Assembly (NCBI RefSeq): GCF_900312745.1
Contig: NZ_OMPD01000014.1
Coordinates: 1,178,001-1,242,000, forward strand
Source: Aquimarina sp. AU58
Lineage (GTDB): Bacteria; Bacteroidota; Bacteroidia; Flavobacteriales; Flavobacteriaceae
Length of the DNA: 64,000 nt
Direction: 5' to 3'
The notes under the pieces were generated by a model. The model ran no database searches and was not told the origin of the DNA. It saw only the letters and a list, made by a program, of their open reading frames with translations. Below, in pieces: positions 1-64,000 of the stretch (its first letter is position 1; every line of letters starts with the position of its first letter). The translations under genes and the position numbers were made by a program.

Positions 1-676
1 AAATCTTATCCGATTTATTTTTTGTTTGGTTTGTAATTGAAGTTGAGGATATTGATGTTCTTTTATTTGTAAGATTAGTTTTTGCATTATAATTAGTAGA
101 GTTTTTGGTGCTTTTTATTTCTTCGACACCTCTATTGGTACTATTTTTTACCCGAGGCGCTTGTTTACTAGTTCTATGAGTAGAAAGAGACATTTTTCTG
201 GTTATTATAAAACTAGAATTCGAGACATTTTTATTTGATGACAAACCAATACCATTATTAGTTTTACTATTTAATATAGACCAATTATTTTCTATTGTAC
301 TGTTGTAGACGTCATTGATATCAGATTTTGATTTGGGTGATGCCGATACCGTTGTAATAATTTCATTACCGGGTAATTGCAGTTTGCTATTTTTTGGATC
401 TATTTCGTTGCAGTCTTCTAGAGTTACTGGGATTTTTATATTGGTATTAGTTGAGTTTTTTGTGATGATATTACCATTATACGTATCGGCTGCAAAAAAT
501 ATTAATAATAAGAGAAATATAAGTACACTTACTACTTTTGCCCAATAAGAAAGCGTATCATCTTCTTTTTTGGGTAACTTAGGTTCAATATCTTCCCAGG
601 ATAAATTACTAGGTGATTGATCAAAACCTTTAAGTTTTTCTTTAAAAGCTTTTCCTATGTCTTTTGGGTCAGCCAT
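1..676 (-). CDS. Membrane-anchored anti-sigma-like protein (partial)
   Basis: The reading frame is open from an ATG at 676 to the left edge (225 codons visible, C-terminus missing). Residues 1-45 are soluble and carry an SWEDIEPKL segment like the N-terminal region of many flavobacterial proteins encoded just after an ECF sigma gene. One hydrophobic segment (about 47-65) follows, then a long Ser/Thr/Asn/Lys-rich, low-complexity outer region. Its start overlaps the end of the sigma gene by 8 bp (ATGGCTGA), so the two are probably translationally coupled. This supports a role as the cognate anti-sigma or sensor protein, but no enzymatic domain or known family is visible. The missing C-terminus could carry an outer-membrane barrel, as in related families. 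Confidence 0.7.
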   Translation of the reverse strand, partial: MADPKDIGKAFKEKLKGFDQSPSNLSWEDIEPKLPKKEDDTLSYWAKVVSVLIFLLLLIFFAADTYNGNIITKNSTNTNIKIPVTLEDCNEIDPKNSKLQLPGNEIITTVSASPKSKSDINDVYNSTIENNWSILNSKTNNGIGLSSNKNVSNSSFIITRKMSLSTHRTSKQAPRVKNSTNRGVEEIKSTKNSTNYNAKTNLTNKRTSISSTSITNQTKNKSDKI

Positions 677-1223
677 TACTTATTGCAATTTTTTTTAAAC
701 AATTGTTATTAGATGTTATTTTGGTTTTCAGTATAACTTTTGCTCTATGTAGATTCGATTTTGAGGTTCCTTCAGAAATATCTAACATTTTGGCTATTTC
801 CTTATGAGAATACTCATCGAGTTCATATAAGTTAAAGACCAATCTATATCTATCTGGTAATTCTTGTATGTATTTTAGTAATTCATCTAATGAAAGGTTT
901 AGTGTTTCAGAATCAATTTTAGTATCTGCGATGTTCTCTTTGTTTATATTTATATCGGTAAAAGGGGCTTTTTTATACTTGTCGATAGCTTTATTAATCG
1001 TTATTCTTTTCATCCACCCTTCAAAAGAACCCTTAAAATTATATTGATGTATCTTTTTAAAAATTGTAATAAAAGAGTCTTGTAAATTATCTTCTGCTTC
1101 ATTGTAATTTTTGCAATACTTAAGACTCAAAGCAAAAAGTGTGTCCTTATAAAGGTGAAATAATTCACTTTGTGCTTTCCGGTTATTTTTTTGGCACTTT
1201 TTAATTAGTTTTCTTGTGTCCAA
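669..1223 (-). CDS. ECF-family RNA polymerase sigma factor
   Basis: A 184-residue sigma-70 of the extracytoplasmic-function type. Region 2 lies at about residues 20-85 (core-binding and -10 recognition, with a YNEAEDNLQDSF motif), and region 4 at about 115-170 ends in a helix-turn-helix (YSHKEIAKMLDISEGTSKSN) that reads the -35 box. No region 1.1 or 3 is present, as usual for ECF factors. It is the first gene of a two-gene unit with the overlapping anti-sigma-like gene. A shared promoter-like element about 130 bp upstream also precedes the neighbouring lipoprotein gene, suggesting autoregulation. The family call is firm; the signal it responds to is not visible. Confidence 0.93.
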   Translation of the reverse strand: MDTRKLIKKCQKNNRKAQSELFHLYKDTLFALSLKYCKNYNEAEDNLQDSFITIFKKIHQYNFKGSFEGWMKRITINKAIDKYKKAPFTDININKENIADTKIDSETLNLSLDELLKYIQELPDRYRLVFNLYELDEYSHKEIAKMLDISEGTSKSNLHRAKVILKTKITSNNNCLKKIAISNG

Positions 1224-1350
1224 TTGGTTTTAAGCTTAATAAAGATTATGGTTCGAAATCTGAAATGTTTTTTTTCATAAATAAAAAAGAATTCGATTTT
1301 CATTATGTGATACTTGAAATAACACATAAATTATCACTAGTTTACTCTTT

Positions 1351-1380
1351 TAGACTGAATTGTTTTAAATGGTTGCGTAA
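1351..1380 (-). promoter_or_regulatory. Candidate ECF promoter upstream of the sigma operon
   Basis: On the minus strand this reads TTACGCAACCATTTAAA, seven variable bases, then AGTCTA. The same words at the same spacing occur at 2567-2596 before the adjacent lipoprotein gene. A CAAC-containing -35 box and a GTC-containing -10 box about 15 bp apart fit the general ECF promoter layout. Transcription would begin near 1344, giving a leader of about 120 nt before the sigma start codon. Confidence 0.65.
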
Positions 1381-1436
1381 ATGGGATGAAAAGATGTAAT
1401 TAATAATAGGAACGTGCTTTTTATGGTATAAATAAA

Positions 1437-1467
1437 GCAATCTTTCCTTTTTTTAAGGAAAGATTGC
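1437..1467 (-). terminator. Hairpin terminator after the lipoprotein gene
   Basis: Arms GCAATCTTTCCTT and AAGGAAAGATTGC form a 13-bp stem, followed on the minus strand by TTTATTTAT. It sits just after the stop codon of the lipoprotein gene. Confidence 0.75.
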
Positions 1468-1479
1468 TAAAAATAATAA

Positions 1480-2538
1480 TTAACTCTCATCATTATTATC
1501 GCAGGCTTCAGCAAATAAAACTATTCTAATTATTTTAGATTCGTTGGTGTCTGTGTTTTTGATGGTAACAAAAACTAATTGGGGATTAGTTGTGTTTAGA
1601 TAATCAGATGAATCTAATATATTTATTTCTTGTTCTGCATGTTCATAGGTTTGATAAAATGATAATGTTAATAAAGAAGGATCTACATTTTCCTGAAAAG
1701 AAAGAATGCAGTCTTTGTAATCATTAAAAACAAAATTGGCTGTATCTTCAAAATTTTTCAATTCACATTCCTTAAATTCTACATAATCACATGAGTTTTC
1801 GACATTACATTGTCTTTTGATGATGTATGTATCGGTTTCATTAGATATTTCTACAGTTTCATCATCTATTATCAAGGCTTTCCAATCAAAATTCCAATCT
1901 TTGGCTGTTTTAGAATCTCCTTCAAGATGGATATTAATATGTAGTTTACCTTCAAGGAAAAAGGATACCCACGAGGTTCTATACGCATTACCTTTATCGT
2001 AAAAAATACCGGTTCCGTCATCATAAAAATCTAATAACGCCTCATTATAATTTTGGTTATTGGTTAATGAGGTGATTTCCCAAACGCAATTTTTCTCTAA
2101 TATTCTATTACAATAGATAATAACCTCTGATTCGATACAAGCTTCGATTGTTTTTTTTAATTCGGTATTGTCCTGTATGCTAAAGGAACTGCCATCTTCT
2201 AGAATGGTAGTTATAGGATAGCTTAGTCCTATTGCGTCATTGCTTCCTTCTGACTCTTCCAGAAGTCCTACAAAATCAATATTATCATAAACTATTCTAC
2301 TATCTACAATTTCAGAATCTTCATTAAAAAGATATACATTAAAAGGGTAAATAAAAGTGATACAGATCGGTTGATCATCTTCATTCTTATTTTTAGAAAT
2401 ATTTTTTAACGAGTTAAATAGCTCTGAATCTGTTTCTATTTTTTGGATATTATCCGGAAATAAGTCAAAGGATTCATTATGGCAGGAAACCATAGAAATT
2501 AATAGGGCACTAAGCAGTAGGGTTTTAAATGTTGTCAT
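1480..2538 (-). CDS. Predicted lipoprotein of unknown function
   Basis: A 352-residue protein with a signal peptide and lipobox ending at Cys19 (SMVSC), so probably outer-membrane anchored. After an acidic N-terminal third, the middle (about 150-250) contains a CVWEITSL start, DFYDDGTGIFYD and a Trp-rich stretch that look like a lipocalin-like beta-sandwich module common in flavobacterial lipoproteins. Several Cys residues (CNVENSCDY, FKECEL, FAEACDNN) follow. I cannot assign a function. The upstream promoter element matches the one before the neighbouring ECF sigma gene, which makes this lipoprotein a likely member of that regulon. Confidence 0.8.
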   Translation of the reverse strand: MTTFKTLLLSALLISMVSCHNESFDLFPDNIQKIETDSELFNSLKNISKNKNEDDQPICITFIYPFNVYLFNEDSEIVDSRIVYDNIDFVGLLEESEGSNDAIGLSYPITTILEDGSSFSIQDNTELKKTIEACIESEVIIYCNRILEKNCVWEITSLTNNQNYNEALLDFYDDGTGIFYDKGNAYRTSWVSFFLEGKLHINIHLEGDSKTAKDWNFDWKALIIDDETVEISNETDTYIIKRQCNVENSCDYVEFKECELKNFEDTANFVFNDYKDCILSFQENVDPSLLTLSFYQTYEHAEQEINILDSSDYLNTTNPQLVFVTIKNTDTNESKIIRIVLFAEACDNNDES

Positions 2539-2566
2539 GATTACATTATTTAAAGTCTTTGTCTAA

Positions 2567-2596
2567 TAGACTAGTAGTCTTTAAATGGTTGCGTAA
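2567..2596 (-). promoter_or_regulatory. Candidate ECF promoter upstream of the lipoprotein gene
   Basis: Second copy of TTACGCAACCATTTAAA-N7-AGTCTA on the minus strand; the conserved words are identical to those at 1351-1380 and the seven spacer bases differ. The start codon at 2538 lies about 29 bp downstream of the -10 box, a normal leader length. Confidence 0.68.
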
Positions 2597-2683
2597 CATT
2601 AACTAATTTATCCCAATGTCAATAATAAAGGAACATGTAGGAGAAAAGTGTATTAAGAGTTTAGAAGGCATCTGAATGAAATA

Positions 2684-2716
2684 AAAAACGCCTTCAAAAT
2701 TCTTGAAGGCGTTTTT
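2684..2716 (-). terminator. Terminator after pnp
   Basis: Arms AAAAACGCCTTCAA and TTGAAGGCGTTTTT form a 14-bp stem with a five-base loop just downstream of the pnp stop codon; the stem ends in a T/A-rich run. Confidence 0.85.
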
Positions 2717-2733
2717 AAAATAGTATAGAAAAA

Positions 2734-4920
2734 TTAATTTTCTTTTTTATCTCTGTGAGGTTTTCTATCACCTCTTGGTTTATCACCTTCTGGTCTTGGA
2801 GGTCTAGGTAATAATGCTTTTCTAGATACTTTTTCTTTACGGGTTCTAGAATCAATTCCGAAATATTTTACATCAAAGACGTCACCCATATTTACAACAT
2901 CGCTAACATTCTCTGTGCGTTCCCATGCCAATTCTGAAACGTGAAGTAAAACTTCGTTACCAGGAGCTTCCATATATTCTACTACAGCACCAAAATCTAA
3001 CATTTTGATTACTTTCACTTCATATACACTACCAACAGCAGGTTTAAAAGTAATAGCATCGATTTTTGCTAATACTGCATCAATTCCTTCTTGATTTGTA
3101 CCAAGAATCTCTACATTTCCTTCTTCTGTAACAGGATCTTCATTAATTACTATAGTTGTACCTGTAGTTTTTTGTAATTCTTGAATTACTTTACCTCCGG
3201 GGCCAATTAAAGCACCTATAAAGTCTCCAGGAATTGTTTTAGTTACCATTTTTGGAGCGTGTGGTTTCACATCCGCATTTGGTGATGCAATAGTATCTGT
3301 TAATTTTCCTAGAATATGTATACGACCATCGGCTGCTTGCTTTAATGCATTTACCAAAATTTCATAGGAAAGACCTTTTACTTTAATATCCATTTGGCAA
3401 GCAGTAATACCATCGGCAGTACCGGTTACTTTAAAATCCATATCTCCTAAGTGATCTTCATCACCTAAAATATCAGATAAAACAGCATATTTTCCTGTTT
3501 CACCATCAGAAATTAATCCCATTGCAATACCAGAAACTGGTTTCACCATTTGTACTCCGGCATCCATCAATGCCATAGTTCCAGAACATACAGTTGCCAT
3601 AGAAGAAGAACCATTAGATTCTAATACTTCTGATACAATACGTACAGTATATGGGCAATCAGCAGGAATCATTCCTTTTAAAGCACGTTGTGCCAAGTTA
3701 CCATGACCAACTTCTCTACGAGAGGTTCCTCGTATAGGTCTTGCTTCACCAGTACAGAAAGGAGGGAAGTTATAGTGAAGGTAGAATGTTTCTTCTCCTT
3801 CATAAGATGGCATATCAATTTGATTTGCCTCTCTAGAAGTTCCCAAAGTTACTGTTGCTAGTGCTTGAGTTTCTCCTCGTGTAAATATAGAAGATCCGTG
3901 AGTTGATGGTAAATAATCAACTTCACACCAGATTGGTCTAATCTCATCGGTTTTACGACCATCCAGACGTAACCCTTCGTTTAAAGTAAGATCACGAATA
4001 GCGGATTTTTCTGCTTTAGCATAATATTTAGATACTAAATCTCCAAAATCTTCAAGCTCTTCTTCAGAATACGTAGCTTTTATTTCTTCTTTTATTTCTG
4101 AAAAAGCTAAACCACGTTCTTTTTTAGAAGATCCCGCTTTTGCTACAGCATATACTTTATCATATGCCATTTCATGAATTTTCTTAGCTAAGTCTTCATC
4201 TTCTCTTTCTGGGTCGTACTCTCTAACTTCTTTTTTTCCAAAGGCTTCTGCTAATTTAAGCTGAGCAGCACATTGTATTTTTATATGATCGTGAGCGAAT
4301 TTGATAGCTTCTACCATTTCTTCTTCGCTAATCTCTTTCATCTCTCCCTCAACCATCATTACAGAATCCGCAGAAGCACCAATCATCATATCGATATCTG
4401 ACTCTTCTAATTGCACTCTTGTTGGGTTAATGATAAATTCACCATTTACACGACCTACACGTGCTTCTGAAATAGCACATTCAAAAGGGAAATCAGATAA
4501 TTGTATTGCTGCAGATGCTGCTAATCCTGCCATTGCATCAGGCATAACATCATCATCATGAGACATTAACTGAATCATCACTTGAGTTTCTGCGTGATAA
4601 TCTTTTGGGAATAGTGGTCGCAATACACGATCTACTAATCTCATTGTTAATACTTCGCCATCGCTTGGTCTTGCTTCTCTTTTGAAGAAACCACCCGGGT
4701 AACGACCAGATGCTGCGAATTTCTCTCTATAATCTACTGTTAATGGTAGAAAATCGACATCACTTTGTTTGTAATTTGAAACAACTGTACATAATAACAT
4801 ACACTTGCCAGATTGTACAACAACAGAACCATGAGCCTGTTTTGCTAATTTTCCGGTTTCGATAGAAATTTCTCTACCGTCACCAAGGTCAATGACCTCT
4901 TTATAAACTTTTGGAATCAT
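2734..4920 (-). CDS. pnp: Polyribonucleotide nucleotidyltransferase (PNPase)
   Basis: A 728-residue phosphorolytic 3'-to-5' exoribonuclease of mRNA decay, working as a cytoplasmic trimer. Two RNase PH-type domains (about 1-230 and 310-545) flank an all-alpha linker. A KH domain follows ([12 protein letters not shown] with its GxxG loop, about 555-615), then an S1 RNA-binding domain (about 620-690). The C-terminus is a basic Pro/Arg/Lys tail. Length and domain order are standard. It lies downstream of rpsO, a very conserved pairing, but a terminator and a structured leader separate the two, so it may be autoregulated. Confidence 0.98.
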
Positions 4921-4991
4921 AATTTTTTTGATTCTAACGTATCAGTTTTATCATACAGATAAATCCTGATATGTTTAATTAAACATTGGTT

Positions 4992-5088
4992 TCCGTCTTA
5001 CTCGGACGGACAAGGTTGTGTTGTTGTAGTAATTGCGCGACCAATGAAAAACTAAGGCATGCATTTGTACTCTAGTGAAGTACAAATG
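4992..5088 (-). promoter_or_regulatory. Two inverted repeats in the pnp leader
   Basis: Between the rpsO terminator and the pnp start codon lie two hairpin-forming repeats. The first has 10-base arms, CATTTGTACT at 5062-5071 and AGTACAAATG at 5079-5088, around a seven-base loop. The second has arms TCCGTC at 4992-4997 and GACGGA at 5005-5010. In E. coli a leader stem cut by RNase III mediates PNPase autoregulation; by analogy these could do the same. That role is inferred. Confidence 0.5.
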
Positions 5089-5111
5089 TTTTTTAATATA
5101 TTTAATATAAA

Positions 5112-5136
5112 AAAAAGAGGCACGCAGCCTCTTTTT
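5112..5136 (-). terminator. Terminator after rpsO
   Basis: AAAAAGAGGC and GCCTCTTTTT form a 10-bp stem around ACGCA, directly after the rpsO stop codon on the minus strand. The run of T at the end is typical of an intrinsic terminator. Confidence 0.85.
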
Positions 5137-5137
5137 A

Positions 5138-5407
5138 TTACTTTCTTAATCCTAATTCTTTTACAATTGCACGGTATCTCATGATATCCTTTTTAATAAG
5201 ATAGTCTAACAGATCTCTACGTTTTCCTACCAACTTTACCAAAGAACGCTCTGTGTTATAATCTTTACGATTCTTTTTTAAGTGCTCAGTAAGATGAGTA
5301 ATTCTGTGAGTAAACAATGCAATTTGACCTTCTGCAGAACCACTGTCGTTCTTTCCTTTACCGTGCTTTGCGAAGATTTCTTCTTTAACTTCTTTTGTTA
5401 AATACAT
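5138..5407 (-). CDS. rpsO: 30S ribosomal protein S15
   Basis: An 89-residue primary 16S rRNA-binding protein of the small subunit. The family signature is clear (LTEHLKKNRKDYNTERSL, then GKRRDLLDYLIKKD and a terminal LGLRK). A longer frame opens at 5464, but 5407 is chosen because it gives exactly the usual S15 length. A TATATTTG promoter box at 5462-5469 also overlaps the upstream ATG, so that ATG could not be in the transcript. The gene precedes pnp, as in many bacteria. Confidence 0.97.
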   Translation of the reverse strand: MYLTKEVKEEIFAKHGKGKNDSGSAEGQIALFTHRITHLTEHLKKNRKDYNTERSLVKLVGKRRDLLDYLIKKDIMRYRAIVKELGLRK

Positions 5408-5461
5408 TCCAATATTATTTAAATGATTTTTATGTATCAATAGCTCTTTGCTATTAGCGTG

Positions 5462-5469
5462 CAAATATA
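5462..5469 (-). promoter_or_regulatory. Bacteroidota -7 box for rpsO
   Basis: The minus strand reads TATATTTG, matching the TAnnTTTG consensus, about 55 bases before the S15 start codon. It argues against the longer start at 5464. No clear -33 box was found. Confidence 0.5.
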
Positions 5470-5572
5470 ATATTTTTTGGGTTAGAATTGCATTTTATAT
5501 AAAAAAACATAATGCAATTAAACGTTTTGCATAATATATAGTCTTAGTAGGGTAACGTTAAAATTAAATATT

Positions 5573-6400
5573 ATGAAAAGTAACTTATCTAAATTTAGTT
5601 TAATCACATTATTTTTTTTGATTTTAGTAGGATGTAATAAAGATGATACCGAAGATCAATTGGTAGCATCTTTTACCACCGAAGAAACCGAACTTAATGC
5701 CAAAGTAGACAATACAACCGAGGTAATAAGCGATACATTTTTACAAGTGTATGAATATGAGGAAAGTGCTGTAAAAAGCCCAATACATCCTTTTATACCG
5801 GACTGTGCAACTATAACCATTAAAGTTACAGATACTTCTAAAGAGGTAACTGTAGATTTTGGTTCTGAAGGGTGCGAAGTTAGAGGAGGGCGTATCGTAA
5901 AGGGAAAGGTTAATATGTCATATGTGGTAGATACAGAAGCAATGACAAAAATTATTAACTATACGCTCGAGGACTTTTTTATTGATGATATGCAATTTGT
6001 TGGATCTAAAACAATAACCAGGCAAAAAGCTAACGATAATGGTAATCCTCAATATACAATGAATCTTGATTTAGCGATTACTTTTGCTGATGGCACGCAG
6101 GCAACTAGGACAGGATCAAAGGTTCGCGAATGGATTGAAGGCTCTTTTAATGGTAATTGGGGAGATAATGTGTTCTTAATTACAGGTGCCTGGGAAACTA
6201 ATTTCAAAAATGGAAACATGCACAGTACCACAATTACAACACCTTTACGACGAGAAGCTAGTTGTAGGTTTTTGGTGAGTGGTGTTGTTGAGTTAGTACG
6301 AACAAATTATAGTGGTTCATTAGATTATGGTAACGGAGCGTGCGATAATTTGGTCGTATTTACTAATGATAATGGAGAAGAACGTGAGATTCGACTGTGA
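5573..6400 (+). CDS. Predicted lipoprotein, unknown family
   Basis: A 275-residue protein with a signal peptide and lipobox Cys21 (ILVGC), followed by acidic residues. The mature part has paired Cys motifs (PDCATITI, SEGCEVRGG, EASCRFLV) and ends with DYGNGACDNLVVF. The same layout, including a closing GDGTCD motif, is seen in the lipoprotein at 52306-53157, so the two look like distant members of one family. It stands alone between rpsO and accD and shares a bidirectional terminator with accD. No function can be assigned. Confidence 0.78.
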   Translation: MKSNLSKFSLITLFFLILVGCNKDDTEDQLVASFTTEETELNAKVDNTTEVISDTFLQVYEYEESAVKSPIHPFIPDCATITIKVTDTSKEVTVDFGSEGCEVRGGRIVKGKVNMSYVVDTEAMTKIINYTLEDFFIDDMQFVGSKTITRQKANDNGNPQYTMNLDLAITFADGTQATRTGSKVREWIEGSFNGNWGDNVFLITGAWETNFKNGNMHSTTITTPLRREASCRFLVSGVVELVRTNYSGSLDYGNGACDNLVVFTNDNGEEREIRL

Positions 6401-6426
6401 TCTGTAAGTTTTTGATGTGATTATAT

Positions 6427-6457
6427 AAAAGGGCACGACTTTAAGTCGTGCCCTTTT
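6427..6457. terminator. Bidirectional terminator between the lipoprotein gene and accD
   Basis: A near-perfect inverted repeat with 15-base arms (AAAAGGGCACGACTT and its complement) around one T, with A and T runs at the ends. It lies between convergent stop codons and can serve both strands. Confidence 0.88.
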
Positions 6458-6481
6458 ATATATAACTAGATATATTATATC

Positions 6482-7339
6482 TTAATTTGCCAAAGGACGA
6501 TTTAGAATTAAACTTAGATATAAGTTTATCTTTTGTTTTAGTTCGTGTCTTGGAGTTATAAAGTCCAGAAATCCATGTTCTTTTAAGAATTCGGCAGTTT
6601 GAAAACCTTCGGGTAATTCTTTTCCTGTAGTGTCTCTTACAATACGAGGGCCAGCAAATCCAATAAGTGCTCCTGGCTCTGCAATATTAATATCACCTAA
6701 CATGGCAAAAGAAGCTGTTGTACCCCCAGTCGTAGGATCTGTACATAATGATATATAGGGTATTCCTGCATCTGCTAATTGGGCCAACTTGGCAGAAGTT
6801 TTTGCCAATTGCATTAGTGATAATGCAGCTTCCATCATACGAGCACCTCCTGATTTGGAAATAATCATAAATGGAATTTTGTGTTTTAGGGAATAATCGG
6901 CAGCTCTTGCAATTTTTTCACCGACTACACTACCCATAGAACCTCCAATAAATGCAAAATCCATACATGCGATAACTAAATCATTACCAAAGGACTTTCC
7001 TACTGCGGTTCTTACGGCGTCTTTTAAATTTGTTTTTTCTTGTGCGTCTTTAAGACGGTCAACATATTTCTTTTTGTCTTCGAATTTAAGAGGGTCTTTT
7101 GAGGTAACACCTTTATCAAGCTCTTTAAATTTATTATCATCAAATAGGATTTCAAAATATTCTTTACTACCTATTCTTACATGGTATCCATCTTCTGGAC
7201 TTACATAGAAGTTTTTTTCGAGTTGTTCTGCATCTACAATTTTTCCCGTTGGAGATTTGTACCAAAGTCCTTTAGGGACATCCTTTTTGTCTTCGGTAGC
7301 AGTTTGTATACCTTTTTGTGTTCTCTTAAACCAAGCCAT
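6482..7339 (-). CDS. accD: Acetyl-CoA carboxylase carboxyltransferase subunit beta
   Basis: A 285-residue subunit that, with AccA, transfers the carboxyl group from carboxybiotin to acetyl-CoA to make malonyl-CoA, the first step of fatty-acid synthesis. The crotonase-fold core is clear ([55 protein letters not shown]). The N-terminal region that carries a four-Cys zinc ribbon in E. coli is present but all four cysteines are replaced (KSPTGK and VSPEDGYH). To my knowledge this is normal for flavobacterial AccD. A terminator separates it from fbaA upstream. Confidence 0.96.
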
Positions 7340-7361
7340 ATAGTTTTATTATAATTAAAAA

Positions 7362-7392
7362 AAGCTGAAACTCATTTAAGGAGTTTCAGCTT
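7362..7392 (-). terminator. Terminator between fbaA and accD
   Basis: Arms AAGCTGAAACTC and GAGTTTCAGCTT (12 bp) with a seven-base loop, followed on the minus strand by TTTTTTAATTATAAT. It lies between the fbaA stop codon and the accD start codon. Confidence 0.85.
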
Positions 7393-7406
7393 AAGTTTTC
7401 AGTCTT

Positions 7407-8474
7407 CTATAATGTATTTACATTATTTAAATCCTCGAATGCCTTTTTAAGACGGTTCTTAAAGGTAATTTCCCCTTCTCGTAACCATTTTCTAGGATCG
7501 TAATACTTTTTATTAGGTTCTTCTGATCCATCAGGATTACCAATTTGTGTCTTCAGATATTCAATATTATTGGTCATATAATCACGAATACCTTCATTAA
7601 ATGCAAATTGCAGATCAGTGTCAATATTCATTTTAATAACTCCGTATCCAATTGCTTCTCTTATTTCTTCAATAGTAGAGCCGCTTCCTCCGTGAAATAC
7701 AAAATCGATGTGGTTATGTTCGACTTTATATTTTTCTGAAATAAACTCTTGAGAGTTTTTAAGTATTTTAGGTGTTAACTTTACATTACCTGGTTTGTAT
7801 ACACCATGAACATTACCAAAGGCTGCTGCTACAGTAAATTTATCACTTACTTTACTTAATTCTTCGTAGGCGTAGGCAACTTCTTCTGGTTGAGTATATA
7901 GCTTAGAATCATCTACATCACTATTATCTACACCATCTTCTTCACCACCAGTGATTCCTAGTTCGATTTCTAAGGTCATACCCATTTTGCTCATACGAGC
8001 CAAATATGCTGCACAGATTTCGATGTTTTCTTCGATTGGTTCTTCAGATAAATCAATCATATGAGAACTGTACAATGGTTTTCCGGTTTCTTTGTAAAAT
8101 TCTTCTCCGGCATCTAATAGGCCATCGATCCAAGGAAGTAGTTTTTTTGCACAGTGGTCAGTATGCAAAATTACGGGTACTCCATAGGCTTCAGCCATTA
8201 AATGTACATGTTTGGCACCTGCAACTGCTCCTGCGATTGCTGCCTTTTGGTTTTCATTAGAGAGGCCTTTTCCAGCATTAAACTGTGCTCCTCCGTTAGA
8301 GAATTGAATAATTACAGGAGAATTTAACTCTGCAGCAGTTTCTAAAACGGCATTAATCGAATTAGAACCGATTACATTAACTGCAGGTAATGCAAAAGCT
8401 TTCTCTTTTGCATATTTAAAAATTGCCTGAACTTCGTCTCCTACGGCAACTCCTGGTTTGATGTTGTGACTCAT
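7407..8474 (-). CDS. fbaA: Class II fructose-bisphosphate aldolase
   Basis: A 355-residue zinc-dependent aldolase of glycolysis and gluconeogenesis that interconverts fructose-1,6-bisphosphate with dihydroxyacetone phosphate and glyceraldehyde-3-phosphate. The active-site motif HTDHC is at residues 104-108, with the catalytic Asp106 and a zinc-binding His107. The second zinc motif (FVFHGGSGS) and the phosphate-binding segment (KMNIDTDLQFAF) are intact. Length is that of the E. coli FbaA subtype. A TATTTTTG box on the minus strand at 8500-8507 is a likely -7 element. Confidence 0.97.
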   Translation of the reverse strand: MSHNIKPGVAVGDEVQAIFKYAKEKAFALPAVNVIGSNSINAVLETAAELNSPVIIQFSNGGAQFNAGKGLSNENQKAAIAGAVAGAKHVHLMAEAYGVPVILHTDHCAKKLLPWIDGLLDAGEEFYKETGKPLYSSHMIDLSEEPIEENIEICAAYLARMSKMGMTLEIELGITGGEEDGVDNSDVDDSKLYTQPEEVAYAYEELSKVSDKFTVAAAFGNVHGVYKPGNVKLTPKILKNSQEFISEKYKVEHNHIDFVFHGGSGSTIEEIREAIGYGVIKMNIDTDLQFAFNEGIRDYMTNNIEYLKTQIGNPDGSEEPNKKYYDPRKWLREGEITFKNRLKKAFEDLNNVNTL

Positions 8475-8499
8475 AATTTAGTTTTGGTTTATAAGGCTA

Positions 8500-8507
8500 C
8501 AAAAATA
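8500..8507 (-). promoter_or_regulatory. Bacteroidota -7 box for fbaA
   Basis: The minus strand reads TATTTTTG, matching TAnnTTTG, 26 bases before the fbaA start codon. No convincing -33 box was found. Confidence 0.45.
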
Positions 8508-8659
8508 GTAAAATTATACGGAAACCGATAGGATTAAAATAATCATTAAAACGGGTAGAGTTGTGGTTGTTTTAATTATTATGGATTATTGATTTTTCTC
8601 AAAAATAAGATATATAAATGTTTTGATGTTCGAATTAAGCTATCTGATATGATGAATGG

Positions 8660-11254
8660 CTAAAAAGGATAATTAATTCCAAAATTATAAACTGCTTCAG
8701 AGAAGTTATACCCTTTAAACCACCTTTTATTTTGATCGTTGGCTGGATTAAAAGTTTTAAATCCTATGTCAAGTCTTAAAACGAAGAAATTAAAATCATA
8801 TCGAAACCCGAAACCACTTCCTAGAGCAATTTCCCGTACATCATCTAATTCTGAAAAGATAGCATCTTCTTCTTCTACATTGTCCAAAACATTCCAAATG
8901 TTTCCGGCATCAACAAATAATGCTCCATGTAATGACCCTAGAATCTTGTATCGGTACTCTGCATTTAGTGCAATTTTCATATTAGCTTCATTAAACTCAT
9001 CTCTTCCGCCTGTACTTCCTGGTCCCAGATCATATACTAACCACGCTCTGTTATCATTAGGCCCACCACCAAAGAAACTTCGTGCAAAAGGTATACTATT
9101 AGAATTACCGTAGGGAAGTGCAATTCCTCCAAAAGCTCTAAAGGCAACTACACTTTTTCTTCCTAAATCCCAATGTTTTATATAATCCAATTCTGTTTTT
9201 GCATATTGAGAAAATTCTACACCAAATACCTCAAAACGTTTGTTAGAATTTTCTTTTAATCCGGATATATTTGAAATTGCACTTAATACATTGCCTGCTA
9301 ACTCGATTTTTGCTCTAAATCTTGAGTAGCTTTCATCATAAAGATTTTCTCTATTGTTTTTTGTGTAGGTATAACTCGAAGCAAAGATTAAATTGTCTTC
9401 GGTTAATCTTACCTTTCTTTCATTGATATTTCGAATCTCTTGTAATTGATCTGATGTTAGATCAGAATCTGCTGCAGAGCTTAAAGATTCTGCTATAAAT
9501 CCATTTGCTCCACTAGGTATATGTAATATGGCATTATCTATATTTGGAGTACCGGTATCTGGTTGAGAAAAGAATGGAGAATCTACCTCAAGAACTCTTG
9601 TAGCAATATTATTAAGCCTGTTAAATGAAGTGTTATAAATGTTAAAATAATTACTAGTGTTTAAGTTTCTAACGTATTGTATATTAATAAGATCAAATTG
9701 ATTGGTTAGGATATTGCTGGGTTTCCATCGATAATTAAATACTCCTGTAGCATTTTGTTTGTCAAGACCAATATTTTGCTGAACATTCATTCCGAAAATA
9801 AGATTGGTGGTTGGTGACATGTGTTTTGGAATAATTTTATTGGTTCTAAGTGGGAAAAGTATTTTTGGAAATGATAGTTTTATATCTGCTCCTACTTCAG
9901 ATATATTAAAGAATTTTTGACCACCATCTATTGCATCACTAGAAGAACCAATACTTCCTCGAGCCGAGATCTCTAAGATTTCGGCACCTCCAAAAACATT
10001 TCGTATCAAAAGAGATCCCCCAAAACCTATTCCGAAGGCTTGAATATTTGATGTCGATACATCAAAATCTATATTTGTACTGTATTTTTTTCTTGGGGTT
10101 AATAAAATATTAGCAACAAGGTTTTCTCCAGATGAATCATTGGGATCAATCTCATAATTTATGTTAGGGTATTTAAATGTTCTTAAGTTATTAATTTGGT
10201 TATAAGTATTTGTACGGTCTTTATCTCTAAAAATCTCGCCAGGGGTGATAAGAACAGAATTTGTAATTGCCTTACGGGTGTATTTTATTTTGTCATACCC
10301 ATAGATGTTATATCCTTTGTAAAAAGTGCTATCCTTGGGGTTTTGATTTCGATTTTGATATGAATAATCGGTAAAAATATTCACTTTACTTATTTTATGA
10401 ACCTTAAAGGGAATTCTGGCAGTAGAATCTCCATAGGTAATAGAACGATTCTTTATGAGTAAATTTAGATTTACCTTGTGACCTGTGTTAATTGTATCGG
10501 CATCAAATTTTATAAATTCTTTTTCAAAGTGATAGAGTCCAGAATTTCGGTATAATGATGTTAGTCTTTCTCGTTCTGCCTCTATATCCAGAGTTTTGTA
10601 TTGTTTTCCTGAAATGATTGTAGATTTTTCAGTATTAAGTTGGTAAATAGAGTCCGCAACCTTGGATTCTATTCTAGTGTTAAGCGAATCAATAAAATAG
10701 GGTTGGTGCGGTTTTACATAATAATCTACCGTTGCGGTTTTATTATCTTTTGTATTAATTTTATAATCTGCTTCAATATTAAACCAGCCGTTATTCCAAT
10801 AATAAGCTTGTAATCTTTTTATAGAGCGTTTTACTTTTGATTCGTCAATAATTGAAGGAGGCTCTCCTGTACTTTTAAGCCATTCATTAATACGTGATAA
10901 TCCTACACCTAATCTATCTACTTGCTTTTTTGAAAGAAACTTGATGATTCGTTTTTCTCGTTTAGGTTTTCTTGTTAGCCAATCTTGATATAAAGAATCT
11001 TGATTTACACTGGCTAAATTATATATGTGAAGCCTAATAGGGATTCCTAATAGTTTAATATTGGGTTTTTGATATAATTGATTGTATAGTTTTGGGTTCT
11101 TAGTTTTAGCACTATCAACATAAATTTGATTTTTTTTCAAAAGATATTCACTCTCGGGAACTCTCTTTACCGCATTACACGAAAATAAAAAGATGCTAGT
11201 TAAAGTAATTAATAATATTTTTGTCAGAAAGTGTTTCAACCTGTATTCATTCAT
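8660..11254 (-). CDS. tamL: TamL-type BamA/TamA-family outer-membrane lipoprotein
   Basis: An 864-residue protein with a signal peptide and lipobox Cys26 (IFLFSC), POTRA-like periplasmic repeats in the first half (about 60-400) and a C-terminal BamA/TamA-type beta-barrel (about 440-864) ending in Phe (NFGINYPF). The barrel keeps the family motif GGPNDNRAW, the equivalent of the VRGY/F substrate-exit motif. Bacteroidota encode such a lipidated TamA, called TamL, thought to act with TamB in outer-membrane biogenesis. A TATTTTTG box at 11260-11267 lies so close to the ATG that the leader would be almost absent. A TTG at 11239 would give a compact signal peptide starting MKHFLTK and is a fair alternative start. 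Confidence 0.88.
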   Translation of the reverse strand: MNEYRLKHFLTKILLITLTSIFLFSCNAVKRVPESEYLLKKNQIYVDSAKTKNPKLYNQLYQKPNIKLLGIPIRLHIYNLASVNQDSLYQDWLTRKPKREKRIIKFLSKKQVDRLGVGLSRINEWLKSTGEPPSIIDESKVKRSIKRLQAYYWNNGWFNIEADYKINTKDNKTATVDYYVKPHQPYFIDSLNTRIESKVADSIYQLNTEKSTIISGKQYKTLDIEAERERLTSLYRNSGLYHFEKEFIKFDADTINTGHKVNLNLLIKNRSITYGDSTARIPFKVHKISKVNIFTDYSYQNRNQNPKDSTFYKGYNIYGYDKIKYTRKAITNSVLITPGEIFRDKDRTNTYNQINNLRTFKYPNINYEIDPNDSSGENLVANILLTPRKKYSTNIDFDVSTSNIQAFGIGFGGSLLIRNVFGGAEILEISARGSIGSSSDAIDGGQKFFNISEVGADIKLSFPKILFPLRTNKIIPKHMSPTTNLIFGMNVQQNIGLDKQNATGVFNYRWKPSNILTNQFDLINIQYVRNLNTSNYFNIYNTSFNRLNNIATRVLEVDSPFFSQPDTGTPNIDNAILHIPSGANGFIAESLSSAADSDLTSDQLQEIRNINERKVRLTEDNLIFASSYTYTKNNRENLYDESYSRFRAKIELAGNVLSAISNISGLKENSNKRFEVFGVEFSQYAKTELDYIKHWDLGRKSVVAFRAFGGIALPYGNSNSIPFARSFFGGGPNDNRAWLVYDLGPGSTGGRDEFNEANMKIALNAEYRYKILGSLHGALFVDAGNIWNVLDNVEEEDAIFSELDDVREIALGSGFGFRYDFNFFVLRLDIGFKTFNPANDQNKRWFKGYNFSEAVYNFGINYPF

Positions 11255-11259
11255 TGATT

Positions 11260-11267
11260 CAAAAATA
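11260..11267 (-). promoter_or_regulatory. Bacteroidota -7 box for tamL
   Basis: TATTTTTG on the minus strand, within the 23-base gap between the divergent tamL and methyltransferase start codons. Initiation would fall at or next to the tamL ATG, implying a leaderless or nearly leaderless transcript. Confidence 0.45.
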
Positions 11268-11277
11268 CACTATTTGT

Positions 11278-12009
11278 ATGGTTAGCAAAAACCAAAAGAA
11301 ACTAATAAAGAGTTTATATCAAAAAAAGTACCGAAAACAACATGGATTGTTTGTTGCAGAAGGTAAAAAAGTGATTAGGGAGTTACTTGAAGCTAATCTT
11401 AAGCTTCATTCTCTCTTTACATTAGAGGTAGGAATCTTTGATGTTTCTACGACCTTAGAGTATGGTATTACAGAGGAGGAGTTAAAACAGATTAGTTTTT
11501 TGACTACCCCACAAGTTGCATTGGCAGTATTTCATATCTCTGAAGTGAAAAAAACAAGCTCAAGCGGATTGATTTTGGCATTAGATGATGTTAGAGACCC
11601 TGGTAATTTAGGGACTATAATTCGTCTTTGTGACTGGTTTGGGATACAAGATTTGGTGTGTTCTTTGCAAACTGTAGATTGTTATAACCCCAAAGTGATA
11701 CAAGCTACAATGGGATCCATTACAAGAGTAAATATTAGTTATATGAATTTAATGGAATTTTTAACTTTAGAAACATCAAATTCTAGGATTTTTGGCACTT
11801 TTATGAATGGAGACTCTATTTATACCGAGAAATTACCCAAAGATGCTATTGTTATAATGGGTAATGAAGCAAATGGAATTTCTGAAGATATCCAGAGCCT
11901 TGTTAAAGATAGGATAACGATTCCGCAATTTGGATCAGATCAAAAGACAGAAAGCCTTAATGTTGCTACCGCAACAGCTATTGTGCTTAGTGAATTTAGA
12001 AGGTCTTAA
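11278..12009 (+). CDS. TrmH/SpoU-family RNA 2'-O-methyltransferase
   Basis: A 243-residue SPOUT methyltransferase that would add a 2'-O-methyl group to a nucleotide of 23S rRNA or tRNA using S-adenosylmethionine. The three SPOUT motifs are visible: DVRDPGNLGTIIRL, IVIMGNEANGIS, and TIPQFGSDQKTESLNVATA. The N-terminal 90 residues form the usual substrate-binding domain (KKYRKQHGLFVAEGKKV). Position 11278 is chosen over an upstream ATG at 11221 because the upstream stretch overlaps tamL and does not resemble the family. The exact target nucleotide cannot be told. Confidence 0.92.
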   Translation: MVSKNQKKLIKSLYQKKYRKQHGLFVAEGKKVIRELLEANLKLHSLFTLEVGIFDVSTTLEYGITEEELKQISFLTTPQVALAVFHISEVKKTSSSGLILALDDVRDPGNLGTIIRLCDWFGIQDLVCSLQTVDCYNPKVIQATMGSITRVNISYMNLMEFLTLETSNSRIFGTFMNGDSIYTEKLPKDAIVIMGNEANGISEDIQSLVKDRITIPQFGSDQKTESLNVATATAIVLSEFRRS

Positions 12010-12019
12010 CTAAGTAAAA

Positions 12020-12727
12020 TTATTGAAACGTGAAATTTATAAAAATCCCTCTTGTCGACATTTTGTCAATAGTCGAAGTATAGGGACTATTAGGATCATT
12101 ATCTTTTACCAATTCATCAGACATAGCAAAAACTCCTCTAATAGATGGAGTAAATTTGAAATACTGTAAATATAAATCTATACCAAAACCAATTTCATAA
12201 TAATTAGTGTTGGTTTTCATTCTAAATTGCCCTACACTATTATCATCAGGATTATCTTCGTTACTAGATAAGTTTATAGAGGTAGAAACGCCTCCAACAA
12301 TAAAAGGCTTAATATTATTGATTCTTTTGGTCGATATTTTTAACAATAACGGCACATGAACATATGTTGATTTAACCTCTCGTACAGATTCAAAATCAGA
12401 AGTGAATTGAGGATTCGAAAATCTTAGATTTCGAGTATTAAAAGTAACCATAGGTTCTAATCTAAGATCAAAATAATCATTTAACCTCAGATTCCCTAAA
12501 AGACCTACACTAAAACCTATAGATTCGTCATGTATAATATCGGTTTCTGGGGCATCAGTTTTATAATCAAAATTAAAATCATAAAGGTTAAATCCAAGAA
12601 TATAGCCATAACTGAATCTTGGCTTATCAAAGTTTTGAAGGTTTTGTACCTTTTCTTTAGAAAATAACTGGGCACTCATGTTTTGAGTACATATTATAAC
12701 AACTATTAAGATAAATATTCTTTTCAT
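12020..12727 (-). CDS. porT: T9SS/gliding-associated outer-membrane protein PorT
   Basis: A 235-residue protein with a signal peptide (cleavage after about MSAQ) and an outer-membrane beta-barrel pattern of alternating aromatic strands ending in Phe-Gln (GIFINFTFQ). The opening segment after the signal (FDKPRFSYGYILGFNLYDF) and the position immediately downstream of ubiE/menG match the PorT/SprT component of the type IX secretion system. A T9SS substrate is encoded at the right edge of this window, so the system should be functional in this organism. A generic barrel protein is the alternative. Confidence 0.82.
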   Translation of the reverse strand: MKRIFILIVVIICTQNMSAQLFSKEKVQNLQNFDKPRFSYGYILGFNLYDFNFDYKTDAPETDIIHDESIGFSVGLLGNLRLNDYFDLRLEPMVTFNTRNLRFSNPQFTSDFESVREVKSTYVHVPLLLKISTKRINNIKPFIVGGVSTSINLSSNEDNPDDNSVGQFRMKTNTNYYEIGFGIDLYLQYFKFTPSIRGVFAMSDELVKDNDPNSPYTSTIDKMSTRGIFINFTFQ

Positions 12728-12781
12728 CTAAATTAAAATTAACCTTTTAATGGTTTAACCCTCTCATTTATTATGGTGCTA

Positions 12782-13510
12782 CTATTTTGTAGCTGTGTAA
12801 ATTGTAGCGACACCAAAAGTTTGTGGGCTATCTTTGACTTCTATAAACCCGATTTTTTTCAAAATATTGTTGAAGGCTTCTCCATAAGGAAAAGCGGCAG
12901 CACTTTCGCTTAGATAAGAATAAGCAGATTTATCCTTTGAGAATAACCTGCCGACAAGCGGTAGTATTGTTGTCGAATAAAACTTGTATCCTTGTTTATA
13001 TGGGGTTTTGGTAGGAATAGAAGTTTCTAAAACTACAAAAATCCCTCCGGGTTTAAGAACTCTAAATACCTCTGAAAGTCCTTTTTCTAAATTTTCAAAA
13101 TTTCGTACCCCAAAAGCTACGGTTATCGCATCAAAATAATTTTCATCATAAGGAAGGTTTTCACTATCTCCTTGTACCATATTAATAATGGTGTCTAATT
13201 TTTTTATTGCAATCTTTTGCCTTCCAACTTCTAACATTCCTGTAGAAATATCAAGACCAATGATTTCTGATGCCCCTGTTTTTGATAGATTTATAGCCAG
13301 ATCACCAGTTCCCGTAGCAACATCCAAAATTCTTTTAGGATTTGTTTTGCTAACAAGTTTCACTACTTTTTTGCGCCATTTTACATCAATGCCAAAAGAG
13401 ATAACACGATTTAATCCGTCATAATTCTCTGAAATAGTATCAAACATCTCGGCGACCTGCTCTTTTTTAGACCGGGTCTTATCTTTATATGGAGTTATTT
13501 TTTCTGACAT
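12782..13510 (-). CDS. ubiE: Demethylmenaquinone/ubiquinone methyltransferase
   Basis: A 242-residue class I SAM methyltransferase catalysing the last step of menaquinone synthesis (often named menG); menaquinone is the quinone the Na+-NQR in this window would reduce. Diagnostic motifs are [18 protein letters not shown], the SAM loop [12 protein letters not shown], and [12 protein letters not shown]. The start at 13510 ([10 protein letters not shown]) is preferred to an ATG at 13528 because a TATATTTG promoter box occupies 13526-13533. It probably forms a transcription unit with porT. Confidence 0.95.
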
Positions 13511-13525
13511 TAAAAAAAATTTAGG

Positions 13526-13533
13526 CAAATATA
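13526..13533 (-). promoter_or_regulatory. Bacteroidota -7 box for ubiE-porT
   Basis: The minus strand reads TATATTTG, 15 bases before the chosen ATG. It overlaps the alternative upstream ATG and so decides the start. Confidence 0.55.
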
Positions 13534-13711
13534 CATTTTTGATATTGAACTAATCCTGAGTTTTGTTGTTTAAGCAAAAAAATGTGATTTTGCTCCATAA
13601 TAAAGGTTTTGTAAGCAATGATTTTTGATTACAGAATGATAAAAAATACGATCAGAAATATCAGAATTGAAGTTGGAGATCATCAAATTTTACCAGTTAG
13701 TCAATTTACAT

Positions 13712-13719
13712 TATCTTTG
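13712..13719 (+). promoter_or_regulatory. Bacteroidota -7 box for trkA-trkH
   Basis: TATCTTTG matches TAnnTTTG and lies about 100 bases before the trkA start codon. A -33 box is not clear. Confidence 0.4.
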
Positions 13720-13820
13720 TACGCTTTTATATTCTAAGACATTACTTCTTGTTATTTTGAAGTGTAGTATTTAGTCTTAGTTTGATTTTATCTTTAGATG
13801 GAAAACAATAAACAAAACCA

Positions 13821-15170
13821 ATGAAAATCATAATCGCCGGAGCTGGTGAGGTAGGATTTCATTTGGCGAAATTACTCTCGTTTGAATCCCAGGACATTAC
13901 TCTTATAGATACAGATAAGGAATGTCTTAATTATGCGGATACTCACCTTGATATTAGAGTTATTAAAGGAGATTCGACTTCAATTGCTATTTTAAAAGAA
14001 GCAAGAGTAGATAATGTAGATATGGTAATTAGTGTTACCTCTAGCGAAACGACCAATATTACAATATGTGTATTGGCAAAACAACTTGGAGCTAAACGTA
14101 CAATTGCCAGGATTTCGAATACAGAGTTCATAGAAAATAAAGAAGAAGTAGGGTTTATTAAATTTGGTATTGATGAGCTTATTTCTCCAGAGGCCTTGGC
14201 AGCTAGTGAAATAGAATTACTGCTTAGTCAATCCGCATTTCACGGGAGTTACGAATTTGAGAATGGTGCGCTAACGATGGTAGGAACAACCTTATCTAAA
14301 GAAGCATTATTTGTTGGTAAAACGGTAAGACAAGCAGCAGAGGTTTTTCCAGAGTTACACTTTATGCCTATCGCAATTCAACGCTCAGGAACTCAATATA
14401 CATTAATTCCTAGAGGAGATACTACTTTTAAAGAAGGAGATCAAGTCTATTTTGTGACTTCTAAAGGTGGAGTAGAAGAGTTGTATAAGTTAACCGGAAA
14501 AGTTAAAGAACAAATCAAGAATGTAATGATTCTTGGTGGGAGTAAGATTGGTTATAAGACTTCTCGCGACCTTTGTGATCACAAATTTAGAGTAAAACTA
14601 ATCGAGAAAGATAGAGAGAAATCTTTTGATCTTGCCGATGAATTACCTAATGCTTTAATTATTAATGGTGATGGACGAAATGTAGAATTACTACAAGAAG
14701 AAGGTATAGATGGGATGGATGCTTTTATAGCGGTGACAGGTAATTCTGAGACCAATATAATGTCTTGTCTGGTAGCTAAATCTAAGGGAGTGAGAAAAAC
14801 TATTGCATTAGTAGAAAACATGGATTATTTTCAGCTGTCTCATTCTATAGGTATAGATACCTTAATTAATAAGAAACTTCTGGCTGCAAACAATATTTTT
14901 AGATTTATTAGAAAAGGTGAGGTTGTAGCAATGACCAAACTTAATAATATGAATGCCGAGCTGTTAGAGTTTATTGTTAAATCTTCTTCAGAAGTAAGTG
15001 ATAATTTAATCAAAGATTTAGATTTTCCGCGTTCTGCCATAATTGCTGGAGTTATTAGAGATGAAGAAGGAATGATCCCACTGGGAGATTTTTATATTCA
15101 GGCCGGAGACCGGGTAGTGGTATGTTGTTTGCCAAAATCTATTAAGAAAATAGAAAAGCTTTTCCTTTAA
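13821..15170 (+). CDS. trkA: Trk potassium uptake regulator TrkA
   Basis: A 449-residue peripheral protein gating the TrkH channel. It contains two tandem RCK units, each with a Rossmann NAD-binding domain (IIIAGAGEVGFHLAK near the start and VMILGGSKIGYKTSR near residue 235) followed by an RCK_C ligand domain (about 140-220 and 365-449). The duplicated length equals the TrkA of E. coli. The stop codon is one base from the trkH start codon, so the pair is one operon. Confidence 0.96.
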   Translation: MKIIIAGAGEVGFHLAKLLSFESQDITLIDTDKECLNYADTHLDIRVIKGDSTSIAILKEARVDNVDMVISVTSSETTNITICVLAKQLGAKRTIARISNTEFIENKEEVGFIKFGIDELISPEALAASEIELLLSQSAFHGSYEFENGALTMVGTTLSKEALFVGKTVRQAAEVFPELHFMPIAIQRSGTQYTLIPRGDTTFKEGDQVYFVTSKGGVEELYKLTGKVKEQIKNVMILGGSKIGYKTSRDLCDHKFRVKLIEKDREKSFDLADELPNALIINGDGRNVELLQEEGIDGMDAFIAVTGNSETNIMSCLVAKSKGVRKTIALVENMDYFQLSHSIGIDTLINKKLLAANNIFRFIRKGEVVAMTKLNNMNAELLEFIVKSSSEVSDNLIKDLDFPRSAIIAGVIRDEEGMIPLGDFYIQAGDRVVVCCLPKSIKKIEKLFL

Positions 15171-15171
15171 G

Positions 15172-16668
15172 ATGTACAGATTAAACTATAAGATTATCTC
15201 ACATATCATGGGGCTGTTGTTACTCTGTAACGGCGGGTTTATGCTAATCGCCACTGGTATTAGTTTTATCTATAAAGATGGAGTTACTTTAGAGATCATG
15301 ATGGCATCACTGGCTACGATGTTTATTGGGATTATCTTAATGTTTTTAACGAGAGAACATCAAAAAGAAATCAATAAACGAGAAGGGTATATTGTTGTAA
15401 CTTTTGGCTGGATATTTATGTCTCTTAGCGGAACCTTACCTTACTTATTCTCGGGAGCAATACCATCTTTTACTAATGCTTTTTTTGAAACCATGTCGGG
15501 ATATACTACCACAGGTGCGTCTATTCTTAATGAAATAGAGATTATCCCTAAAGGAGTTTTGTTTTGGCGCAGTTTAACGCATTGGATTGGAGGCATGGGA
15601 ATTATTGTATTGGCCATTGCTATTTTACCTTTGTTAGGGATAGGAGGGATGCAACTATTTGCTGCAGAGGCACCTGGGCCAAGTGCAGATAAATTACACC
15701 CTAGAATTACAGATACTGCAAAACGATTATGGTTGATCTATTTTGGATATACCGTTGCAGAAACTATTCTTTTAAAACTGGCAGGGATGAATTTCTTTGA
15801 TGCAATAAACCATGCATTAAGTACATTGTCTACAGGAGGGTTTTCTACTAAAAATGCAAGTGTTGCCTATTGGAACGATCAACCGCTAATACAATATATC
15901 ATCATACTGTTTATGTTTTTGGCAGGAATGAATTTTGTACTTAGCTATTTTGGATTTAAAGGCAAGGTTCAAAAAATTATAAGAGATGAAGAATTTAAAT
16001 TTTATGCCCTTTCTGTTATCATATTTACAGCAATAGCTACTCTTGTAATATATAGTAAAGCAGATATGTCTATTTCCTCTATTGATCATCCAATGGTGTG
16101 GGGAGAAGCAGAAAGTGCTTTTCGTCATGCACTATTTCAAGTACTTGCAGTAATTACTACTACAGGTTTTGTAAGTGCAGATTTTACAATGTGGACATCA
16201 TTTTTAACAGTTTTTTTCTTCGGGATTATGTTCCTGGGCGGTTCTGCCGGATCTACCTCGGGAGGTATTAAAGTAGTGCGACATTTAATAACTATTAAAA
16301 ATGGGATTTTAGAATTTAAAAGAACACTGCATCCCAGAGCAATATTACCAGTAAGATATAATAGAAGATCTGTCTCTAAGGAAATTGTATTTAATATATT
16401 GGCATTTTTTATCTTATATATGCTTTCTTTTATTATTGGTTCTGTGGTTTTAGGTGCATTAGGATTAGATTTTGAAACTGCAATTGGTGGAGCAGCTTCT
16501 TCTCTAGGTAATGTTGGCCCTGCTTTTGGTAAACTTAGTCCGGTAAATAACTTCGATGTACTACCAGCCTTTGGGAAATGGTGGTGCTGCTTCCTTATGT
16601 TAATAGGAAGGTTAGAACTCTTTACAGTGCTGATACTTCTTACCCCGTTTTTCTGGAGAAATAGGTAA
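15172..16668 (+). CDS. trkH: Trk potassium transporter membrane subunit
   Basis: A 498-residue integral membrane K+ channel subunit of the SKT family, with four M1-pore-M2 repeats. The four selectivity-filter segments are visible in order: GYTTTGASI, STGGFST, TTTGFVS and SLGNVGP. The intramembrane loop region (GSAGSTSGGIKVVRH) follows filter 3. It is expressed with TrkA and, using membrane potential, ATP or NAD as gating signals, would supply K+ uptake. The end converges with the small gene at 16675 with no terminator between. Confidence 0.96.
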   Translation: MYRLNYKIISHIMGLLLLCNGGFMLIATGISFIYKDGVTLEIMMASLATMFIGIILMFLTREHQKEINKREGYIVVTFGWIFMSLSGTLPYLFSGAIPSFTNAFFETMSGYTTTGASILNEIEIIPKGVLFWRSLTHWIGGMGIIVLAIAILPLLGIGGMQLFAAEAPGPSADKLHPRITDTAKRLWLIYFGYTVAETILLKLAGMNFFDAINHALSTLSTGGFSTKNASVAYWNDQPLIQYIIILFMFLAGMNFVLSYFGFKGKVQKIIRDEEFKFYALSVIIFTAIATLVIYSKADMSISSIDHPMVWGEAESAFRHALFQVLAVITTTGFVSADFTMWTSFLTVFFFGIMFLGGSAGSTSGGIKVVRHLITIKNGILEFKRTLHPRAILPVRYNRRSVSKEIVFNILAFFILYMLSFIIGSVVLGALGLDFETAIGGAASSLGNVGPAFGKLSPVNNFDVLPAFGKWWCCFLMLIGRLELFTVLILLTPFFWRNR

Positions 16669-16674
16669 TTTAGT

Positions 16675-16962
16675 TTATTGCATTTGCCACTCCCAGGTTG
16701 CAGAAGAATTTGGTACTATAGCCCATAACTCAGCAACTTTTTTGATAGTGTCTTTTACAGTTCCCTTTATGCTTTTTAGCTCTCCATCTTCAATTAGAAA
16801 AATATCTAATATTGATTCGTAAAATCTAATGTAGTTAGCGCTAAACTCTTTTTCGGGTTTGATGTTTAAGATTTCATCATCTGTGTGAGTGACGTCAAAG
16901 TTTTCTTTAAAGATTTCAAGGACATTTTTTTTGACGATACGTTCCTTTTCTAGAGTATCCAT
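16675..16962 (-). CDS. Small conserved-looking protein of unknown function
   Basis: A 95-residue acidic cytosolic protein with no signal peptide or membrane segment and mixed alpha/beta character; it ends in a Trp-rich tail (WAIVPNSSATWEWQMQ). It stands alone between trkH (convergent) and the aminotransferase gene. No family is recognised. Coding use resembles its neighbours, which supports a real gene. Confidence 0.6.
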   Translation of the reverse strand: MDTLEKERIVKKNVLEIFKENFDVTHTDDEILNIKPEKEFSANYIRFYESILDIFLIEDGELKSIKGTVKDTIKKVAELWAIVPNSSATWEWQMQ

Positions 16963-17121
16963 AACAATTGGTTTTAAGTTGGTTCTTTTTGAATACTTGT
17001 TTTTTGTAAAACTAATATTCGGGATATGGCAAAAGTATAACTCTAATTTCGTTTATTTAGTATAGAAGGCAGTTTTAAAAATTGTAAAATAAGGTTAAAA
17101 TTTACTTAACGTTTGCTAAAA

Positions 17122-17161
17122 AAATATGCCAATACCTTATTTTATAGGCATTGGCATATTT
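17122..17161 (-). terminator. Terminator after the aminotransferase gene
   Basis: Arms AAATATGCCAAT and ATTGGCATATTT enclose a 16-base loop downstream of the aminotransferase stop codon, with a T-rich run (TTTTTTAGC) following on the minus strand. Confidence 0.75.
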
Positions 17162-17187
17162 ATAAAAAGTTAAAACCGGTTACATTA

Positions 17188-18396
17188 TTAACTCACGGCT
17201 TCTTTAATTCTTTTGATCGCTTCTTTGATTTCTTCTGTACTGGCAGCATATGATATTCTAATACAATTACTATTTCCAAAAGCAATACCCGTTACTGTGG
17301 CAACGTTAGCTTCTTCTAATAAGAACATTGAAAAATCTGTAGCATTTTCGATGGCATGTCCTTGTAATGTTTTACCAAAGTAATATGAAATGTCAGGAAA
17401 AACATAAAATGCTCCTTCTGGTTCATTACATTCGAACCCAGGAATTTCAGATAACAGGCCTAGTATTAGTTTTCTTCGCTCTTTAAACTCATCAACCATA
17501 TACTGGATTTTACTAACCGGAGCTTCAAGAGCAGTAATTACAGCACGTTGGGCAATACAATTCGCTCCACTAGTTACCTGACCCTGCATTTTATTACATG
17601 CTCGGGCGATAGAAGCAGGTGCTCCAATATATCCTATTCGCCATCCTGTCATGGCAAAAGCTTTAGCAACCCCATTAACAGTTACTGTTCTGTTATACAT
17701 GTCTTCAAATTGAGCCATAGAAGCATGACCGCCAACATAATTAATATGCTCATATATTTCATCACTTACTACAATGATATTAGGATATTTCTGTAGTACG
17801 TCTGCCAATGCTCTTAATTCTTCTTTGCTATAAATAGATCCGCTTGGGTTACAAGGAGAACTATACCATAGCATTTTGGTTTTTGGTGTAATCGCTTTTT
17901 CGAGCTGTTCGGCGGTTATTTTAAAATCCGTATCAATAGAAGTTTTTACTTCTACAGGAACTCCTCCAGAAAGTTTTATAATATCACTGTAACTTACCCA
18001 GTAAGGACATGGTAGAATCACTTCATCTCCTGGGTTAATGTATACTTGGGCAACATTATAAAGAGATTGTTTTGCTCCAGTAGAAACAACTATTTGAGAA
18101 TGATCATAAGTAAGACCATTATCACGTTTAAATTTAGTAATAATTGCATCTTTCAGCGCTACGTATCCATCAACTGGTGTGTATGAATTGTAGTTGTCAT
18201 TTACAGCTTGTATAGCAGCTTCTTTAATAAAATCCGGAGTGTTAAAATCTGGTTCTCCAAGACTAAGACCGATAATATCCTTCCCTTCGGCTCTTAGTTC
18301 ACGTGCTTTTGCAGCCATTGCTAATGTAGCTGATGCTTTAAGCGCATTGATTTTGTCTGATAATTGTATGCTCATTTCTGATACTTGTGTGCTCAT
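17188..18396 (-). CDS. Class I/II pyridoxal-phosphate aminotransferase (aspartate aminotransferase-like)
   Basis: A 402-residue fold-type I PLP enzyme, most like aspartate aminotransferase subgroup Ib, interconverting aspartate and 2-oxoglutarate with oxaloacetate and glutamate. Visible motifs are YSSPCNPSGSIY, the PLP-contacting VSDEIYEH, the Schiff-base lysine in VNGVAKAFAMTGWRIGY, and the carboxylate-binding Arg in NCIRISYAAS. It lies 19 bases downstream of the desaturase gene and is probably cotranscribed. Substrate choice within the Ib group (aspartate, prephenate, aromatic) is not certain. Confidence 0.9.
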   Translation of the reverse strand: MSTQVSEMSIQLSDKINALKASATLAMAAKARELRAEGKDIIGLSLGEPDFNTPDFIKEAAIQAVNDNYNSYTPVDGYVALKDAIITKFKRDNGLTYDHSQIVVSTGAKQSLYNVAQVYINPGDEVILPCPYWVSYSDIIKLSGGVPVEVKTSIDTDFKITAEQLEKAITPKTKMLWYSSPCNPSGSIYSKEELRALADVLQKYPNIIVVSDEIYEHINYVGGHASMAQFEDMYNRTVTVNGVAKAFAMTGWRIGYIGAPASIARACNKMQGQVTSGANCIAQRAVITALEAPVSKIQYMVDEFKERRKLILGLLSEIPGFECNEPEGAFYVFPDISYYFGKTLQGHAIENATDFSMFLLEEANVATVTGIAFGNSNCIRISYAASTEEIKEAIKRIKEAVS

Positions 18397-18415
18397 TTTA
18401 TCTGGTAAATAAAAA

Positions 18416-19516
18416 TTATGATTGTATGGCAGGCTTCATCCCCATTTCTTTAAGGTGTTTAAAATGGGCTATAATAGCTTTGCGTGTGGTTTTGTACTCG
18501 TTATATGGTAAATTAAACTCTAAAGCTGTTTGTTTTACAATTTTAGAGATTTTAGTATAATGAATATGGCTTATATGAGGGAAAATGTGGTGTTCTACCT
18601 GATGATTTAAACCGCCAGTAAACCAATTTACTAACCTGTTTTTTGTAGAAAAATTAACTGTAGTAAATAATTGATGTACGGCCCAGGTGTTTTTCATGGT
18701 TCCTGTACTATCGGGTACTGGCATTTGTGCTTCTTCTACCATATGTGCTAATTGAAATACTACACTTAATATTAATCCTGCAACATAATGCATTATAAAA
18801 AATCCTATTAAGATTTTCCACCATGCGATAGACATAATGATCATAGGAATTACAATCCAGATCAAAAGATAAATAATTTTGGTTATTACTACAGTACTCC
18901 ATTGTTTTAATGGGCTAGGTAATTTACCGTAAGAAAGCTTACGGGCAAGATAGTTTTTAGTTTGCTTAAAATCTGTGGTCAACGCCCAGTTAAAAGTTAG
19001 TAAACCATAAAGAAATATAGAGTAATAATGCTGAAACTTATGAAAACGTCTCCATTTTGAATGTTTTGTAAAACGAATTACCCGACCAGCATCCATATCT
19101 TCATCATGGCCATGGATATTCGTATATGTATGGTGTAAAACATTATGTTGTACCTGCCAGTTATAAACATTACCTGCCAGGATATACATACTGCCTCCCA
19201 TTAGCTTATTGATCCATTTTTTTGAGGAGTATGAACCGTGATTGCCATCATGCATCACATTCATACCCACGCCAGCCATTCCTACTCCCATTACTATAGT
19301 AAGTAGTAGCATCCACCATTGTGAAATGTTAAGGGTAAGAATTAAAAAATAAGGAGTTAGAAAAAGAGAAAACATAACGATGGTTTTAATGTGTAATCGC
19401 CAGTTTCCTGTTCGTTTAATATTGTTGTCCTTAAAATATTGATTTACACGTTTATTCAATGTTTTAAAAAATTTAGCAGAATCTTCTCTGCTAAAACGTA
19501 TGTTTGGTGCAGTCAT
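18416..19516 (-). CDS. Membrane fatty-acyl desaturase
   Basis: A 366-residue di-iron acyl-CoA/acyl-lipid desaturase. The three His boxes are HDGNH (89-93), HNVLHH (124-129) and HQVEHH (305-310), the last in the Q-x-x-H-H form typical of front-end desaturases, but no fused cytochrome b5 domain is present. Four or more hydrophobic segments span the membrane (about 45-85 and 205-260). The second ATG (19516) is preferred by similarity of MTAPN starts in relatives; an ATG two codons earlier exists. It probably adjusts membrane fluidity; regiospecificity is unknown. Confidence 0.92.
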   Translation of the reverse strand: MTAPNIRFSREDSAKFFKTLNKRVNQYFKDNNIKRTGNWRLHIKTIVMFSLFLTPYFLILTLNISQWWMLLLTIVMGVGMAGVGMNVMHDGNHGSYSSKKWINKLMGGSMYILAGNVYNWQVQHNVLHHTYTNIHGHDEDMDAGRVIRFTKHSKWRRFHKFQHYYSIFLYGLLTFNWALTTDFKQTKNYLARKLSYGKLPSPLKQWSTVVITKIIYLLIWIVIPMIIMSIAWWKILIGFFIMHYVAGLILSVVFQLAHMVEEAQMPVPDSTGTMKNTWAVHQLFTTVNFSTKNRLVNWFTGGLNHQVEHHIFPHISHIHYTKISKIVKQTALEFNLPYNEYKTTRKAIIAHFKHLKEMGMKPAIQS

Positions 19517-19628
19517 GAGCATTGAGGTTTATGATCAAACGATATTTGTCATAATTATATTGGGTAAAGTTAGGTATTTAAATTTTTTTAAGTTCCTAAA
19601 AAGAAGTAAAATATCTCATCTTAAGGTG

Positions 19629-19636
19629 TATTTTTG
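19629..19636 (+). promoter_or_regulatory. Bacteroidota -7 box for rsmG
   Basis: TATTTTTG lies 18 bases before the chosen rsmG ATG at 19655. It overlaps an upstream in-frame ATG at 19634, which decides the start. Confidence 0.5.
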
Positions 19637-19654
19637 TGCTTTAATTACTATTTG

Positions 19655-20284
19655 ATGGATATTCTACAAAAATACTTTCAGAACATAACTGAAGAACAAA
19701 GATTACAGTTCTCTAAACTTGGAGATTTATATACAGAATGGAATGCTAAAATTAATGTGATCTCTCGTAAAGACATAGAATTGTTATACGAACGACATAT
19801 TTTACATTCTTTAGGAATCGCGAAAATTCTAGAGTTTAAACCGGGGACATATGTGCTGGATGTGGGAACAGGAGGAGGTTTTCCTGGGATTCCGTTAGCG
19901 ATTTTATTTCCCGAGACTCAGTTTTATTTGGTTGATGTCATTGCCAAAAAGATCAAAGTGGTCAATGAAGTGGCAAAAGCATTAGATTTACATAATGTTA
20001 AAGCAGAGCAGCGAAGAGCAGGTACTTTTGACCATCGTTTTGATTTTATAGTAAGCCGTGCAGTAACTAATATGCCTGATTTTGTAAAGTGGGTACGAAA
20101 AAATATTGCCAAAAAAAACAATCACGAATTACAAAACGGGATTTTATACCTTAAAGGAGGTGATCTTACCGAGGAACTAGCTTTGTTTCCTAAAGCAATA
20201 CAACACAATCTTTCTGATTATTTTGAAGAGGAATTTTTTGAAACAAAAAAAGTGGTGTATTTACCGCTAAAGTATAAAGTATAA
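19655..20284 (+). CDS. rsmG: 16S rRNA (guanine527-N7)-methyltransferase RsmG
   Basis: A 209-residue SAM-dependent methyltransferase (formerly GidB) that makes m7G527 in 16S rRNA. The family motifs are WNAKINVISRKD, ERHILHSL, the SAM loop VLDVGTGGGFPGIPLAI, and FIVSRAVT. Length is normal. The start at 19655 (MDILQKYF) is chosen because a promoter box overlaps the earlier ATG. A terminator follows, shared with the oxidoreductase gene on the other strand. Confidence 0.96.
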   Translation: MDILQKYFQNITEEQRLQFSKLGDLYTEWNAKINVISRKDIELLYERHILHSLGIAKILEFKPGTYVLDVGTGGGFPGIPLAILFPETQFYLVDVIAKKIKVVNEVAKALDLHNVKAEQRRAGTFDHRFDFIVSRAVTNMPDFVKWVRKNIAKKNNHELQNGILYLKGGDLTEELALFPKAIQHNLSDYFEEEFFETKKVVYLPLKYKV

Positions 20285-20286
20285 AG

Positions 20287-20323
20287 AAAAAGGAGTTTTA
20301 AACGAATCAAAAACTCCTTTTTT
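20287..20323. terminator. Bidirectional terminator after rsmG
   Basis: AAAAAGGAGTTTT and AAAACTCCTTTTT form a 13-bp stem with a T run; it lies between convergent genes. Confidence 0.8.
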
Positions 20324-20348
20324 GACAATTGTTTTGACTATTTATATA

Positions 20349-21413
20349 TTAATAATCTGTATAGCCTACTTCACCAGGAGTGTAGAAAGTATCCATGATA
20401 GGTTGGGTTAAAGCAATGTTGTTTTTTAATTTTTCAATAAGATTTGGATTTGATATGTATGGTCTTCCTATATAAGCAAGATCACTTCCTTTATCCAATA
20501 CAACTTGGGCTTCTTCTGCAGTATTTATATTTCCTCCTGTGATAATTGTTCCTTTAAAAATATTCTTAAGTGTCGTAACAATATCTGTAGGGAAATCTGG
20601 AGCTCCCATACCGCGATGATCTACGATGTGAATATATGCTATATTAAGTTTTGATAACTCTGCTGCTAAGTAGCTATACATTTCTACTAAATCATCATAT
20701 GTATCTTGCATATCGTTAAAAACACCATAAGGAGAGATTCGTATACCTATTTTATTTGCGCCAATGGCATCAATGGTTCTTTGTGTTAATTCTAATAAGA
20801 AACGAGCTCTGTTTTTATAAGAACCTCCATACTCGTCGTTACGAACATTAGATGCTGGATTTAAAAATTGATCAAGTAAGTAACCATTTGCACTATGAAG
20901 CTCTATTCCGTCGATCCCTGCTGATACTAAATCAGTTGCTGCTTGTATGTATTCGTTTTGAGTTTTTTGTATTTGTTCTATAGACATAGCTTCAGGAATG
21001 GCATAAGGACTAATCCCTGATAAGTCGGTGTGAATTTCTCCGCTTAGTTGTATGCTTGATGGAGCTATAGCTTTTTCGCCTTCAGGTAAGTTTGGAGTTG
21101 CAGAAGCTCTACCGCAATGCATTAATTGCACAAAAATTTTACTGTCTTTGCTATGTACTCTTGAGGCAATATTTTTCCATCCTTCAATTTGGGTATCGGT
21201 AAAAGCTCCGGGAATTCTTGCGTACCCTAACCCATTAGGAGATGGCGAAGTTCCTTCGGTTATAATTAAGCCAGCATCAGAACGTTGTTCATAATACAAT
21301 GCCATAATATCATTTGGGATGTTTTTGATTGCTCTATTGCGAGTCATAGGAGCCATTACAATACGGTTTTTTAAAGTAATTGAACCTAAAGAATATGGTT
21401 GAAAAATTTTCAT
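20349..21413 (-). CDS. Old Yellow Enzyme family alkene reductase
   Basis: A 354-residue FMN-dependent NAD(P)H oxidoreductase that reduces activated C=C bonds of enones, quinones or nitro compounds. FMN- and substrate-site motifs are VMAPMTRNRA, LMHCGRAS, HSANGYLLDQFLNP (His173, Asn176 and the proton donor Tyr178) and AYIGRPYISNP. The gene is transcribed away from an HxlR regulator 137 bp off, the usual layout for an electrophile- or quinone-responsive reductase. NemA- or XenA-like activity is plausible; the physiological substrate is unknown. Confidence 0.93.
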   Translation of the reverse strand: MKIFQPYSLGSITLKNRIVMAPMTRNRAIKNIPNDIMALYYEQRSDAGLIITEGTSPSPNGLGYARIPGAFTDTQIEGWKNIASRVHSKDSKIFVQLMHCGRASATPNLPEGEKAIAPSSIQLSGEIHTDLSGISPYAIPEAMSIEQIQKTQNEYIQAATDLVSAGIDGIELHSANGYLLDQFLNPASNVRNDEYGGSYKNRARFLLELTQRTIDAIGANKIGIRISPYGVFNDMQDTYDDLVEMYSYLAAELSKLNIAYIHIVDHRGMGAPDFPTDIVTTLKNIFKGTIITGGNINTAEEAQVVLDKGSDLAYIGRPYISNPNLIEKLKNNIALTQPIMDTFYTPGEVGYTDY

Positions 21414-21459
21414 TTTGTATGTTTTTTATATTAAAAGTTTATAAAAGTAATTATTAATA

Positions 21460-21474
21460 GTTTCTAAAAGAAAC
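21460..21474. promoter_or_regulatory. Candidate HxlR operator
   Basis: The inverted repeat GTTTCT-AAA-AGAAAC sits in the gap between the divergent reductase and regulator genes. It ends five bases before a TATTTTTG -7 box of the regulator gene (21480-21487). HxlR regulators bind such short dyads near their own promoters; the assignment is inferred from position. Confidence 0.4.
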
Positions 21475-21479
21475 ATTTG

Positions 21480-21487
21480 TATTTTTG
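21480..21487 (+). promoter_or_regulatory. Bacteroidota -7 box for the HxlR gene
   Basis: TATTTTTG matches TAnnTTTG, with the regulator start codon 63 bases downstream. Confidence 0.45.
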
Positions 21488-21550
21488 TATTCTAAAAAAA
21501 TGGTAACCTCGATGTAACTAATGGGGTTGTTTAACTAAAAATTAAGAATT

Positions 21551-21916
21551 ATGAGTAGAAAATTAATTCATAATCCAAATCATTGTCCAATGATTCACGC
21601 AACGAATATTATAGGAAATAAATGGGCACCCATTATTATTTATGTTTTAGGAGAGCGTAAGTTAAGATTTGGGCAATTAGCGGTTTTTGTAGAAGGAATT
21701 AGCAGAAAAGTGTTAACAGAACAACTTAAAGAATTAGAACAAAAAGAGGTTGTGAAGCGCGAATCATTTGCAGAAGTCCCGCCCAGAGTCGAGTATTCTT
21801 TAACAGAATGGGGAAAAGAATTATTACCTATATTAAGTCAATTGTGTACTTGGGGGTCTGGTATTAGTACTGGTAGAGAAGATGAAAAAAATATTGAAAT
21901 ACAAAAGAAGGTTTGA
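21551..21916 (+). CDS. HxlR-family winged-helix transcriptional regulator
   Basis: A 121-residue MarR/HxlR-type DNA-binding protein. The core wing-helix is clear: CPMIHATNIIGNKWAPIII, LRFGQLAVFVEGISRKVLTEQLKELE, and EYSLTEWGKELLP. Cys12 at the family's conserved N-terminal position is the residue used for thiol sensing in YodB- and QorR-type members. The divergent partner encodes an Old Yellow Enzyme, so it likely senses electrophiles or quinones and controls that gene. A C-terminal Cys (LCTWGS) is also present. Confidence 0.93.
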   Translation: MSRKLIHNPNHCPMIHATNIIGNKWAPIIIYVLGERKLRFGQLAVFVEGISRKVLTEQLKELEQKEVVKRESFAEVPPRVEYSLTEWGKELLPILSQLCTWGSGISTGREDEKNIEIQKKV

Positions 21917-21917
21917 T

Positions 21918-22379
21918 TTATTCCTTTAGATTAACCCGCATCTCAATAAGATGTTTTTTAAAACCAACTTTTTCATAAGCTCGTATAGCTCTTGGGTTTT
22001 GATCATAAACCGTAAGACGTATTTCTTCTAGATTTTTACTTGCAAACCAATCACATAGGTATTTTATGATTTCCTGGCTAACACCTTTTCCTCTATGTTG
22101 GTCTTTTACATACATAAAACCGATATAGCCCAATTGTTTTTGTTTGAAGAAGTTTTTTCGGTCACGTATTTGGCCATAGCCGCTTCCAACAATTTCTCCT
22201 TCAATCTCGGCAACAACAACCTCTGTGTGATCAGATAAGATATAATCCTTAACACTATAATAGCTTATTTTTTTATCCTGTATTAATGTAGGATCCATTG
22301 GGCGCTCTGCTTCAATAATTTTTTGTTCAAAATCCAAAAGAATAGGTAGATCTTCTATTATAGCTGTTCTTATAATCAT
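21918..22379 (-). CDS. GNAT-family N-acetyltransferase
   Basis: A 153-residue acetyl-CoA-dependent transferase of unknown substrate. The acetyl-CoA-binding motif A is intact (IGFMYVKDQHRGKGVSQEII), followed by a motif B region (NPRAIRAYEKVGFKK). The frame is open up to 22463, but the ATG at 22379 (MIIRTAIIEDLP) begins the GNAT fold and avoids overlapping the upstream monooxygenase gene. It is probably cotranscribed with that gene. Confidence 0.88.
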   Translation of the reverse strand: MIIRTAIIEDLPILLDFEQKIIEAERPMDPTLIQDKKISYYSVKDYILSDHTEVVVAEIEGEIVGSGYGQIRDRKNFFKQKQLGYIGFMYVKDQHRGKGVSQEIIKYLCDWFASKNLEEIRLTVYDQNPRAIRAYEKVGFKKHLIEMRVNLKE

Positions 22380-22440
22380 ACTAGATTGCAATAAATTACT
22401 TTTTTTGTTTTGAGCAAAAGATACATGTATTATTTTAAAT

Positions 22441-23550
22441 CTACCAATTTGGGGTTTCGGCAAGAGGCCTGTAATCTTCAGTCCAGTTTTTTTCTCCTAC
22501 TTTTTTTAATCCTAATTTAGCAATCCAATAAGGTAATTTTGAAAGTTTTTCGCGCTTTTGATTGCGTGTTCTGGTCCAATCTATACGATTACTCCTATTT
22601 TTTGAAAATGTAGAGGCCATAGTGCTCCAATCGTTATTTTTTAATAAGCCAGATAATACAATAGCATCCTCAAGAGCTAAAGCGCCACCTTGTGCCATAA
22701 AAGGGGGCATCCCGTGGGCTGCATCTCCTATAAGAACAACCCTGCCACTACCCATAACTGGTAGTTTAGGAAGCTCTTCCAGATCATTCCAATAGGCATG
22801 ATCAGGATTCCAGTCGTTAAGAATTTCGGGAACCGGAGAGGCAAATTTTTTAAAAGGCTCCATGTATTGCTTTTTGTCAAATGTTTTAAAACCTTTTGTT
22901 TTTCTATTTACGTAACAATATGCCGAATTCTCATCGACAGGGATGATGAGAAATTGCCCTACAGAATTTATAAATAAAGTCCAGGAATTGATATCTTTTG
23001 GCTTTTTAATAATAAAACGACATACTTGTGCGGTTACTTTTCTTAATGGGATATCTCCCAAAACTAGATTTCGGGTTTTAGAGTATAGTCCATCTGCACC
23101 GATAACCAGGTCATACTCTTCTTTAGAGCCATTTGATAGTTCTATTGCTACAGAATTTGGGTTTGCTTTTAAATTCTTAATAGTAGTGTTAAAAGAGATA
23201 TCAATAGTATTTAATCCATCAATAAGAATGTCATGAAGTACTTTTCTTTTTATGCCTAGGCATGGTTTTTCTCTTCCCCATATTTTTTCGAGATCCAAAT
23301 CGAGTATTGCTTTTGCTTTGGCGTTCTTTATATTACGATAATCTATAATAAATCCTTTCTCTCTTGCAGTAGCTGCAAGTCCTATTTTGTCTAAAGCAAC
23401 AACTCCGTTAGAAGGTAAATATAATCCGGTTCCGGATATTTGCCACTCAGGTTGTTTTTCAATTATCTTGATGTAATACCCTTGATTTTGAAGTACTCTT
23501 GCAGTTGCAAGGCCGGCAATACCTCCTCCAGAAATTACTATTTTTTTCAT
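22441..23550 (-). CDS. FAD-dependent aromatic-type (group A) monooxygenase
   Basis: A 369-residue flavoprotein hydroxylase of the UbiH/TetX/zeaxanthin-epoxidase superfamily. The dinucleotide fold is at the N-terminus (VISGGGIAGLATARVL), the DG motif is VIGADGLYSKTR, and the second FAD motif is GDAAHGMPPFMAQGGALALEDA. There is no signal peptide. The frame extends to 23622, but the ATG at 23550 starts directly at the Rossmann strand. Substrate is unknown; zeaxanthin epoxidase, salicylate hydroxylase and tetracycline-inactivating enzymes are all in this family. Confidence 0.9.
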   Translation of the reverse strand: MKKIVISGGGIAGLATARVLQNQGYYIKIIEKQPEWQISGTGLYLPSNGVVALDKIGLAATAREKGFIIDYRNIKNAKAKAILDLDLEKIWGREKPCLGIKRKVLHDILIDGLNTIDISFNTTIKNLKANPNSVAIELSNGSKEEYDLVIGADGLYSKTRNLVLGDIPLRKVTAQVCRFIIKKPKDINSWTLFINSVGQFLIIPVDENSAYCYVNRKTKGFKTFDKKQYMEPFKKFASPVPEILNDWNPDHAYWNDLEELPKLPVMGSGRVVLIGDAAHGMPPFMAQGGALALEDAIVLSGLLKNNDWSTMASTFSKNRSNRIDWTRTRNQKREKLSKLPYWIAKLGLKKVGEKNWTEDYRPLAETPNW

Positions 23551-23609
23551 ATTAAGTTGGTGTGTGATTTTGAGTAAATTTAGAGGTTTTAAGTGGTATG
23601 CCCAAACAA

Positions 23610-23635
23610 AAAAAAGTGCCATTTGGCACTTTTTT
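23610..23635 (-). terminator. Terminator after pruA
   Basis: AAAAAAGTGCC and GGCACTTTTTT form an 11-bp stem with a four-base ATTT loop, 20 bases after the pruA stop codon. Confidence 0.85.
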
Positions 23636-23655
23636 GTATCTATAATTTATTGAGA

Positions 23656-25284
23656 TTATTCTCCTAAAAATGGGTATCTATAATCTGCTGGAGAAACAAA
23701 TGTTTCCTTGATCATACGAGGTGATACCCAACGTAATAAGTTGAGGTACGAACCTGCTTTATCATTTGTTCCCGAAGCTCTGGCTCCACCAAAAGGTTGT
23801 TGCCCAACAACTGCTCCTGTACATTTGTCATTGATATAGAAGTTACCGGCACAGTTTTCTAATGCTTTAGTTGCTTCTGCAGCAGCATATCGATCTGTAG
23901 AAAAGATAGCTCCTGTAAGAGCATATTCACTTGTTCCATCAACCAGCTCTAATGTTTCAGCCCATTGATTGTCTTCATAAACATATATTGTAATAACAGG
24001 ACCAAATAATTCTGTACACATTGTAGTGTATTTTGGATCTTTAGCTACTATTACAGTTGGCTCAATAAAATATCCTTTGGATTTATCATAATTACCACCA
24101 GCTATAATTTCTACATCAGCATCGGTCTTGGCTTGATCTATATATTTAGCCAGTTTGTCAAATGACCCTTCGTGTATCACTGCAGTAATAAAGTTACTCA
24201 TGTCTTCTGGCGATCCCATTTTAAAAGAATTAACATCTTCTATGATGTGTTTCTTTACATCAGGCCATAAACTTTTTGGGATATAAGCTCTGGATGCGGC
24301 ACTACATTTTTGTCCTTGAAACTCAAATGCTCCACGAGAAATACCTGTTGCAACTTGTTTTGCATTTGCACTAGGGTGAGCCATAATAAAATCCTTACCA
24401 CCAGTTTCTCCTACAATTCTTGGGTAGGTTTTATAATTATGAATATTAGTTCCGATTTTTGCCCAGATATCTTTAAATACGTGAGTACTTCCTGTAAAAT
24501 GTATTCCTGCAAAATCAGGACTGGCTAATACAGTATCTGTAATCATGACAGGATCTCCATATACTACATTGATCACACCATCTGGTACACCAGCTTCTTT
24601 AAAAATATCTACAATAACTTTTGCAGAATAGATCTGACTATCACTTGGTTTCCATACTACAGTATTTCCCATTAGTGCGGCACTGGCAGGAAGATTTCCT
24701 GAAATCGCAGTGAAGTTAAAAGGAGTAATTGCATATACAAATCCTTCTAATGGTCTGTATTCTAATCTGTTCCAGGCAGCAGATGTAGAATCTGGCTGAT
24801 CTTCATATATCTGAGTCATATATTCTACGTTAAAACGTAAGAAATCTATAAACTCACATGCAGCATCAATTTCTGCCTGAAAAATATTTTTAGACTGCGC
24901 AAGCATAGTAGCTGCATTAATCTTTGCACGGTATGGTCCTGCAATAAGTTCTGCGGCTCTTAAAAATACAGCAGCACGTTGTTCCCATGCTAAGTCAGCC
25001 CATTGTTTACGCGCTTCAAGTGCAGTATCAATTGCTTTTTGAATGTGTTGTTTTTCTGCCTTATGATAGGTCCCTAAAATATGCTGATGATCGTGTGGAG
25101 GCACCATTGTAGAAGTGTCTCCAGTTCTTATTTCTTCACCATTAATATATAAAGGTACGTCTACAGTAGTGTTGTACATTGCTGCATAAGTTGCCAGAAC
25201 TTCTTCTCTTTCCGGTGTACCGGGAGCGTAAGACTTTATTGGCTCATTTAACGCAGTAGGAACTTGAAAAAAACCTTTTCCCAT
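23656..25284 (-). CDS. pruA: L-glutamate gamma-semialdehyde dehydrogenase
   Basis: A 542-residue NAD-dependent aldehyde dehydrogenase converting glutamate 5-semialdehyde/pyrroline-5-carboxylate to glutamate, the second step of proline catabolism. Catalytic features are VGETGGKDF (general base Glu) and FQGQKCSAASRA (nucleophile Cys), with PFNFTAISGNL and WKPSDSQ in the NAD-binding core. It lacks the proline dehydrogenase and DNA-binding domains of PutA, so it is the monofunctional type. A TATCTTTG -7 box lies at 25350-25357 on the minus strand. Confidence 0.96.
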   Translation of the reverse strand: MGKGFFQVPTALNEPIKSYAPGTPEREEVLATYAAMYNTTVDVPLYINGEEIRTGDTSTMVPPHDHQHILGTYHKAEKQHIQKAIDTALEARKQWADLAWEQRAAVFLRAAELIAGPYRAKINAATMLAQSKNIFQAEIDAACEFIDFLRFNVEYMTQIYEDQPDSTSAAWNRLEYRPLEGFVYAITPFNFTAISGNLPASAALMGNTVVWKPSDSQIYSAKVIVDIFKEAGVPDGVINVVYGDPVMITDTVLASPDFAGIHFTGSTHVFKDIWAKIGTNIHNYKTYPRIVGETGGKDFIMAHPSANAKQVATGISRGAFEFQGQKCSAASRAYIPKSLWPDVKKHIIEDVNSFKMGSPEDMSNFITAVIHEGSFDKLAKYIDQAKTDADVEIIAGGNYDKSKGYFIEPTVIVAKDPKYTTMCTELFGPVITIYVYEDNQWAETLELVDGTSEYALTGAIFSTDRYAAAEATKALENCAGNFYINDKCTGAVVGQQPFGGARASGTNDKAGSYLNLLRWVSPRMIKETFVSPADYRYPFLGE

Positions 25285-25349
25285 GATGTAATGTGTTAAT
25301 TTAAATTAGTAAGATGTATTTATCTAATGAATTTTGTTATTTAAGATAG

Positions 25350-25357
25350 CAAAGATA
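25350..25357 (-). promoter_or_regulatory. Bacteroidota -7 box for pruA
   Basis: The minus strand reads TATCTTTG, about 65 bases before the pruA start. Beyond this box I see nothing distinctive in the interval 25285-25590. Confidence 0.4.
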
Positions 25358-25590
25358 GAAAATTATATAGGCTAAAATCTATTTTAACCTTTTATACCAA
25401 AAAAATCTGTAAAATGCTCGAATTCATATTTTCTTCTTCATGTTTTTGTGGTTGTGTTGATCTTTTGTGTTGCAGGTTTTTTAGAGTAATCATAGGGTGT
25501 TGTAAAGAGTTACTTCTTCATTTGGTATCTAAAGATATAGAGTAAGTATTTTTTTTGTAAGTTGTGAGATATTTAGCCGACCCAAAACTT

Positions 25591-26307
25591 ATGTGTACAG
25601 TTACCTTAGTCCCAACTCAAGAAAATAATTTTATACTAACCTCTAATCGTGATGAGGCCGTAAATCGAAAAACGCTATTTCCTGAATTTTATCAGGTAAA
25701 TAAAACCAGGATGCTATTTCCTAAAGATGCCGTTGCTGGTGGTACCTGGATTGGTGTTAGTGATAAAAATACTATGATTTGCTTGCTTAATGGCGGGTTC
25801 GAAATCCATGAAAGATCGTCGTCATACAGGCAGAGTAGAGGAGTTGTTGTGAGAGATTTATTGGGAGCCGATGATTTAGAGAAGGCAATTCATGCATATA
25901 ATTATAAAGGGATAGAGCCTTTTACAATTGTAGCTGCAAATTGGCAATCTGATCTTTTGCTTTTTGAACTGGTTTGGGATGGACAACAAAAACATCTTAG
26001 GAGATTAGAAAAGAAAACCCATATATGGTCGTCTTCTACTTTGTATACTAAAGATATGAAAGCAACACGTAGAAAGTGGTTTGCTGCTCATGAAAACCAG
26101 AATGGGCTAACTCCGATGACACTTTTAGATTTTCATAAAAATGCCGGAATAGGAGATAAAGATGTTGATCTTCAGATAGATAGGGGATTTTTGAAAACCA
26201 GAAGTATTACTCAAGTTGTAAAGAATGAAGAAGAACTTTCTATGCGATACGAAAATCTGCAAAATAAAGAAGTAAGCACTGTTGTTTTTGAAGCTATAAC
26301 AGCTTAA
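25591..26307 (+). CDS. NRDE (TANGO2-like) family protein
   Basis: A 238-residue member of the NRDE family (named for SNRDE, here near residue 20), related to Golgi-associated TANGO2. The protein begins Met-Cys (MCTVTLVPT), and Cys2 is conserved in the family, which has an N-terminal-nucleophile-like fold. Further family motifs are GGTWIGVSDKNT and LLNGGF. The start at 25591 is chosen over a frame-open upstream codon at 25564 to place Cys2 at the N-terminus. Its biochemical role is unsettled. It runs directly into the gene at 26333. Confidence 0.87.
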   Translation: MCTVTLVPTQENNFILTSNRDEAVNRKTLFPEFYQVNKTRMLFPKDAVAGGTWIGVSDKNTMICLLNGGFEIHERSSSYRQSRGVVVRDLLGADDLEKAIHAYNYKGIEPFTIVAANWQSDLLLFELVWDGQQKHLRRLEKKTHIWSSSTLYTKDMKATRRKWFAAHENQNGLTPMTLLDFHKNAGIGDKDVDLQIDRGFLKTRSITQVVKNEEELSMRYENLQNKEVSTVVFEAITA

Positions 26308-26332
26308 GAAAACTATCTAAATTTATGCAAAA

Positions 26333-27325
26333 TTGAATTATACAGGTAAAATAATTTCACTTGCTTATCCTGATACATTTGTAAAACACTCAGATGAACC
26401 TTCGACCAAAGTACTTTTGGCACTGGGATTAGGAAAACATAGTTATATTAAAGCCGGGCACGCTGCTTTTGTTCTTATTGAAAATAGAACAGGCCAGGCC
26501 GAATACTATGATTTTGGAAGATATATTACTCCGCAAGGGTATGGCAGGGTAAGAAGTGCTGTTACCGATGTAGAATTGGTTATTCCGTTTAAAGCTATTA
26601 TTACACCTGAGAAAAAATTAGGTAACGTAGAGGAGTTTTTGCTTTGGTTAGAAGCAAATCCTGATAAAACACATGGTGATGGCCGATTAGTTGCATCGGT
26701 ATGTGACTATATTTATTATGAGGAGGCAAGAGATTATGTGTTGTCTGTTCAGGAGAAAGGAAGTATTCCTTATAAAGCTTTTGGAAAAGAAGGAAGCAAT
26801 TGTTCTCGAATTGTTACCGATACGATTTTGGCAAGTACAGATTATGCTAAAATCAGAAAGCCATTATTACGTAATAAACTATTTACACCTAGCCCTCTGG
26901 GGAATGTAGAAAAAGCAGCTATTGGTAATCCGATTTATCAAGTAGAACAAGGGAGGTTGCATGTGTATCCGGGATCTGTTTTTAAAGAAAACCTCACTAA
27001 TTATTTTGATAAAAATATACCCGAAACCAAACATAATCATACCGTGAGTCCGAAAGGAGTTTTGAAAAATGCTCATTTTCTTTCGGGTACGGGCAGTAGT
27101 GCATATTTTATATTAAACAAATCTTTAGAAAAAGATCTGTTCGAAATTAAGAGATATACCGAATGTGGTAAAGAAGATTTTAAGGGACTCTTTGCTGTGG
27201 CAGAAGGGTGTTTTGATATGTTAAAACACTATAGTTTTGTATATGATTCTAATTGTAAGTACTGTCATGTAGAGCAAGACGGAAAGAAGATTAGGTTCGA
27301 ATTGGTAAAGAGAATTGTTAATTAA
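26333..27325 (+). CDS. Unknown protein, possible permuted papain-fold hydrolase
   Basis: A 330-residue protein with no signal peptide. A GHAAFVLI segment (about residue 43) precedes a GSNCSRIVTD segment (about 160). This order, His before Cys, with Ser next to the Cys, resembles circularly permuted NlpC/P60-like proteins such as YiiX. I infer a papain-like fold but cannot prove it. The only plausible start is TTG at 26333; the ATG at 26325 is out of frame and hits a stop at once. It lies 25 bases after the NRDE gene and is probably in its operon. It overlaps the end of apaG by 8 bp. Confidence 0.6.
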   Translation: MNYTGKIISLAYPDTFVKHSDEPSTKVLLALGLGKHSYIKAGHAAFVLIENRTGQAEYYDFGRYITPQGYGRVRSAVTDVELVIPFKAIITPEKKLGNVEEFLLWLEANPDKTHGDGRLVASVCDYIYYEEARDYVLSVQEKGSIPYKAFGKEGSNCSRIVTDTILASTDYAKIRKPLLRNKLFTPSPLGNVEKAAIGNPIYQVEQGRLHVYPGSVFKENLTNYFDKNIPETKHNHTVSPKGVLKNAHFLSGTGSSAYFILNKSLEKDLFEIKRYTECGKEDFKGLFAVAEGCFDMLKHYSFVYDSNCKYCHVEQDGKKIRFELVKRIVN

Positions 27326-27704
27326 GTGCAAAAGGCGCACTTAATTTGAAACCAGGGATCATGACCTTAAATTTTCTGGTAGATGTAAAATTAACCATAT
27401 TGTAATGTCCTTTCATTGCTCCAAAAGGAGAACTAAGCAAACAGCCGCTATTATACGTATGGGACTCGCCAGGTTTTAAAACTGGCTTTTTACCAATTAC
27501 ACCTTCACCTTCTACAATCTCAGTATTATTTAAAGCATCTTTGATTTCCCAGAAACGAGAAGTAAGTTGTACAGAGTCTTTACTTTGATTTTCTATGGTA
27601 ATTCGATAACCAAAGGCAAAGTGAATCTTATAGTTCTTATAGAACGTACCTTCAAAAGTTGTATCCACCGAAATTTTTATTCCTCTGGTAATTTGCTGTA
27701 CCAT
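27318..27704 (-). CDS. apaG: ApaG family protein
   Basis: A 128-residue immunoglobulin-like beta-sandwich protein. The family hallmarks are the EGEGVIGKKPVLKPGES segment and SPFGAMKGHYNMV. ApaG was named for an effect on Ap4A levels and is often near ksgA/apaH in Proteobacteria; its biochemical function is unclear. Here it is the last gene of a minus-strand run with DUF3667 and DUF5103 proteins, one base from the DUF3667 stop codon. Confidence 0.94.
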   Translation of the reverse strand: MVQQITRGIKISVDTTFEGTFYKNYKIHFAFGYRITIENQSKDSVQLTSRFWEIKDALNNTEIVEGEGVIGKKPVLKPGESHTYNSGCLLSSPFGAMKGHYNMVNFTSTRKFKVMIPGFKLSAPFALN

Positions 27705-27705
27705 A

Positions 27706-28860
27706 TCAAAATATAAACACAGATCCTATTATTGTTAATATAGAACCGATTCCTGCTAAGATAAAAAATAATACATTCACAAGCAGAAATTTAACAATTG
27801 TTTTGATTCTTCCTTGGTTGTAAAATTTCCGCATAGCTTTATATAGATAAAATAAGAAAACAAGCATTGCAATCCCAAAAAGAGCATTAATGTTGGTGAT
27901 TTTGGCAATCAAAATTGAAAAACCTATGACGATAAAAAACATGGTTTGAGTGTGAAATATGAATACAAGATGTTCCATATAATTAAAAGGTCTTCTAATG
28001 TATATGAGCCAAATGCTTAAGGCGAAAAAGGGAAGAAAGAAGAATATGATGAAAGGTAATTTATTAAATATAAATTCAAAGAATTCTTGTCCGTAATTCT
28101 CTTCTATTGATTTGGTTTTTAAGACTCTATGGTAGATGTATTTGTTGTATTGATTTTTCTCATGTTTTAACTCTGATAAAGCTCTATAAGTAGATTTCTC
28201 TTCTGTTTTGTCATAGTAATCTTCATACATAGACCATAGTTTAAAGCCTCTTTTGAAAAAACCAATACTATCAATCTGTTCTTGAGAATAATAGGTGGCT
28301 TCTTCTGGTTTGGTTAGGCTGTCATTTAGTAAAGGAAGCCCCTCAACTTTTAGAATTCCTTCACTAATTTTTTCTTTGTCAGATTTAGAAATACCTTTAG
28401 TTGCTAATATTTGATCATTAATTTTCTGCGTTAACGAATCATCCATTTTGATGCTTTTTTTGATTTCGGTAATAGCATCTTTTCCAACGTTGACTTTACC
28501 TTCAACTTCTGTTCTAAAACCATCAAAATCAATAAATAAACCGTTAATGATAAAAAAGATAATAGAAACACTAAGGTAAAACCGAAATGGATTTGCGTAT
28601 TTTACTCTTTTGCCTTGGGTGTATTCTTTAGAGATTTTTCCAGGCTTAAAAAGTAATGCAATAATAGTGTGTCTTAAACGAGAATCATAAGAAAAGATAC
28701 TGGCAAAAAACTCATTAAAAAAATCCTTAAGCGATAATCTTTTATTGGTGTTAATTTGTCCACAATTATGACAATATCGATCAATAACGTCTAATGGTAC
28801 ACCGCAGTTAAGACATTCGCTACCGCGATACTCTTTTAAGAATCTTCCCGTTTCTTTCAT
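27706..28860 (-). CDS. DUF3667 membrane protein
   Basis: A 384-residue inner-membrane protein. It starts with a zinc ribbon made by Cys16, Cys19, Cys30 and Cys33, then the conserved stretch RLRHTIIALLFKPGKISKEY. The first hydrophobic segment is at about residue 95, a long acidic periplasmic or cytosolic loop runs from 115 to 265, and three or four more hydrophobic segments (about 270-384) follow. The family is frequent in Bacteroidota and has no known function. Confidence 0.85.
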   Translation of the reverse strand: MKETGRFLKEYRGSECLNCGVPLDVIDRYCHNCGQINTNKRLSLKDFFNEFFASIFSYDSRLRHTIIALLFKPGKISKEYTQGKRVKYANPFRFYLSVSIIFFIINGLFIDFDGFRTEVEGKVNVGKDAITEIKKSIKMDDSLTQKINDQILATKGISKSDKEKISEGILKVEGLPLLNDSLTKPEEATYYSQEQIDSIGFFKRGFKLWSMYEDYYDKTEEKSTYRALSELKHEKNQYNKYIYHRVLKTKSIEENYGQEFFEFIFNKLPFIIFFFLPFFALSIWLIYIRRPFNYMEHLVFIFHTQTMFFIVIGFSILIAKITNINALFGIAMLVFLFYLYKAMRKFYNQGRIKTIVKFLLVNVLFFILAGIGSILTIIGSVFIF

Positions 28861-28934
28861 TTTTTGTTGATAGTTTCCTTACGGGACTAAAATAGTAGTA
28901 TTTTATTACAATCTAAAAAATGAATGTACTTATA

Positions 28935-30206
28935 TTAATTTGTAATGTTAGCCGAGTTTCCTGTTCCTTTTCCGATAACCCTATCATAACGCGCTCCGGG
29001 AGCTCTGTAATAAGGTAATACGGTGTACTCATTTTCGGTTTCATCAAAATTACCACTAATAAAACCTGGATCTATGGTTCCGTCGGGTCTTAAGAGGATA
29101 TATTTATAATTATAAAATCCTTGTTTAAAAATGCTTTTGTTGAAGTATCCACCACTTTCTTTATCGTATTGAAGTAGTGTTGATTTATCAAGAGTATAGT
29201 TGTTGAAATTACCATAAAGGTGAATTTCTCCTCCTTCCAGAGGTTCGTAACATTCTAATGAAAAGTGCATCCAAACATAATCTGCTTCGACATTATTATT
29301 TTCGGCATCCAGGTTTCTGATAACAAAATTACCATTGATATCGGGATTGTACGTGTATCTTCGATTAGCTCTAACTCGATTAGAGTACAGGTAGTTGTGA
29401 TAGATGTCTTTTAGTTCTATGCTTCGTGTGCTTACTGTAGATGCTCTAATGTCTTTGCTGTCAAAAAATAGAAATTCATTTCCTGCCCAAAAACTAGACT
29501 CCTGATCATATTTGTATACTAGACTATTACCAATGGTGAATTGAGGAACCAAATTAGTAATCGCATTTTTGAGATCGTTATTTTGCATCACCAAAGTTTT
29601 TACTGTTTTTCGAGGGTTTCTTAAAATTTCATTTGGTGAGTTTATTTCGAATTGAACAGATTGTTTGGTGTCTATATGTTTGAGATCTCTAGATCTTTTT
29701 GTATATACTTTTACAGATGTTAAAGGTTCGTAGATAATAAATTTTCTAGAGAATACAACTTCATCATCTTCATCGTATATTTCTATGAGGTAGTTTCCGC
29801 TTACTTTAAGCCTTCTGGTGTCTTCATTAGGAATACTTAGACTGTAATGACTATACATTTGTAATGTATTAAAAGAATTTTCATAGGTTACAATCCTGAT
29901 TTCGTCAAAACCGTCCAGATATTCATTTTTATATAAAGAAGAAGGTGTCCAATCGAAGTTATAATGACTTATTCTATAATAATAATCAGATTCATCACCA
30001 TTAATATCATCAAAAGTGATTCTAAAAGGATCTCCAAGTTTAAGTATAGGTACTCCAGAGAATTCTGCGCCTGTTAGTAGTTGGATCGTTTTAATGTGAT
30101 CGGCAGTACTGACTTCGTTTACAGTAGATTGACCAAAAAAGGTGTAAGGAGCAACGATCTGCAGTAGTAGAAGTAGTAGGGATGATTTAAATCTTTGTGA
30201 CATCAT
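28935..30206 (-). CDS. DUF5103 family exported protein
   Basis: A 423-residue protein with an N-terminal signal peptide (MMSQRFKSSLLLLLL...FFGQ) and an all-beta architecture. The conserved segments ISHYNFDWTPSSLYKNEYLDGF and GNFNNY are visible, the latter in a carbohydrate-binding-like or early-set Ig-like module. I have seen DUF5103 only in Bacteroidota genomes. The start is placed at the second Met-Met pair because the earlier Met at 30236 adds an odd hydrophobic N-terminus. It is divergent from nqrA and leads the DUF3667-apaG run. Confidence 0.82.
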   Translation of the reverse strand: MMSQRFKSSLLLLLLQIVAPYTFFGQSTVNEVSTADHIKTIQLLTGAEFSGVPILKLGDPFRITFDDINGDESDYYYRISHYNFDWTPSSLYKNEYLDGFDEIRIVTYENSFNTLQMYSHYSLSIPNEDTRRLKVSGNYLIEIYDEDDEVVFSRKFIIYEPLTSVKVYTKRSRDLKHIDTKQSVQFEINSPNEILRNPRKTVKTLVMQNNDLKNAITNLVPQFTIGNSLVYKYDQESSFWAGNEFLFFDSKDIRASTVSTRSIELKDIYHNYLYSNRVRANRRYTYNPDINGNFVIRNLDAENNNVEADYVWMHFSLECYEPLEGGEIHLYGNFNNYTLDKSTLLQYDKESGGYFNKSIFKQGFYNYKYILLRPDGTIDPGFISGNFDETENEYTVLPYYRAPGARYDRVIGKGTGNSANITN

Positions 30207-30325
30207 ATAAAGAATTACGGGTATAAATATAAGCAAAATGTGTGCCTAAAGAATAAAGAGTGTTTTTTTGAGTCGCAGATCGTTATTTAGAAGCATTATA
30301 AATAATATCTTATAACAAAACCAGC

Positions 30326-30356
30326 TTTCACTTACGTGTTTTAATTAGTAAATTTG
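30326..30356 (+). promoter_or_regulatory. Promoter of the nqr operon
   Basis: TAAATTTG at 30349-30356 matches the -7 consensus TAnnTTTG; TTTC at 30326-30329 lies 19 bases upstream as a partial -33 box. The nqrA start codon is 37 bases downstream. Confidence 0.55.
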
Positions 30357-30392
30357 CACGATTTTTTTAGTTAATTAACATAGACTACAAAT

Positions 30393-31748
30393 ATGTCAAA
30401 AGACATTCGTATCAGAAAAGGCTTAGACATTAAGCTTGTTGGCGGAGCAGAAAAAGTTACTGTAGATGCCATAAGAAGTAATGTTTACGCAATTAGGCCT
30501 GACGATTTTCACGGTATAGTACCAAAGGTTGTTGCTAAACAAGGTACAGAAGTTAAAGCCGGCGAACCACTTTTTTATTCAAAATCTAATGAAAAAATGC
30601 TTTTTCCTTCTCCTATAAGCGGAGAGGTAATAGAGATTGTGCGTGGTGCCAAAAGAAAGATTTTAGCTTTTAAGATTCTTGGAGACAAGGAACAGAAACA
30701 TGCAGACTTTGGTGCAAAGGATGTGAATTCTATGAGTGGGGACGATATTAAAACCCACCTTTTAGCATCAGGTTGCTGGCCATTTATTAAACAACGCCCA
30801 TATGATGTAATTGCTAATCCTGATGTAGCTCCAAAAGCTATTTTTGTTTCAGGATATACAACTGCTCCTTTGGCAGCAGATAGTGATTATGTATTAGAAG
30901 GAAAAGAAAAAGAACTTCAAGCTGCAGTTACTGCTTTAAGCAAATTAACTGAAGGTAAAGTGCATATTTCTGTTGGTAAAAATGGAAATTCACCACTATC
31001 TGGCCTGGAGAATAGTATAATGCATAATGTTTCGGGGCCTCACCCTGCAGGAAATGTGAGTGTACAAATAGCCAAAATAGATCCTATTAATAAGGGAGAA
31101 ACAGTTTGGGTAGTAAATCCACAAGATCTAGTCGTTATTGGAGAATTGTTATTAACTGGGAAATTTAATGCAGAAAGAACCATAGCTTTGGCTGGTTCGT
31201 CTGTTAAAACTCCTAAATATTTTAAAACTAAAATCGGAGCTGAGGTATCGTCTGTAGTATATGCTTCTGGAGTACATGATGAAGGAAATATTAGAGTGAT
31301 TAGCGGAGATGTACTTACCGGAGAAAATGTAAAACCAGATGGTTACCTTGGATATTATCATAATACCATAACAGTTATTCCCGAAGGAGATGATTATGAA
31401 CTTTTTGGATGGAATAAACCTATTTTTAATAAGATTTCACCTTCTAGAGCACTTACTTTTTCATGGTTGTTTCCTAACAAAAAGTATGAGCTTACCACCA
31501 ATACAAATGGTGAACACAGAGCTTTTGTAGTTACAGGAAATTATGAAAATGTATTTCCACTAGATATTTATCCGCTACAATTACTTAAAGCATGTGTGGT
31601 AAATGACTTAGATGCAATGGAACAATTAGGAATGTATGAGGTAGCTCCAGAAGATTTTGCTCTTACAGAGTTTATATGTGTTTCTAAACAACCACATCAA
31701 CAAATTATAAGAGAAGGGTTAGACCTAATGTTAAAAGAAATAGGATAG
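30393..31748 (+). CDS. nqrA: Na+-translocating NADH:quinone reductase subunit A
   Basis: A 451-residue peripheral subunit of the sodium-pumping NADH:quinone oxidoreductase, carrying no cofactor but contributing to the quinone site. The N-terminal barrel-sandwich stretch (VKAGEPLFYSKSNEKMLFPSPISGEV) and GCWPFIKQRPYD are family hallmarks. It is the first gene of nqrABCDEF, with a Bacteroidota promoter upstream. Confidence 0.97.
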   Translation: MSKDIRIRKGLDIKLVGGAEKVTVDAIRSNVYAIRPDDFHGIVPKVVAKQGTEVKAGEPLFYSKSNEKMLFPSPISGEVIEIVRGAKRKILAFKILGDKEQKHADFGAKDVNSMSGDDIKTHLLASGCWPFIKQRPYDVIANPDVAPKAIFVSGYTTAPLAADSDYVLEGKEKELQAAVTALSKLTEGKVHISVGKNGNSPLSGLENSIMHNVSGPHPAGNVSVQIAKIDPINKGETVWVVNPQDLVVIGELLLTGKFNAERTIALAGSSVKTPKYFKTKIGAEVSSVVYASGVHDEGNIRVISGDVLTGENVKPDGYLGYYHNTITVIPEGDDYELFGWNKPIFNKISPSRALTFSWLFPNKKYELTTNTNGEHRAFVVTGNYENVFPLDIYPLQLLKACVVNDLDAMEQLGMYEVAPEDFALTEFICVSKQPHQQIIREGLDLMLKEIG

Positions 31749-31752
31749 TGCT

Positions 31753-32979
31753 ATGGGATTAAAAGATAAATTACATAAACTAAAACTTAAGTATAAAAAC
31801 AAAAAGATTGCCCCTGCATTTAATGCAATCCATACGTTTTTATATTTACCTAATGAGACCACACATTCTGGTGCTCATGTTCGTGGTGCAGATGATTTGA
31901 AACGTACCATGAATACTGTAATCATGGCTTTAGTACCATGTTTGATATTTGGAATGTTTAATGCTGGATATCAGCATCACTTAGCAGCAGGAGAGATAAA
32001 AGCCGTAACTAATGGTTTTTTTAGTTCAGGGTTTTGGTCTTTGGATAATCTTACAGTAGGATTATGGAAAGTATTACCACTAGTAATTATTTCTTATGGG
32101 GTAGGACTTGCTGTAGAAGTTTTGTTTGCAGTTATTAAAAAACATGAAGTAGAAGAAGGATACCTTGTAACAGGGATGCTAGTTCCTTTAATTGTACCGG
32201 TAGATACTCCATTATGGATGTTAGCTGTTGCAGTTATTTTTGGAGTTGTGATTGGTAAAGAAGTATTTGGAGGAACAGGGATGAATATTCTAAACCCTGC
32301 CCTTACCATTAGAGCATTCTTATTCTTTGCATATCCAACCTGGATGTCGGGTGATAAGGTATGGGTGCATGGTGCAGTAGAAAGAGCTAACGAAATAGCA
32401 GGAGGAGCAGAACTTGATGCAATGTCTGGAGAAACTGTTCTAGGTGCTTTAGCTCAAGGAAAAGAACTTACCTATTCAGTTTCGGATATGTTTTTAGGAT
32501 TTATACCAGGTTCGGTAGGAGAGACCTCTGCAATATTAATTTTGTTAGCCGGGTTATTCTTAATCTTTACAAAGATAGGAAGCTGGAGAATTATGGTGAG
32601 TGCTGTATTAGGTGCTTTGGTAATGGGATTAATCTTTAATGGAGTGGTAAGTGCAGAATGGATTAATGAAGGAAGTAAGTTTTATAGCCTTATGAGTACA
32701 GAATTCTGGCATCATTTAATTATTGGTGGATTTGCTTTCGGAGTTGTTTTTATGGCAACTGATCCGGTAACAGCATCGCAAACTAATAAAGGAAAATGGA
32801 TCTATGGATTTCTTATCGGATTTATCTCAATACTTATTCGAGTGTTTAATCCTGCATATCCAGAAGGAGTAATGCTAGCAATTCTATTAATGAACGTATT
32901 TGCTCCAACTATTGATCACTATGTGGTTCAGGGTAATATCAAGAAAAGAATGAAACGTTTAAAACTAAAAACGGCTTAA
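31753..32979 (+). CDS. nqrB: Na+-translocating NADH:quinone reductase subunit B
   Basis: A 408-residue membrane subunit with about ten transmembrane segments. It carries one covalent FMN on a threonine, here the Thr of MSGETVLGALAQ at residue 228, and riboflavin at the membrane interface. The NqrB/RnfD-family segment FGGTGMNILNPALTIRAFLF is intact. It lies four bases after nqrA. ApbE at 47040-48047 is the likely flavinylating enzyme. Confidence 0.97.
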   Translation: MGLKDKLHKLKLKYKNKKIAPAFNAIHTFLYLPNETTHSGAHVRGADDLKRTMNTVIMALVPCLIFGMFNAGYQHHLAAGEIKAVTNGFFSSGFWSLDNLTVGLWKVLPLVIISYGVGLAVEVLFAVIKKHEVEEGYLVTGMLVPLIVPVDTPLWMLAVAVIFGVVIGKEVFGGTGMNILNPALTIRAFLFFAYPTWMSGDKVWVHGAVERANEIAGGAELDAMSGETVLGALAQGKELTYSVSDMFLGFIPGSVGETSAILILLAGLFLIFTKIGSWRIMVSAVLGALVMGLIFNGVVSAEWINEGSKFYSLMSTEFWHHLIIGGFAFGVVFMATDPVTASQTNKGKWIYGFLIGFISILIRVFNPAYPEGVMLAILLMNVFAPTIDHYVVQGNIKKRMKRLKLKTA

Positions 32980-32981
32980 TC

Positions 32982-33737
32982 ATGGCGATGAATACAGATA
33001 AAAATTCATACACGATCATATTTGCCATTGCAATGGTAGTTGTGGTTGGTTCATTATTGGCATTTACTGCATCTTCATTGAAAGGAAGAATAGATGCTAA
33101 TAAGCGTACAGAAAAACAGCAGAATATTTTGTTTGCAATGGGTATTGCAGATACCGAAGATCCTAATGAATTTGTGCCTGCAGAAAAAGCACAGGAGTTG
33201 TTCGATAAATATGTTGGTGATGAGCAATATATCATTACTGGTAGTTCTGCAGAGAAAACAAGTGACGCTTTTAGTATAGAGGTGAAAAAGGAAAATGATA
33301 AAGTAAAGCAGGATCCTAATTATGAAAGAAAACTTCCTTTATTTATAGGTAAGAAAGACGGAGAAGAGTTTTATGTAGTTCCTATGAGGGGTAATGGTCT
33401 TTGGGATGCAATTTGGGGTTATGTCTCTTTAGATAAAGAGTTTAAAACCGTAAAAGGAGCATTTTTTGACCATAAAGGAGAAACTCCGGGATTAGGAGCT
33501 AATATTAAAGAAGCATATTTTAGAGATGATTTTATAGGAGAAAGTATATTAGATGCATCTGGAAACTATAAAGGAATTACTGTGAAAAAAGGAAATGCAG
33601 ATCCTAAAAATGAAGATAAAAGTGATAATGAAGTAGATGCCATGGCAGGAGCAACAATAACAGGAGATGGTGTTACAGCAATGGTAAAGAAGGGAATAAA
33701 GATGTATCAACCTTATTTCGAAACTTTAAAAAAATAA
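32982..33737 (+). CDS. nqrC: Na+-translocating NADH:quinone reductase subunit C
   Basis: A 251-residue subunit with one N-terminal transmembrane helix (about 10-30) and a periplasmic FMN-binding domain. The covalent FMN site is the threonine of MAGATIT, residue 225. The GLWDAIWGYVSL and GETPGLGANI segments are characteristic. Two bases separate it from nqrB. Confidence 0.97.
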   Translation: MAMNTDKNSYTIIFAIAMVVVVGSLLAFTASSLKGRIDANKRTEKQQNILFAMGIADTEDPNEFVPAEKAQELFDKYVGDEQYIITGSSAEKTSDAFSIEVKKENDKVKQDPNYERKLPLFIGKKDGEEFYVVPMRGNGLWDAIWGYVSLDKEFKTVKGAFFDHKGETPGLGANIKEAYFRDDFIGESILDASGNYKGITVKKGNADPKNEDKSDNEVDAMAGATITGDGVTAMVKKGIKMYQPYFETLKK

Positions 33738-33740
33738 CAA

Positions 33741-34433
33741 ATGGCTGAAGTAACAGAAGAAAAAGTTAAAGTAAAAGAGCCTAAAGAGCCTTTGTTTTCA
33801 AAGAAAAACAAGAAATTACTAACAGACCCTCTTGCCGATAATAACCCAATTACCATTCAGGTATTAGGGATATGTTCTGCTTTGGCGATTACTGCACAAT
33901 TGAAACCTTCAATTGTAATGGCAATTTCGGTAATCTTTGTATTAGGAATAGGTAATGTGGTTATTTCTTTGATGAGAAATATCATCCCTTCAAAAATTAG
34001 AATTATTGTTCAGTTAGTAGTAGTGGCAGCTTTGGTGATCATAGTAGATCAAGTCCTTAAAGCATTTGCCTATACCTTAAGTAAAGAACTTTCTGTATTT
34101 ATAGGATTGATTATTACCAATTGTATTATCATGGGACGTTTTGAAGCATTTGCTTTGGGTAACGGGCCTTGGAAATCTTTTCTTGATGGAATTGGTAATG
34201 CAGCCGGTTATGGAGTGCTATTGATTATAGTAGCTTTCTTTAGAGAGTTATTAGGGTCGGGTACCTTGTTTGGTGCTAAAGTATTAGGAGATCCTATAGA
34301 AAAAACAGGATTATATGCTTTGGGATATGAAAATAATGGATTTATGGTATTGGCCCCAATGGCATTAATTACAGTAGGGATCATTATCTGGATTCAAAGA
34401 AGTAGAAATAAAGCATTAATAGAAGATCATTAA
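33741..34433 (+). CDS. nqrD: Na+-translocating NADH:quinone reductase subunit D
   Basis: A 230-residue integral membrane subunit with six predicted helices. With NqrE it forms the half-channel pair that binds an intramembrane iron-sulfur centre through conserved cysteines (one in [10 protein letters not shown], one in ITNCIIMGR, both visible). The segment [22 protein letters not shown] is characteristic of the NqrD/RnfE family. Confidence 0.97.
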
Positions 34434-34444
34434 AATAAAGAGAC

Positions 34445-35161
34445 ATGGAATATTTAGAATTATTTTTAAAATCGATCTTTATAGATAATATGGTATTTGC
34501 ATTCTTCTTAGGAATGTGTTCATACCTTGCTGTATCTAAAAAAGTGTCTACTGCGGTAGGACTGGGTGCTGCAGTAATATTTGTATTGGCAATTACAGTC
34601 CCATTAAACTTTTTATTAGATAAGTATATTCTTAGAGAAGGTGCTCTAGTATGGTTAGGACCAGAATATGCTGATTATGACTTAAGTTTTTTAACCTTTA
34701 TATTGTTTATTGCTACGATTGCGACTATGGTACAATTGGTAGAAATAATAGTTGAGAAATTTTCACCATCATTATATAATTCTTTAGGTATATTTTTACC
34801 ATTAATTGCAGTAAACTGTGCAATTCTTGGAGGATCATTATTTATGCAACAAAAAGAATTTGCAACGATTTCCCATGCAGCTGTATATGGTATAGGATCT
34901 GGTATAGGGTGGTTTTTAGCTATTCTTGCTATCGCAGCAATCCGTGAAAAAATTAGATACTCTAATGTGCCAGCTCCTTTACGAGGATTAGGAATTACAT
35001 TTATTCTTACAGGACTAATGGCAATTGGTTTTATGAGTTTCGGAGGAATGTTAACAGGAGGGGATGAAGAAGAAAAGAAGGAACCTAAAGCTGTTCAGGT
35101 CGAAAAAAAAGAGACTACAAAAGAAGTAGCCGAAAATACTAACGTTACAATACTTAAATAA
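34445..35161 (+). CDS. nqrE: Na+-translocating NADH:quinone reductase subunit E
   Basis: A 238-residue membrane subunit homologous to NqrD and RnfA, with six helices. The intramembrane cysteines expected for iron-sulfur binding appear in [12 protein letters not shown] and [12 protein letters not shown]. It ends with a Lys/Glu-rich tail of about 30 residues (after GGDEEEKKE) that is longer than in gammaproteobacterial NqrE; its meaning is unknown. Confidence 0.97.
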
Positions 35162-35163
35162 TT

Positions 35164-36471
35164 ATGATATTTTTAGCATCTACCGGTGGAACAATTGCGA
35201 TAACCATTATTTCGTTTTTGGTGCTGATTCTTGTTTTAGTTGGAATCTTATTATTTGCAAAAGATAAGTTACTACCATCTGGACCTGTAAAGATTACCAT
35301 TAATGGCGAAAAAGAAATTGAAGTAGCTTCGGGAGGTACATTACTATCAACTTTAGGAGCTCAAAAAATATTTTTACCATCTGCATGTGGTGGTGGAGGA
35401 ACCTGTATCCAGTGCGAATGCCATGTACTAGAAGGTGGAGGAGAAGCGTTACCAACAGAAACTCCGCATTTCTCTCGTAAAGAGTTACAACATGGAGCAC
35501 GTTTAGCTTGCCAGGTTAAGGTGAAACAAAATATGAATATCGAAGTTCCGGAAGAAGTATTCGGAATTAAGAAATGGGAAGCCGAGGTTGTACGTAATTA
35601 TAACGTAGCGTCTTTTATCAAAGAATTTGTGGTTCGTATTCCCGAGGATATGGGATATAAAGCAGGAGGATATATTCAGATTGAAATTCCACAATGTGAG
35701 ATTAAATATTCAGATATAGATATCACTGCTCACCCAGAAGAACATGAAACTCCAGATAAGTTTCAGGCAGAATGGGATAAATTTGGTCTATGGCCATTAG
35801 TGATGAAGAATGATGAAACTGTAGAGCGTGCTTATTCTATGGCTTCTTATCCTGCAGAAGGAAGAGAGATTATGCTTAATGTACGTATTGCTACGCCACC
35901 ATGGGATAGATCTAAAAATGGATGGATGGATGTTAATCCAGGAGTAGCTTCATCTTATATCTTTGCTCAAAAACCTGGAGATAAAGTAGTGATTTCAGGA
36001 CCTTATGGAGAATTCTTTATCAATGAGTCTGAATCAGAGATGCTTTACGTTGGAGGAGGAGCAGGTATGGCACCAATGCGTTCTCACTTGTATCACCTAT
36101 TCAAAACCTTAAAAACTGGTCGTAAAGTAACATATTGGTATGGTGGTCGTTCTAAACGAGAATTGTTCTACTTAGATCATTTCTATGACTTAGAGAAAAA
36201 CTTCCCTAACTTTAAATTTTACCTTGCGTTATCAGAACCATTAGAAGAAGATAATTGGAAAGTTAAAAGTGATATCGATGCCGAAGGAGATGGATTTGTT
36301 GGGTTTATACATAACTGTGTAATCGATAACTACCTAAATCATCATGAATCTCCAGAAGATATAGAACTATACTTCTGTGGACCACCATTAATGAATAAGG
36401 CAGTACAGAAAATGGGAGAAGATTTTGGTATCCCAGACGAACATATTAGGTTTGATGACTTTGGAGGTTAA
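35164..36471 (+). CDS. nqrF: Na+-translocating NADH:quinone reductase subunit F
   Basis: A 435-residue NADH-oxidising subunit: an N-terminal membrane anchor (about 8-30), a 2Fe-2S ferredoxin domain ligated by Cys75, Cys81, Cys84 and Cys116 (ACGGGGTCIQC, then LACQVK), an FAD domain with ERAYSMASYP, and an NADH domain with YVGGGAGMAPMRSH and ELYFCGPP. Electrons enter here and pass to quinone through the Nqr chain. A terminator follows directly. Confidence 0.98.
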   Translation: MIFLASTGGTIAITIISFLVLILVLVGILLFAKDKLLPSGPVKITINGEKEIEVASGGTLLSTLGAQKIFLPSACGGGGTCIQCECHVLEGGGEALPTETPHFSRKELQHGARLACQVKVKQNMNIEVPEEVFGIKKWEAEVVRNYNVASFIKEFVVRIPEDMGYKAGGYIQIEIPQCEIKYSDIDITAHPEEHETPDKFQAEWDKFGLWPLVMKNDETVERAYSMASYPAEGREIMLNVRIATPPWDRSKNGWMDVNPGVASSYIFAQKPGDKVVISGPYGEFFINESESEMLYVGGGAGMAPMRSHLYHLFKTLKTGRKVTYWYGGRSKRELFYLDHFYDLEKNFPNFKFYLALSEPLEEDNWKVKSDIDAEGDGFVGFIHNCVIDNYLNHHESPEDIELYFCGPPLMNKAVQKMGEDFGIPDEHIRFDDFGG

Positions 36472-36498
36472 GGATAATCTTTCAGATATAATATAAAT

Positions 36499-36530
36499 AA
36501 AAAACCGATGCTTTTAAGTATCGGTTTTTT
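36499..36530 (+). terminator. Terminator of the nqr operon
   Basis: AAAAAACCGATGCTT and AAGTATCGGTTTTTT form a 15-bp stem with one G-T pair, ending in a T run, 28 bases after the nqrF stop codon. Confidence 0.85.
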
Positions 36531-36657
36531 TGTAGAAATACATAACACCTCCTGTCAAAAAATTGGATATGTATATTTATTTCTCTCGATAGCAAAAGAT
36601 AATTTTAACCTTTTGTTGAATCATGATACTCAGATTATTAATATTTTTATACACTAA

Positions 36658-37440
36658 ATGTTAGTTATAATGAGGTCAAGGATTACTTTAATTTCGGCTT
36701 TTTCAATAGTAAACCTGTTAATAGGAAGGTTATTTCAGGAAAGTCTGCAAATTGTTTGTTTTTCAGAACTTATTGCCGTTGCAGTTTCCAGCTTTATATT
36801 TTGGAACCTAGCCATGCCTCAAATAAAACGTACCATTCGATATTGGAATCTATTTACAACTCCTAGGCATATATTGGCCCATAGTGGCATGGCAATTTTT
36901 ACAAGTGTTTTAAATATATTGGTAAGTCAGGCTTTAATTTTGTTTCTGATGCTATATGTGTATCAATGTACTTCGCCAAGCTTCAGTTTTATAAATGCAA
37001 GCTTAACCAATAATATAGCTTTAAATCTTCTGTGTTATTTTTCATTAGTGTTTTACAGTATGCAGAGAAATCTTAAAAAAGAGACTCCTATAGAAAGTAA
37101 TGTGCCAACGTCATCTAATTCGAATACTAACTTTGTAAGTTTAACTTATGGAAATACAAAAAAGATCATTCCGGTCGAGGATATAAAATTTATAGAGGCA
37201 TCGAATAATTGTATAGTATTTAATACTAATGAGGGGAAATTTGTTAGATATCAAAGCCTGAAATCATTTTTACACGAGTATAATGGTACTGATTTTAAAC
37301 GAGTACATCGATCATATGCGGTAAACATTAAATATGTTAACTGTATTCAAAAAAATAAAAACGGAGATGGTATTATTACACTTACAGATAATAAAAAAAT
37401 TAAACTTAGTAGAACGTACCGATCATCGTTGGTGATGTAG
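36658..37440 (+). CDS. Membrane-anchored LytTR DNA-binding regulator
   Basis: A 260-residue protein with about four hydrophobic segments in residues 8-140 and a C-terminal LytTR domain (about 160-258). The latter keeps the family features IEASNNCIVFNTNEGKFVR and FKRVHRSYAVNIKYV. No receiver domain is present, so the membrane part may be the sensor. The next gene encodes a CBM9-like outer-membrane protein in the same direction, 92 bp away, a plausible target. The start could instead be an ATG four codons later. Confidence 0.85.
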   Translation: MLVIMRSRITLISAFSIVNLLIGRLFQESLQIVCFSELIAVAVSSFIFWNLAMPQIKRTIRYWNLFTTPRHILAHSGMAIFTSVLNILVSQALILFLMLYVYQCTSPSFSFINASLTNNIALNLLCYFSLVFYSMQRNLKKETPIESNVPTSSNSNTNFVSLTYGNTKKIIPVEDIKFIEASNNCIVFNTNEGKFVRYQSLKSFLHEYNGTDFKRVHRSYAVNIKYVNCIQKNKNGDGIITLTDNKKIKLSRTYRSSLVM

Positions 37441-37532
37441 GTAACTCCTCTTTTTACCCTTTTATCACCTCATATTACCCCTTTTCTTTTTTAAAACTAA
37501 TATGCATGTCAGATGTTTGTTAAAAAACAAGC

Positions 37533-39752
37533 ATGACAAGAATTGTATTAATATGTTGTAGCATTTTATGCTGCTCATATTCTTTTGGTCAGGAAAATAC
37601 AGAAATCATAATCAAAAAGACGAATAGCAAAATTATATTAGATGGATATGTTAATGATGAAGAATGGAAAGGAAATCATACCTTTTTATTTCATGAGTTT
37701 ACTCCAAATTGGAATCAAAAGGACAGCTTAACGACGGTACAAATAACTTTTGATGACAGTTTTATATATTTAGGAGTACATGCCAAAGAACCAGAGCCAG
37801 ATAAAATAATTAATAGAAATTTACTTAGAGATGGATGGTATGGTGACGATTTTATTGCTTTTGGGATAGACCCTAATCAAACCAAAAAGAATGCTTTGGT
37901 GTTTAGTATATATCCTTCTGGGAGTCGGTATGATATGTCTATTTCTAATGATGGAATCCCTTTGGGAGATTCTACGTTTAATCCATCTTATGATATGATA
38001 TGGGAGGGGAAAACTCAAATTACAGAAAAAGGCTGGTCTGCAGAGTATAGAATTCCTATTTCAAATTTAAGATTTGTAAGAAAAGAAAATCAAATAAAAG
38101 CAGGAATATCTGTAGTTAGAACACAGAATCATCGTAACAGAAAGGTAAGAACATTACCATTGCCACCACAAAATATTCCGAATGCTACAGAAACACCATC
38201 ATTGTACCAGCCTATAGTTTTTGATAGTCTACATCCCAGAAAACAATTGCAAATAACTCCTTATGCATTGGGTTCTGTTGGAAGTTCTTACAATTTTGAT
38301 GGTAATGAGTATCAAAAAGAAAATGATAATAATATAGAGGCAGGTGTTGATATACGATATGGTATTACACCAAAGCTTACTTTAGATGTCAGTATTAATA
38401 CAGATTTTGCTCAAGTAGAAATTGATGATCAAATCGTTAATATTAATAATAGAGTAAATATTTTTTTACCCGAAAAACGAAGGTTTTTTCAAGAACAAGC
38501 AGGGTTGTTTGATTTTAATGCAGGTGTACTTTCGCAATTGTTTTATAGCAGAACTATCGGTATCAATAAAGGAAGGCTAACTCCAATAATTGGAGGAGTA
38601 CGGTTAACAGGGCAGGTTAGAAATGCTGATGTTGGATTTCTTTCATTACAAACAGAAGGAGTGAATTTGGGTGATGAAGGGAGTGTATCATCAGAAAACT
38701 TTAGCGTATTACGATTTAGGAATAAAGTATTTAATGATAAGTCTTTTGTAGGTTTTATGGTTACTAATCGTTTGAGAAAGGATTATTTTAATACTGCAAT
38801 AGGTTTTGATGGTGTATTTAGCTTGGCAAAAAGCTTATACTTTATTCCATCGGTATCGACTACTGTAGAGAAAGACACTAATGATTATGATTTGGCTGAA
38901 AATTCCAGAGTTTCATTAGTATTAGATAAACGTAAACAAGGTGGATTGTTTTATAGAGCAGCATATGAGTTTTCTGGTAAGCAATATAATCCGGGAATGG
39001 GGTTTTTATTACGAGAAAGACACCATAATTTTTATGGGAGTTTAAATTATGGAAATTACAATAGTAACAAAGATGAAGCTTTGTTTCAGTATACAAGATG
39101 GACTCTGATTAATTCGGATTTATATTATACCACAGATTTTTCAAAGGTTATTACATGGTATAATAGGAGTTTTTGGACAGGAAGATTGTTTAACGGAGAT
39201 AGTTTTACTGTTTTTGGACAATTACAGTATGAAAATTTAGAAAAACCTATACGTTTCACAAATACGCTCGAAGCTGCTATTGGAGATTATATGTTTTATT
39301 ATTTTGGAGCTTCCTACTCTCCGGGAAACCAGCGTAATATTCAATTTCCTGTTGCTATAGAATACGGTACGTTTTATGAGGGAACCAACTTGAAATTAGA
39401 AATCAAACCGACCATAAATTTTGGGAAACATTTTAATATAGAATCTTCCTGGAAAGCTAATCATATCGTATTTGATAAACAAAATACAGAAGAATGGATA
39501 CATGTTATACAGACAAAACTTAATTGGGCATACAATCTTCATCTTTCTGGTAGTGTAATAGGTCAATACAATTCGGTTTCTGATCAATTTCTTACAAGTG
39601 TTCGATTGCGCTACAATGTTAAAGATGGTCATGATATATATCTGGTTTATAATCAAGATTACAACATAGACAGGCAGTTAACGACCTCAAATTTACCAGA
39701 ATACAATAATCAGATATTTACCATTAAATATTTGTATACCTTTTTTAAATAA
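37533..39752 (+). CDS. CBM9-like/DUF5916 outer-membrane protein
   Basis: A 739-residue protein with a signal peptide (CCSYSFGQ), a carbohydrate-binding family 9-like domain (about 25-215, with IILDGYVNDEEWK and GDDFIAFGID) and a long C-terminal beta-barrel-like part (about 235-739) beginning near RKQLQITPYALGS. The end KYLYTFFK has a terminal aromatic strand. Such proteins are common in Bacteroidota, often near peptidase or surface-sugar loci. The ligand is unknown. It follows the membrane LytTR regulator. Confidence 0.85.
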   Translation: MTRIVLICCSILCCSYSFGQENTEIIIKKTNSKIILDGYVNDEEWKGNHTFLFHEFTPNWNQKDSLTTVQITFDDSFIYLGVHAKEPEPDKIINRNLLRDGWYGDDFIAFGIDPNQTKKNALVFSIYPSGSRYDMSISNDGIPLGDSTFNPSYDMIWEGKTQITEKGWSAEYRIPISNLRFVRKENQIKAGISVVRTQNHRNRKVRTLPLPPQNIPNATETPSLYQPIVFDSLHPRKQLQITPYALGSVGSSYNFDGNEYQKENDNNIEAGVDIRYGITPKLTLDVSINTDFAQVEIDDQIVNINNRVNIFLPEKRRFFQEQAGLFDFNAGVLSQLFYSRTIGINKGRLTPIIGGVRLTGQVRNADVGFLSLQTEGVNLGDEGSVSSENFSVLRFRNKVFNDKSFVGFMVTNRLRKDYFNTAIGFDGVFSLAKSLYFIPSVSTTVEKDTNDYDLAENSRVSLVLDKRKQGGLFYRAAYEFSGKQYNPGMGFLLRERHHNFYGSLNYGNYNSNKDEALFQYTRWTLINSDLYYTTDFSKVITWYNRSFWTGRLFNGDSFTVFGQLQYENLEKPIRFTNTLEAAIGDYMFYYFGASYSPGNQRNIQFPVAIEYGTFYEGTNLKLEIKPTINFGKHFNIESSWKANHIVFDKQNTEEWIHVIQTKLNWAYNLHLSGSVIGQYNSVSDQFLTSVRLRYNVKDGHDIYLVYNQDYNIDRQLTTSNLPEYNNQIFTIKYLYTFFK

Positions 39753-39796
39753 ATTATTTCACTGTAAATAGGTATAAGCAATTGTACTGGTTTTTT

Positions 39797-39804
39797 TATT
39801 TTTG
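39797..39804 (+). promoter_or_regulatory. Bacteroidota -7 box for the glycan-binding/DUF4846 pair
   Basis: TATTTTTG is 39 bases before the chosen ATG at 39844 and covers the earlier TTG start candidate. Confidence 0.4.
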
Positions 39805-39843
39805 AGAATGAATGAGTATGATCAATGCTTTTTGCCAGAATAT

Positions 39844-40548
39844 ATGTTAAAACAGATGAATGTAATTATAGGAATTCAGTGGATTATTTTATTGATTTCT
39901 TCATCATTGTTTTCTCAAAACATAAAAATATCCAGAGATTCTTTGGTTAATATCGTTGAATTTGATGGAGCTTTTTATAATGAATATACCTTAAAACGAT
40001 TGATGGTCGATAGTTGTAAAGTTTCCAGCGTTTTACGAAATAAAAGCCAGGATTATTCTAAAAACAACCTTATAGATGACAATGATCGTACAGCGTGGGT
40101 AGAAGGTCTTTCAGATTCTGGTATAGGAGAAAAAATTAGGATTACTTTTAAGGATAAGAGTGCTTTGCCTTATGTAATTAGAATAGTTCCAGGGTATTTG
40201 AAATCTGAAGAAACTTGGTATACCAATAATAGAGTTGCTAATATTACTATCAGAACTATAGGAACAAAGGTAGATTCAGAATACATAATTGATGAATGGA
40301 AAAATGTAAGTTTCAGAAAAGATTCTTTGTCTAAAGTGTCAATTTCTCCACAATATATTGATATCAGCCAAAATTATATTCAGCATATGGGGTATAACGA
40401 TTTTGTGGCCATTGAATTTGAAATTATGGAAGTTGATGATGTTGGAGCAATATATAATGACACGTGTATTTCTGAAATAAGTTTTTATGAAATTGATAAA
40501 CTAATCAAAGCCTATACTCCTGATGAATATGAAAAAATAAAGAATTAG
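39844..40548 (+). CDS. Exported protein with NADase-type glycan-binding domain
   Basis: A 234-residue secreted protein. From the second ATG (39844) there is a short basic start and a hydrophobic signal segment ending LFSQ. Upstream in-frame codons exist (TTG 39802, ATG 39808), but a TATTTTTG box at 39797-39804 makes them unlikely. The mature part is a discoidin-like glycan-binding domain recognised by NLIDDNDRTAWVEG, SGIGEKIRI and YNDTCISEISFYE. It is the first of a pair with the DUF4846 gene 16 bases on. Degenerate pieces of this gene recur downstream. Confidence 0.8.
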   Translation: MLKQMNVIIGIQWIILLISSSLFSQNIKISRDSLVNIVEFDGAFYNEYTLKRLMVDSCKVSSVLRNKSQDYSKNNLIDDNDRTAWVEGLSDSGIGEKIRITFKDKSALPYVIRIVPGYLKSEETWYTNNRVANITIRTIGTKVDSEYIIDEWKNVSFRKDSLSKVSISPQYIDISQNYIQHMGYNDFVAIEFEIMEVDDVGAIYNDTCISEISFYEIDKLIKAYTPDEYEKIKN

Positions 40549-40564
40549 TACTAATCGTGATGTT

Positions 40565-41443
40565 ATGAAGAAATATATAGTATCTCTGGTTGTAATTATT
40601 GTTTTAGTCTTGGTATTTAAGAATACATCAAAAGGAAAAATGGTAACCAATCATGTAAAAGGTATCGTTACAGATGTAGTTAGAAAGCCAAATTATATTA
40701 ATAGTAAAGGAGATTCAATTTCTAGCCGGGTTATGATTCCAGATGGGTATAAGAGAACAGAATATACGTCGGGTTCTTTTCAGGAATACTTACGTCATTA
40801 TCCCATAAAACCTTATGGTAGCAAGATTATAAATTATGATGACAGCGAATATTTTGCACAGCATTGGCACGAAGCAATTCTAGAAGTTCCAGTTCCATCA
40901 AATGGATTGCAACAATGTGCAGATGCATTGATGAGAATTCGATCAGAATATTTGTGGAAACAAAACAGAAAAGATGAAATTGGGTTTAATTTTACTTCGG
41001 GTCATTATTGTTCATGGCGCAAATATGCACAAGGATATCGACCAAAAATAAACGGAAACAAAGTAACGTTTCATAAAACGGCATCCCCCAATGATTCTAA
41101 AGCTAATTTTTATAAATATTTAAATCTTATATATACTTATGCAGGAACCTTATCGATGCATAACGAACTACAAAAAGTACCGGTAAAAGATGTACGAATT
41201 GGTGATATGCTGGTAAAACCCGGTTCTCCAGGGCATATTGAAATCATAGTAGATGAAATCGTAAATGATGAAGGGGGTAAGATGTACCTTCTGGCTCAGG
41301 GAAATACACCAGCTCAGAACGTATGCTTACTTAAGAATTTTGAAGATACCACCATCTCCCCATGGTATAGGTTTGATGAAAACCAGCCTGTTTATACACC
41401 AAGTTATTATTTTGAAAAAGCGCAGTTTATTAGGTTTAAGTAA
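40565..41443 (+). CDS. DUF4846 domain protein
   Basis: A 292-residue protein with an N-terminal membrane segment or uncleaved signal (about 4-20), then a full-length DUF4846 domain. The family's most conserved stretches are present: LQQCADALMRIRSEYL, GFNFTSGHYCSWRKY, RIGDMLVKPGSPGHIEIIVDE and LLAQGNTPAQN. The GHIEIIVD core resembles the His strand of papain-like folds, but no enzyme activity is established. Its partner is the glycan-binding-domain protein just upstream. A decayed copy of its 3' end lies at 42851-42950. Confidence 0.9.
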   Translation: MKKYIVSLVVIIVLVLVFKNTSKGKMVTNHVKGIVTDVVRKPNYINSKGDSISSRVMIPDGYKRTEYTSGSFQEYLRHYPIKPYGSKIINYDDSEYFAQHWHEAILEVPVPSNGLQQCADALMRIRSEYLWKQNRKDEIGFNFTSGHYCSWRKYAQGYRPKINGNKVTFHKTASPNDSKANFYKYLNLIYTYAGTLSMHNELQKVPVKDVRIGDMLVKPGSPGHIEIIVDEIVNDEGGKMYLLAQGNTPAQNVCLLKNFEDTTISPWYRFDENQPVYTPSYYFEKAQFIRFK

Positions 41444-41466
41444 CTATTTGATTTCATTTTTATTAG

Positions 41467-41747
41467 ATGATTTCTGTATTTAACGAATTGTATTATGAGG
41501 TGTATACGTTAAAACCATTTTCTGTTAATGAGTATGAGTGTAAAGTTTCAAGTACATTACAAAGGGCAAAAAAATACATATTCTAGAGAAAACCTTACCG
41601 ATAACAATGATAAAACGGCATGGGTAGAAGGAAGCCTGGATTCTGAGGTTGGCAATAAAATTCGAGAGTATTGAAGTAAATTCAAAAGGAGCTAAATATA
41701 ATGATACCTGTATTTCAGAAATTAGCTTTTTACGCAACATAAGTTAA
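41467..41747 (+). pseudogene. Degenerate copy of the glycan-binding-domain gene
   Basis: Translating in shifting frames gives LYYEVYTLK...ECKVSSTL, a stop, then TYSRENLTDNNDKTAWVEG, an internal loss of about 80 codons, then FESIEVNSKGAKYNDTCIS. Each piece aligns, in order, to the gene at 39844-40548 (YNEYTLKR...SCKVSSVL, NLIDDNDRTAWVEG, FEIMEVDDVGAIYNDTCIS). Two frame breaks and the deletion make it non-functional. It begins 24 bp after the DUF4846 stop codon, so the ancestral cassette was probably duplicated in tandem. Confidence 0.85.
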
Positions 41748-41784
41748 TTAGAGAATAATCTTTTACTGGTATTTTAAAAATACT

Positions 41785-41818
41785 AAAAAACCCGATACAT
41801 TAATGTATCGGGTTTTTT
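41785..41818 (-). terminator. Terminator of the outer-membrane barrel gene
   Basis: A perfect 34-bp palindrome with 17-base arms (AAAAAACCCGATACATT) that ends in a T run, 10 bases after the stop codon at 41828. Confidence 0.85.
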
Positions 41819-41827
41819 ATTTAAAAG

Positions 41828-42478
41828 TTAAAATCGATATAAAACTCCAAAATAAATGTTGTCTAACCCTAAATTGATAGAGAAATTCTTTACGTCAGAG
41901 TTGAATTTTCCACCGTTTGGATCTGTATTTTCGTTATCTAAACTGTTATAGCTTATACTTCCGATTCTTGAGGTTAATGCTAATCTTTTTGAAACAAAAA
42001 ACTGCATTCCCGGGGATATTGCAATGTTGTATCCTTTATTTTCTGATTTTCGAGATTCAATTTGATTATTTGATAATGTGAATTCTTGTTCCCTTTCCGA
42101 AGTTCGATAGGCAGCTGAGAGTTCTGCATATATGCTAAACCTCTTTTTTGGAGTAAAAAAGTATTTCCCAAAAACACCAACACCATAACCTGATTCTTCA
42201 ACCTCATTACTATTAGAGTTTTTAGATGTATTGGTAAATACACTTAATCGTGTGCCAATGGCAATGTTAGAGTGAATAAAAAATCCAATTTCAGGTTCAA
42301 TGATAAGTATATGCCCTTTTTCTGTTGACCCAAAATCGCCTCTGTTTTTAGAATTATTATAACTCATCGTACCCGAAACAAAAAAATCACTCTTATTAAA
42401 ACCATAACTGGATTCTTCTTGAGCAAATGTAACGGAAAATGTAAATACTAGTGTAAAAAATAAAAATGCTGTTCTCAT
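41828..42478 (-). CDS. Outer-membrane beta-barrel protein
   Basis: A 216-residue protein with a cleavable signal peptide (FSVTFAQ) and about eight amphipathic strands typical of the OmpA/OprF-like barrel family (FFVSGTMSYN, EPEIGFFIH, GVGVFGKYFFTPKKRFSIYAELSAAY, ISPGMQFFVSKRLALTSRIG), ending in the aromatic signature YFGVLYRF. It has no C-terminal peptidoglycan-binding domain. Function is unknown. It is isolated within the decayed 41.4-43.3 kb region. Confidence 0.85.
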   Translation of the reverse strand: MRTAFLFFTLVFTFSVTFAQEESSYGFNKSDFFVSGTMSYNNSKNRGDFGSTEKGHILIIEPEIGFFIHSNIAIGTRLSVFTNTSKNSNSNEVEESGYGVGVFGKYFFTPKKRFSIYAELSAAYRTSEREQEFTLSNNQIESRKSENKGYNIAISPGMQFFVSKRLALTSRIGSISYNSLDNENTDPNGGKFNSDVKNFSINLGLDNIYFGVLYRF

Positions 42479-42850
42479 ATTTTTGATTTTTGTAATTAAT
42501 GATTTTGTGTAATAGACCTTTTGGGTTATACTCTTGTTTACTAATATTTTGTTAAATGGCAGAGTAATAAGAAGTTTGTGACGAATTCTTATGAATTAGG
42601 GACGATTGGTTTTGTTTTATAAAGATCAATAGATAATTATAGATGTTTTTAAAGGACAAAATCTTCTAGAGTTCTCAAGTTGGTTCTAAATAGATAACGA
42701 TTGTAAGGAGCATTTATCTTCATTTAAAGTCGTAGAAATTTTATAAATATCATCATGATGTTTTCAAATGAGAAGTGATTTTGGTAAGCAATGTATTATA
42801 TCTGGTTATATAGAATCAGTAATAGTCAATATGCTCTTTCATAAAGTTAA

Positions 42851-42955
42851 GTTTGACGAAAACCAGCCTGTTTATACACCGAGTTATTATTTTGAAAAAT
42901 CACAATTTATTAGGTTTAAGTAAATATTTGTTTCCATTTTATGAGATCATTTCTT
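42851..42955 (+). pseudogene. Remnant of the DUF4846 gene 3' end
   Basis: Codons 42852-42923 read FDENQPVYTPSYYFEKSQFIRFK and a stop; the intact gene ends with the same residues except one (A for S). Base differences include two synonymous third-position changes, and homology continues about 30 bases past the stop codon in both copies. No upstream coding sequence is found, so only the tail survives. Confidence 0.88.
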
Positions 42956-42971
42956 ATAAGTTATACCCAAT

Positions 42972-43132
42972 ATGGATACACTTATGCTTAAGTTTTTAAC
43001 GCTTATGGCATTCCTTTTATGAGATAGCGTAAATCTGATTAATTTTACCGTAGAAATGATAATGAAACCAGATTCGGTAACCAATTAAAAGTGTACAAAG
43101 AAGGAAGTAGTAGTGTGAAAATGAATTATTAA
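42972..43132 (+). pseudogene. Possible remnant of a small exported protein gene
   Basis: An ATG at 42972 starts a signal-peptide-like run (MDTLMLKFLTLMAFLL) that ends at a stop after 16 codons. A second open piece, 43046-43129, reads YRRNDNETRFGNQLKVYK and ten more residues before a stop codon. The composition looks protein-coding but no intact parent is present in this window. Confidence 0.4.
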
Positions 43133-43347
43133 GATTGGTGTTTTGCGATTATAGCATGAATAGGATTTGTGTTTAGTTAAATAAAATTGAAACGTTCATA
43201 CATTTAGTTTTTATAGAAAATATGCTGCTTCTGTTGTTGGTGAAATGGGGGTTTACCATTATGGCAGGAGCAGCCATATTTACTAAAAGTATAATGTGTT
43301 TGTTTTTACTTGAAGCTAATAGTATATATCTTAATAATACAATGCAT

Positions 43348-44091
43348 TTAGTTTAATATATCATTATCCTTTATAAATAAAGCTTTATAGCGTTCGCTAA
43401 ATGGGATTTTGGCATCGTTCTCTAATATGATAAGATTGTCTTCGAAATAGATTTCTTTAATTTTTTTAATATTGACCAAAAAATTACGATGCACTTGCGT
43501 AAAATCTGGATTTGATAATAACTCTTTTACTTTTATTAAGGATAGCTTAATCAAAAAATTACCTTCTTTACTTATTAGGTTACAATATTTTTCTTTTACC
43601 TCAATATAATGAATAGATTCTATGGCTAATTTCATAACACTTTTATTTTTTTTTACAAAAATATAAGTAGGACTCAATACTGCATTTTCTGAGTTAAAAC
43701 TTAAGGTATTAGATTGTTTATAGTGCTTTTCGATAGCGAGCTCTATAGAAAATAGAAGTTCTAAGGTGTTATAAGGTTTAAGTAAATAGGTTGCAGGTTG
43801 TGTGAGTTTAGCCAGATCAAAAAAATGTTTACTCTGTGTACTGGTCAAAAATAAAAAAGGAACATTAAGTTGTTGCTCATTAATTTGTTGTGCCAAAACA
43901 ATACCATCGGGTCTCCCGTCTATCATAATATCCAAAATGATCATATCAAAAAAATGATCCTGTATTTTTTTTTCGGCATCTTGTATCGTTGAAACTCTTG
44001 TAACTTCAAAATTATTATTGCTTAAAAATTCTGAAATTTCTTTAGCTTCTTCATCTTCGTCTTCTAATACTAATAACCTTAATGTTTTCAT
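43348..44091 (-). CDS. LytTR-type response regulator
   Basis: A 247-residue protein: receiver domain (1-125; acidic pocket EDED at 10-13, phospho-acceptor Asp54 in MIILDIMID, Thr in FLFLTSTQS, Lys in YLLKPYNT) followed by a LytTR DNA-binding domain (about 145-245; IEVKEKYCNLISKEGNFLI, FTQVHRNFLVNIKKI). The transmembrane TPR histidine kinase gene just upstream in the same direction is the likely partner. Confidence 0.94.
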   Translation of the reverse strand: MKTLRLLVLEDEDEEAKEISEFLSNNNFEVTRVSTIQDAEKKIQDHFFDMIILDIMIDGRPDGIVLAQQINEQQLNVPFLFLTSTQSKHFFDLAKLTQPATYLLKPYNTLELLFSIELAIEKHYKQSNTLSFNSENAVLSPTYIFVKKNKSVMKLAIESIHYIEVKEKYCNLISKEGNFLIKLSLIKVKELLSNPDFTQVHRNFLVNIKKIKEIYFEDNLIILENDAKIPFSERYKALFIKDNDILN

Positions 44092-44161
44092 CTATATACA
44101 TTTCATAAACCACATCGGTAATGGTTTTGGTTTATTCAGTGCCTATTATAGGCTTTTATAG

Positions 44162-45889
44162 CTAATCAATTCCTTTTGGTAATACAATTTTGATCCTTGT
44201 TCCTTTACCTGGCTCACTATCAAAAATTAGTTGCCCATTGTTTTTTTTGATAAGTGTATGGCATAATAGTAATCCAAGACCTACTCCCTTAGACCGATCA
44301 ATTTTATCGGTGGTAATGTCATGTAATGAGTTGATTTTTGCTAGAATTTCTGGAGGAATACCTGCTCCCGTATCTTTAATCTCAATATAACATTCATTTG
44401 TAGTATGGTTACCAGATGTTATCGTGATTTTTCCTTCATTTTTAGTGTATTTAATAGCATTATCAAGAATGTTACGAAGAACAATTTTTAGGGATTCTTT
44501 ATCAACTGTAACCAAAATAGAGGTGTCTAATGCAGTTTTGAGTACAATTTCCTTGGTTGTTGCCAAATATTCATAATCACTTATAACATGTTCAAGAATG
44601 GGTTTTAAAGGATATGTTTCGGATTCAAAAAATAATTGTTCACTTTGCTCTAACGACCAGTGCAATACATTGTTTAATAAATGACTGGTGGATTCTGTTA
44701 AGGTAATTGCAGTGTTTGTGGTTTTTTTGATTCCCAATAAATCTTTTTCGGCTATGTGATCCAACAATTTTTCATGTTGTCGTTTTAACGCATTAACAGG
44801 AGATCTTAAATCATGGGAGACTACAGAAAATAGATAATCTTTGGTAGTGTTTGCGATATCCAATTGTTCTTTCTGTTCTGTAATCAATTTCTTTTTACCA
44901 ATTAACAATTTGTAAAAATATCCCAGAACACCAATAAACAAGAGTAAGAGCGAACTCCCTATTATCAGACCGTTACGTTGCGTTTTTTGTCGTTTTATCT
45001 TTTCATCCTGTATCCGTATTTCTTGTTCCTTTTGTGCAATGGCAAGTTGCTTGTCTTTTTCGGTAAGCTCCCAGATCTTATCCCTGTTCCAGATAGAATC
45101 TTTCCATTTCCCGTATTCTATATAATAGGTTACACTTTCTTGATATCGTTTTCTGTTTTTTTCAACTACTGCCATATTTTTGGCTGTATTTTGTTTTAGC
45201 TCGATATCATGAAATAATGTAGCTAATTGGTAGCACTCTTTAAACAAGGCGATAGCTTCCTCGTCTTTATATTGACTATAATAAGCGTTGGCAAAATCCA
45301 TTTTGGCTCTAATAATAAGAGCAGTATCCTGCTCCCTGATTAAAGCTAATTCCTTAGAAAAATAATGTTTTGTATTCGCATACTCTTTTTTATGTAGGTA
45401 AGAAATACCCAGATTATGGTAAGCAGTTTTTAATAAAAGTTCATTTTTAGAGCCATTATCTTGATCCAACCATTTCTTATAATAATGTATTGACTTATCA
45501 TAATTTTCCAACCCTACATATATTCTCGCCAGTTTATGGTTTTTAAGCCCTGAAAATTTAAAATATTCAGAAATACTGTCCATGTTTTGGAGGGCTTTGG
45601 TGTACAAATCTTTGTCAATTGCGCTTACACCTTGGATATAATGTAGAATATCCCGTTGTTCTTGATATTTAGTGATTTCTAATGCTTTACCAGCATAGAT
45701 ATAACAAGAATCCAGCTTATGATTACGATAAAACGCTACAGCGTTACAAAAATCGGTAGCTACAACCTTCTCGTTGCAATAACCATCCAGATGATCATAA
45801 AATGAGTTGAGTTGACTATTTTTTCGAGATTGACCATGCATAAACGTATAGCCAAGAAGTACACACCATATGATAATCGTTTTATGCAT
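44162..45889 (-). CDS. TPR-containing sensor histidine kinase
   Basis: A 575-residue sensor with a signal peptide (YTFMHGQ), a periplasmic region of tetratricopeptide repeats (about 50-265; for example AYHNLGISYLHKKEYANTK), a coiled-coil segment, one transmembrane helix (about 306-330), then a HisKA domain (phospho-His359 in VVSHDLRSPVNALK) and an ATPase domain with N box RNILDNAIKYT, G1 DTGAGIPPE and G2 GVGLGLLLC. The start at 45889 is preferred to 45910, which overlaps the upstream gene. It would phosphorylate the LytTR regulator downstream; the ligand is unknown. Confidence 0.93.
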   Translation of the reverse strand: MHKTIIIWCVLLGYTFMHGQSRKNSQLNSFYDHLDGYCNEKVVATDFCNAVAFYRNHKLDSCYIYAGKALEITKYQEQRDILHYIQGVSAIDKDLYTKALQNMDSISEYFKFSGLKNHKLARIYVGLENYDKSIHYYKKWLDQDNGSKNELLLKTAYHNLGISYLHKKEYANTKHYFSKELALIREQDTALIIRAKMDFANAYYSQYKDEEAIALFKECYQLATLFHDIELKQNTAKNMAVVEKNRKRYQESVTYYIEYGKWKDSIWNRDKIWELTEKDKQLAIAQKEQEIRIQDEKIKRQKTQRNGLIIGSSLLLLFIGVLGYFYKLLIGKKKLITEQKEQLDIANTTKDYLFSVVSHDLRSPVNALKRQHEKLLDHIAEKDLLGIKKTTNTAITLTESTSHLLNNVLHWSLEQSEQLFFESETYPLKPILEHVISDYEYLATTKEIVLKTALDTSILVTVDKESLKIVLRNILDNAIKYTKNEGKITITSGNHTTNECYIEIKDTGAGIPPEILAKINSLHDITTDKIDRSKGVGLGLLLCHTLIKKNNGQLIFDSEPGKGTRIKIVLPKGID

Positions 45890-45890
45890 T

Positions 45891-46385
45891 TTATTGTCCA
45901 CTCGTTGCAATAGTAGTCACTGTACCTCTATCGGTTTCGGGATCTAAATTTTTATCATGTACTACAATACCTTCTACACTCTGCGTTCTTAGGGATGCGA
46001 TTTTATAATCTATCTGAATATGGTACATATCAAATTCTGAGGGGATAGGATCTGTAGAATCATATACAATATTAAAATCTCGCGACATGACTAAACCACT
46101 TTCGGTATGTATAGTAGTCTTTACATCTGTAACTCCATTGTAATTAAAGAATATGGTCTTTTCTTCATTTAAAAACAAACCGCTACTGGTGTTTTTTACG
46201 GGATCTAGTTTAACGGGTAAAAATGAAATAATGTTAACAATATAATGTCTTTCTCCTTTGGGATTGGCATATATATTAGCTAAAGATTGTTGTGGGACTT
46301 CTGCCAGAGGAATAGGTTGAGCATTTATTTTGTTACAAAAATTAATTACGAAATCTAATCCGGCCAAAGTAATTTTATTTTCCAT
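45891..46385 (-). CDS. Unknown protein, probable partner of the TPR kinase
   Basis: A 164-residue protein lacking a signal peptide or membrane segment. The predicted fold is all-beta (repeated VNIISFLPV, TIFFNYNGV, MYHIQIDYKIASLR strands). The stop codon is immediately before the kinase start, so it is the first gene of a three-gene unit with the kinase and LytTR regulator. I cannot identify a family. It could be a ligand sensor, an antagonist, or an unrelated secreted-route protein. Confidence 0.65.
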   Translation of the reverse strand: MENKITLAGLDFVINFCNKINAQPIPLAEVPQQSLANIYANPKGERHYIVNIISFLPVKLDPVKNTSSGLFLNEEKTIFFNYNGVTDVKTTIHTESGLVMSRDFNIVYDSTDPIPSEFDMYHIQIDYKIASLRTQSVEGIVVHDKNLDPETDRGTVTTIATSGQ

Positions 46386-46642
46386 AGGGTATGTTTAATA
46401 CGGTTATTACAATTAAAAAACGTTAAGAGTTTTAATAAACTAAAAAAGATAATTTTACAGACGTTTTCAGGACTATCAAATTATCACATTAAACATACAA
46501 TAATTTCTCTGAATGCGTAAAATAATGGCTATATTTTATACTATTATTTGTGAAGAATGGATAGAAATGGTTTGGCTTTTTTGATGTAAAACAAAAAATA
46601 AAGATGAGTTCGGTATAATTCTAAATTATATTTCCAAAATAA

Positions 46643-46650
46643 TATCTTTG
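46643..46650 (+). promoter_or_regulatory. Bacteroidota -7 box for the apbE unit
   Basis: TATCTTTG matches TAnnTTTG; only seven bases separate it from the next ATG, so transcription would start about at the start codon. Confidence 0.5.
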
Positions 46651-46657
46651 CAACGCT

Positions 46658-47035
46658 ATGACCAGAACACTTACTAAACAAGAATTACATAACCTTGCAA
46701 TGAATATTGTAGGTGAAGAATTAGAAAAAAAAGGCTTCGAATTTATTGCAATTAATAGCACTTTGGGAAAACATCCTCAGTTTGTGTGTATTGATAAATC
46801 TAATCAAAGATATTTCGTGCTTGTTAAAGCAGTTTCGTATCCGGATAACCCTCATAATTATGATATTATCTGGATGGAGTCGTTTAAAAAACATGCTATA
46901 GAACAAGAAGCAAAAGTATTCTACGCAGGTGTTGGTTTACAAAATCCTGAAAACCCAAATAAACCAGTACTTTTAAACGAAGAATATATTTTGGAATATG
47001 CAGGGCTACAAACCATTGAAACTCATCTGAACTAA
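46658..47035 (+). CDS. Conserved small protein next to apbE
   Basis: A 125-residue soluble protein (ELEKKGFEFIAINSTLGKHPQF, DIIWMESFKKHAIEQEAKVFYAGVG). No cofactor or metal motif is visible. I recall flavobacterial homologues being annotated, without visible basis, as an NqrF-like subunit because they sit near nqr or apbE. It has none of the NqrF domains. It lies four bases before apbE and likely shares its transcript, so a role in flavin transfer or Nqr assembly is possible but unproven. Confidence 0.7.
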   Translation: MTRTLTKQELHNLAMNIVGEELEKKGFEFIAINSTLGKHPQFVCIDKSNQRYFVLVKAVSYPDNPHNYDIIWMESFKKHAIEQEAKVFYAGVGLQNPENPNKPVLLNEEYILEYAGLQTIETHLN

Positions 47036-47039
47036 AATT

Positions 47040-48047
47040 ATGATTCGAAAAATAGGTATAGTTGTATTAATAGGATTGTTTTTCTCATGTAAAAAGGAAC
47101 CTAAATTACATCTTAATTACACTAATGGTAAAGCTTTCGGAACCACGTTTTCGGTTCAGTTTATAGATGATAAAGAGTATGATTTTTCAAGATCATATGA
47201 TAGTTTGATCAATGTGATCAATAGATCAATGTCTACTTATAGTAAGGATTCTGATATATCGAGGATAAACTCTGGCGATACTACTGTAGTGATAGATGAA
47301 CATTTTGTAAAAGTATTTGATGCTTCTAAAAGGATACATAAAGAAACAAATGGAGCTTTTGATCCTACAATTGGGATTTTGGTAAATGCATGGGATTTTG
47401 GACCAGAAGGAAAAATAGCCTCTTTAGATAGTCTTAAAATAGATAGTTTATTGCTCTCGGTTGGTTTACACAAAGTAATACTGAAAGAGAATAAAATTGT
47501 AAAAGATGACCCTAAAACATATATCGATTTTAATGCATTGGCAAAAGGATACGGAGTAGATGTTTTTGCTGAATTTTTTGAAAGCAAGGGGTTTAAGAAT
47601 TACCTGGTTGAGATAGGAGGGGAGATTAGAGGTAAAGGAAGTAATGTGATTAAACAAAAACCCTGGCGAATTGGAGTAGAAGATCCTAACTTTGATGATA
47701 CGCAATCCTATAGTAAAGTAATTTCATTACACGATGAAGCTATGGCGACTTCTGGTGGGTATAGAAAGTATAAAATTGATGAAAACGGAGAGCGATATAT
47801 TCATATTTTGAATGCTAAAACTGGGTACCCATTAAAATCAAACCTTCTGGCAGTTTCTATTATTGCTAATACCTGTATGGAAGCAGATGCATATGCAACT
47901 GCATTAATGTCGATGGGATTAGAAGGTTCAAAAAAATTCTTAGAAACGCATCAGGAACTCAAAGCATTCTTTATTTATGAAGATCAAAATAAAGAATTAA
48001 AAACACTATCTGTAAATGGTTTTCCGGATAGTGACTCTAAACTTTAA
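47040..48047 (+). CDS. apbE: FAD:protein FMN transferase
   Basis: A 335-residue lipoprotein (lipobox Cys17, LFFSC) that attaches FMN, taken from FAD, to Thr residues of target proteins on the periplasmic side. Motifs include AFGTTFSVQF, FDPTIGILVNAWDFGP, NALAKGYGVD, VEIGGEIRGKG and DAYATALMSMG. NqrB and NqrC in this window carry typical acceptor sites, so they are the likely clients. A terminator follows. Confidence 0.95.
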   Translation: MIRKIGIVVLIGLFFSCKKEPKLHLNYTNGKAFGTTFSVQFIDDKEYDFSRSYDSLINVINRSMSTYSKDSDISRINSGDTTVVIDEHFVKVFDASKRIHKETNGAFDPTIGILVNAWDFGPEGKIASLDSLKIDSLLLSVGLHKVILKENKIVKDDPKTYIDFNALAKGYGVDVFAEFFESKGFKNYLVEIGGEIRGKGSNVIKQKPWRIGVEDPNFDDTQSYSKVISLHDEAMATSGGYRKYKIDENGERYIHILNAKTGYPLKSNLLAVSIIANTCMEADAYATALMSMGLEGSKKFLETHQELKAFFIYEDQNKELKTLSVNGFPDSDSKL

Positions 48048-48058
48048 GATACATAAAA

Positions 48059-48088
48059 AAAGCAGCTCGAAATGTTTCGAACTGCTTT
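48059..48088. terminator. Terminator between apbE and the metalloprotease gene
   Basis: AAAGCAGCTCGAAA and TTTCGAACTGCTTT form a 14-bp stem with one C-A mismatch and a two-base loop, between convergent stop codons. Confidence 0.75.
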
Positions 48089-48112
48089 GTGAAATAAATG
48101 ACTTGTCTATTC

Positions 48113-49033
48113 CTAGTAAAATTGACGTAAAGCTTGTATATCTGAGTTACTGGGGCCGTAAGAAGTTCCATTTCTTCTACCGTACTCTATAGCATTAGTA
48201 AAAGGCCTGTTATCACTCCTTCTTACCATATCGTATCTTCCACCTCCTATAGACTTAGAAGGGTAAAGCATAATCGAAGCCCAATCAAAAGAAGTTAAAT
48301 TTTGAGTGCCTTGAATACTTATATTTGGATTGTTTACATATGCAATGATGTGATTGTTTCGGTCTGATCTCTGGTGCTCGTGAGCAAGCCCCAAAGCATG
48401 TCCTAACTCATGAATTGCTACAGATACATAAGGGTCATTTGTAGAAAGATCTTGTGCCCCACCATACATCCCAAGGCGAGAATAATCTGCACCATTTGCT
48501 ATTACTCGAATGTAGTTTCTATGCTGGCTAGGATTATAATATACAAATCGTACACCTAAACGATTAGCCCATACCCCAGCAGCCTGAATAATACTGTTTC
48601 TATTCTGACTCGGTACCCCTGGAGTAAATTGAATAGGGATTACACCATTGGTCCAACCTCTAACTCCATAAGGGATTGCTCCTTTGGCTGTAGGTACTGC
48701 TTCGTCAGTGATAACCACACCTTTTGGCAATAACATGTCTCCACCTAATACATAATCTCCCTGATCATTAATCTGATAATGAATTTTTTCAGAACCGATA
48801 TACCCTTCTTTAAGTTCTCCCGCAGAAGATATTAAATGAGTATCAGCATTAGAAATAGCTAAATCATTCGAATTTAGATTTCCAAAATTGAATGAAGAAT
48901 AATCAAAATTGGCATATTCTAATGTTTTTTCATCCATTTCTTCGGGAGTGGTCTCATCATTTTTAGTACATGATGTCGAAATTATGGTAGTTGCAGCAAC
49001 CATAATCGCTAAAAATCTTTTGTTTGATTTCAT
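48113..49033 (-). CDS. Astacin-like (M12A) zinc metalloprotease lipoprotein
   Basis: A 306-residue exported enzyme with lipobox Cys22 (ISTSC). The zinc motif HELGHALGLAHE (208-219) has the astacin HExxHxxGxxHE form, and the Met-turn follows as WASIMLYPS. The N-terminal 100 residues are an acidic propeptide-like region. It should be a surface-anchored endopeptidase, related to flavastacin. It stands alone, with about 295 bases of non-coding sequence upstream. Confidence 0.92.
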   Translation of the reverse strand: MKSNKRFLAIMVAATTIISTSCTKNDETTPEEMDEKTLEYANFDYSSFNFGNLNSNDLAISNADTHLISSAGELKEGYIGSEKIHYQINDQGDYVLGGDMLLPKGVVITDEAVPTAKGAIPYGVRGWTNGVIPIQFTPGVPSQNRNSIIQAAGVWANRLGVRFVYYNPSQHRNYIRVIANGADYSRLGMYGGAQDLSTNDPYVSVAIHELGHALGLAHEHQRSDRNNHIIAYVNNPNISIQGTQNLTSFDWASIMLYPSKSIGGGRYDMVRRSDNRPFTNAIEYGRRNGTSYGPSNSDIQALRQFY

Positions 49034-49328
49034 TTTTGTTAAATTTTGTGTTAAAAAATTACGCTTATTGTGTTATCAAACAAATCTAAATGTTAGAGAA
49101 AAATTAAAATTTAACAAAAGTGTATATTTGATAGCACTTTTTGAGGAGCTTTTTAATTTTTTGTTAAATAATAAACAGTGCCAGGAAGAGGTGTGTAATT
49201 TCAATATAAAAACATGAATACCTAATAGAGGTCATTGGAGTTTTTTAGAACAAATTATCAAATAACTTTTGATATCTTATTCATCCTTAAAGCAATGTAA
49301 TATAATTTACCTGTCTTTTTGACCTTAG

Positions 49329-50096
49329 TTATGGTTTATAACAAACAGGAAGAATTTCTCCTGGGGCAAGACAGTATTTTGTTACACACTCTTTTGATAA
49401 AATATTAGTGTAATCTACCTCATCAACTTTAAAACCAATAGCTCTTAATTTTTCGAAATAATCCCGACCATAAACCCTTACATGATCATATTGACCAAAT
49501 ATTCTGGCACGTTCCTGTGGATCTGTGATGCTGTTATCTTCAAAAGTTACATCTCTATTTAGATCCTGAGGAATTTGTAGAATTGCCATCCCGCCCGGTT
49601 TTAGCACCCTGAAAATTTCTTGCATAGCTGTAGTATCATCTGGGATATGTTCTAAAACATGATTGCAAAAGATAATGTCATATTCATTATCGATAAAAGG
49701 TAAATTGCATATATCAGCTTTTACATCTGCTAATGGAGAGTTAAGATCAGTAGTAGTATAATCAAGATGTTTTAAATTTCTAAACCTTTTATAAAATGCT
49801 TGTTCAGGAGCAAAATGTAATACTTTTGCAGGAGTAGTAAAAAATTCGGTTTCATGGGCTAGAAATAACCAGAGTAACCGATGGCGTTCTAATGATAAAG
49901 TCGAAGGAGAAAGTACATTATCTCTTTGTGTACCATATCCATAAGGCAAAAAACGAGAAAAACTTTTGCCATCAATTGGATCAGTATATGTGTTTCCTCG
50001 TAAAAATAATGATAATATCGGGCGTGCTATATAACTCAATCGAATCAATAGTGGCCTGGGGATCGTATTAAGTATTAATTTAAATAGTTTTTTCAT
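49329..50096 (-). CDS. Class I SAM-dependent methyltransferase
   Basis: A 255-residue enzyme of the Methyltransf_11 type. Motif I is represented by LHFAPEQAFYKRF, motif II by DVKADICNLPFIDNEYDIIFCNHVLEHI, and motif III by [15 protein letters not shown]. The N-terminal 60 residues include a basic amphipathic stretch and a GKSFSRFLPYGYG motif. The substrate is unknown; similar proteins are found in surface-glycan loci. It follows map in the same direction, 47 bp away. Confidence 0.85.
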   Translation of the reverse strand: MKKLFKLILNTIPRPLLIRLSYIARPILSLFLRGNTYTDPIDGKSFSRFLPYGYGTQRDNVLSPSTLSLERHRLLWLFLAHETEFFTTPAKVLHFAPEQAFYKRFRNLKHLDYTTTDLNSPLADVKADICNLPFIDNEYDIIFCNHVLEHIPDDTTAMQEIFRVLKPGGMAILQIPQDLNRDVTFEDNSITDPQERARIFGQYDHVRVYGRDYFEKLRAIGFKVDEVDYTNILSKECVTKYCLAPGEILPVCYKP

Positions 50097-50142
50097 TTTG
50101 AAAAGCTACACAATGCAGACTTTGAGTGCTAAAGAATATATA

Positions 50143-50961
50143 CTATACAGTCAACACTTCTTGTCTAAAGGCATCTTCTTCATTAGATTCAATACCTAAT
50201 GCCTGATAGATATATTTAAAGGTTGAAAGAATTTCAGGTTTTCCATCGATTATAGCCACATCATGCTCAAAATGAGCACTCGGTTTGCCATCCGCTGTAA
50301 GAATAGTCCAGCCGTCTTGTAGTTGTTTGATACGATGGGTTCCCATATTTGTCATAGGTTCTATAGCAACGACCATACCTTCAATAAATTTTTTCCCTTT
50401 ACCACGACGTCCATAATTAGGCATCTCGGGATCTTCATGCATTTTTCGACCCAAACCATGACCCACTAATTCTCTAACCACTCCATAACCAGCTTCTTCG
50501 GTGAACTTCTGGATTGCATACCCAACATCACCAACTCGTTTTCCAACTTTAAACTCAGCAATCCCAACGTATAGAGATTCTTTAGTAATGCGAAGTAAAC
50601 GTTCTACTTCTTCTGATACTTCACCTACAGGAAATGTATATGCATGATCTCCATAAAAATCATTTTTAATAGCACCGCAATCAATAGATATAATATCACC
50701 TTCTTCTAATGGAGTGTTATTTGGGATCCCATGAACCACTTGAGCATTAGGACTCATACATAAGGTATTTGGGAAATCGTACAATCCCAAAAAACCAGGA
50801 ATTGCACCATGATCTCTAATAAATTCTTCTGCAAGTTTATCTAACTGTAGCGTAGTTACCCCAGGTTTAACTTCAGGGGCTAACATCCCTAATGTTTTAG
50901 ATACAATTAATGCACTTTCTCGCATTAATTCTATTTCTTCACGTGTTTTAGTAATAATCAT
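50143..50961 (-). CDS. map: Type I methionine aminopeptidase
   Basis: A 272-residue metal-dependent aminopeptidase removing N-terminal Met from nascent proteins. Metal ligands are visible: the two Asp in IDCGAIKNDFYGDH, His in LVGHGLGRKMHED, Glu in AIEPMTNMG and Glu in HFEHDVAI. A short C-terminal extension (about 20 residues) is also seen in other flavobacterial homologues I know. A TAAATTTG box at 50990-50997 on the minus strand is a likely promoter. Confidence 0.97.
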   Translation of the reverse strand: MIITKTREEIELMRESALIVSKTLGMLAPEVKPGVTTLQLDKLAEEFIRDHGAIPGFLGLYDFPNTLCMSPNAQVVHGIPNNTPLEEGDIISIDCGAIKNDFYGDHAYTFPVGEVSEEVERLLRITKESLYVGIAEFKVGKRVGDVGYAIQKFTEEAGYGVVRELVGHGLGRKMHEDPEMPNYGRRGKGKKFIEGMVVAIEPMTNMGTHRIKQLQDGWTILTADGKPSAHFEHDVAIIDGKPEILSTFKYIYQALGIESNEEDAFRQEVLTV

Positions 50962-50989
50962 ATGTAAACAATTCCTTGATAAAAGAAGG

Positions 50990-50997
50990 CAAATTTA
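50990..50997 (-). promoter_or_regulatory. Bacteroidota -7 box for map
   Basis: The minus strand reads TAAATTTG, 29 bases before the map start codon; a TTG lies 23 bases further upstream as a loosely spaced -33 box. Confidence 0.45.
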
Positions 50998-51076
50998 CAA
51001 AGAATAATGCTTGTTCTGTTCAACAGCACCCTCTATTTTGATGTTTCACTTTTTTACGCTATTGATTAGCGTACTT

Positions 51077-51538
51077 TTAAGTGGTTTTTAATGTAAATGA
51101 AGTAGTTAGGCCTACGCAAAAATTTCGAGGTAACTTATCCACTCCAAAAATTGCTCTTGTGTGTGTACCTTTTTCTTCTAGTACCTTAATAAATAGATCT
51201 GAAGCCCCATTTACTACAATAGGAGAATCGTCCCAATGAGCACCCGATTGAAAGTAAGCATCAATATGATTGAGCCCTTCAATAGCATCAAAGCCAATTT
51301 TTTTATCTATCTGGGCAAGAACATTAAGAGCACATAATTTCATAGCTTCATATCCTTGATCCGTTGTTATGGTATTTCCTAATCTGCCTTGATATAAGTA
51401 TTCACCATTTTGAATAGGAAATTGGATAGCTACATAGGCAATATTACCTCTTGTATTTACAGATACATAAGACCCTCCTGGGACAGATATTTCTGGTAAT
51501 TGGAGTCCAAGTGTGTTTAATTTCTCTTTTGGTGTCAT
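51077..51538 (-). CDS. RidA/YjgF family protein
   Basis: A 153-residue member of the RidA superfamily of small trimeric proteins. Motifs LNHIDAYFQSG, FIKVLEEKGTHTRAIFGVDKLPRN are in the family order. The canonical catalytic Arg (in LPR) is retained, so an enamine/imine deaminase role is possible, although the following residues (NFCVGL) differ from the classic GALVEI. It lies 8 bp downstream of the thioredoxin-like gene and is probably coexpressed. Confidence 0.86.
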   Translation of the reverse strand: MTPKEKLNTLGLQLPEISVPGGSYVSVNTRGNIAYVAIQFPIQNGEYLYQGRLGNTITTDQGYEAMKLCALNVLAQIDKKIGFDAIEGLNHIDAYFQSGAHWDDSPIVVNGASDLFIKVLEEKGTHTRAIFGVDKLPRNFCVGLTTSFTLKTT

Positions 51539-51546
51539 CGAATTAT

Positions 51547-52140
51547 TTAATCTTCGTAAGAATGTTTATAAGGTTGTTCAGAAACAATTGCCAATATATC
51601 TTTTTCGAGGGTTTCTCTTGCAAATTCTACATAACGCCCTATTTCTTCTCCATTTTTATAAAAGATAAAAGTTGGCACTCGCATGATGTCTAAATCTTTT
51701 TCAAAACCTTTGGGAGTATCTTTTGATCTTGTTACTGTTATTAATTCCAGATTTTTATAACTAAAATTAGAAGCGTCCAGTATTTTATAAAATGTGGGAG
51801 TTTCTCTTTTACTGTCACTACACCAGGTGCCCATAAAAGCTTTAATCGTAATATTTTTTAGGTATGGAGATAATTTCTCTACAGTTCTGGTATCGACAGT
51901 ATAATTTTTGTAATTAGTATTAAACCAATTTCCATATGGCTTTTGTTCTAACGCTTTTCGATCTTGTTTGCCTACTAAAAAATCTGATTTAGAGCTGTTT
52001 TTCTTTTCAGTTGAAACTTGCTGTTGCTTACTTTTCGTTAGTTCAGCATTAGAATTTTTATCATTTGTAGCAGTAGAAGTACTTCCACAAGAAAAAAGAA
52101 AACCGGTAATGGTAATAGCTAAAAAAAATATTTTTTTCAT
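51547..52140 (-). CDS. Thioredoxin-like lipoprotein
   Basis: A 197-residue lipoprotein (lipobox Cys18, LFSC) with a Ser/Lys/Asn-rich linker, then a thioredoxin fold. The active site reads TWCSDSKRETP: only the first Cys of the usual CxxC is present, and the family's cis-Pro is in MRVPTFIF. A reductase role based on one Cys, or a binding role, is likely. The start at 52140 is preferred to 52152, which adds residues before a good signal peptide. Confidence 0.85.
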   Translation of the reverse strand: MKKIFFLAITITGFLFSCGSTSTATNDKNSNAELTKSKQQQVSTEKKNSSKSDFLVGKQDRKALEQKPYGNWFNTNYKNYTVDTRTVEKLSPYLKNITIKAFMGTWCSDSKRETPTFYKILDASNFSYKNLELITVTRSKDTPKGFEKDLDIMRVPTFIFYKNGEEIGRYVEFARETLEKDILAIVSEQPYKHSYED

Positions 52141-52305
52141 TTTGATCCACAATTGTTTGCTCTGCCAATATATATAAATTCTAATGCTTGATCCAATGAT
52201 TTGATACTAGTTTAACAAATAATGAAATATCGACGCAGCGTTTTTATTTTTTCGGGGTTTAATAGATAGAAAACAAAGATAATATTCACTTAAAAAAAGA
52301 AAACC

Positions 52306-53157
52306 ATGAAAAAATTATTGATTTGTGCCCTGATTTTTGGCCTAGTAGTGAGTTGTACTAAAAATGATGTTGATGATAGTGTTTCTGAACAAAATAATAA
52401 AGAAACATTTGAATTGAGTAAAACCGTGAACCTGGCTATGGATGATTTTGGGAAAATTTCGGAACAGGCTTCTTTAGATCTTAAAAACTCCTCTAAAAAT
52501 AGTAAAGGTACCTGTTTCTCTATCGAATTATTAATTCCTTATCAGGAAAAACCTATTCCGGGTTTTTTGGGATATGATCATTACAGTAAGATGATTTTAA
52601 ATGATACAGGAGACCAATGCCAATTTGACGATTGGACAGGTAGTTTAGAATACTATGTAGCCGAAGATTTACCATCTAAGTTTAAGGACTCTGCAGTGTT
52701 TAAAAATGTGCAATACGATCGGGGATATATTTTTGATGGGTATAGAGTAGCTCAAAAAAATGAAGAACAAAGCACCGATGATATTCCGGTATTTGATGTA
52801 AAAATAGATGGAGTTATTACAGCTCCTGATGGAGAAACATATCAGTATACAACGAATAGAAATTTTTCTTTTCAAAACCGATATACAGAACAAGGGGTTA
52901 TTACTTTAAAAGAATCCTCTTCATTAGAAAACCTACAAAAACCTTTCTTTATAAAATCAAAATCTGTTGATGGATCTCCAATAGTATATAAAGCAGCATG
53001 TTTTGAAGGATTGAGCTTCCTTAAATATCCTGTGCAGGGATCACAAGATTATTCTAGTAATTTTGGAGTTAATTTTAATATTAATTTTGGCGACGGAACC
53101 TGTGATCGTGAGGTTATACTTACTTCTATAGAAGGGACGATAACTTTTGACCTTTAA
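52306..53157 (+). CDS. Predicted lipoprotein, unknown family
   Basis: A 283-residue protein with a lipobox at Cys17 (LVVSC). The mature part has several Cys (KGTCFSIELL, DTGDQCQFDDW, KAACFEGLS) and ends with NINFGDGTCDREVILT, the same layout as the lipoprotein at 5573-6400. It faces the FecR gene of the second ECF pair (convergent) and shares an ACGCAGCG motif upstream with that sigma gene. No function is assigned. Confidence 0.78.
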   Translation: MKKLLICALIFGLVVSCTKNDVDDSVSEQNNKETFELSKTVNLAMDDFGKISEQASLDLKNSSKNSKGTCFSIELLIPYQEKPIPGFLGYDHYSKMILNDTGDQCQFDDWTGSLEYYVAEDLPSKFKDSAVFKNVQYDRGYIFDGYRVAQKNEEQSTDDIPVFDVKIDGVITAPDGETYQYTTNRNFSFQNRYTEQGVITLKESSSLENLQKPFFIKSKSVDGSPIVYKAACFEGLSFLKYPVQGSQDYSSNFGVNFNINFGDGTCDREVILTSIEGTITFDL

Positions 53158-53176
53158 ATAATATATGTTAAGTTTA

Positions 53177-53214
53177 AAAAACCGGCCTATAAAATGTTTT
53201 ATAGGCCGGTTTTT
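53177..53214. terminator. Bidirectional terminator after the lipoprotein gene
   Basis: Perfect 18-base arms (AAAAACCGGCCTATAAAA and complement) around TG, with A and T runs on either side, between convergent genes. Confidence 0.88.
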
Positions 53215-53334
53215 AATATACAAACAATAAGGTGTTTATAGTATAGAAAGCACTAATGACCAGAAGCATTAGAATATCTTTTTAGAGTTGTAAAGAAGAT
53301 TGTTTATCTGGTACTGCAAATGTTATATGTCTTT

Positions 53335-54429
53335 TTAATTTGCACAATTACCTTCTCCTATAAGTATAAAAATCTCGCCTTCCTTTTCTATTTTTACGTT
53401 GAATTTCTTAGCTAATTCACTCAATACTTTTTCGGTAGTTGCATTGCTAAAAGATCCCGTGTATTTACAATCGAGTAGAGGACTGCGTTTTAATCTAATT
53501 TTGGCGTCAAAATTTTCTCCCAAATCACTTATAATTTGATTCACACTAACATTTTTATAATGTAAAACACTAGTTCTCCAGGCAAATTGATTTGGAGATC
53601 TTTTAAGAAGCATAATACCTTGGGGGTTGACATTAAAACTTTGTCCCGCAACTACATTTTGTTTTTTACCAGTTGTACGATGAATTATTTCTGCAGAACC
53701 TTCAATAAGCGTGATATAATCGGCATCTTTTTCTACAGATATTGCAAAAGAATTTCCGCTAACCTGAACATTACAATAGTTTCCGTGTATCACGAATGGT
53801 TTTGATTCATTTTTCTGTATTGAAAAGAATAAAGTACCAACAAGATCAACTCTTCTATAGCTTTGTATCGAAGTATTAAAATTAACTTTGCTATTTTTTC
53901 TCATTACCATCGTACTCGAATCGGGAAGCTTAATATACTTGGTGTTTTTTGTTGAAGCATATTTTTCTGAAGCGATATAGGATACCCCAATAAATCCTTT
54001 TTCGTTACTTTCTTCGTCTGGCTCTAAAATGGTAGAGTCTATAGAAAAAGTTTCTGTTTTAGAAGTTTTTACAGGTTTATCTTCTGTATTCGATTCTACA
54101 GGTTTGATTTCAATAATTTCTGGTTGCTCTTCTATTTGAATTGTGGTTTGAACATTTTTTGGTTCGACAGAATCGATATTTTCCTGGTGTGAAGGAGTGA
54201 TCTCGGTATTTTCAGGAGTCGTGTCATTCATTACATAATACAGAATGAATATAGCGCAAAGTAATATGGCAATAACAGTTATTTCATACCAAGGTATATA
54301 ATTACGCTTAATCTTTTCTTTCTGTACTGCATTGTATATGTCATCAAACCTATCCTTCGATGGTATAATCGAATCACTTTTAAATTTTGCTTGTAAAAGC
54401 GGTTTTAAAAGGTCTTTATCATCTTTCAT
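53335..54429 (-). CDS. FecR-family anti-sigma/regulator with DUF4974
   Basis: A 364-residue single-span protein. N-terminal cytoplasmic part about 1-45, transmembrane helix about 47-66, an acidic Pro/Glu/Lys spacer, then a FecR domain (about 155-270; YIKLPDSSTMVMRKNSKVNF, GTLFFSIQKN, FVIHGNYCNVQVSGNSF, ITLIEGSAEI) and a C-terminal DUF4974 (about 290-355). It would sequester the ECF sigma encoded 25 bp upstream. Unusually, no TonB-dependent SusC-type gene follows it; the next gene downstream is convergent. Confidence 0.93.
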   Translation of the reverse strand: MKDDKDLLKPLLQAKFKSDSIIPSKDRFDDIYNAVQKEKIKRNYIPWYEITVIAILLCAIFILYYVMNDTTPENTEITPSHQENIDSVEPKNVQTTIQIEEQPEIIEIKPVESNTEDKPVKTSKTETFSIDSTILEPDEESNEKGFIGVSYIASEKYASTKNTKYIKLPDSSTMVMRKNSKVNFNTSIQSYRRVDLVGTLFFSIQKNESKPFVIHGNYCNVQVSGNSFAISVEKDADYITLIEGSAEIIHRTTGKKQNVVAGQSFNVNPQGIMLLKRSPNQFAWRTSVLHYKNVSVNQIISDLGENFDAKIRLKRSPLLDCKYTGSFSNATTEKVLSELAKKFNVKIEKEGEIFILIGEGNCAN

Positions 54430-54454
54430 TTGTTACTCATTTAGGTTTTAAACG

Positions 54455-55021
54455 TTAAAACTTTACAACTCCATTATTCCTCATACGCTCTAATAGCTTC
54501 TTTCTTGCTCTGGTATAGTTAGATCTTGATGTGCTTTCTTTAATATTAAGCATTTCTCCTATTTCTTTATGAGAATATCCTTCGATGGCATAGAGATTTA
54601 GAACATAGCGATACTGTTCGGGTAAATCACTAATAAAGGTTCGTAACCTCTCTATCGATATTTCCTTAGATAGATAGTCTTTTTCAGGCTCTTCTAGTTC
54701 CTGTATCTCATTTTTGTTGATGAAATCTTCATGATCTACATGAATCGTTTTTTTCATTTTATGCCAATGATCAATAGCGCAATTCACAACAATTCTTTCA
54801 ATCCAACTTCCCAGCATTCCTTTATGGCGGTATTTTTGAATACTTTTAAAAACTTTAATAAAAGCTTCTTGTACAATGTCTTCTGCATCAGATTGATTTA
54901 CACAATAGCGAAGACCCACCGCAATCATTCGCGGTGCAAAAGTATTGTATATTTTTTCCATGGCATCCCGATTACCCTTTTTACAGGCTTTTACTAGTCT
55001 GTCTTGTTCTTTTTTATTCAT
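54455..55021 (-). CDS. ECF-family RNA polymerase sigma factor
   Basis: A 188-residue ECF sigma. Region 2 is at about 25-95 (YCVNQSDAEDIVQEAFIKVF, GSWIERIVVNCAID), and region 4 at about 120-180 (LPEQYRYVLNLYAIEGYSHKE). It is followed after 25 bp by a FecR-type anti-sigma gene, forming a standard cell-surface-signalling pair. The DNA words used upstream of this gene differ from the TTACGCAACC element before the first ECF gene in the window. Confidence 0.95.
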   Translation of the reverse strand: MNKKEQDRLVKACKKGNRDAMEKIYNTFAPRMIAVGLRYCVNQSDAEDIVQEAFIKVFKSIQKYRHKGMLGSWIERIVVNCAIDHWHKMKKTIHVDHEDFINKNEIQELEEPEKDYLSKEISIERLRTFISDLPEQYRYVLNLYAIEGYSHKEIGEMLNIKESTSRSNYTRARKKLLERMRNNGVVKF

Positions 55022-55171
55022 GAATAAGGGTTAGTGCTTAACTCATATAATGTATAACCAAGAATATTGGGTTTCGCTGCGTACTAATTATACTTTTTTT
55101 ATCTACATAAAAACATATAATCTATGTTAAGGTAACAAAAGAATTTTGAAAAATAAAAAGACAGAAAAACA

Positions 55172-55205
55172 CGAGTCGCATAAAAGCACTCTTTTATGCG
55201 ACTTG
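55172..55205 (-). terminator. Terminator after gpmI
   Basis: Fifteen-base arms with one G-T pair (CGAGTCGCATAAAAG and CTTTTATGCGACTTG), four-base loop, about 40 bases after the gpmI stop codon. Confidence 0.7.
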
Positions 55206-55245
55206 TTTCAAAAAAAGAAATTATTCTTTAGTGTATTTTTGAATA

Positions 55246-56763
55246 TTATTTTAGTAATGAATCTTGTGTCATAGCCTTAGGTTTTTCTATTCCCATAAGA
55301 TCAAGAATGGTTGGAGCGATATCTCCTAAAACTCCATCATTTATTTGTATCTGGTCACTATCAATTAAGATAAAAGGAACGGGATTAGTTGTGTGGGCTG
55401 TATGTGGTGTGCCATCTGGATTAATCATAGTTTCGCAATTACCATGATCTGCAATCAGAATGGTAGAATATTGATTATCTAGAGCAGTGGTTACTATATC
55501 TTTTACACATTGATCTACAGCTTCACAAGCTTTAATAGCAGCTTCCATTACTCCTGTATGCCCTACCATATCACCATTTGCAAAGTTTAAACATACAAAA
55601 TTAACATCGCCTTTTTGTAGTTCTGGTACCAAAGCATCTCTTAATTCAAAAGCACTCATTTCGGGTTTAAGATCATATGTTGCTACCTTTGGAGAATTTC
55701 TTAATATTCTGGATTCTCCTTTAAAAGGTTCTTCTTGTCCTCCAGAAAAAAAGAAGGTAACGTGAGGATATTTTTCTGTTTCAGCAATCCTAATTTGAGT
55801 TTTACCGGCTTTAGAAATGATTTCTCCAAGAGTTTCGGTAATATTATCTTTATTATAAATAACATTAATACCTTCAAAGTTTTCATCATAGTTGGTCATT
55901 GTAACATAATGTAAAGAAAGCTTGTGGGTATTATACTCGTGCATATCTTTTTGAGAAAGCATTTCGGTTAACTCTCTGCCTCGATCTGTTCTGAAATTAA
56001 AGAAAATTACAACATCCTCATCGTTTATGGTAGCGACCGAAACTCCATTTTCTTGTAGTATAATCGGTTTGATAAATTCGTCGGTAATGTCGTTGTCGTA
56101 ACTATTCTGAATACTGTCGAGGGCATCAATACTAGATTCTCCAATACCATTTACCAAAAGATCATAGGCTAATTTAACACGCTCCCATCTTTTGTCTCTA
56201 TCCATAGCATAATATCTTCCTATGATAGAGGCTAGTTTACCTGTGGTTTTGGACATATAATCCTGGATATTTTTGATGTGCGTTTTACCAGACTTCGGAT
56301 CTACATCACGACCATCGGTAAATGCATGAAGGAAAACATCTTTTAATTCATAAGAGTGAGCTGCGTCAAGTAATCCTTTAATATGATCGATATGAGAGTG
56401 AACTCCACCATCACTTACCAGGCCCAGTAAATGAACATTTTTATTTTCTTTTTTTGCATAGCGAAAAGCATCCAGAAGAACGGATTCTTCTTTTAAAGTG
56501 TTGTTTTTAACTGCTATATTGATTTTGGCCAAATCCTGATATACAATTCTACCAGCTCCAAGATTCATATGACCAACCTCACTGTTTCCCATTTGCCCAT
56601 CTGGCAAACCTACATGAAGTCCGTCTGTACGTAAAGAAGCATTAGGGTAGTGAGTGTATAAACTATCGATATACGGAGTGTTTGCATGATCAATTGCAGA
56701 TACTTTAGGATCGGGTGATGTTCCCCATCCATCCAGGATCATCAGGATTATTTTTTTGTTCAT
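55246..56763 (-). CDS. gpmI: 2,3-bisphosphoglycerate-independent phosphoglycerate mutase
   Basis: A 505-residue Mn2+-dependent mutase interconverting 3- and 2-phosphoglycerate in glycolysis. It belongs to the alkaline phosphatase superfamily: metal Asp11 in LMILDGWG, the phosphorylated Ser61 in GNSEVGHMNLGAG, FLHAFTDGRDVDP, YAMDRDKRWER, and FANGDMVGHTG then LIADHGNCE near the end. Length is typical. A promoter with both boxes lies upstream. Confidence 0.97.
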   Translation of the reverse strand: MNKKIILMILDGWGTSPDPKVSAIDHANTPYIDSLYTHYPNASLRTDGLHVGLPDGQMGNSEVGHMNLGAGRIVYQDLAKINIAVKNNTLKEESVLLDAFRYAKKENKNVHLLGLVSDGGVHSHIDHIKGLLDAAHSYELKDVFLHAFTDGRDVDPKSGKTHIKNIQDYMSKTTGKLASIIGRYYAMDRDKRWERVKLAYDLLVNGIGESSIDALDSIQNSYDNDITDEFIKPIILQENGVSVATINDEDVVIFFNFRTDRGRELTEMLSQKDMHEYNTHKLSLHYVTMTNYDENFEGINVIYNKDNITETLGEIISKAGKTQIRIAETEKYPHVTFFFSGGQEEPFKGESRILRNSPKVATYDLKPEMSAFELRDALVPELQKGDVNFVCLNFANGDMVGHTGVMEAAIKACEAVDQCVKDIVTTALDNQYSTILIADHGNCETMINPDGTPHTAHTTNPVPFILIDSDQIQINDGVLGDIAPTILDLMGIEKPKAMTQDSLLK

Positions 56764-56835
56764 AATGTATTCTTAATTAAGGTTTTTGGTTGGTTATTTT
56801 TTGAGCCTAAAATCTCAAAAAAATGAAATAAGAAA

Positions 56836-56866
56836 CAAAGTTACAACTTCGCCCACAAGCACACAA
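56836..56866 (-). promoter_or_regulatory. Promoter of gpmI
   Basis: On the minus strand, TTTG (56863-56866), a 19-base spacer, then TAACTTTG (56836-56843): a full match to the Bacteroidota TTTG/TAnnTTTG pair. The start codon is 72 bases downstream. The rest of the interval 56764-57077 shows nothing else distinctive. Confidence 0.65.
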
Positions 56867-57077
56867 AAAGCTTATGTTATTCCTATGTGATTTATACCTT
56901 TTTGTAATATTAACTGACACGTGGTTTTTGTGAAATTATTAACGAATTCATGTAGGGAAGGTTAAAAGTAAGTTATTCTTAAAATCACGATGTTTTTTGT
57001 GAGAATAATGTAATTCATTTGCACCGTCAAATTTTGACATAGCGCAAATCAATAATGAACTTATAAAGATAAAAAAA

Positions 57078-57461
57078 ATGAAAAAGCTATCAATTTTAGT
57101 AATGTGTATGACGGTTGGTCTGGTTTTAGCAAACGATCCGGTGAAAAACCTTAATGCATATAAGGTTGCAAAAACAGAAATTATTAATGTATCTCCTTTT
57201 TGCATTTCAATCGCTAAAGGCGACTATGAAATGGTTAAAAAAATGGTCGAATTAGGGAGCGAAGTGAATAAATTTTCAGAAGGTATGACACCTCTTATGT
57301 ATGCTGCTCGTTATAATCGATTAGAGATCATAAAACTTTTGGTTGCTAATGGAGCAAAAATCAATATTAAAAATGCGAAAGGCTATAATGCAATAAAATA
57401 TGCAGAATTATCTGGAGCCAAAGAAGCTGCGGTCTTGTTATTAGAGCTTAAGAAAAAATAA
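57078..57461 (+). CDS. Small exported ankyrin-repeat protein 1
   Basis: A 127-residue protein with a signal peptide (ends near VLAND) and two to three ankyrin repeats (about 50-125): SPFCISIAKGDYEMVKKM, GMTPLMYAARYNRLEIIKLLVANGA, GYNAIKYAELSGAKEAAVLL. It is thus a periplasmic or secreted ankyrin protein. A close paralogue follows in tandem. Ankyrin repeats bind protein partners; the partner is unknown. Confidence 0.88.
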   Translation: MKKLSILVMCMTVGLVLANDPVKNLNAYKVAKTEIINVSPFCISIAKGDYEMVKKMVELGSEVNKFSEGMTPLMYAARYNRLEIIKLLVANGAKINIKNAKGYNAIKYAELSGAKEAAVLLLELKKK

Positions 57462-57490
57462 TTACTCAGAATTAGTTTTTAAACCGATAT

Positions 57491-57528
57491 AAATCCCGTC
57501 TATCATTTTTATAATGGTAGGCGGGTTT
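57491..57528 (+). terminator. Terminator after ankyrin gene 1
   Basis: CCCGTCTATCATT and AATGGTAGGCGGG pair with G-T wobbles, with A and T runs flanking the stem. Confidence 0.7.
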
Positions 57529-57675
57529 ATTGTATAGAAATGTATCGTTTTTATCAAAATATTTGTTACAAGAAAGTTAAAATCCTGTTATTTGGCAAGA
57601 GTAGGTGTAACATGTTGCCGATTCTAAGGTCGTACTATATATAAGTCAATCAAATAAACTTAAATCAATTTCATC

Positions 57676-58056
57676 ATGAAAAAAACAGTTTTAGCAACCT
57701 TATTGGTTATGTGTATTACTTCTGTAAGTTTAGCTGCAGAAACAAATGTGACTACTACTAGTCATAATTACGATCTTACGGCATATAAGACAAGTCCGTT
57801 TTGTATGGCCATTGTAAAAGGAGATTTAGAAACGGTAAAAAAATTAATTGAATTCGGCAGTGACGTTAATGAAAAATCTGACGGAATGACACCGCTTATG
57901 TATGCTGCGCGATATAACCGTGCAGATATTATTAAACTGCTTGTAAAAAATGGAGCAAATATCAAAGCTAAAAATAGCAAAGGCTATACAGCAATGAAAT
58001 TTGCAAAGCAATCTAATGCTAAAGATGCAGTAGCTCTTTTAGAGAAATTGTCATAA
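57676..58056 (+). CDS. Small exported ankyrin-repeat protein 2
   Basis: A 126-residue paralogue of the preceding gene. Signal peptide (SVSLAAE), a variable 20-residue stretch, then repeats with near-identical cores: SPFCMAIVKGDLETVKKL, GMTPLMYAARYNRADIIKLL. Mature parts agree over most of the repeat region, while the signal peptides and linkers differ. Separate terminators suggest separate transcripts. Confidence 0.88.
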   Translation: MKKTVLATLLVMCITSVSLAAETNVTTTSHNYDLTAYKTSPFCMAIVKGDLETVKKLIEFGSDVNEKSDGMTPLMYAARYNRADIIKLLVKNGANIKAKNSKGYTAMKFAKQSNAKDAVALLEKLS

Positions 58057-58063
58057 GTATTGA

Positions 58064-58100
58064 AGCCATTGCTTGTTGATATGAACAGGCAATGGTTTTT
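58064..58100. terminator. Terminator between ankyrin gene 2 and the M48 gene
   Basis: CCATTGCTTGTT and AACAGGCAATGG form a 12-base stem with one T-G pair, then a T run in the plus direction. The M48 stop codon is at 58101, so the hairpin lies directly after both convergent genes. Confidence 0.75.
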
Positions 58101-58871
58101 TTATTGTACACTACTATATTCTCGTATTGCCTCTTTGATTTTTTCTATACGATTTTCAGGATCAGGGTGGGAACTTTGAAATTCGGGAACACGGTTAGAC
58201 CCGGCAGCAGCTTTTAGAATTTTCATTACGCCAATCATTTCTTCAGGATTATAACCCGAATTGATCATAAACAAAACGCCTAGTTTATCACTTTCCAATT
58301 CATCACCACGGCCATTTTTTAATAAAACATTTTGTCCGATACCATTTACGATCCCTCCAGCATCTGCACCAACTGATGCCCCGGTAGATATCGTTTTCCA
58401 GAATTCATGCTCTGCTATTCTTTCTGCAGAATGTCGTCCTAGTACATGACCGATTTCATGACCCAATACACCAGCAACCTGGTCTTCATTTTGTAATTTG
58501 GATAATAAAGCATAGGTTATAAATATTTGCCCTCCTGGTAATGCAAAAGCATTAATGGTATTGGGATCGGCTAACAAATGAAATTCATATTTGTAAGGAG
58601 TTTGTTTTGCCATACTCGAATTAACTAATTTGTTTCCAACCATATCGATATAGCTTTGCAATTTTTGATCCGGGTATAATCCTCCATGTTGTTGGGCCAT
58701 TTCAGGAGCACTTTGTAGTCCAATAGCGATTTCCTGATCACTTGTCATATTAATATTTTGTACTCTATCGGTATATGGGTTTAGCGTTTTATTATTACAT
58801 TTTTTAAAAAATGCAAAAGCTATAATTGCTAAACCTATTAATATTCTGATTTTTAAGCCGCCACGTCTCAT
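58101..58871 (-). CDS. M48-family zinc metallopeptidase
   Basis: A 256-residue peptidase with an N-terminal hydrophobic segment (about 8-22). The zinc motif HEIGH is at 138-142, with the third ligand Glu in DELESDKLG, and the specificity segment NTINAFALPGGQIFIT. It resembles BepA/LoiP-type periplasmic quality-control proteases. A Cys at residue 25 after the hydrophobic stretch (FFKKCNN) is not a good lipobox. It stands alone. Confidence 0.9.
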   Translation of the reverse strand: MRRGGLKIRILIGLAIIAFAFFKKCNNKTLNPYTDRVQNINMTSDQEIAIGLQSAPEMAQQHGGLYPDQKLQSYIDMVGNKLVNSSMAKQTPYKYEFHLLADPNTINAFALPGGQIFITYALLSKLQNEDQVAGVLGHEIGHVLGRHSAERIAEHEFWKTISTGASVGADAGGIVNGIGQNVLLKNGRGDELESDKLGVLFMINSGYNPEEMIGVMKILKAAAGSNRVPEFQSSHPDPENRIEKIKEAIREYSSVQ

Positions 58872-58920
58872 GATAAACTAAATTTTAATATCAAAAAGCT
58901 TAAAGTTAATAAATATAAAA

Positions 58921-58964
58921 GTTGCTTACTAATAAAATGCAAAAAACACTTTTTAGTAAGCAAC
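58921..58964 (-). terminator. Terminator after the CAP-domain gene
   Basis: Twelve-base arms GTTGCTTACTAA and TTAGTAAGCAAC around a 20-base loop, followed on the minus strand by TTTTATATTTATTA. It lies about 70 bases after the CAP-domain stop codon. Confidence 0.6.
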
Positions 58965-59033
58965 CACTAGAGGTACCGTTCTTAGTTAAAGAACAAGATT
59001 AGTGCTAACCTTGCATAGTTGAGTTTGCAGAGT

Positions 59034-59510
59034 TTAGCGGTAAAAAATTTGTGTATAGTAGTATCTGCCACTTTCATCTTTTATTGCAGCAATACCAGTA
59101 TGGGTGTAATTACCTTCAATATTTTTTCTATGGCCTTCGCTATTAATCCATCCGTCTACAACACTTTGGGCATCGGGATAAAAACTAGCTACATTTTCTG
59201 CCATCCCTGTGGCATTTTCCTTTTCTCGTAAAGTGTCAAATTTAGCATCGAAATTATCATGATTAATAGTACCTTTAGAAATCATATACCGTGTATGATC
59301 AGCAGCTAATTCCTCGGCAGTTGTATTTTTTGCCAATGCCTCTAGTCCCTTAGTTTGTCGATATTCATTTACCAATTTTAGTATTTCGTCTGTAATCGAA
59401 ACTTCACTTGGAGTTTCTGTAATGGTATTATCGTCGTCATCCTTAGAACAAGAAAAAGCAGTGCATAAAAGCACAAAAACACAAAAGTATTTAATTAAAG
59501 AAGTTTTCAT
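59034..59510 (-). CDS. CAP-domain (SCP/PR-1-like) lipoprotein
   Basis: A 158-residue lipoprotein (lipobox Cys21, TAFSC) with an acidic Asp run after the Cys. The CAP domain is complete: LKLVNEYRQTKGLEAL, ADHTRYMISKGTINHDNF, GMAENVASFY, VVDGWINSEGHRKNIEGNY, THTGIAAI, YYTQIF. The Glu/His of the putative site (NHDNF, ENVA, EGH) are present. CAP domains occur in many secreted proteins; a bacterial role is not known. Confidence 0.9.
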   Translation of the reverse strand: MKTSLIKYFCVFVLLCTAFSCSKDDDDNTITETPSEVSITDEILKLVNEYRQTKGLEALAKNTTAEELAADHTRYMISKGTINHDNFDAKFDTLREKENATGMAENVASFYPDAQSVVDGWINSEGHRKNIEGNYTHTGIAAIKDESGRYYYTQIFYR

Positions 59511-59710
59511 TAGTATGGGGTCTTTATTTTAATAAATAACTAAAATAGTATAATTTTAGTATATAGAACTTATCTTGATTTTTTTGATTCAATCGAAAAA
59601 GAAGAATTTCACATATTGTATTAGGATACTACGGAATAGTAAAAGGGTGATTTTGAGTAAAAAGGAACATTTTTATGAGAAACTATAAAAATAACACGAA
59701 TTTTATATTA

Positions 59711-60436
59711 CTATAATAATTCAGGGTTAATGTCTGATATGTTCTCTGCAATATATTGTGTGATGAACTCTTCTGAGAAAAAGTTACTACCAAGCAGATT
59801 TGCCTTTTTTAACTCTTCGGCAATGTCGAGTTTTTGATATGATTTTAACATAGGAATAGAAAGTGGGGCATACGAATAGTGCCAGGGTTCATATTTAAAA
59901 CCTTTTCTGTTTTCTTTATCCGTATATACAAGGTAGAAACCAAAAGAGTTTGCATGTATATCCATCCATTCTTTAAACTTGCAAAACGGGCCATCTCCTT
60001 CAAAATTCTTGGCAAGAAGTAATCCTTTGGGTTGTGGAGCATTACCATCTACAATATCTAAATCGGTACCCCAATGATGTCTTGAGGTACCAGGAATAGT
60101 AGAATATTCTATAATTTTTTGTATTGCTTTAATAGGGGGTAACCCTTCTTTTGTAAACTTTTTGTATTTACGTTCCCAGATTCGATTTTGGTGCGCATAG
60201 TTTCTATAGCTGGAAACAACTTTTATTTTGAATCCACTTTTTGATGCTTCAGTCTTCATTTTAAGAAAAGCTTCATATGCATCTTTTCGTAGCTTATATC
60301 CATCACCAAAAAGTGATGGATTACTTTTTCCCATAAGATCATCTTTAGAAAACTCTGAAGGAAGTATAGAAAATGATGATAATGAAACTCCAATCATTCC
60401 CAGGGTACTAATACCAATAAAATCTCTTCTTACCAT
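59711..60436 (-). CDS. M15-family D-Ala-D-Ala carboxypeptidase-like protein
   Basis: A 241-residue exported peptidase with VanY-like zinc and catalytic motifs: SSYRNYAHQN, SRHHWGTDLDI (zinc His and Asp at about 120-127) and EPWHYSY (general base and third His). The N-terminus, with VRRDFIG before a hydrophobic run, resembles a twin-arginine signal. It trims peptidoglycan peptides in most relatives. It lies 34 bp downstream of the ClpP gene in the same direction. Confidence 0.9.
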   Translation of the reverse strand: MVRRDFIGISTLGMIGVSLSSFSILPSEFSKDDLMGKSNPSLFGDGYKLRKDAYEAFLKMKTEASKSGFKIKVVSSYRNYAHQNRIWERKYKKFTKEGLPPIKAIQKIIEYSTIPGTSRHHWGTDLDIVDGNAPQPKGLLLAKNFEGDGPFCKFKEWMDIHANSFGFYLVYTDKENRKGFKYEPWHYSYAPLSIPMLKSYQKLDIAEELKKANLLGSNFFSEEFITQYIAENISDINPELL

Positions 60437-60470
60437 AGGGATCTGATTATAATTATATCATTTTGGATCA

Positions 60471-61019
60471 TTATTCCAGAATTCCATCTATAATACCGTA
60501 CTCTATTGATTCTTGAGCATCCATCCAATAATCACGATTAAAATCCTTCAATACTTTCTCAACATCTTGTCCGCAATTATCAGCAAGGATTTGAGCACTA
60601 AGTTCTTTGGTCTTAAGGATTTCTGCAGCCTGGATTTCTATGTTAGAAGCTTGTCCTCTGGCACCACCACTTGGTTGATGAATCATCACTTTTGCATGAG
60701 GTTGTATAAATCTTCGACCTTTTTCACCAACACTTAGAAGAATTGATCCCATAGAAGCAGCTAATCCTGTGCAAATAGTAGAAACCGGACTTTTTAAACT
60801 TTTTATAGTATCATACATTGCAAACCCTGATGTAACATATCCTCCGGGACTATTAATATATAGTTTGATTTCTTTGTCGCTTATCATATCCAGATACATG
60901 AGTCTGTCGATTACATGTTTAGCCGACTTGTCATCTACCTGTCCCCAAAGAAATACACTACGTTCCTCCAGAAATTTTTTGTCGATCAGATCTTGTGTTT
61001 TTCCTGATTTTTCTTTCAT
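60471..61019 (-). CDS. ClpP-family serine protease
   Basis: A 182-residue Clp protease subunit. The catalytic triad is Ser89 (GLAASMGS), His114 (VMIHQPSGG) and Asp163 (NRDYWMDAQE); SPGGYVTSGFAMYDT lies before them. The frame opens at 61082, but ATG 61019 is chosen since the upstream stretch is not ClpP-like. Clusters in this phylum often have a second ClpP besides the one next to clpX; the absence of clpX and tig here suggests this is that second form. Confidence 0.93.
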   Translation of the reverse strand: MKEKSGKTQDLIDKKFLEERSVFLWGQVDDKSAKHVIDRLMYLDMISDKEIKLYINSPGGYVTSGFAMYDTIKSLKSPVSTICTGLAASMGSILLSVGEKGRRFIQPHAKVMIHQPSGGARGQASNIEIQAAEILKTKELSAQILADNCGQDVEKVLKDFNRDYWMDAQESIEYGIIDGILE

Positions 61020-61151
61020 CTTTATATTTTTTGTTCTTTTTAACTTGTTTGTAATACTAAAAAGGATGCTATACAAAGCCAATAAAACAATAGAATTGGT
61101 ATATTCTTTCTTTTTTAAGAATTCTTTACATCTTTGAGATAAATGTATAAT

Positions 61152-61159
61152 TATTTTTG
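61152..61159 (+). promoter_or_regulatory. Bacteroidota -7 box for the GNAT gene
   Basis: TATTTTTG lies 14 bases before the ATG at 61174; TTTG at 61133-61136 is a possible -33 box but only 15 bases upstream. Confidence 0.4.
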
Positions 61160-61173
61160 CAGAAAAACATCAT

Positions 61174-61599
61174 ATGGATTTAGCATTTCACAAAATTTTA
61201 AAAGAGGACTTTGATATTATTTTACCATTACTTCAGAAATTGATGAATAATCAATTTTCTGATACTGTTTTAACAGAAAGGTTTGATGAAATGTTTGAGC
61301 AAAATTATGAATGCTGGGGAGTGTATTTGGATGAAAAACTAATAGGATTTTTTGGATTATGGTTTATGACACGTCATTATGTTGGGAGATCATGCGAACC
61401 AGATCACGTATATATTGATGAAGAGAATAGGGGTAAAGGAATAGGGAAGAAAGTATTTAACTGGATTTATGAATATGCAAGGAGTAGGGGGTGTGAGGCT
61501 TCTGAATTAAATAGTTATGTGGTAAATTATCCTTCGCATAAATTCTACCTTAATGAAGGATATGAAATATGGGCACATCATTTTGTGAAAAAGTTATAG
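61174..61599 (+). CDS. GNAT-family N-acetyltransferase
   Basis: A 141-residue acetyltransferase of unknown substrate. The acetyl-CoA-binding segment is HVYIDEENRGKGIGKKVFNWI, with the SHKFYLNEGYEI motif near the end. It is a single-gene unit, in the opposite orientation to its neighbours. Confidence 0.9.
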   Translation: MDLAFHKILKEDFDIILPLLQKLMNNQFSDTVLTERFDEMFEQNYECWGVYLDEKLIGFFGLWFMTRHYVGRSCEPDHVYIDEENRGKGIGKKVFNWIYEYARSRGCEASELNSYVVNYPSHKFYLNEGYEIWAHHFVKKL

Positions 61600-61636
61600 A
61601 ATTTTGATGAAAATGCTTTTGTGTAACCTACAATTA

Positions 61637-63028
61637 TTATCGGGGGCCAATAGCTATAAAGGAAAAATATGAATCTTCAAATGTATAGGAGTCATTGTCA
61701 ATTGTGCTAATGGTACACTGGGTTGTTGATATCTGAGATATATTTAAAATATTATCATCAAGAACTCCTGTAACATCTCCTGGAGTTGCTGTTAAACTTG
61801 GAGTTCCTGTAAAAGCTGTAGTGAAATTAATAGTATATCTTCCTGTACCGATTTTGGTAATAGTAAAACCAGTTCCCTGGGCAATACTACCATTTGCATT
61901 TACATTTCCTCTCATCATTCGCAAAGTTTCTTCTCCTTCTACTGTGTTAGAAGAAGATGATGCATTTGGACTTATTTGCTGCCAATTAGTGCCATCACTT
62001 TTTATCCATAACACAGATTCACTTGTAATAATGGCTTGGTTTGAATTGGTAAGATCACGATACGTGCTAATAGTTCTGTTGGCATTAGTACTATTTTTTA
62101 GGATGTAGATTCTGCCTTCACAAGTATTGGCATTTGGTAGTGTTATGCTGTGGGCTCCTGTAATGTGTATAGTATGATGATTCTCAGTTAATGTTAGATT
62201 TCCAGTAGTGCTAATTATCGAAGTCGAAAAAGACCCTTCCAGTTGTAAAGTAGAGTTTGCAACATTAAATCCTGTGCTAGGATCATCATATCCAGTATCT
62301 ACAGCAACTTCTTGCGGGTTTAAATTAATACCAAATCTTGTGGTTGCATCGGCAGTATTGTTGCTTCCTTGTACTCTAAAAAGCTCTCGATGAAATTGAC
62401 CACGTCTATAATCGTATCGTTTAAATACAATAGGTTCACTACCATCATCACCAATAATGAATTCTAATTTCCCATCATTTGCAGGCCCTGCAGAACCTAT
62501 TTCAAACAGGTCTGTTCCTCCCGTACTTCCTTTTAGTCTAAAACTTCCATTTGTTGTTGTAAAGAACATTGGTTTGTAAAAAGAAGCACCTGCGGCTGTA
62601 AATTGTAATGCAGATGTAGTACCATCCCCGTTGATATTAACCAAAGGTTGATCATTATCTGTGTAATCAGGAAAAGCTTGTGTTAATCCTAAAGTTTGTC
62701 TTCTTCCAAACTGTAATAAAGGTAAATTGTTAGATCGAATTTCCATTTTTACATCATCGATATGACCTAAAAAAGATGTGGCGGGTAAGCCCGTATTACC
62801 ATCTACTAACCAATTATCATTAGTAGTTGCTACCCAATTTGTACCATCAAAAACAAAGATTTTGCTTTCTTCAAGGTTGTATAGAATTGATCCTGTAGCT
62901 GCAGCGGTTACACCATTCATTTCTGCGTTTGTAGCAGCAGTTGGAAGACCCATAACAGAAAACTCATCGATCTGAGAAAAAATAACTCCAGGTAGAATGA
63001 GTAAAATAATAAGTAATGTTTTCTTCAT
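61637..63028 (-). CDS. Exported tail-fibre-like surface protein
   Basis: A 463-residue protein with a signal peptide (LPGVIFSQ). The N-terminal segment GSILYNLEESKIFVFDGTNWV is a short recurring module I associate with flavobacterial exported proteins. The middle is glycine/threonine/asparagine-rich with beta-structured repeats, and the last 90 residues (after about 375) resemble phage-tail-fibre or collagen-like trimer heads. There is no T9SS sorting domain. It lies downstream of the T9SS-secreted protein, which may mean they act on the same surface. Function is not known. Confidence 0.75.
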   Translation of the reverse strand: MKKTLLIILLILPGVIFSQIDEFSVMGLPTAATNAEMNGVTAAATGSILYNLEESKIFVFDGTNWVATTNDNWLVDGNTGLPATSFLGHIDDVKMEIRSNNLPLLQFGRRQTLGLTQAFPDYTDNDQPLVNINGDGTTSALQFTAAGASFYKPMFFTTTNGSFRLKGSTGGTDLFEIGSAGPANDGKLEFIIGDDGSEPIVFKRYDYRRGQFHRELFRVQGSNNTADATTRFGINLNPQEVAVDTGYDDPSTGFNVANSTLQLEGSFSTSIISTTGNLTLTENHHTIHITGAHSITLPNANTCEGRIYILKNSTNANRTISTYRDLTNSNQAIITSESVLWIKSDGTNWQQISPNASSSSNTVEGEETLRMMRGNVNANGSIAQGTGFTITKIGTGRYTINFTTAFTGTPSLTATPGDVTGVLDDNILNISQISTTQCTISTIDNDSYTFEDSYFSFIAIGPR

Positions 63029-63173
63029 TTAATACTAATTTTTTAATTAGTAACACCTCTAAAAATGACTTTATATAACCTTGAAGTTAACTATTTATTA
63101 TTTTATGAGGTTCCTGAATTTACATTTTTTGAGAGTAAGACTTTTTTATTCGACAAAAATGATAGTGTATTAG

Positions 63174-63203
63174 TGATCTAGAAAATCATGATTTTCTAGA
63201 TCA
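63174..63203. terminator. Perfect palindrome after the T9SS-secreted protein gene
   Basis: A perfect 30-bp palindrome, TGATCTAGAAAATCA and its complement, begins six bases beyond the stop codon on the minus strand. It has no loop spacer and no T run, so it may be an mRNA 3'-end stabiliser or a protein-binding dyad and not a classic terminator. Confidence 0.4.
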
Positions 63204-63208
63204 TTATT

Positions 63209-64000
63209 CTAAACATTGATGTAAAGATATCCAGAACGATCTTTCTGACCTTCAATTTTCAGGATATAATAATAGGTACCTACAGGTAATTGTTCATCCT
63301 GGGCAATTGTAGCTCTACCTTCCGAGTAACCACCCCATGAGTTGTCATATCCTTTTTTACGATACACTTCAACTCCCCATCTGTTATAAATTATTACTTC
63401 ATTGTTTGAAAATTGCTCAATCCCCTGAATGATAAAAGTATCATTAACTCCATCACCATTAGGAGAAACTGCTGTAAATATTTCCAGATCACCGTCTAAT
63501 ATGATATCAGAAGAACCAAACGTAAGAACAACATAGTTATCAGGGATCATTAATTCTGAAGTGATTTCTCCACTATTTAAATCTCCAGAGGCAGCAAAGT
63601 TTCCTAAACTTACCCACTGTTGTAAATTTCTATCCCATCCTACAACTCTAAGATCTTCTAACTCATCAACAAGAGTAGGTATATTACTATTGTCATCCCA
63701 GGTAAGAGTTACCCTGGTTTCTACATCTCCGTCAAGATCCCAAAATTCAAAAGAGCTAACACCAAATAATACATTACTGAAATTATCGGTATTAAAGCTG
63801 GTAGAGAAAAAATTAGGAGAGTTTGGATTTTCAAAGAAATACGCACCTCGTGCTGTATTTACCGCTGCCTGATTTTCGATACGCATAGGACGTAATCTAA
63901 AATCATCTCCAATAGGGAAAGAAAAATCTAATACTCCGGTAATAGAAGAATATCCATCTACATATCGATCATCATTTTCACCTAAATAAGGAGCATCATT
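63209..64000 (-). CDS. T9SS type-B sorted protein, C-terminal part (partial)
   Basis: The reading frame is open from the TAG at 63209-63211 to the right edge (263 codons); the Met at 63886 is internal, because in-frame coding residues continue to 64000. The last 85-90 residues form a gliding-motility-associated (T9SS type B) C-terminal domain: AVSPNGDGVNDTFIIQG, VIIYNRWGVEVYRKKGYDN, LPVGTYYYILKI. Before it lie beta-structured repeats. It should be a large surface or adhesin-like protein exported by the type IX system that PorT (12020-12727) belongs to. Confidence 0.92.
   Translation of the reverse strand, partial: NDAPYLGENDDRYVDGYSSITGVLDFSFPIGDDFRLRPMRIENQAAVNTARGAYFFENPNSPNFFSTSFNTDNFSNVLFGVSSFEFWDLDGDVETRVTLTWDDNSNIPTLVDELEDLRVVGWDRNLQQWVSLGNFAASGDLNSGEITSELMIPDNYVVLTFGSSDIILDGDLEIFTAVSPNGDGVNDTFIIQGIEQFSNNEVIIYNRWGVEVYRKKGYDNSWGGYSEGRATIAQDEQLPVGTYYYILKIEGQKDRSGYLYINV

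Follow-up and report, generated by a model that had tools for sequence, protein, structure and literature searches.

The closest described systems are EcfO-Reo of Phocaeicola vulgatus and Bacteroides fragilis and the Das-Dma systems of Bacteroides thetaiotaomicron. A NigD lipoprotein depends on EcfO-Reo (PMC13114119), the sigma gene of P. vulgatus was up 33-fold on toxin exposure (PMC9308784), and the P. vulgatus EcfO regulon contains three NigD lipoproteins, one with a locus number adjoining that of the sigma gene (PMC13114119, PMC9308784). The anti-sigma factor Reo is said to span the inner membrane, the periplasm, and the outer membrane, with a barrel at its C-terminus (PMC13114119, PMC9308784). 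In B. thetaiotaomicron, Das1 of the Das1-Dma1-NigD1 system was assigned to ECF21, and deletion of dma2 in the Das2-Dma2 system raised das2 (log2FC 4.54) and the adjacent genes; since Dma2 acts without raising nigD1, the presence of NigD in the regulon may not define the module (PMC13088901). Other ECF promoters were reported in the same species (PMC12596196), and in Flavobacterium psychrophilum SM6 an ECF motif with a CGT box in the −10 region was described for type IX secretion genes (PMC9723704). In the main texts, the word "motif" is absent from PMC13114119 and PMC13088901, and GCAAC is absent from PMC9723704. A literature search with the letters of the motif described below returned no description of it, and the GCAACC found in a P. 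gingivalis sigma factor paper was a qPCR probe, not a motif.

The window, which is the whole stretch of 64,000 nucleotides from Aquimarina sp. AU58, carries a module comparable to these systems on its minus strand between pnp and rpoD. In Das-Dma and EcfO-Reo modules, the anti-sigma factor binds and inhibits the sigma factor, and its loss raises vesicle output. The gene order is shared, the anti-sigma gene coming immediately after the sigma gene, and so, by prediction on the A. macrocephali orthologue, is the architecture of the anti-sigma factor, in which a cytoplasmic domain, a single membrane helix, and a long linker through the periplasm lead to a barrel in the outer membrane; the succession of a sigma factor and a barrel-bearing anti-sigma factor is likewise that of EcfO-Reo, here by prediction. 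EcfO-Reo has surface lipoproteins in its regulon and a sigma transcript that rises when the system is on. NigD-family lipoproteins belong to both the Dma1 and EcfO regulons, but the lipoprotein of this locus has no NigD match, and its putative promoter was defined by comparison. Unlike Das-Dma as reported, the genome here has only two strong sites. The SM6 motif is similar in being an ECF promoter motif of Flavobacteriaceae with one sigma/anti-sigma pair among its targets, but that description sets it apart by its CGT −10 box and its type IX secretion genes.

The first gene of the locus in reading order is pnp (4920-2734), followed at its 3' side by a terminator-like hairpin of 15 pairs (2684-2716). 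Site A, the putative ECF-type promoter of the lipoprotein gene, occupies 2567-2596 with the −35 word ACGCAACC at 2587-2594 and the −10 word AGTCTA at 2567-2572. The lipoprotein gene, the predicted first target, lies at 1480-2538 and encodes 352 aa with an N-terminal hydrophobic stretch that ends, by eye, in SC19. A second terminator-like hairpin (1436-1468, 14 pairs, −19.4 kcal/mol) follows, and then site B at 1351-1380, the putative ECF-type promoter of the sigma/anti-sigma operon, with ACGCAACC at 1371-1378 and AGTCTA at 1351-1356. The ECF sigma gene (669-1223, 184 aa, TTG start) has its stop at 669 overlapping the ATG at 676 of the anti-sigma gene, of which the window holds the start (1-676), encoding the N-terminal domain, the membrane helix, and part of the linker. 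The barrel part is encoded beyond the window; the full gene for 492 aa is L033:9198-10676, and rpoD lies downstream of it in minus-strand order. Sites A and B are thus each preceded by a terminator-like hairpin, although the number of such hairpins means little, the scan having returned three in 3,000 bases where shuffles averaged 1.4. The spacers of both sites lack TAnnTTTG, the box of the flavobacterial primary sigma factor (PMC9723704).

Two side observations concern the sigma genes of the window. The start codon of the sigma gene at the locus can only be TTG in the window, at 1223 on the minus strand, and the overlapping anti-sigma gene starts with ATG; among the best 80 of 527 loci (L185-L264), TTG or GTG were the sole possible starts of the sigma gene in 68. 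Such a weak start codon may keep the level of sigma below that of anti-sigma. A second ECF sigma factor of 188 aa, 40% identical to the first, is encoded on the minus strand at 53335-55021, where the protein downstream has, by eye, the look of a FecR-type anti-sigma factor; ACGCAACC was absent from the 2.5 kb before this gene.

Both 30-base elements were found exactly, with no mismatch, on the minus strand at 1351-1380 and 2567-2596, as the first-pass annotation had reported. The spacing is identical and all seven internal bases differ (ACAATTC against GACTACT). ECF promoters usually have AAC in the −35 and GTC in the −10 region with 15-17 bases between, and AAC is separated from GTC by 16 bases at both sites, in agreement with the ECF-type reading given to them earlier. 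Allowing up to three mismatches added no match to the 30-mers in the window, nor did any arise in 100 shuffles. Across the genome of 6,185,987 bases (16 contigs), ACGCAACC-N12-18-GTCTA occurred at these two places only, with none in the reversed control; random matches away from gene starts, which would have counted against the motif, were not seen, both matches in the genome being at the locus. A search with the 17-base upstream word at up to three mismatches returned the two exact copies and 38 three-mismatch matches, which we attribute to chance because the reversed control gave 66. Two more candidates with a relaxed −10 were rejected as well, both lying inside open reading frames in a search whose control gave one. 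The two-site pattern is therefore confirmed as an observation and is more than chance. The sequence evidence also supports reading both sites as promoters, with the dependence on sigma and the start sites inferred.

Analysis of the protein sequences showed that the 184-aa product has regions 2 and 4 of an ECF sigma factor above cut-off (Pfam Sigma70_r2, 1.4e-11; Sigma70_r4_2, 7.9e-18), and among the 25 of 106 NCBIfam matches listed the superfamily model alone was above cut-off. For the anti-sigma factor, the protein modelled was its orthologue from A. macrocephali, which has 494 aa and is 78% identical. In the model, two helices at residues 5-15 and 27-33, of low confidence (pLDDT 53-61), preceded a membrane helix at 41-68, a disordered linker of about 200 residues (68-272, pLDDT below 50), and eight long strands within 282-493, a block with pLDDT of 73-96 whose best PDB match was OmpA (E 4.6e-9). 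With E values up to 0.1, the family OMP_b-brl matched 14 of 18 relatives, and the window's own protein matched it at 4e-4, short of the family's cut-off. The anti-sigma factor is therefore predicted to consist of an N-terminal domain, one membrane helix, a long linker, and an outer-membrane barrel, a prediction that goes beyond the first-pass annotation. Among the best 80 of 527 loci, an open reading frame of at least 200 aa began near the sigma stop in all 80; its length was 368-628 aa in 70 and 205-247 aa in 10. The short frames have no room for a barrel, and seven of the ten are directly followed by rpoD. They include L221, L225, L226, L231, L238, L239, L240, L256, and L259, and three of the short loci belong to Aequorivita. 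At L246 the short frame is followed by a barrel-like one, a split that may be a frameshift.

In the lipoprotein, C19 was invariant in 26 sequences of the family, and eight invariant and one nearly invariant Cys residues were observed besides the lipidated one, which suggests, from conservation, disulfides outside the cytoplasm. No Pfam family was above cut-off for the lipoprotein family. An identity with NigD was ruled out by Pfam, since NigD matched neither the lipoprotein nor 25 relatives and NigD_C matched nothing in the genome. No PDB entry matched the structural model (mean pLDDT 70) with an E value of 0.001 or below; its weak resemblance to Bacteroides lipoproteins (4qrl, 5byp, 4zgf; E 0.008-0.035), one of them described as lipocalin-like, is only a hint. 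For 35 of the best 80 of 527 loci, the 4 kb upstream of sigma encoded homologues of this lipoprotein, 36 open reading frames in all (phmmer, weakest 1.7e-14).

Within Aquimarina, 27 loci with an orthologous sigma factor (67-100% identity) were compared. The element stood directly before sigma in 24 of them, and in the other three (G048, G024, G009) it preceded a lipoprotein-like gene that lies some 70-120 bases upstream of sigma. Of the 27 genomes, 24 encode a full-length orthologue of the window's lipoprotein, and the site was found before all 24 genes. The proposal that sigma is autoregulated and has the adjacent lipoprotein gene as its first target thus draws support from conservation of the putative promoter before both units. 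The conserved core derived from 48 distinct sites in 30 Aquimarina stretches was ACGCAACC(T/A)TTT-N10-AGTCTA, for which the remaining columns alone are informative, since GCAAC, GTC, and the spacing were set by the search pattern, which also restricted three further columns. Of the 17-base word that had been proposed as the upstream half, the core was conserved in these sites, but the outer TT and AAA were not.

A relaxed pattern matched 54 sites in 29 Aquimarina stretches (265,508 bases) and had no match in the reversed control. All 54 were on the coding strand, and each was followed by a gene of the locus or by what remains of one: sigma in 24 cases, the lipoprotein gene in another 24, other genes judged lipoprotein-like by eye in five, and a lipoprotein remnant in one. 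The strict pattern gave 40 sites in 24 of 66 genomes of the genus against one control match. Thirty-nine of these belong to the locus, including one in G044 on a separate contig together with the lipoprotein and a relic in G004, and the sole site away from it (G025) precedes a gene for a 477-aa lipoprotein-like protein elsewhere.

The three genomes without a full-length lipoprotein orthologue are informative. In G018 the gene is split into pieces that lie in different frames and its site is lost, whereas the site of sigma persists; in G009 a lipoprotein fragment remains without a site, and in G048 a different lipoprotein takes the place of the orthologue and has a site. Of the additional lipoprotein-like genes, those of 404-420 aa (G015, G096, G024, G009) have their own sites, and those of 309-310 aa (G042, G033), which closely follow the first lipoprotein gene, have none of their own. 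The genome G004 retains a broken lipoprotein gene with a relic site and has no close match to the window's sigma or anti-sigma factor. Decay in progress can be observed in G018 (L162, about 3511-4516) and in G004 (L181, 1485-1740).

Beyond the genus, the arrangement was found in many marine flavobacteria and is widespread in the family, with a −10 box that changes, which the first-pass annotation had not seen. Among the best 80 of 527 loci in named genomes, nearly all Flavobacteriaceae by title, ACGCAACC occurred on the coding strand within 3 kb upstream of sigma in 71, compared with 6 for the opposite strand and 4 for the reversed word at the same loci. Together with the Aquimarina copies and paralogues these loci gave 119 upstream regions, with some genomes present twice, and 103 regions had a classifiable site with the boxes 14 or 15 bases apart under a rule that allowed 13-16 and slightly favoured 14-15. 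The −10 triplets of the 103 sites were GTC (50), GAC (27), ATC (19), TAC (6), and GAT (1). In the other 16 regions the rule recognized no site, and the −10 analysis does not include them; at least nine nevertheless contain near variants, for example AAGCAACC or ACGCAACT, screened out by the rule or the score. The sites were mostly located before lipoprotein genes or sigma itself; the lipobox rule missed several lipoproteins recognized by eye, and some listed open reading frames represent an internal sigma start or are unclear. Synteny with pnp and/or rpoD was seen in 59 of the best 80 of 527 loci, alike for GTC, GAC, and TAC, which indicates that apparent orthologues at a single locus have switched the −10 triplet and kept the −35 word. 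Eight of the 14 ATC loci among the same 80 were at recA, like a paralogue in the genome of the window. This paralogue, observed beside recA at L183:2009-4629, is an operon for a lipoprotein, a sigma factor, and a barrel anti-sigma factor. Two Dokdonia loci (L200, L204) have a second gene, judged sigma-like by eye, some 2.6 kb upstream of sigma; its GAC-type site lies next to the GTC-driven unit, which places two −10 types side by side. The strict GTC form was rare in a family sample of 299 genomes, where it gave seven sites in four genomes, including the two sites of the window, and two control matches; of the five sites outside the genus, three preceded lipoprotein-like genes, one a glycosyltransferase-like gene, and one no open reading frame.

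After identical sigma sequences were merged, 91 of 103 remained, and the −10 classes required 10 changes on their tree compared with 43.6 in shuffles; such clustering would also be expected if the locus had simply been inherited vertically. In region 2, residue 81 was Asp in 39/39 sequences with GTC and 22/26 with GAC, Gln in 18/19 with ATC, and varied in the six with TAC. The pairing of Asp81 with G as the first −10 base agreed in 86 of 91 rows, but these rows reduce to three independent contrasts on well-supported branches (median p 0.5), so residue 81 is a lead and not a proof; the tree-aware proof of covariation failed because the independent contrasts were too few. Residue 81 also ranked first among the raw sigma columns, with residues 159, 170, and 177, all outside region 2, close behind, and the ranking alone therefore does not locate the reader of the −10 box. 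One reading of these data concerns the module of lipoprotein, ECF sigma factor, and barrel-bearing anti-sigma factor in Flavobacteriaceae. It holds that an old module between pnp and rpoD has kept its −35 constant, and that a switched −10, GTC, GAC, or TAC among orthologues and ATC in the recA-linked paralogue, read by region 2 with the involvement of residue 81, would insulate paralogous envelope-stress switches from one another in spite of their common −35 box. We regard the chances of this reading as evenly balanced.

The same data bear on a rival reading, in which the main user of the element is a different ECF sigma factor, for example the recA-linked paralogue, or several sigma factors share it. 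Paralogues do share much of the −35 word, as in AAGCAACC-N14-GCATCTA before the lipoprotein gene that heads the recA-linked operon. Their −10, however, is ATC rather than GTC, and the sequences of the ATC class fall together on the sigma tree with full support. Moreover, the strict GTC site was present in 23 of 27 genus genomes with the orthologous anti-sigma factor, the other four carrying variants, and in only 1 of 39 without it (Fisher p 1e-12, relatedness ignored), whereas an anti-sigma match of some kind, paralogues included, occurs in 63 of the 66 genomes. Another reader of the element is thus improbable. Still less probable is an operator of an ordinary DNA-binding regulator in place of a sigma promoter. 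Position and conservation alone would fit an operator as well as a promoter, but two boxes at a spacing of 14 or 15 bases with AAC and GTC/GAC/TAC/ATC cores, a location mostly 15-60 bases before the lipoprotein ATG, and the two window spacers without TAnnTTTG argue for a promoter. Chance or duplication of a segment, which two identical words close together might suggest, has a negligible probability and is already refuted by the difference at every inner base, by the shuffles, by uniqueness in the genome, and by conservation across Aquimarina loci of a core whose flanks and spacer vary between species, so that the earlier description as a motif and not a duplicated segment holds.

Both sites are very likely promoters of the neighbouring ECF sigma factor and part of a self-activating switch for outer-membrane stress with the lipoprotein as its first target. 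In unstressed cells, sigma would be held at the inner membrane by binding to the N-terminal domain of the anti-sigma factor, which would also reach the outer membrane via the long linker and the predicted C-terminal barrel. By analogy with EcfO-Reo and Das-Dma, a disturbance of the outer membrane would be sensed by the barrel and would free sigma. The freed sigma would transcribe its own sigma/anti-sigma operon from 1351-1380 in a positive feedback, and the anti-sigma factor produced with it would reset the switch. From 2567-2596 it would transcribe the lipoprotein gene as the first, and perhaps the only strong, target in the genome. In this function the flavobacterial lipoprotein would be, by analogy, the counterpart of NigD, although it belongs to another sequence family.

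Systems of this kind are already known; what is new is the promoter as defined here, together with its conservation and with a −35 that stays constant as the −10 changes. A class of envelope-stress switch, studied in the papers cited through mutants and transcriptomes of gut Bacteroidales, thereby gains a promoter that can be recognized from sequence, and the pattern allows candidate targets to be listed in any flavobacterial genome. The natural variants, with one −35, four main −10 triplets, and 91 sigma sequences, are a ready test of how promoter specificity changes. In addition, the pairing of the sigma factor with one lipoprotein family across genera points to the lipoprotein as a main product of the response and makes it a sensible first gene to study.
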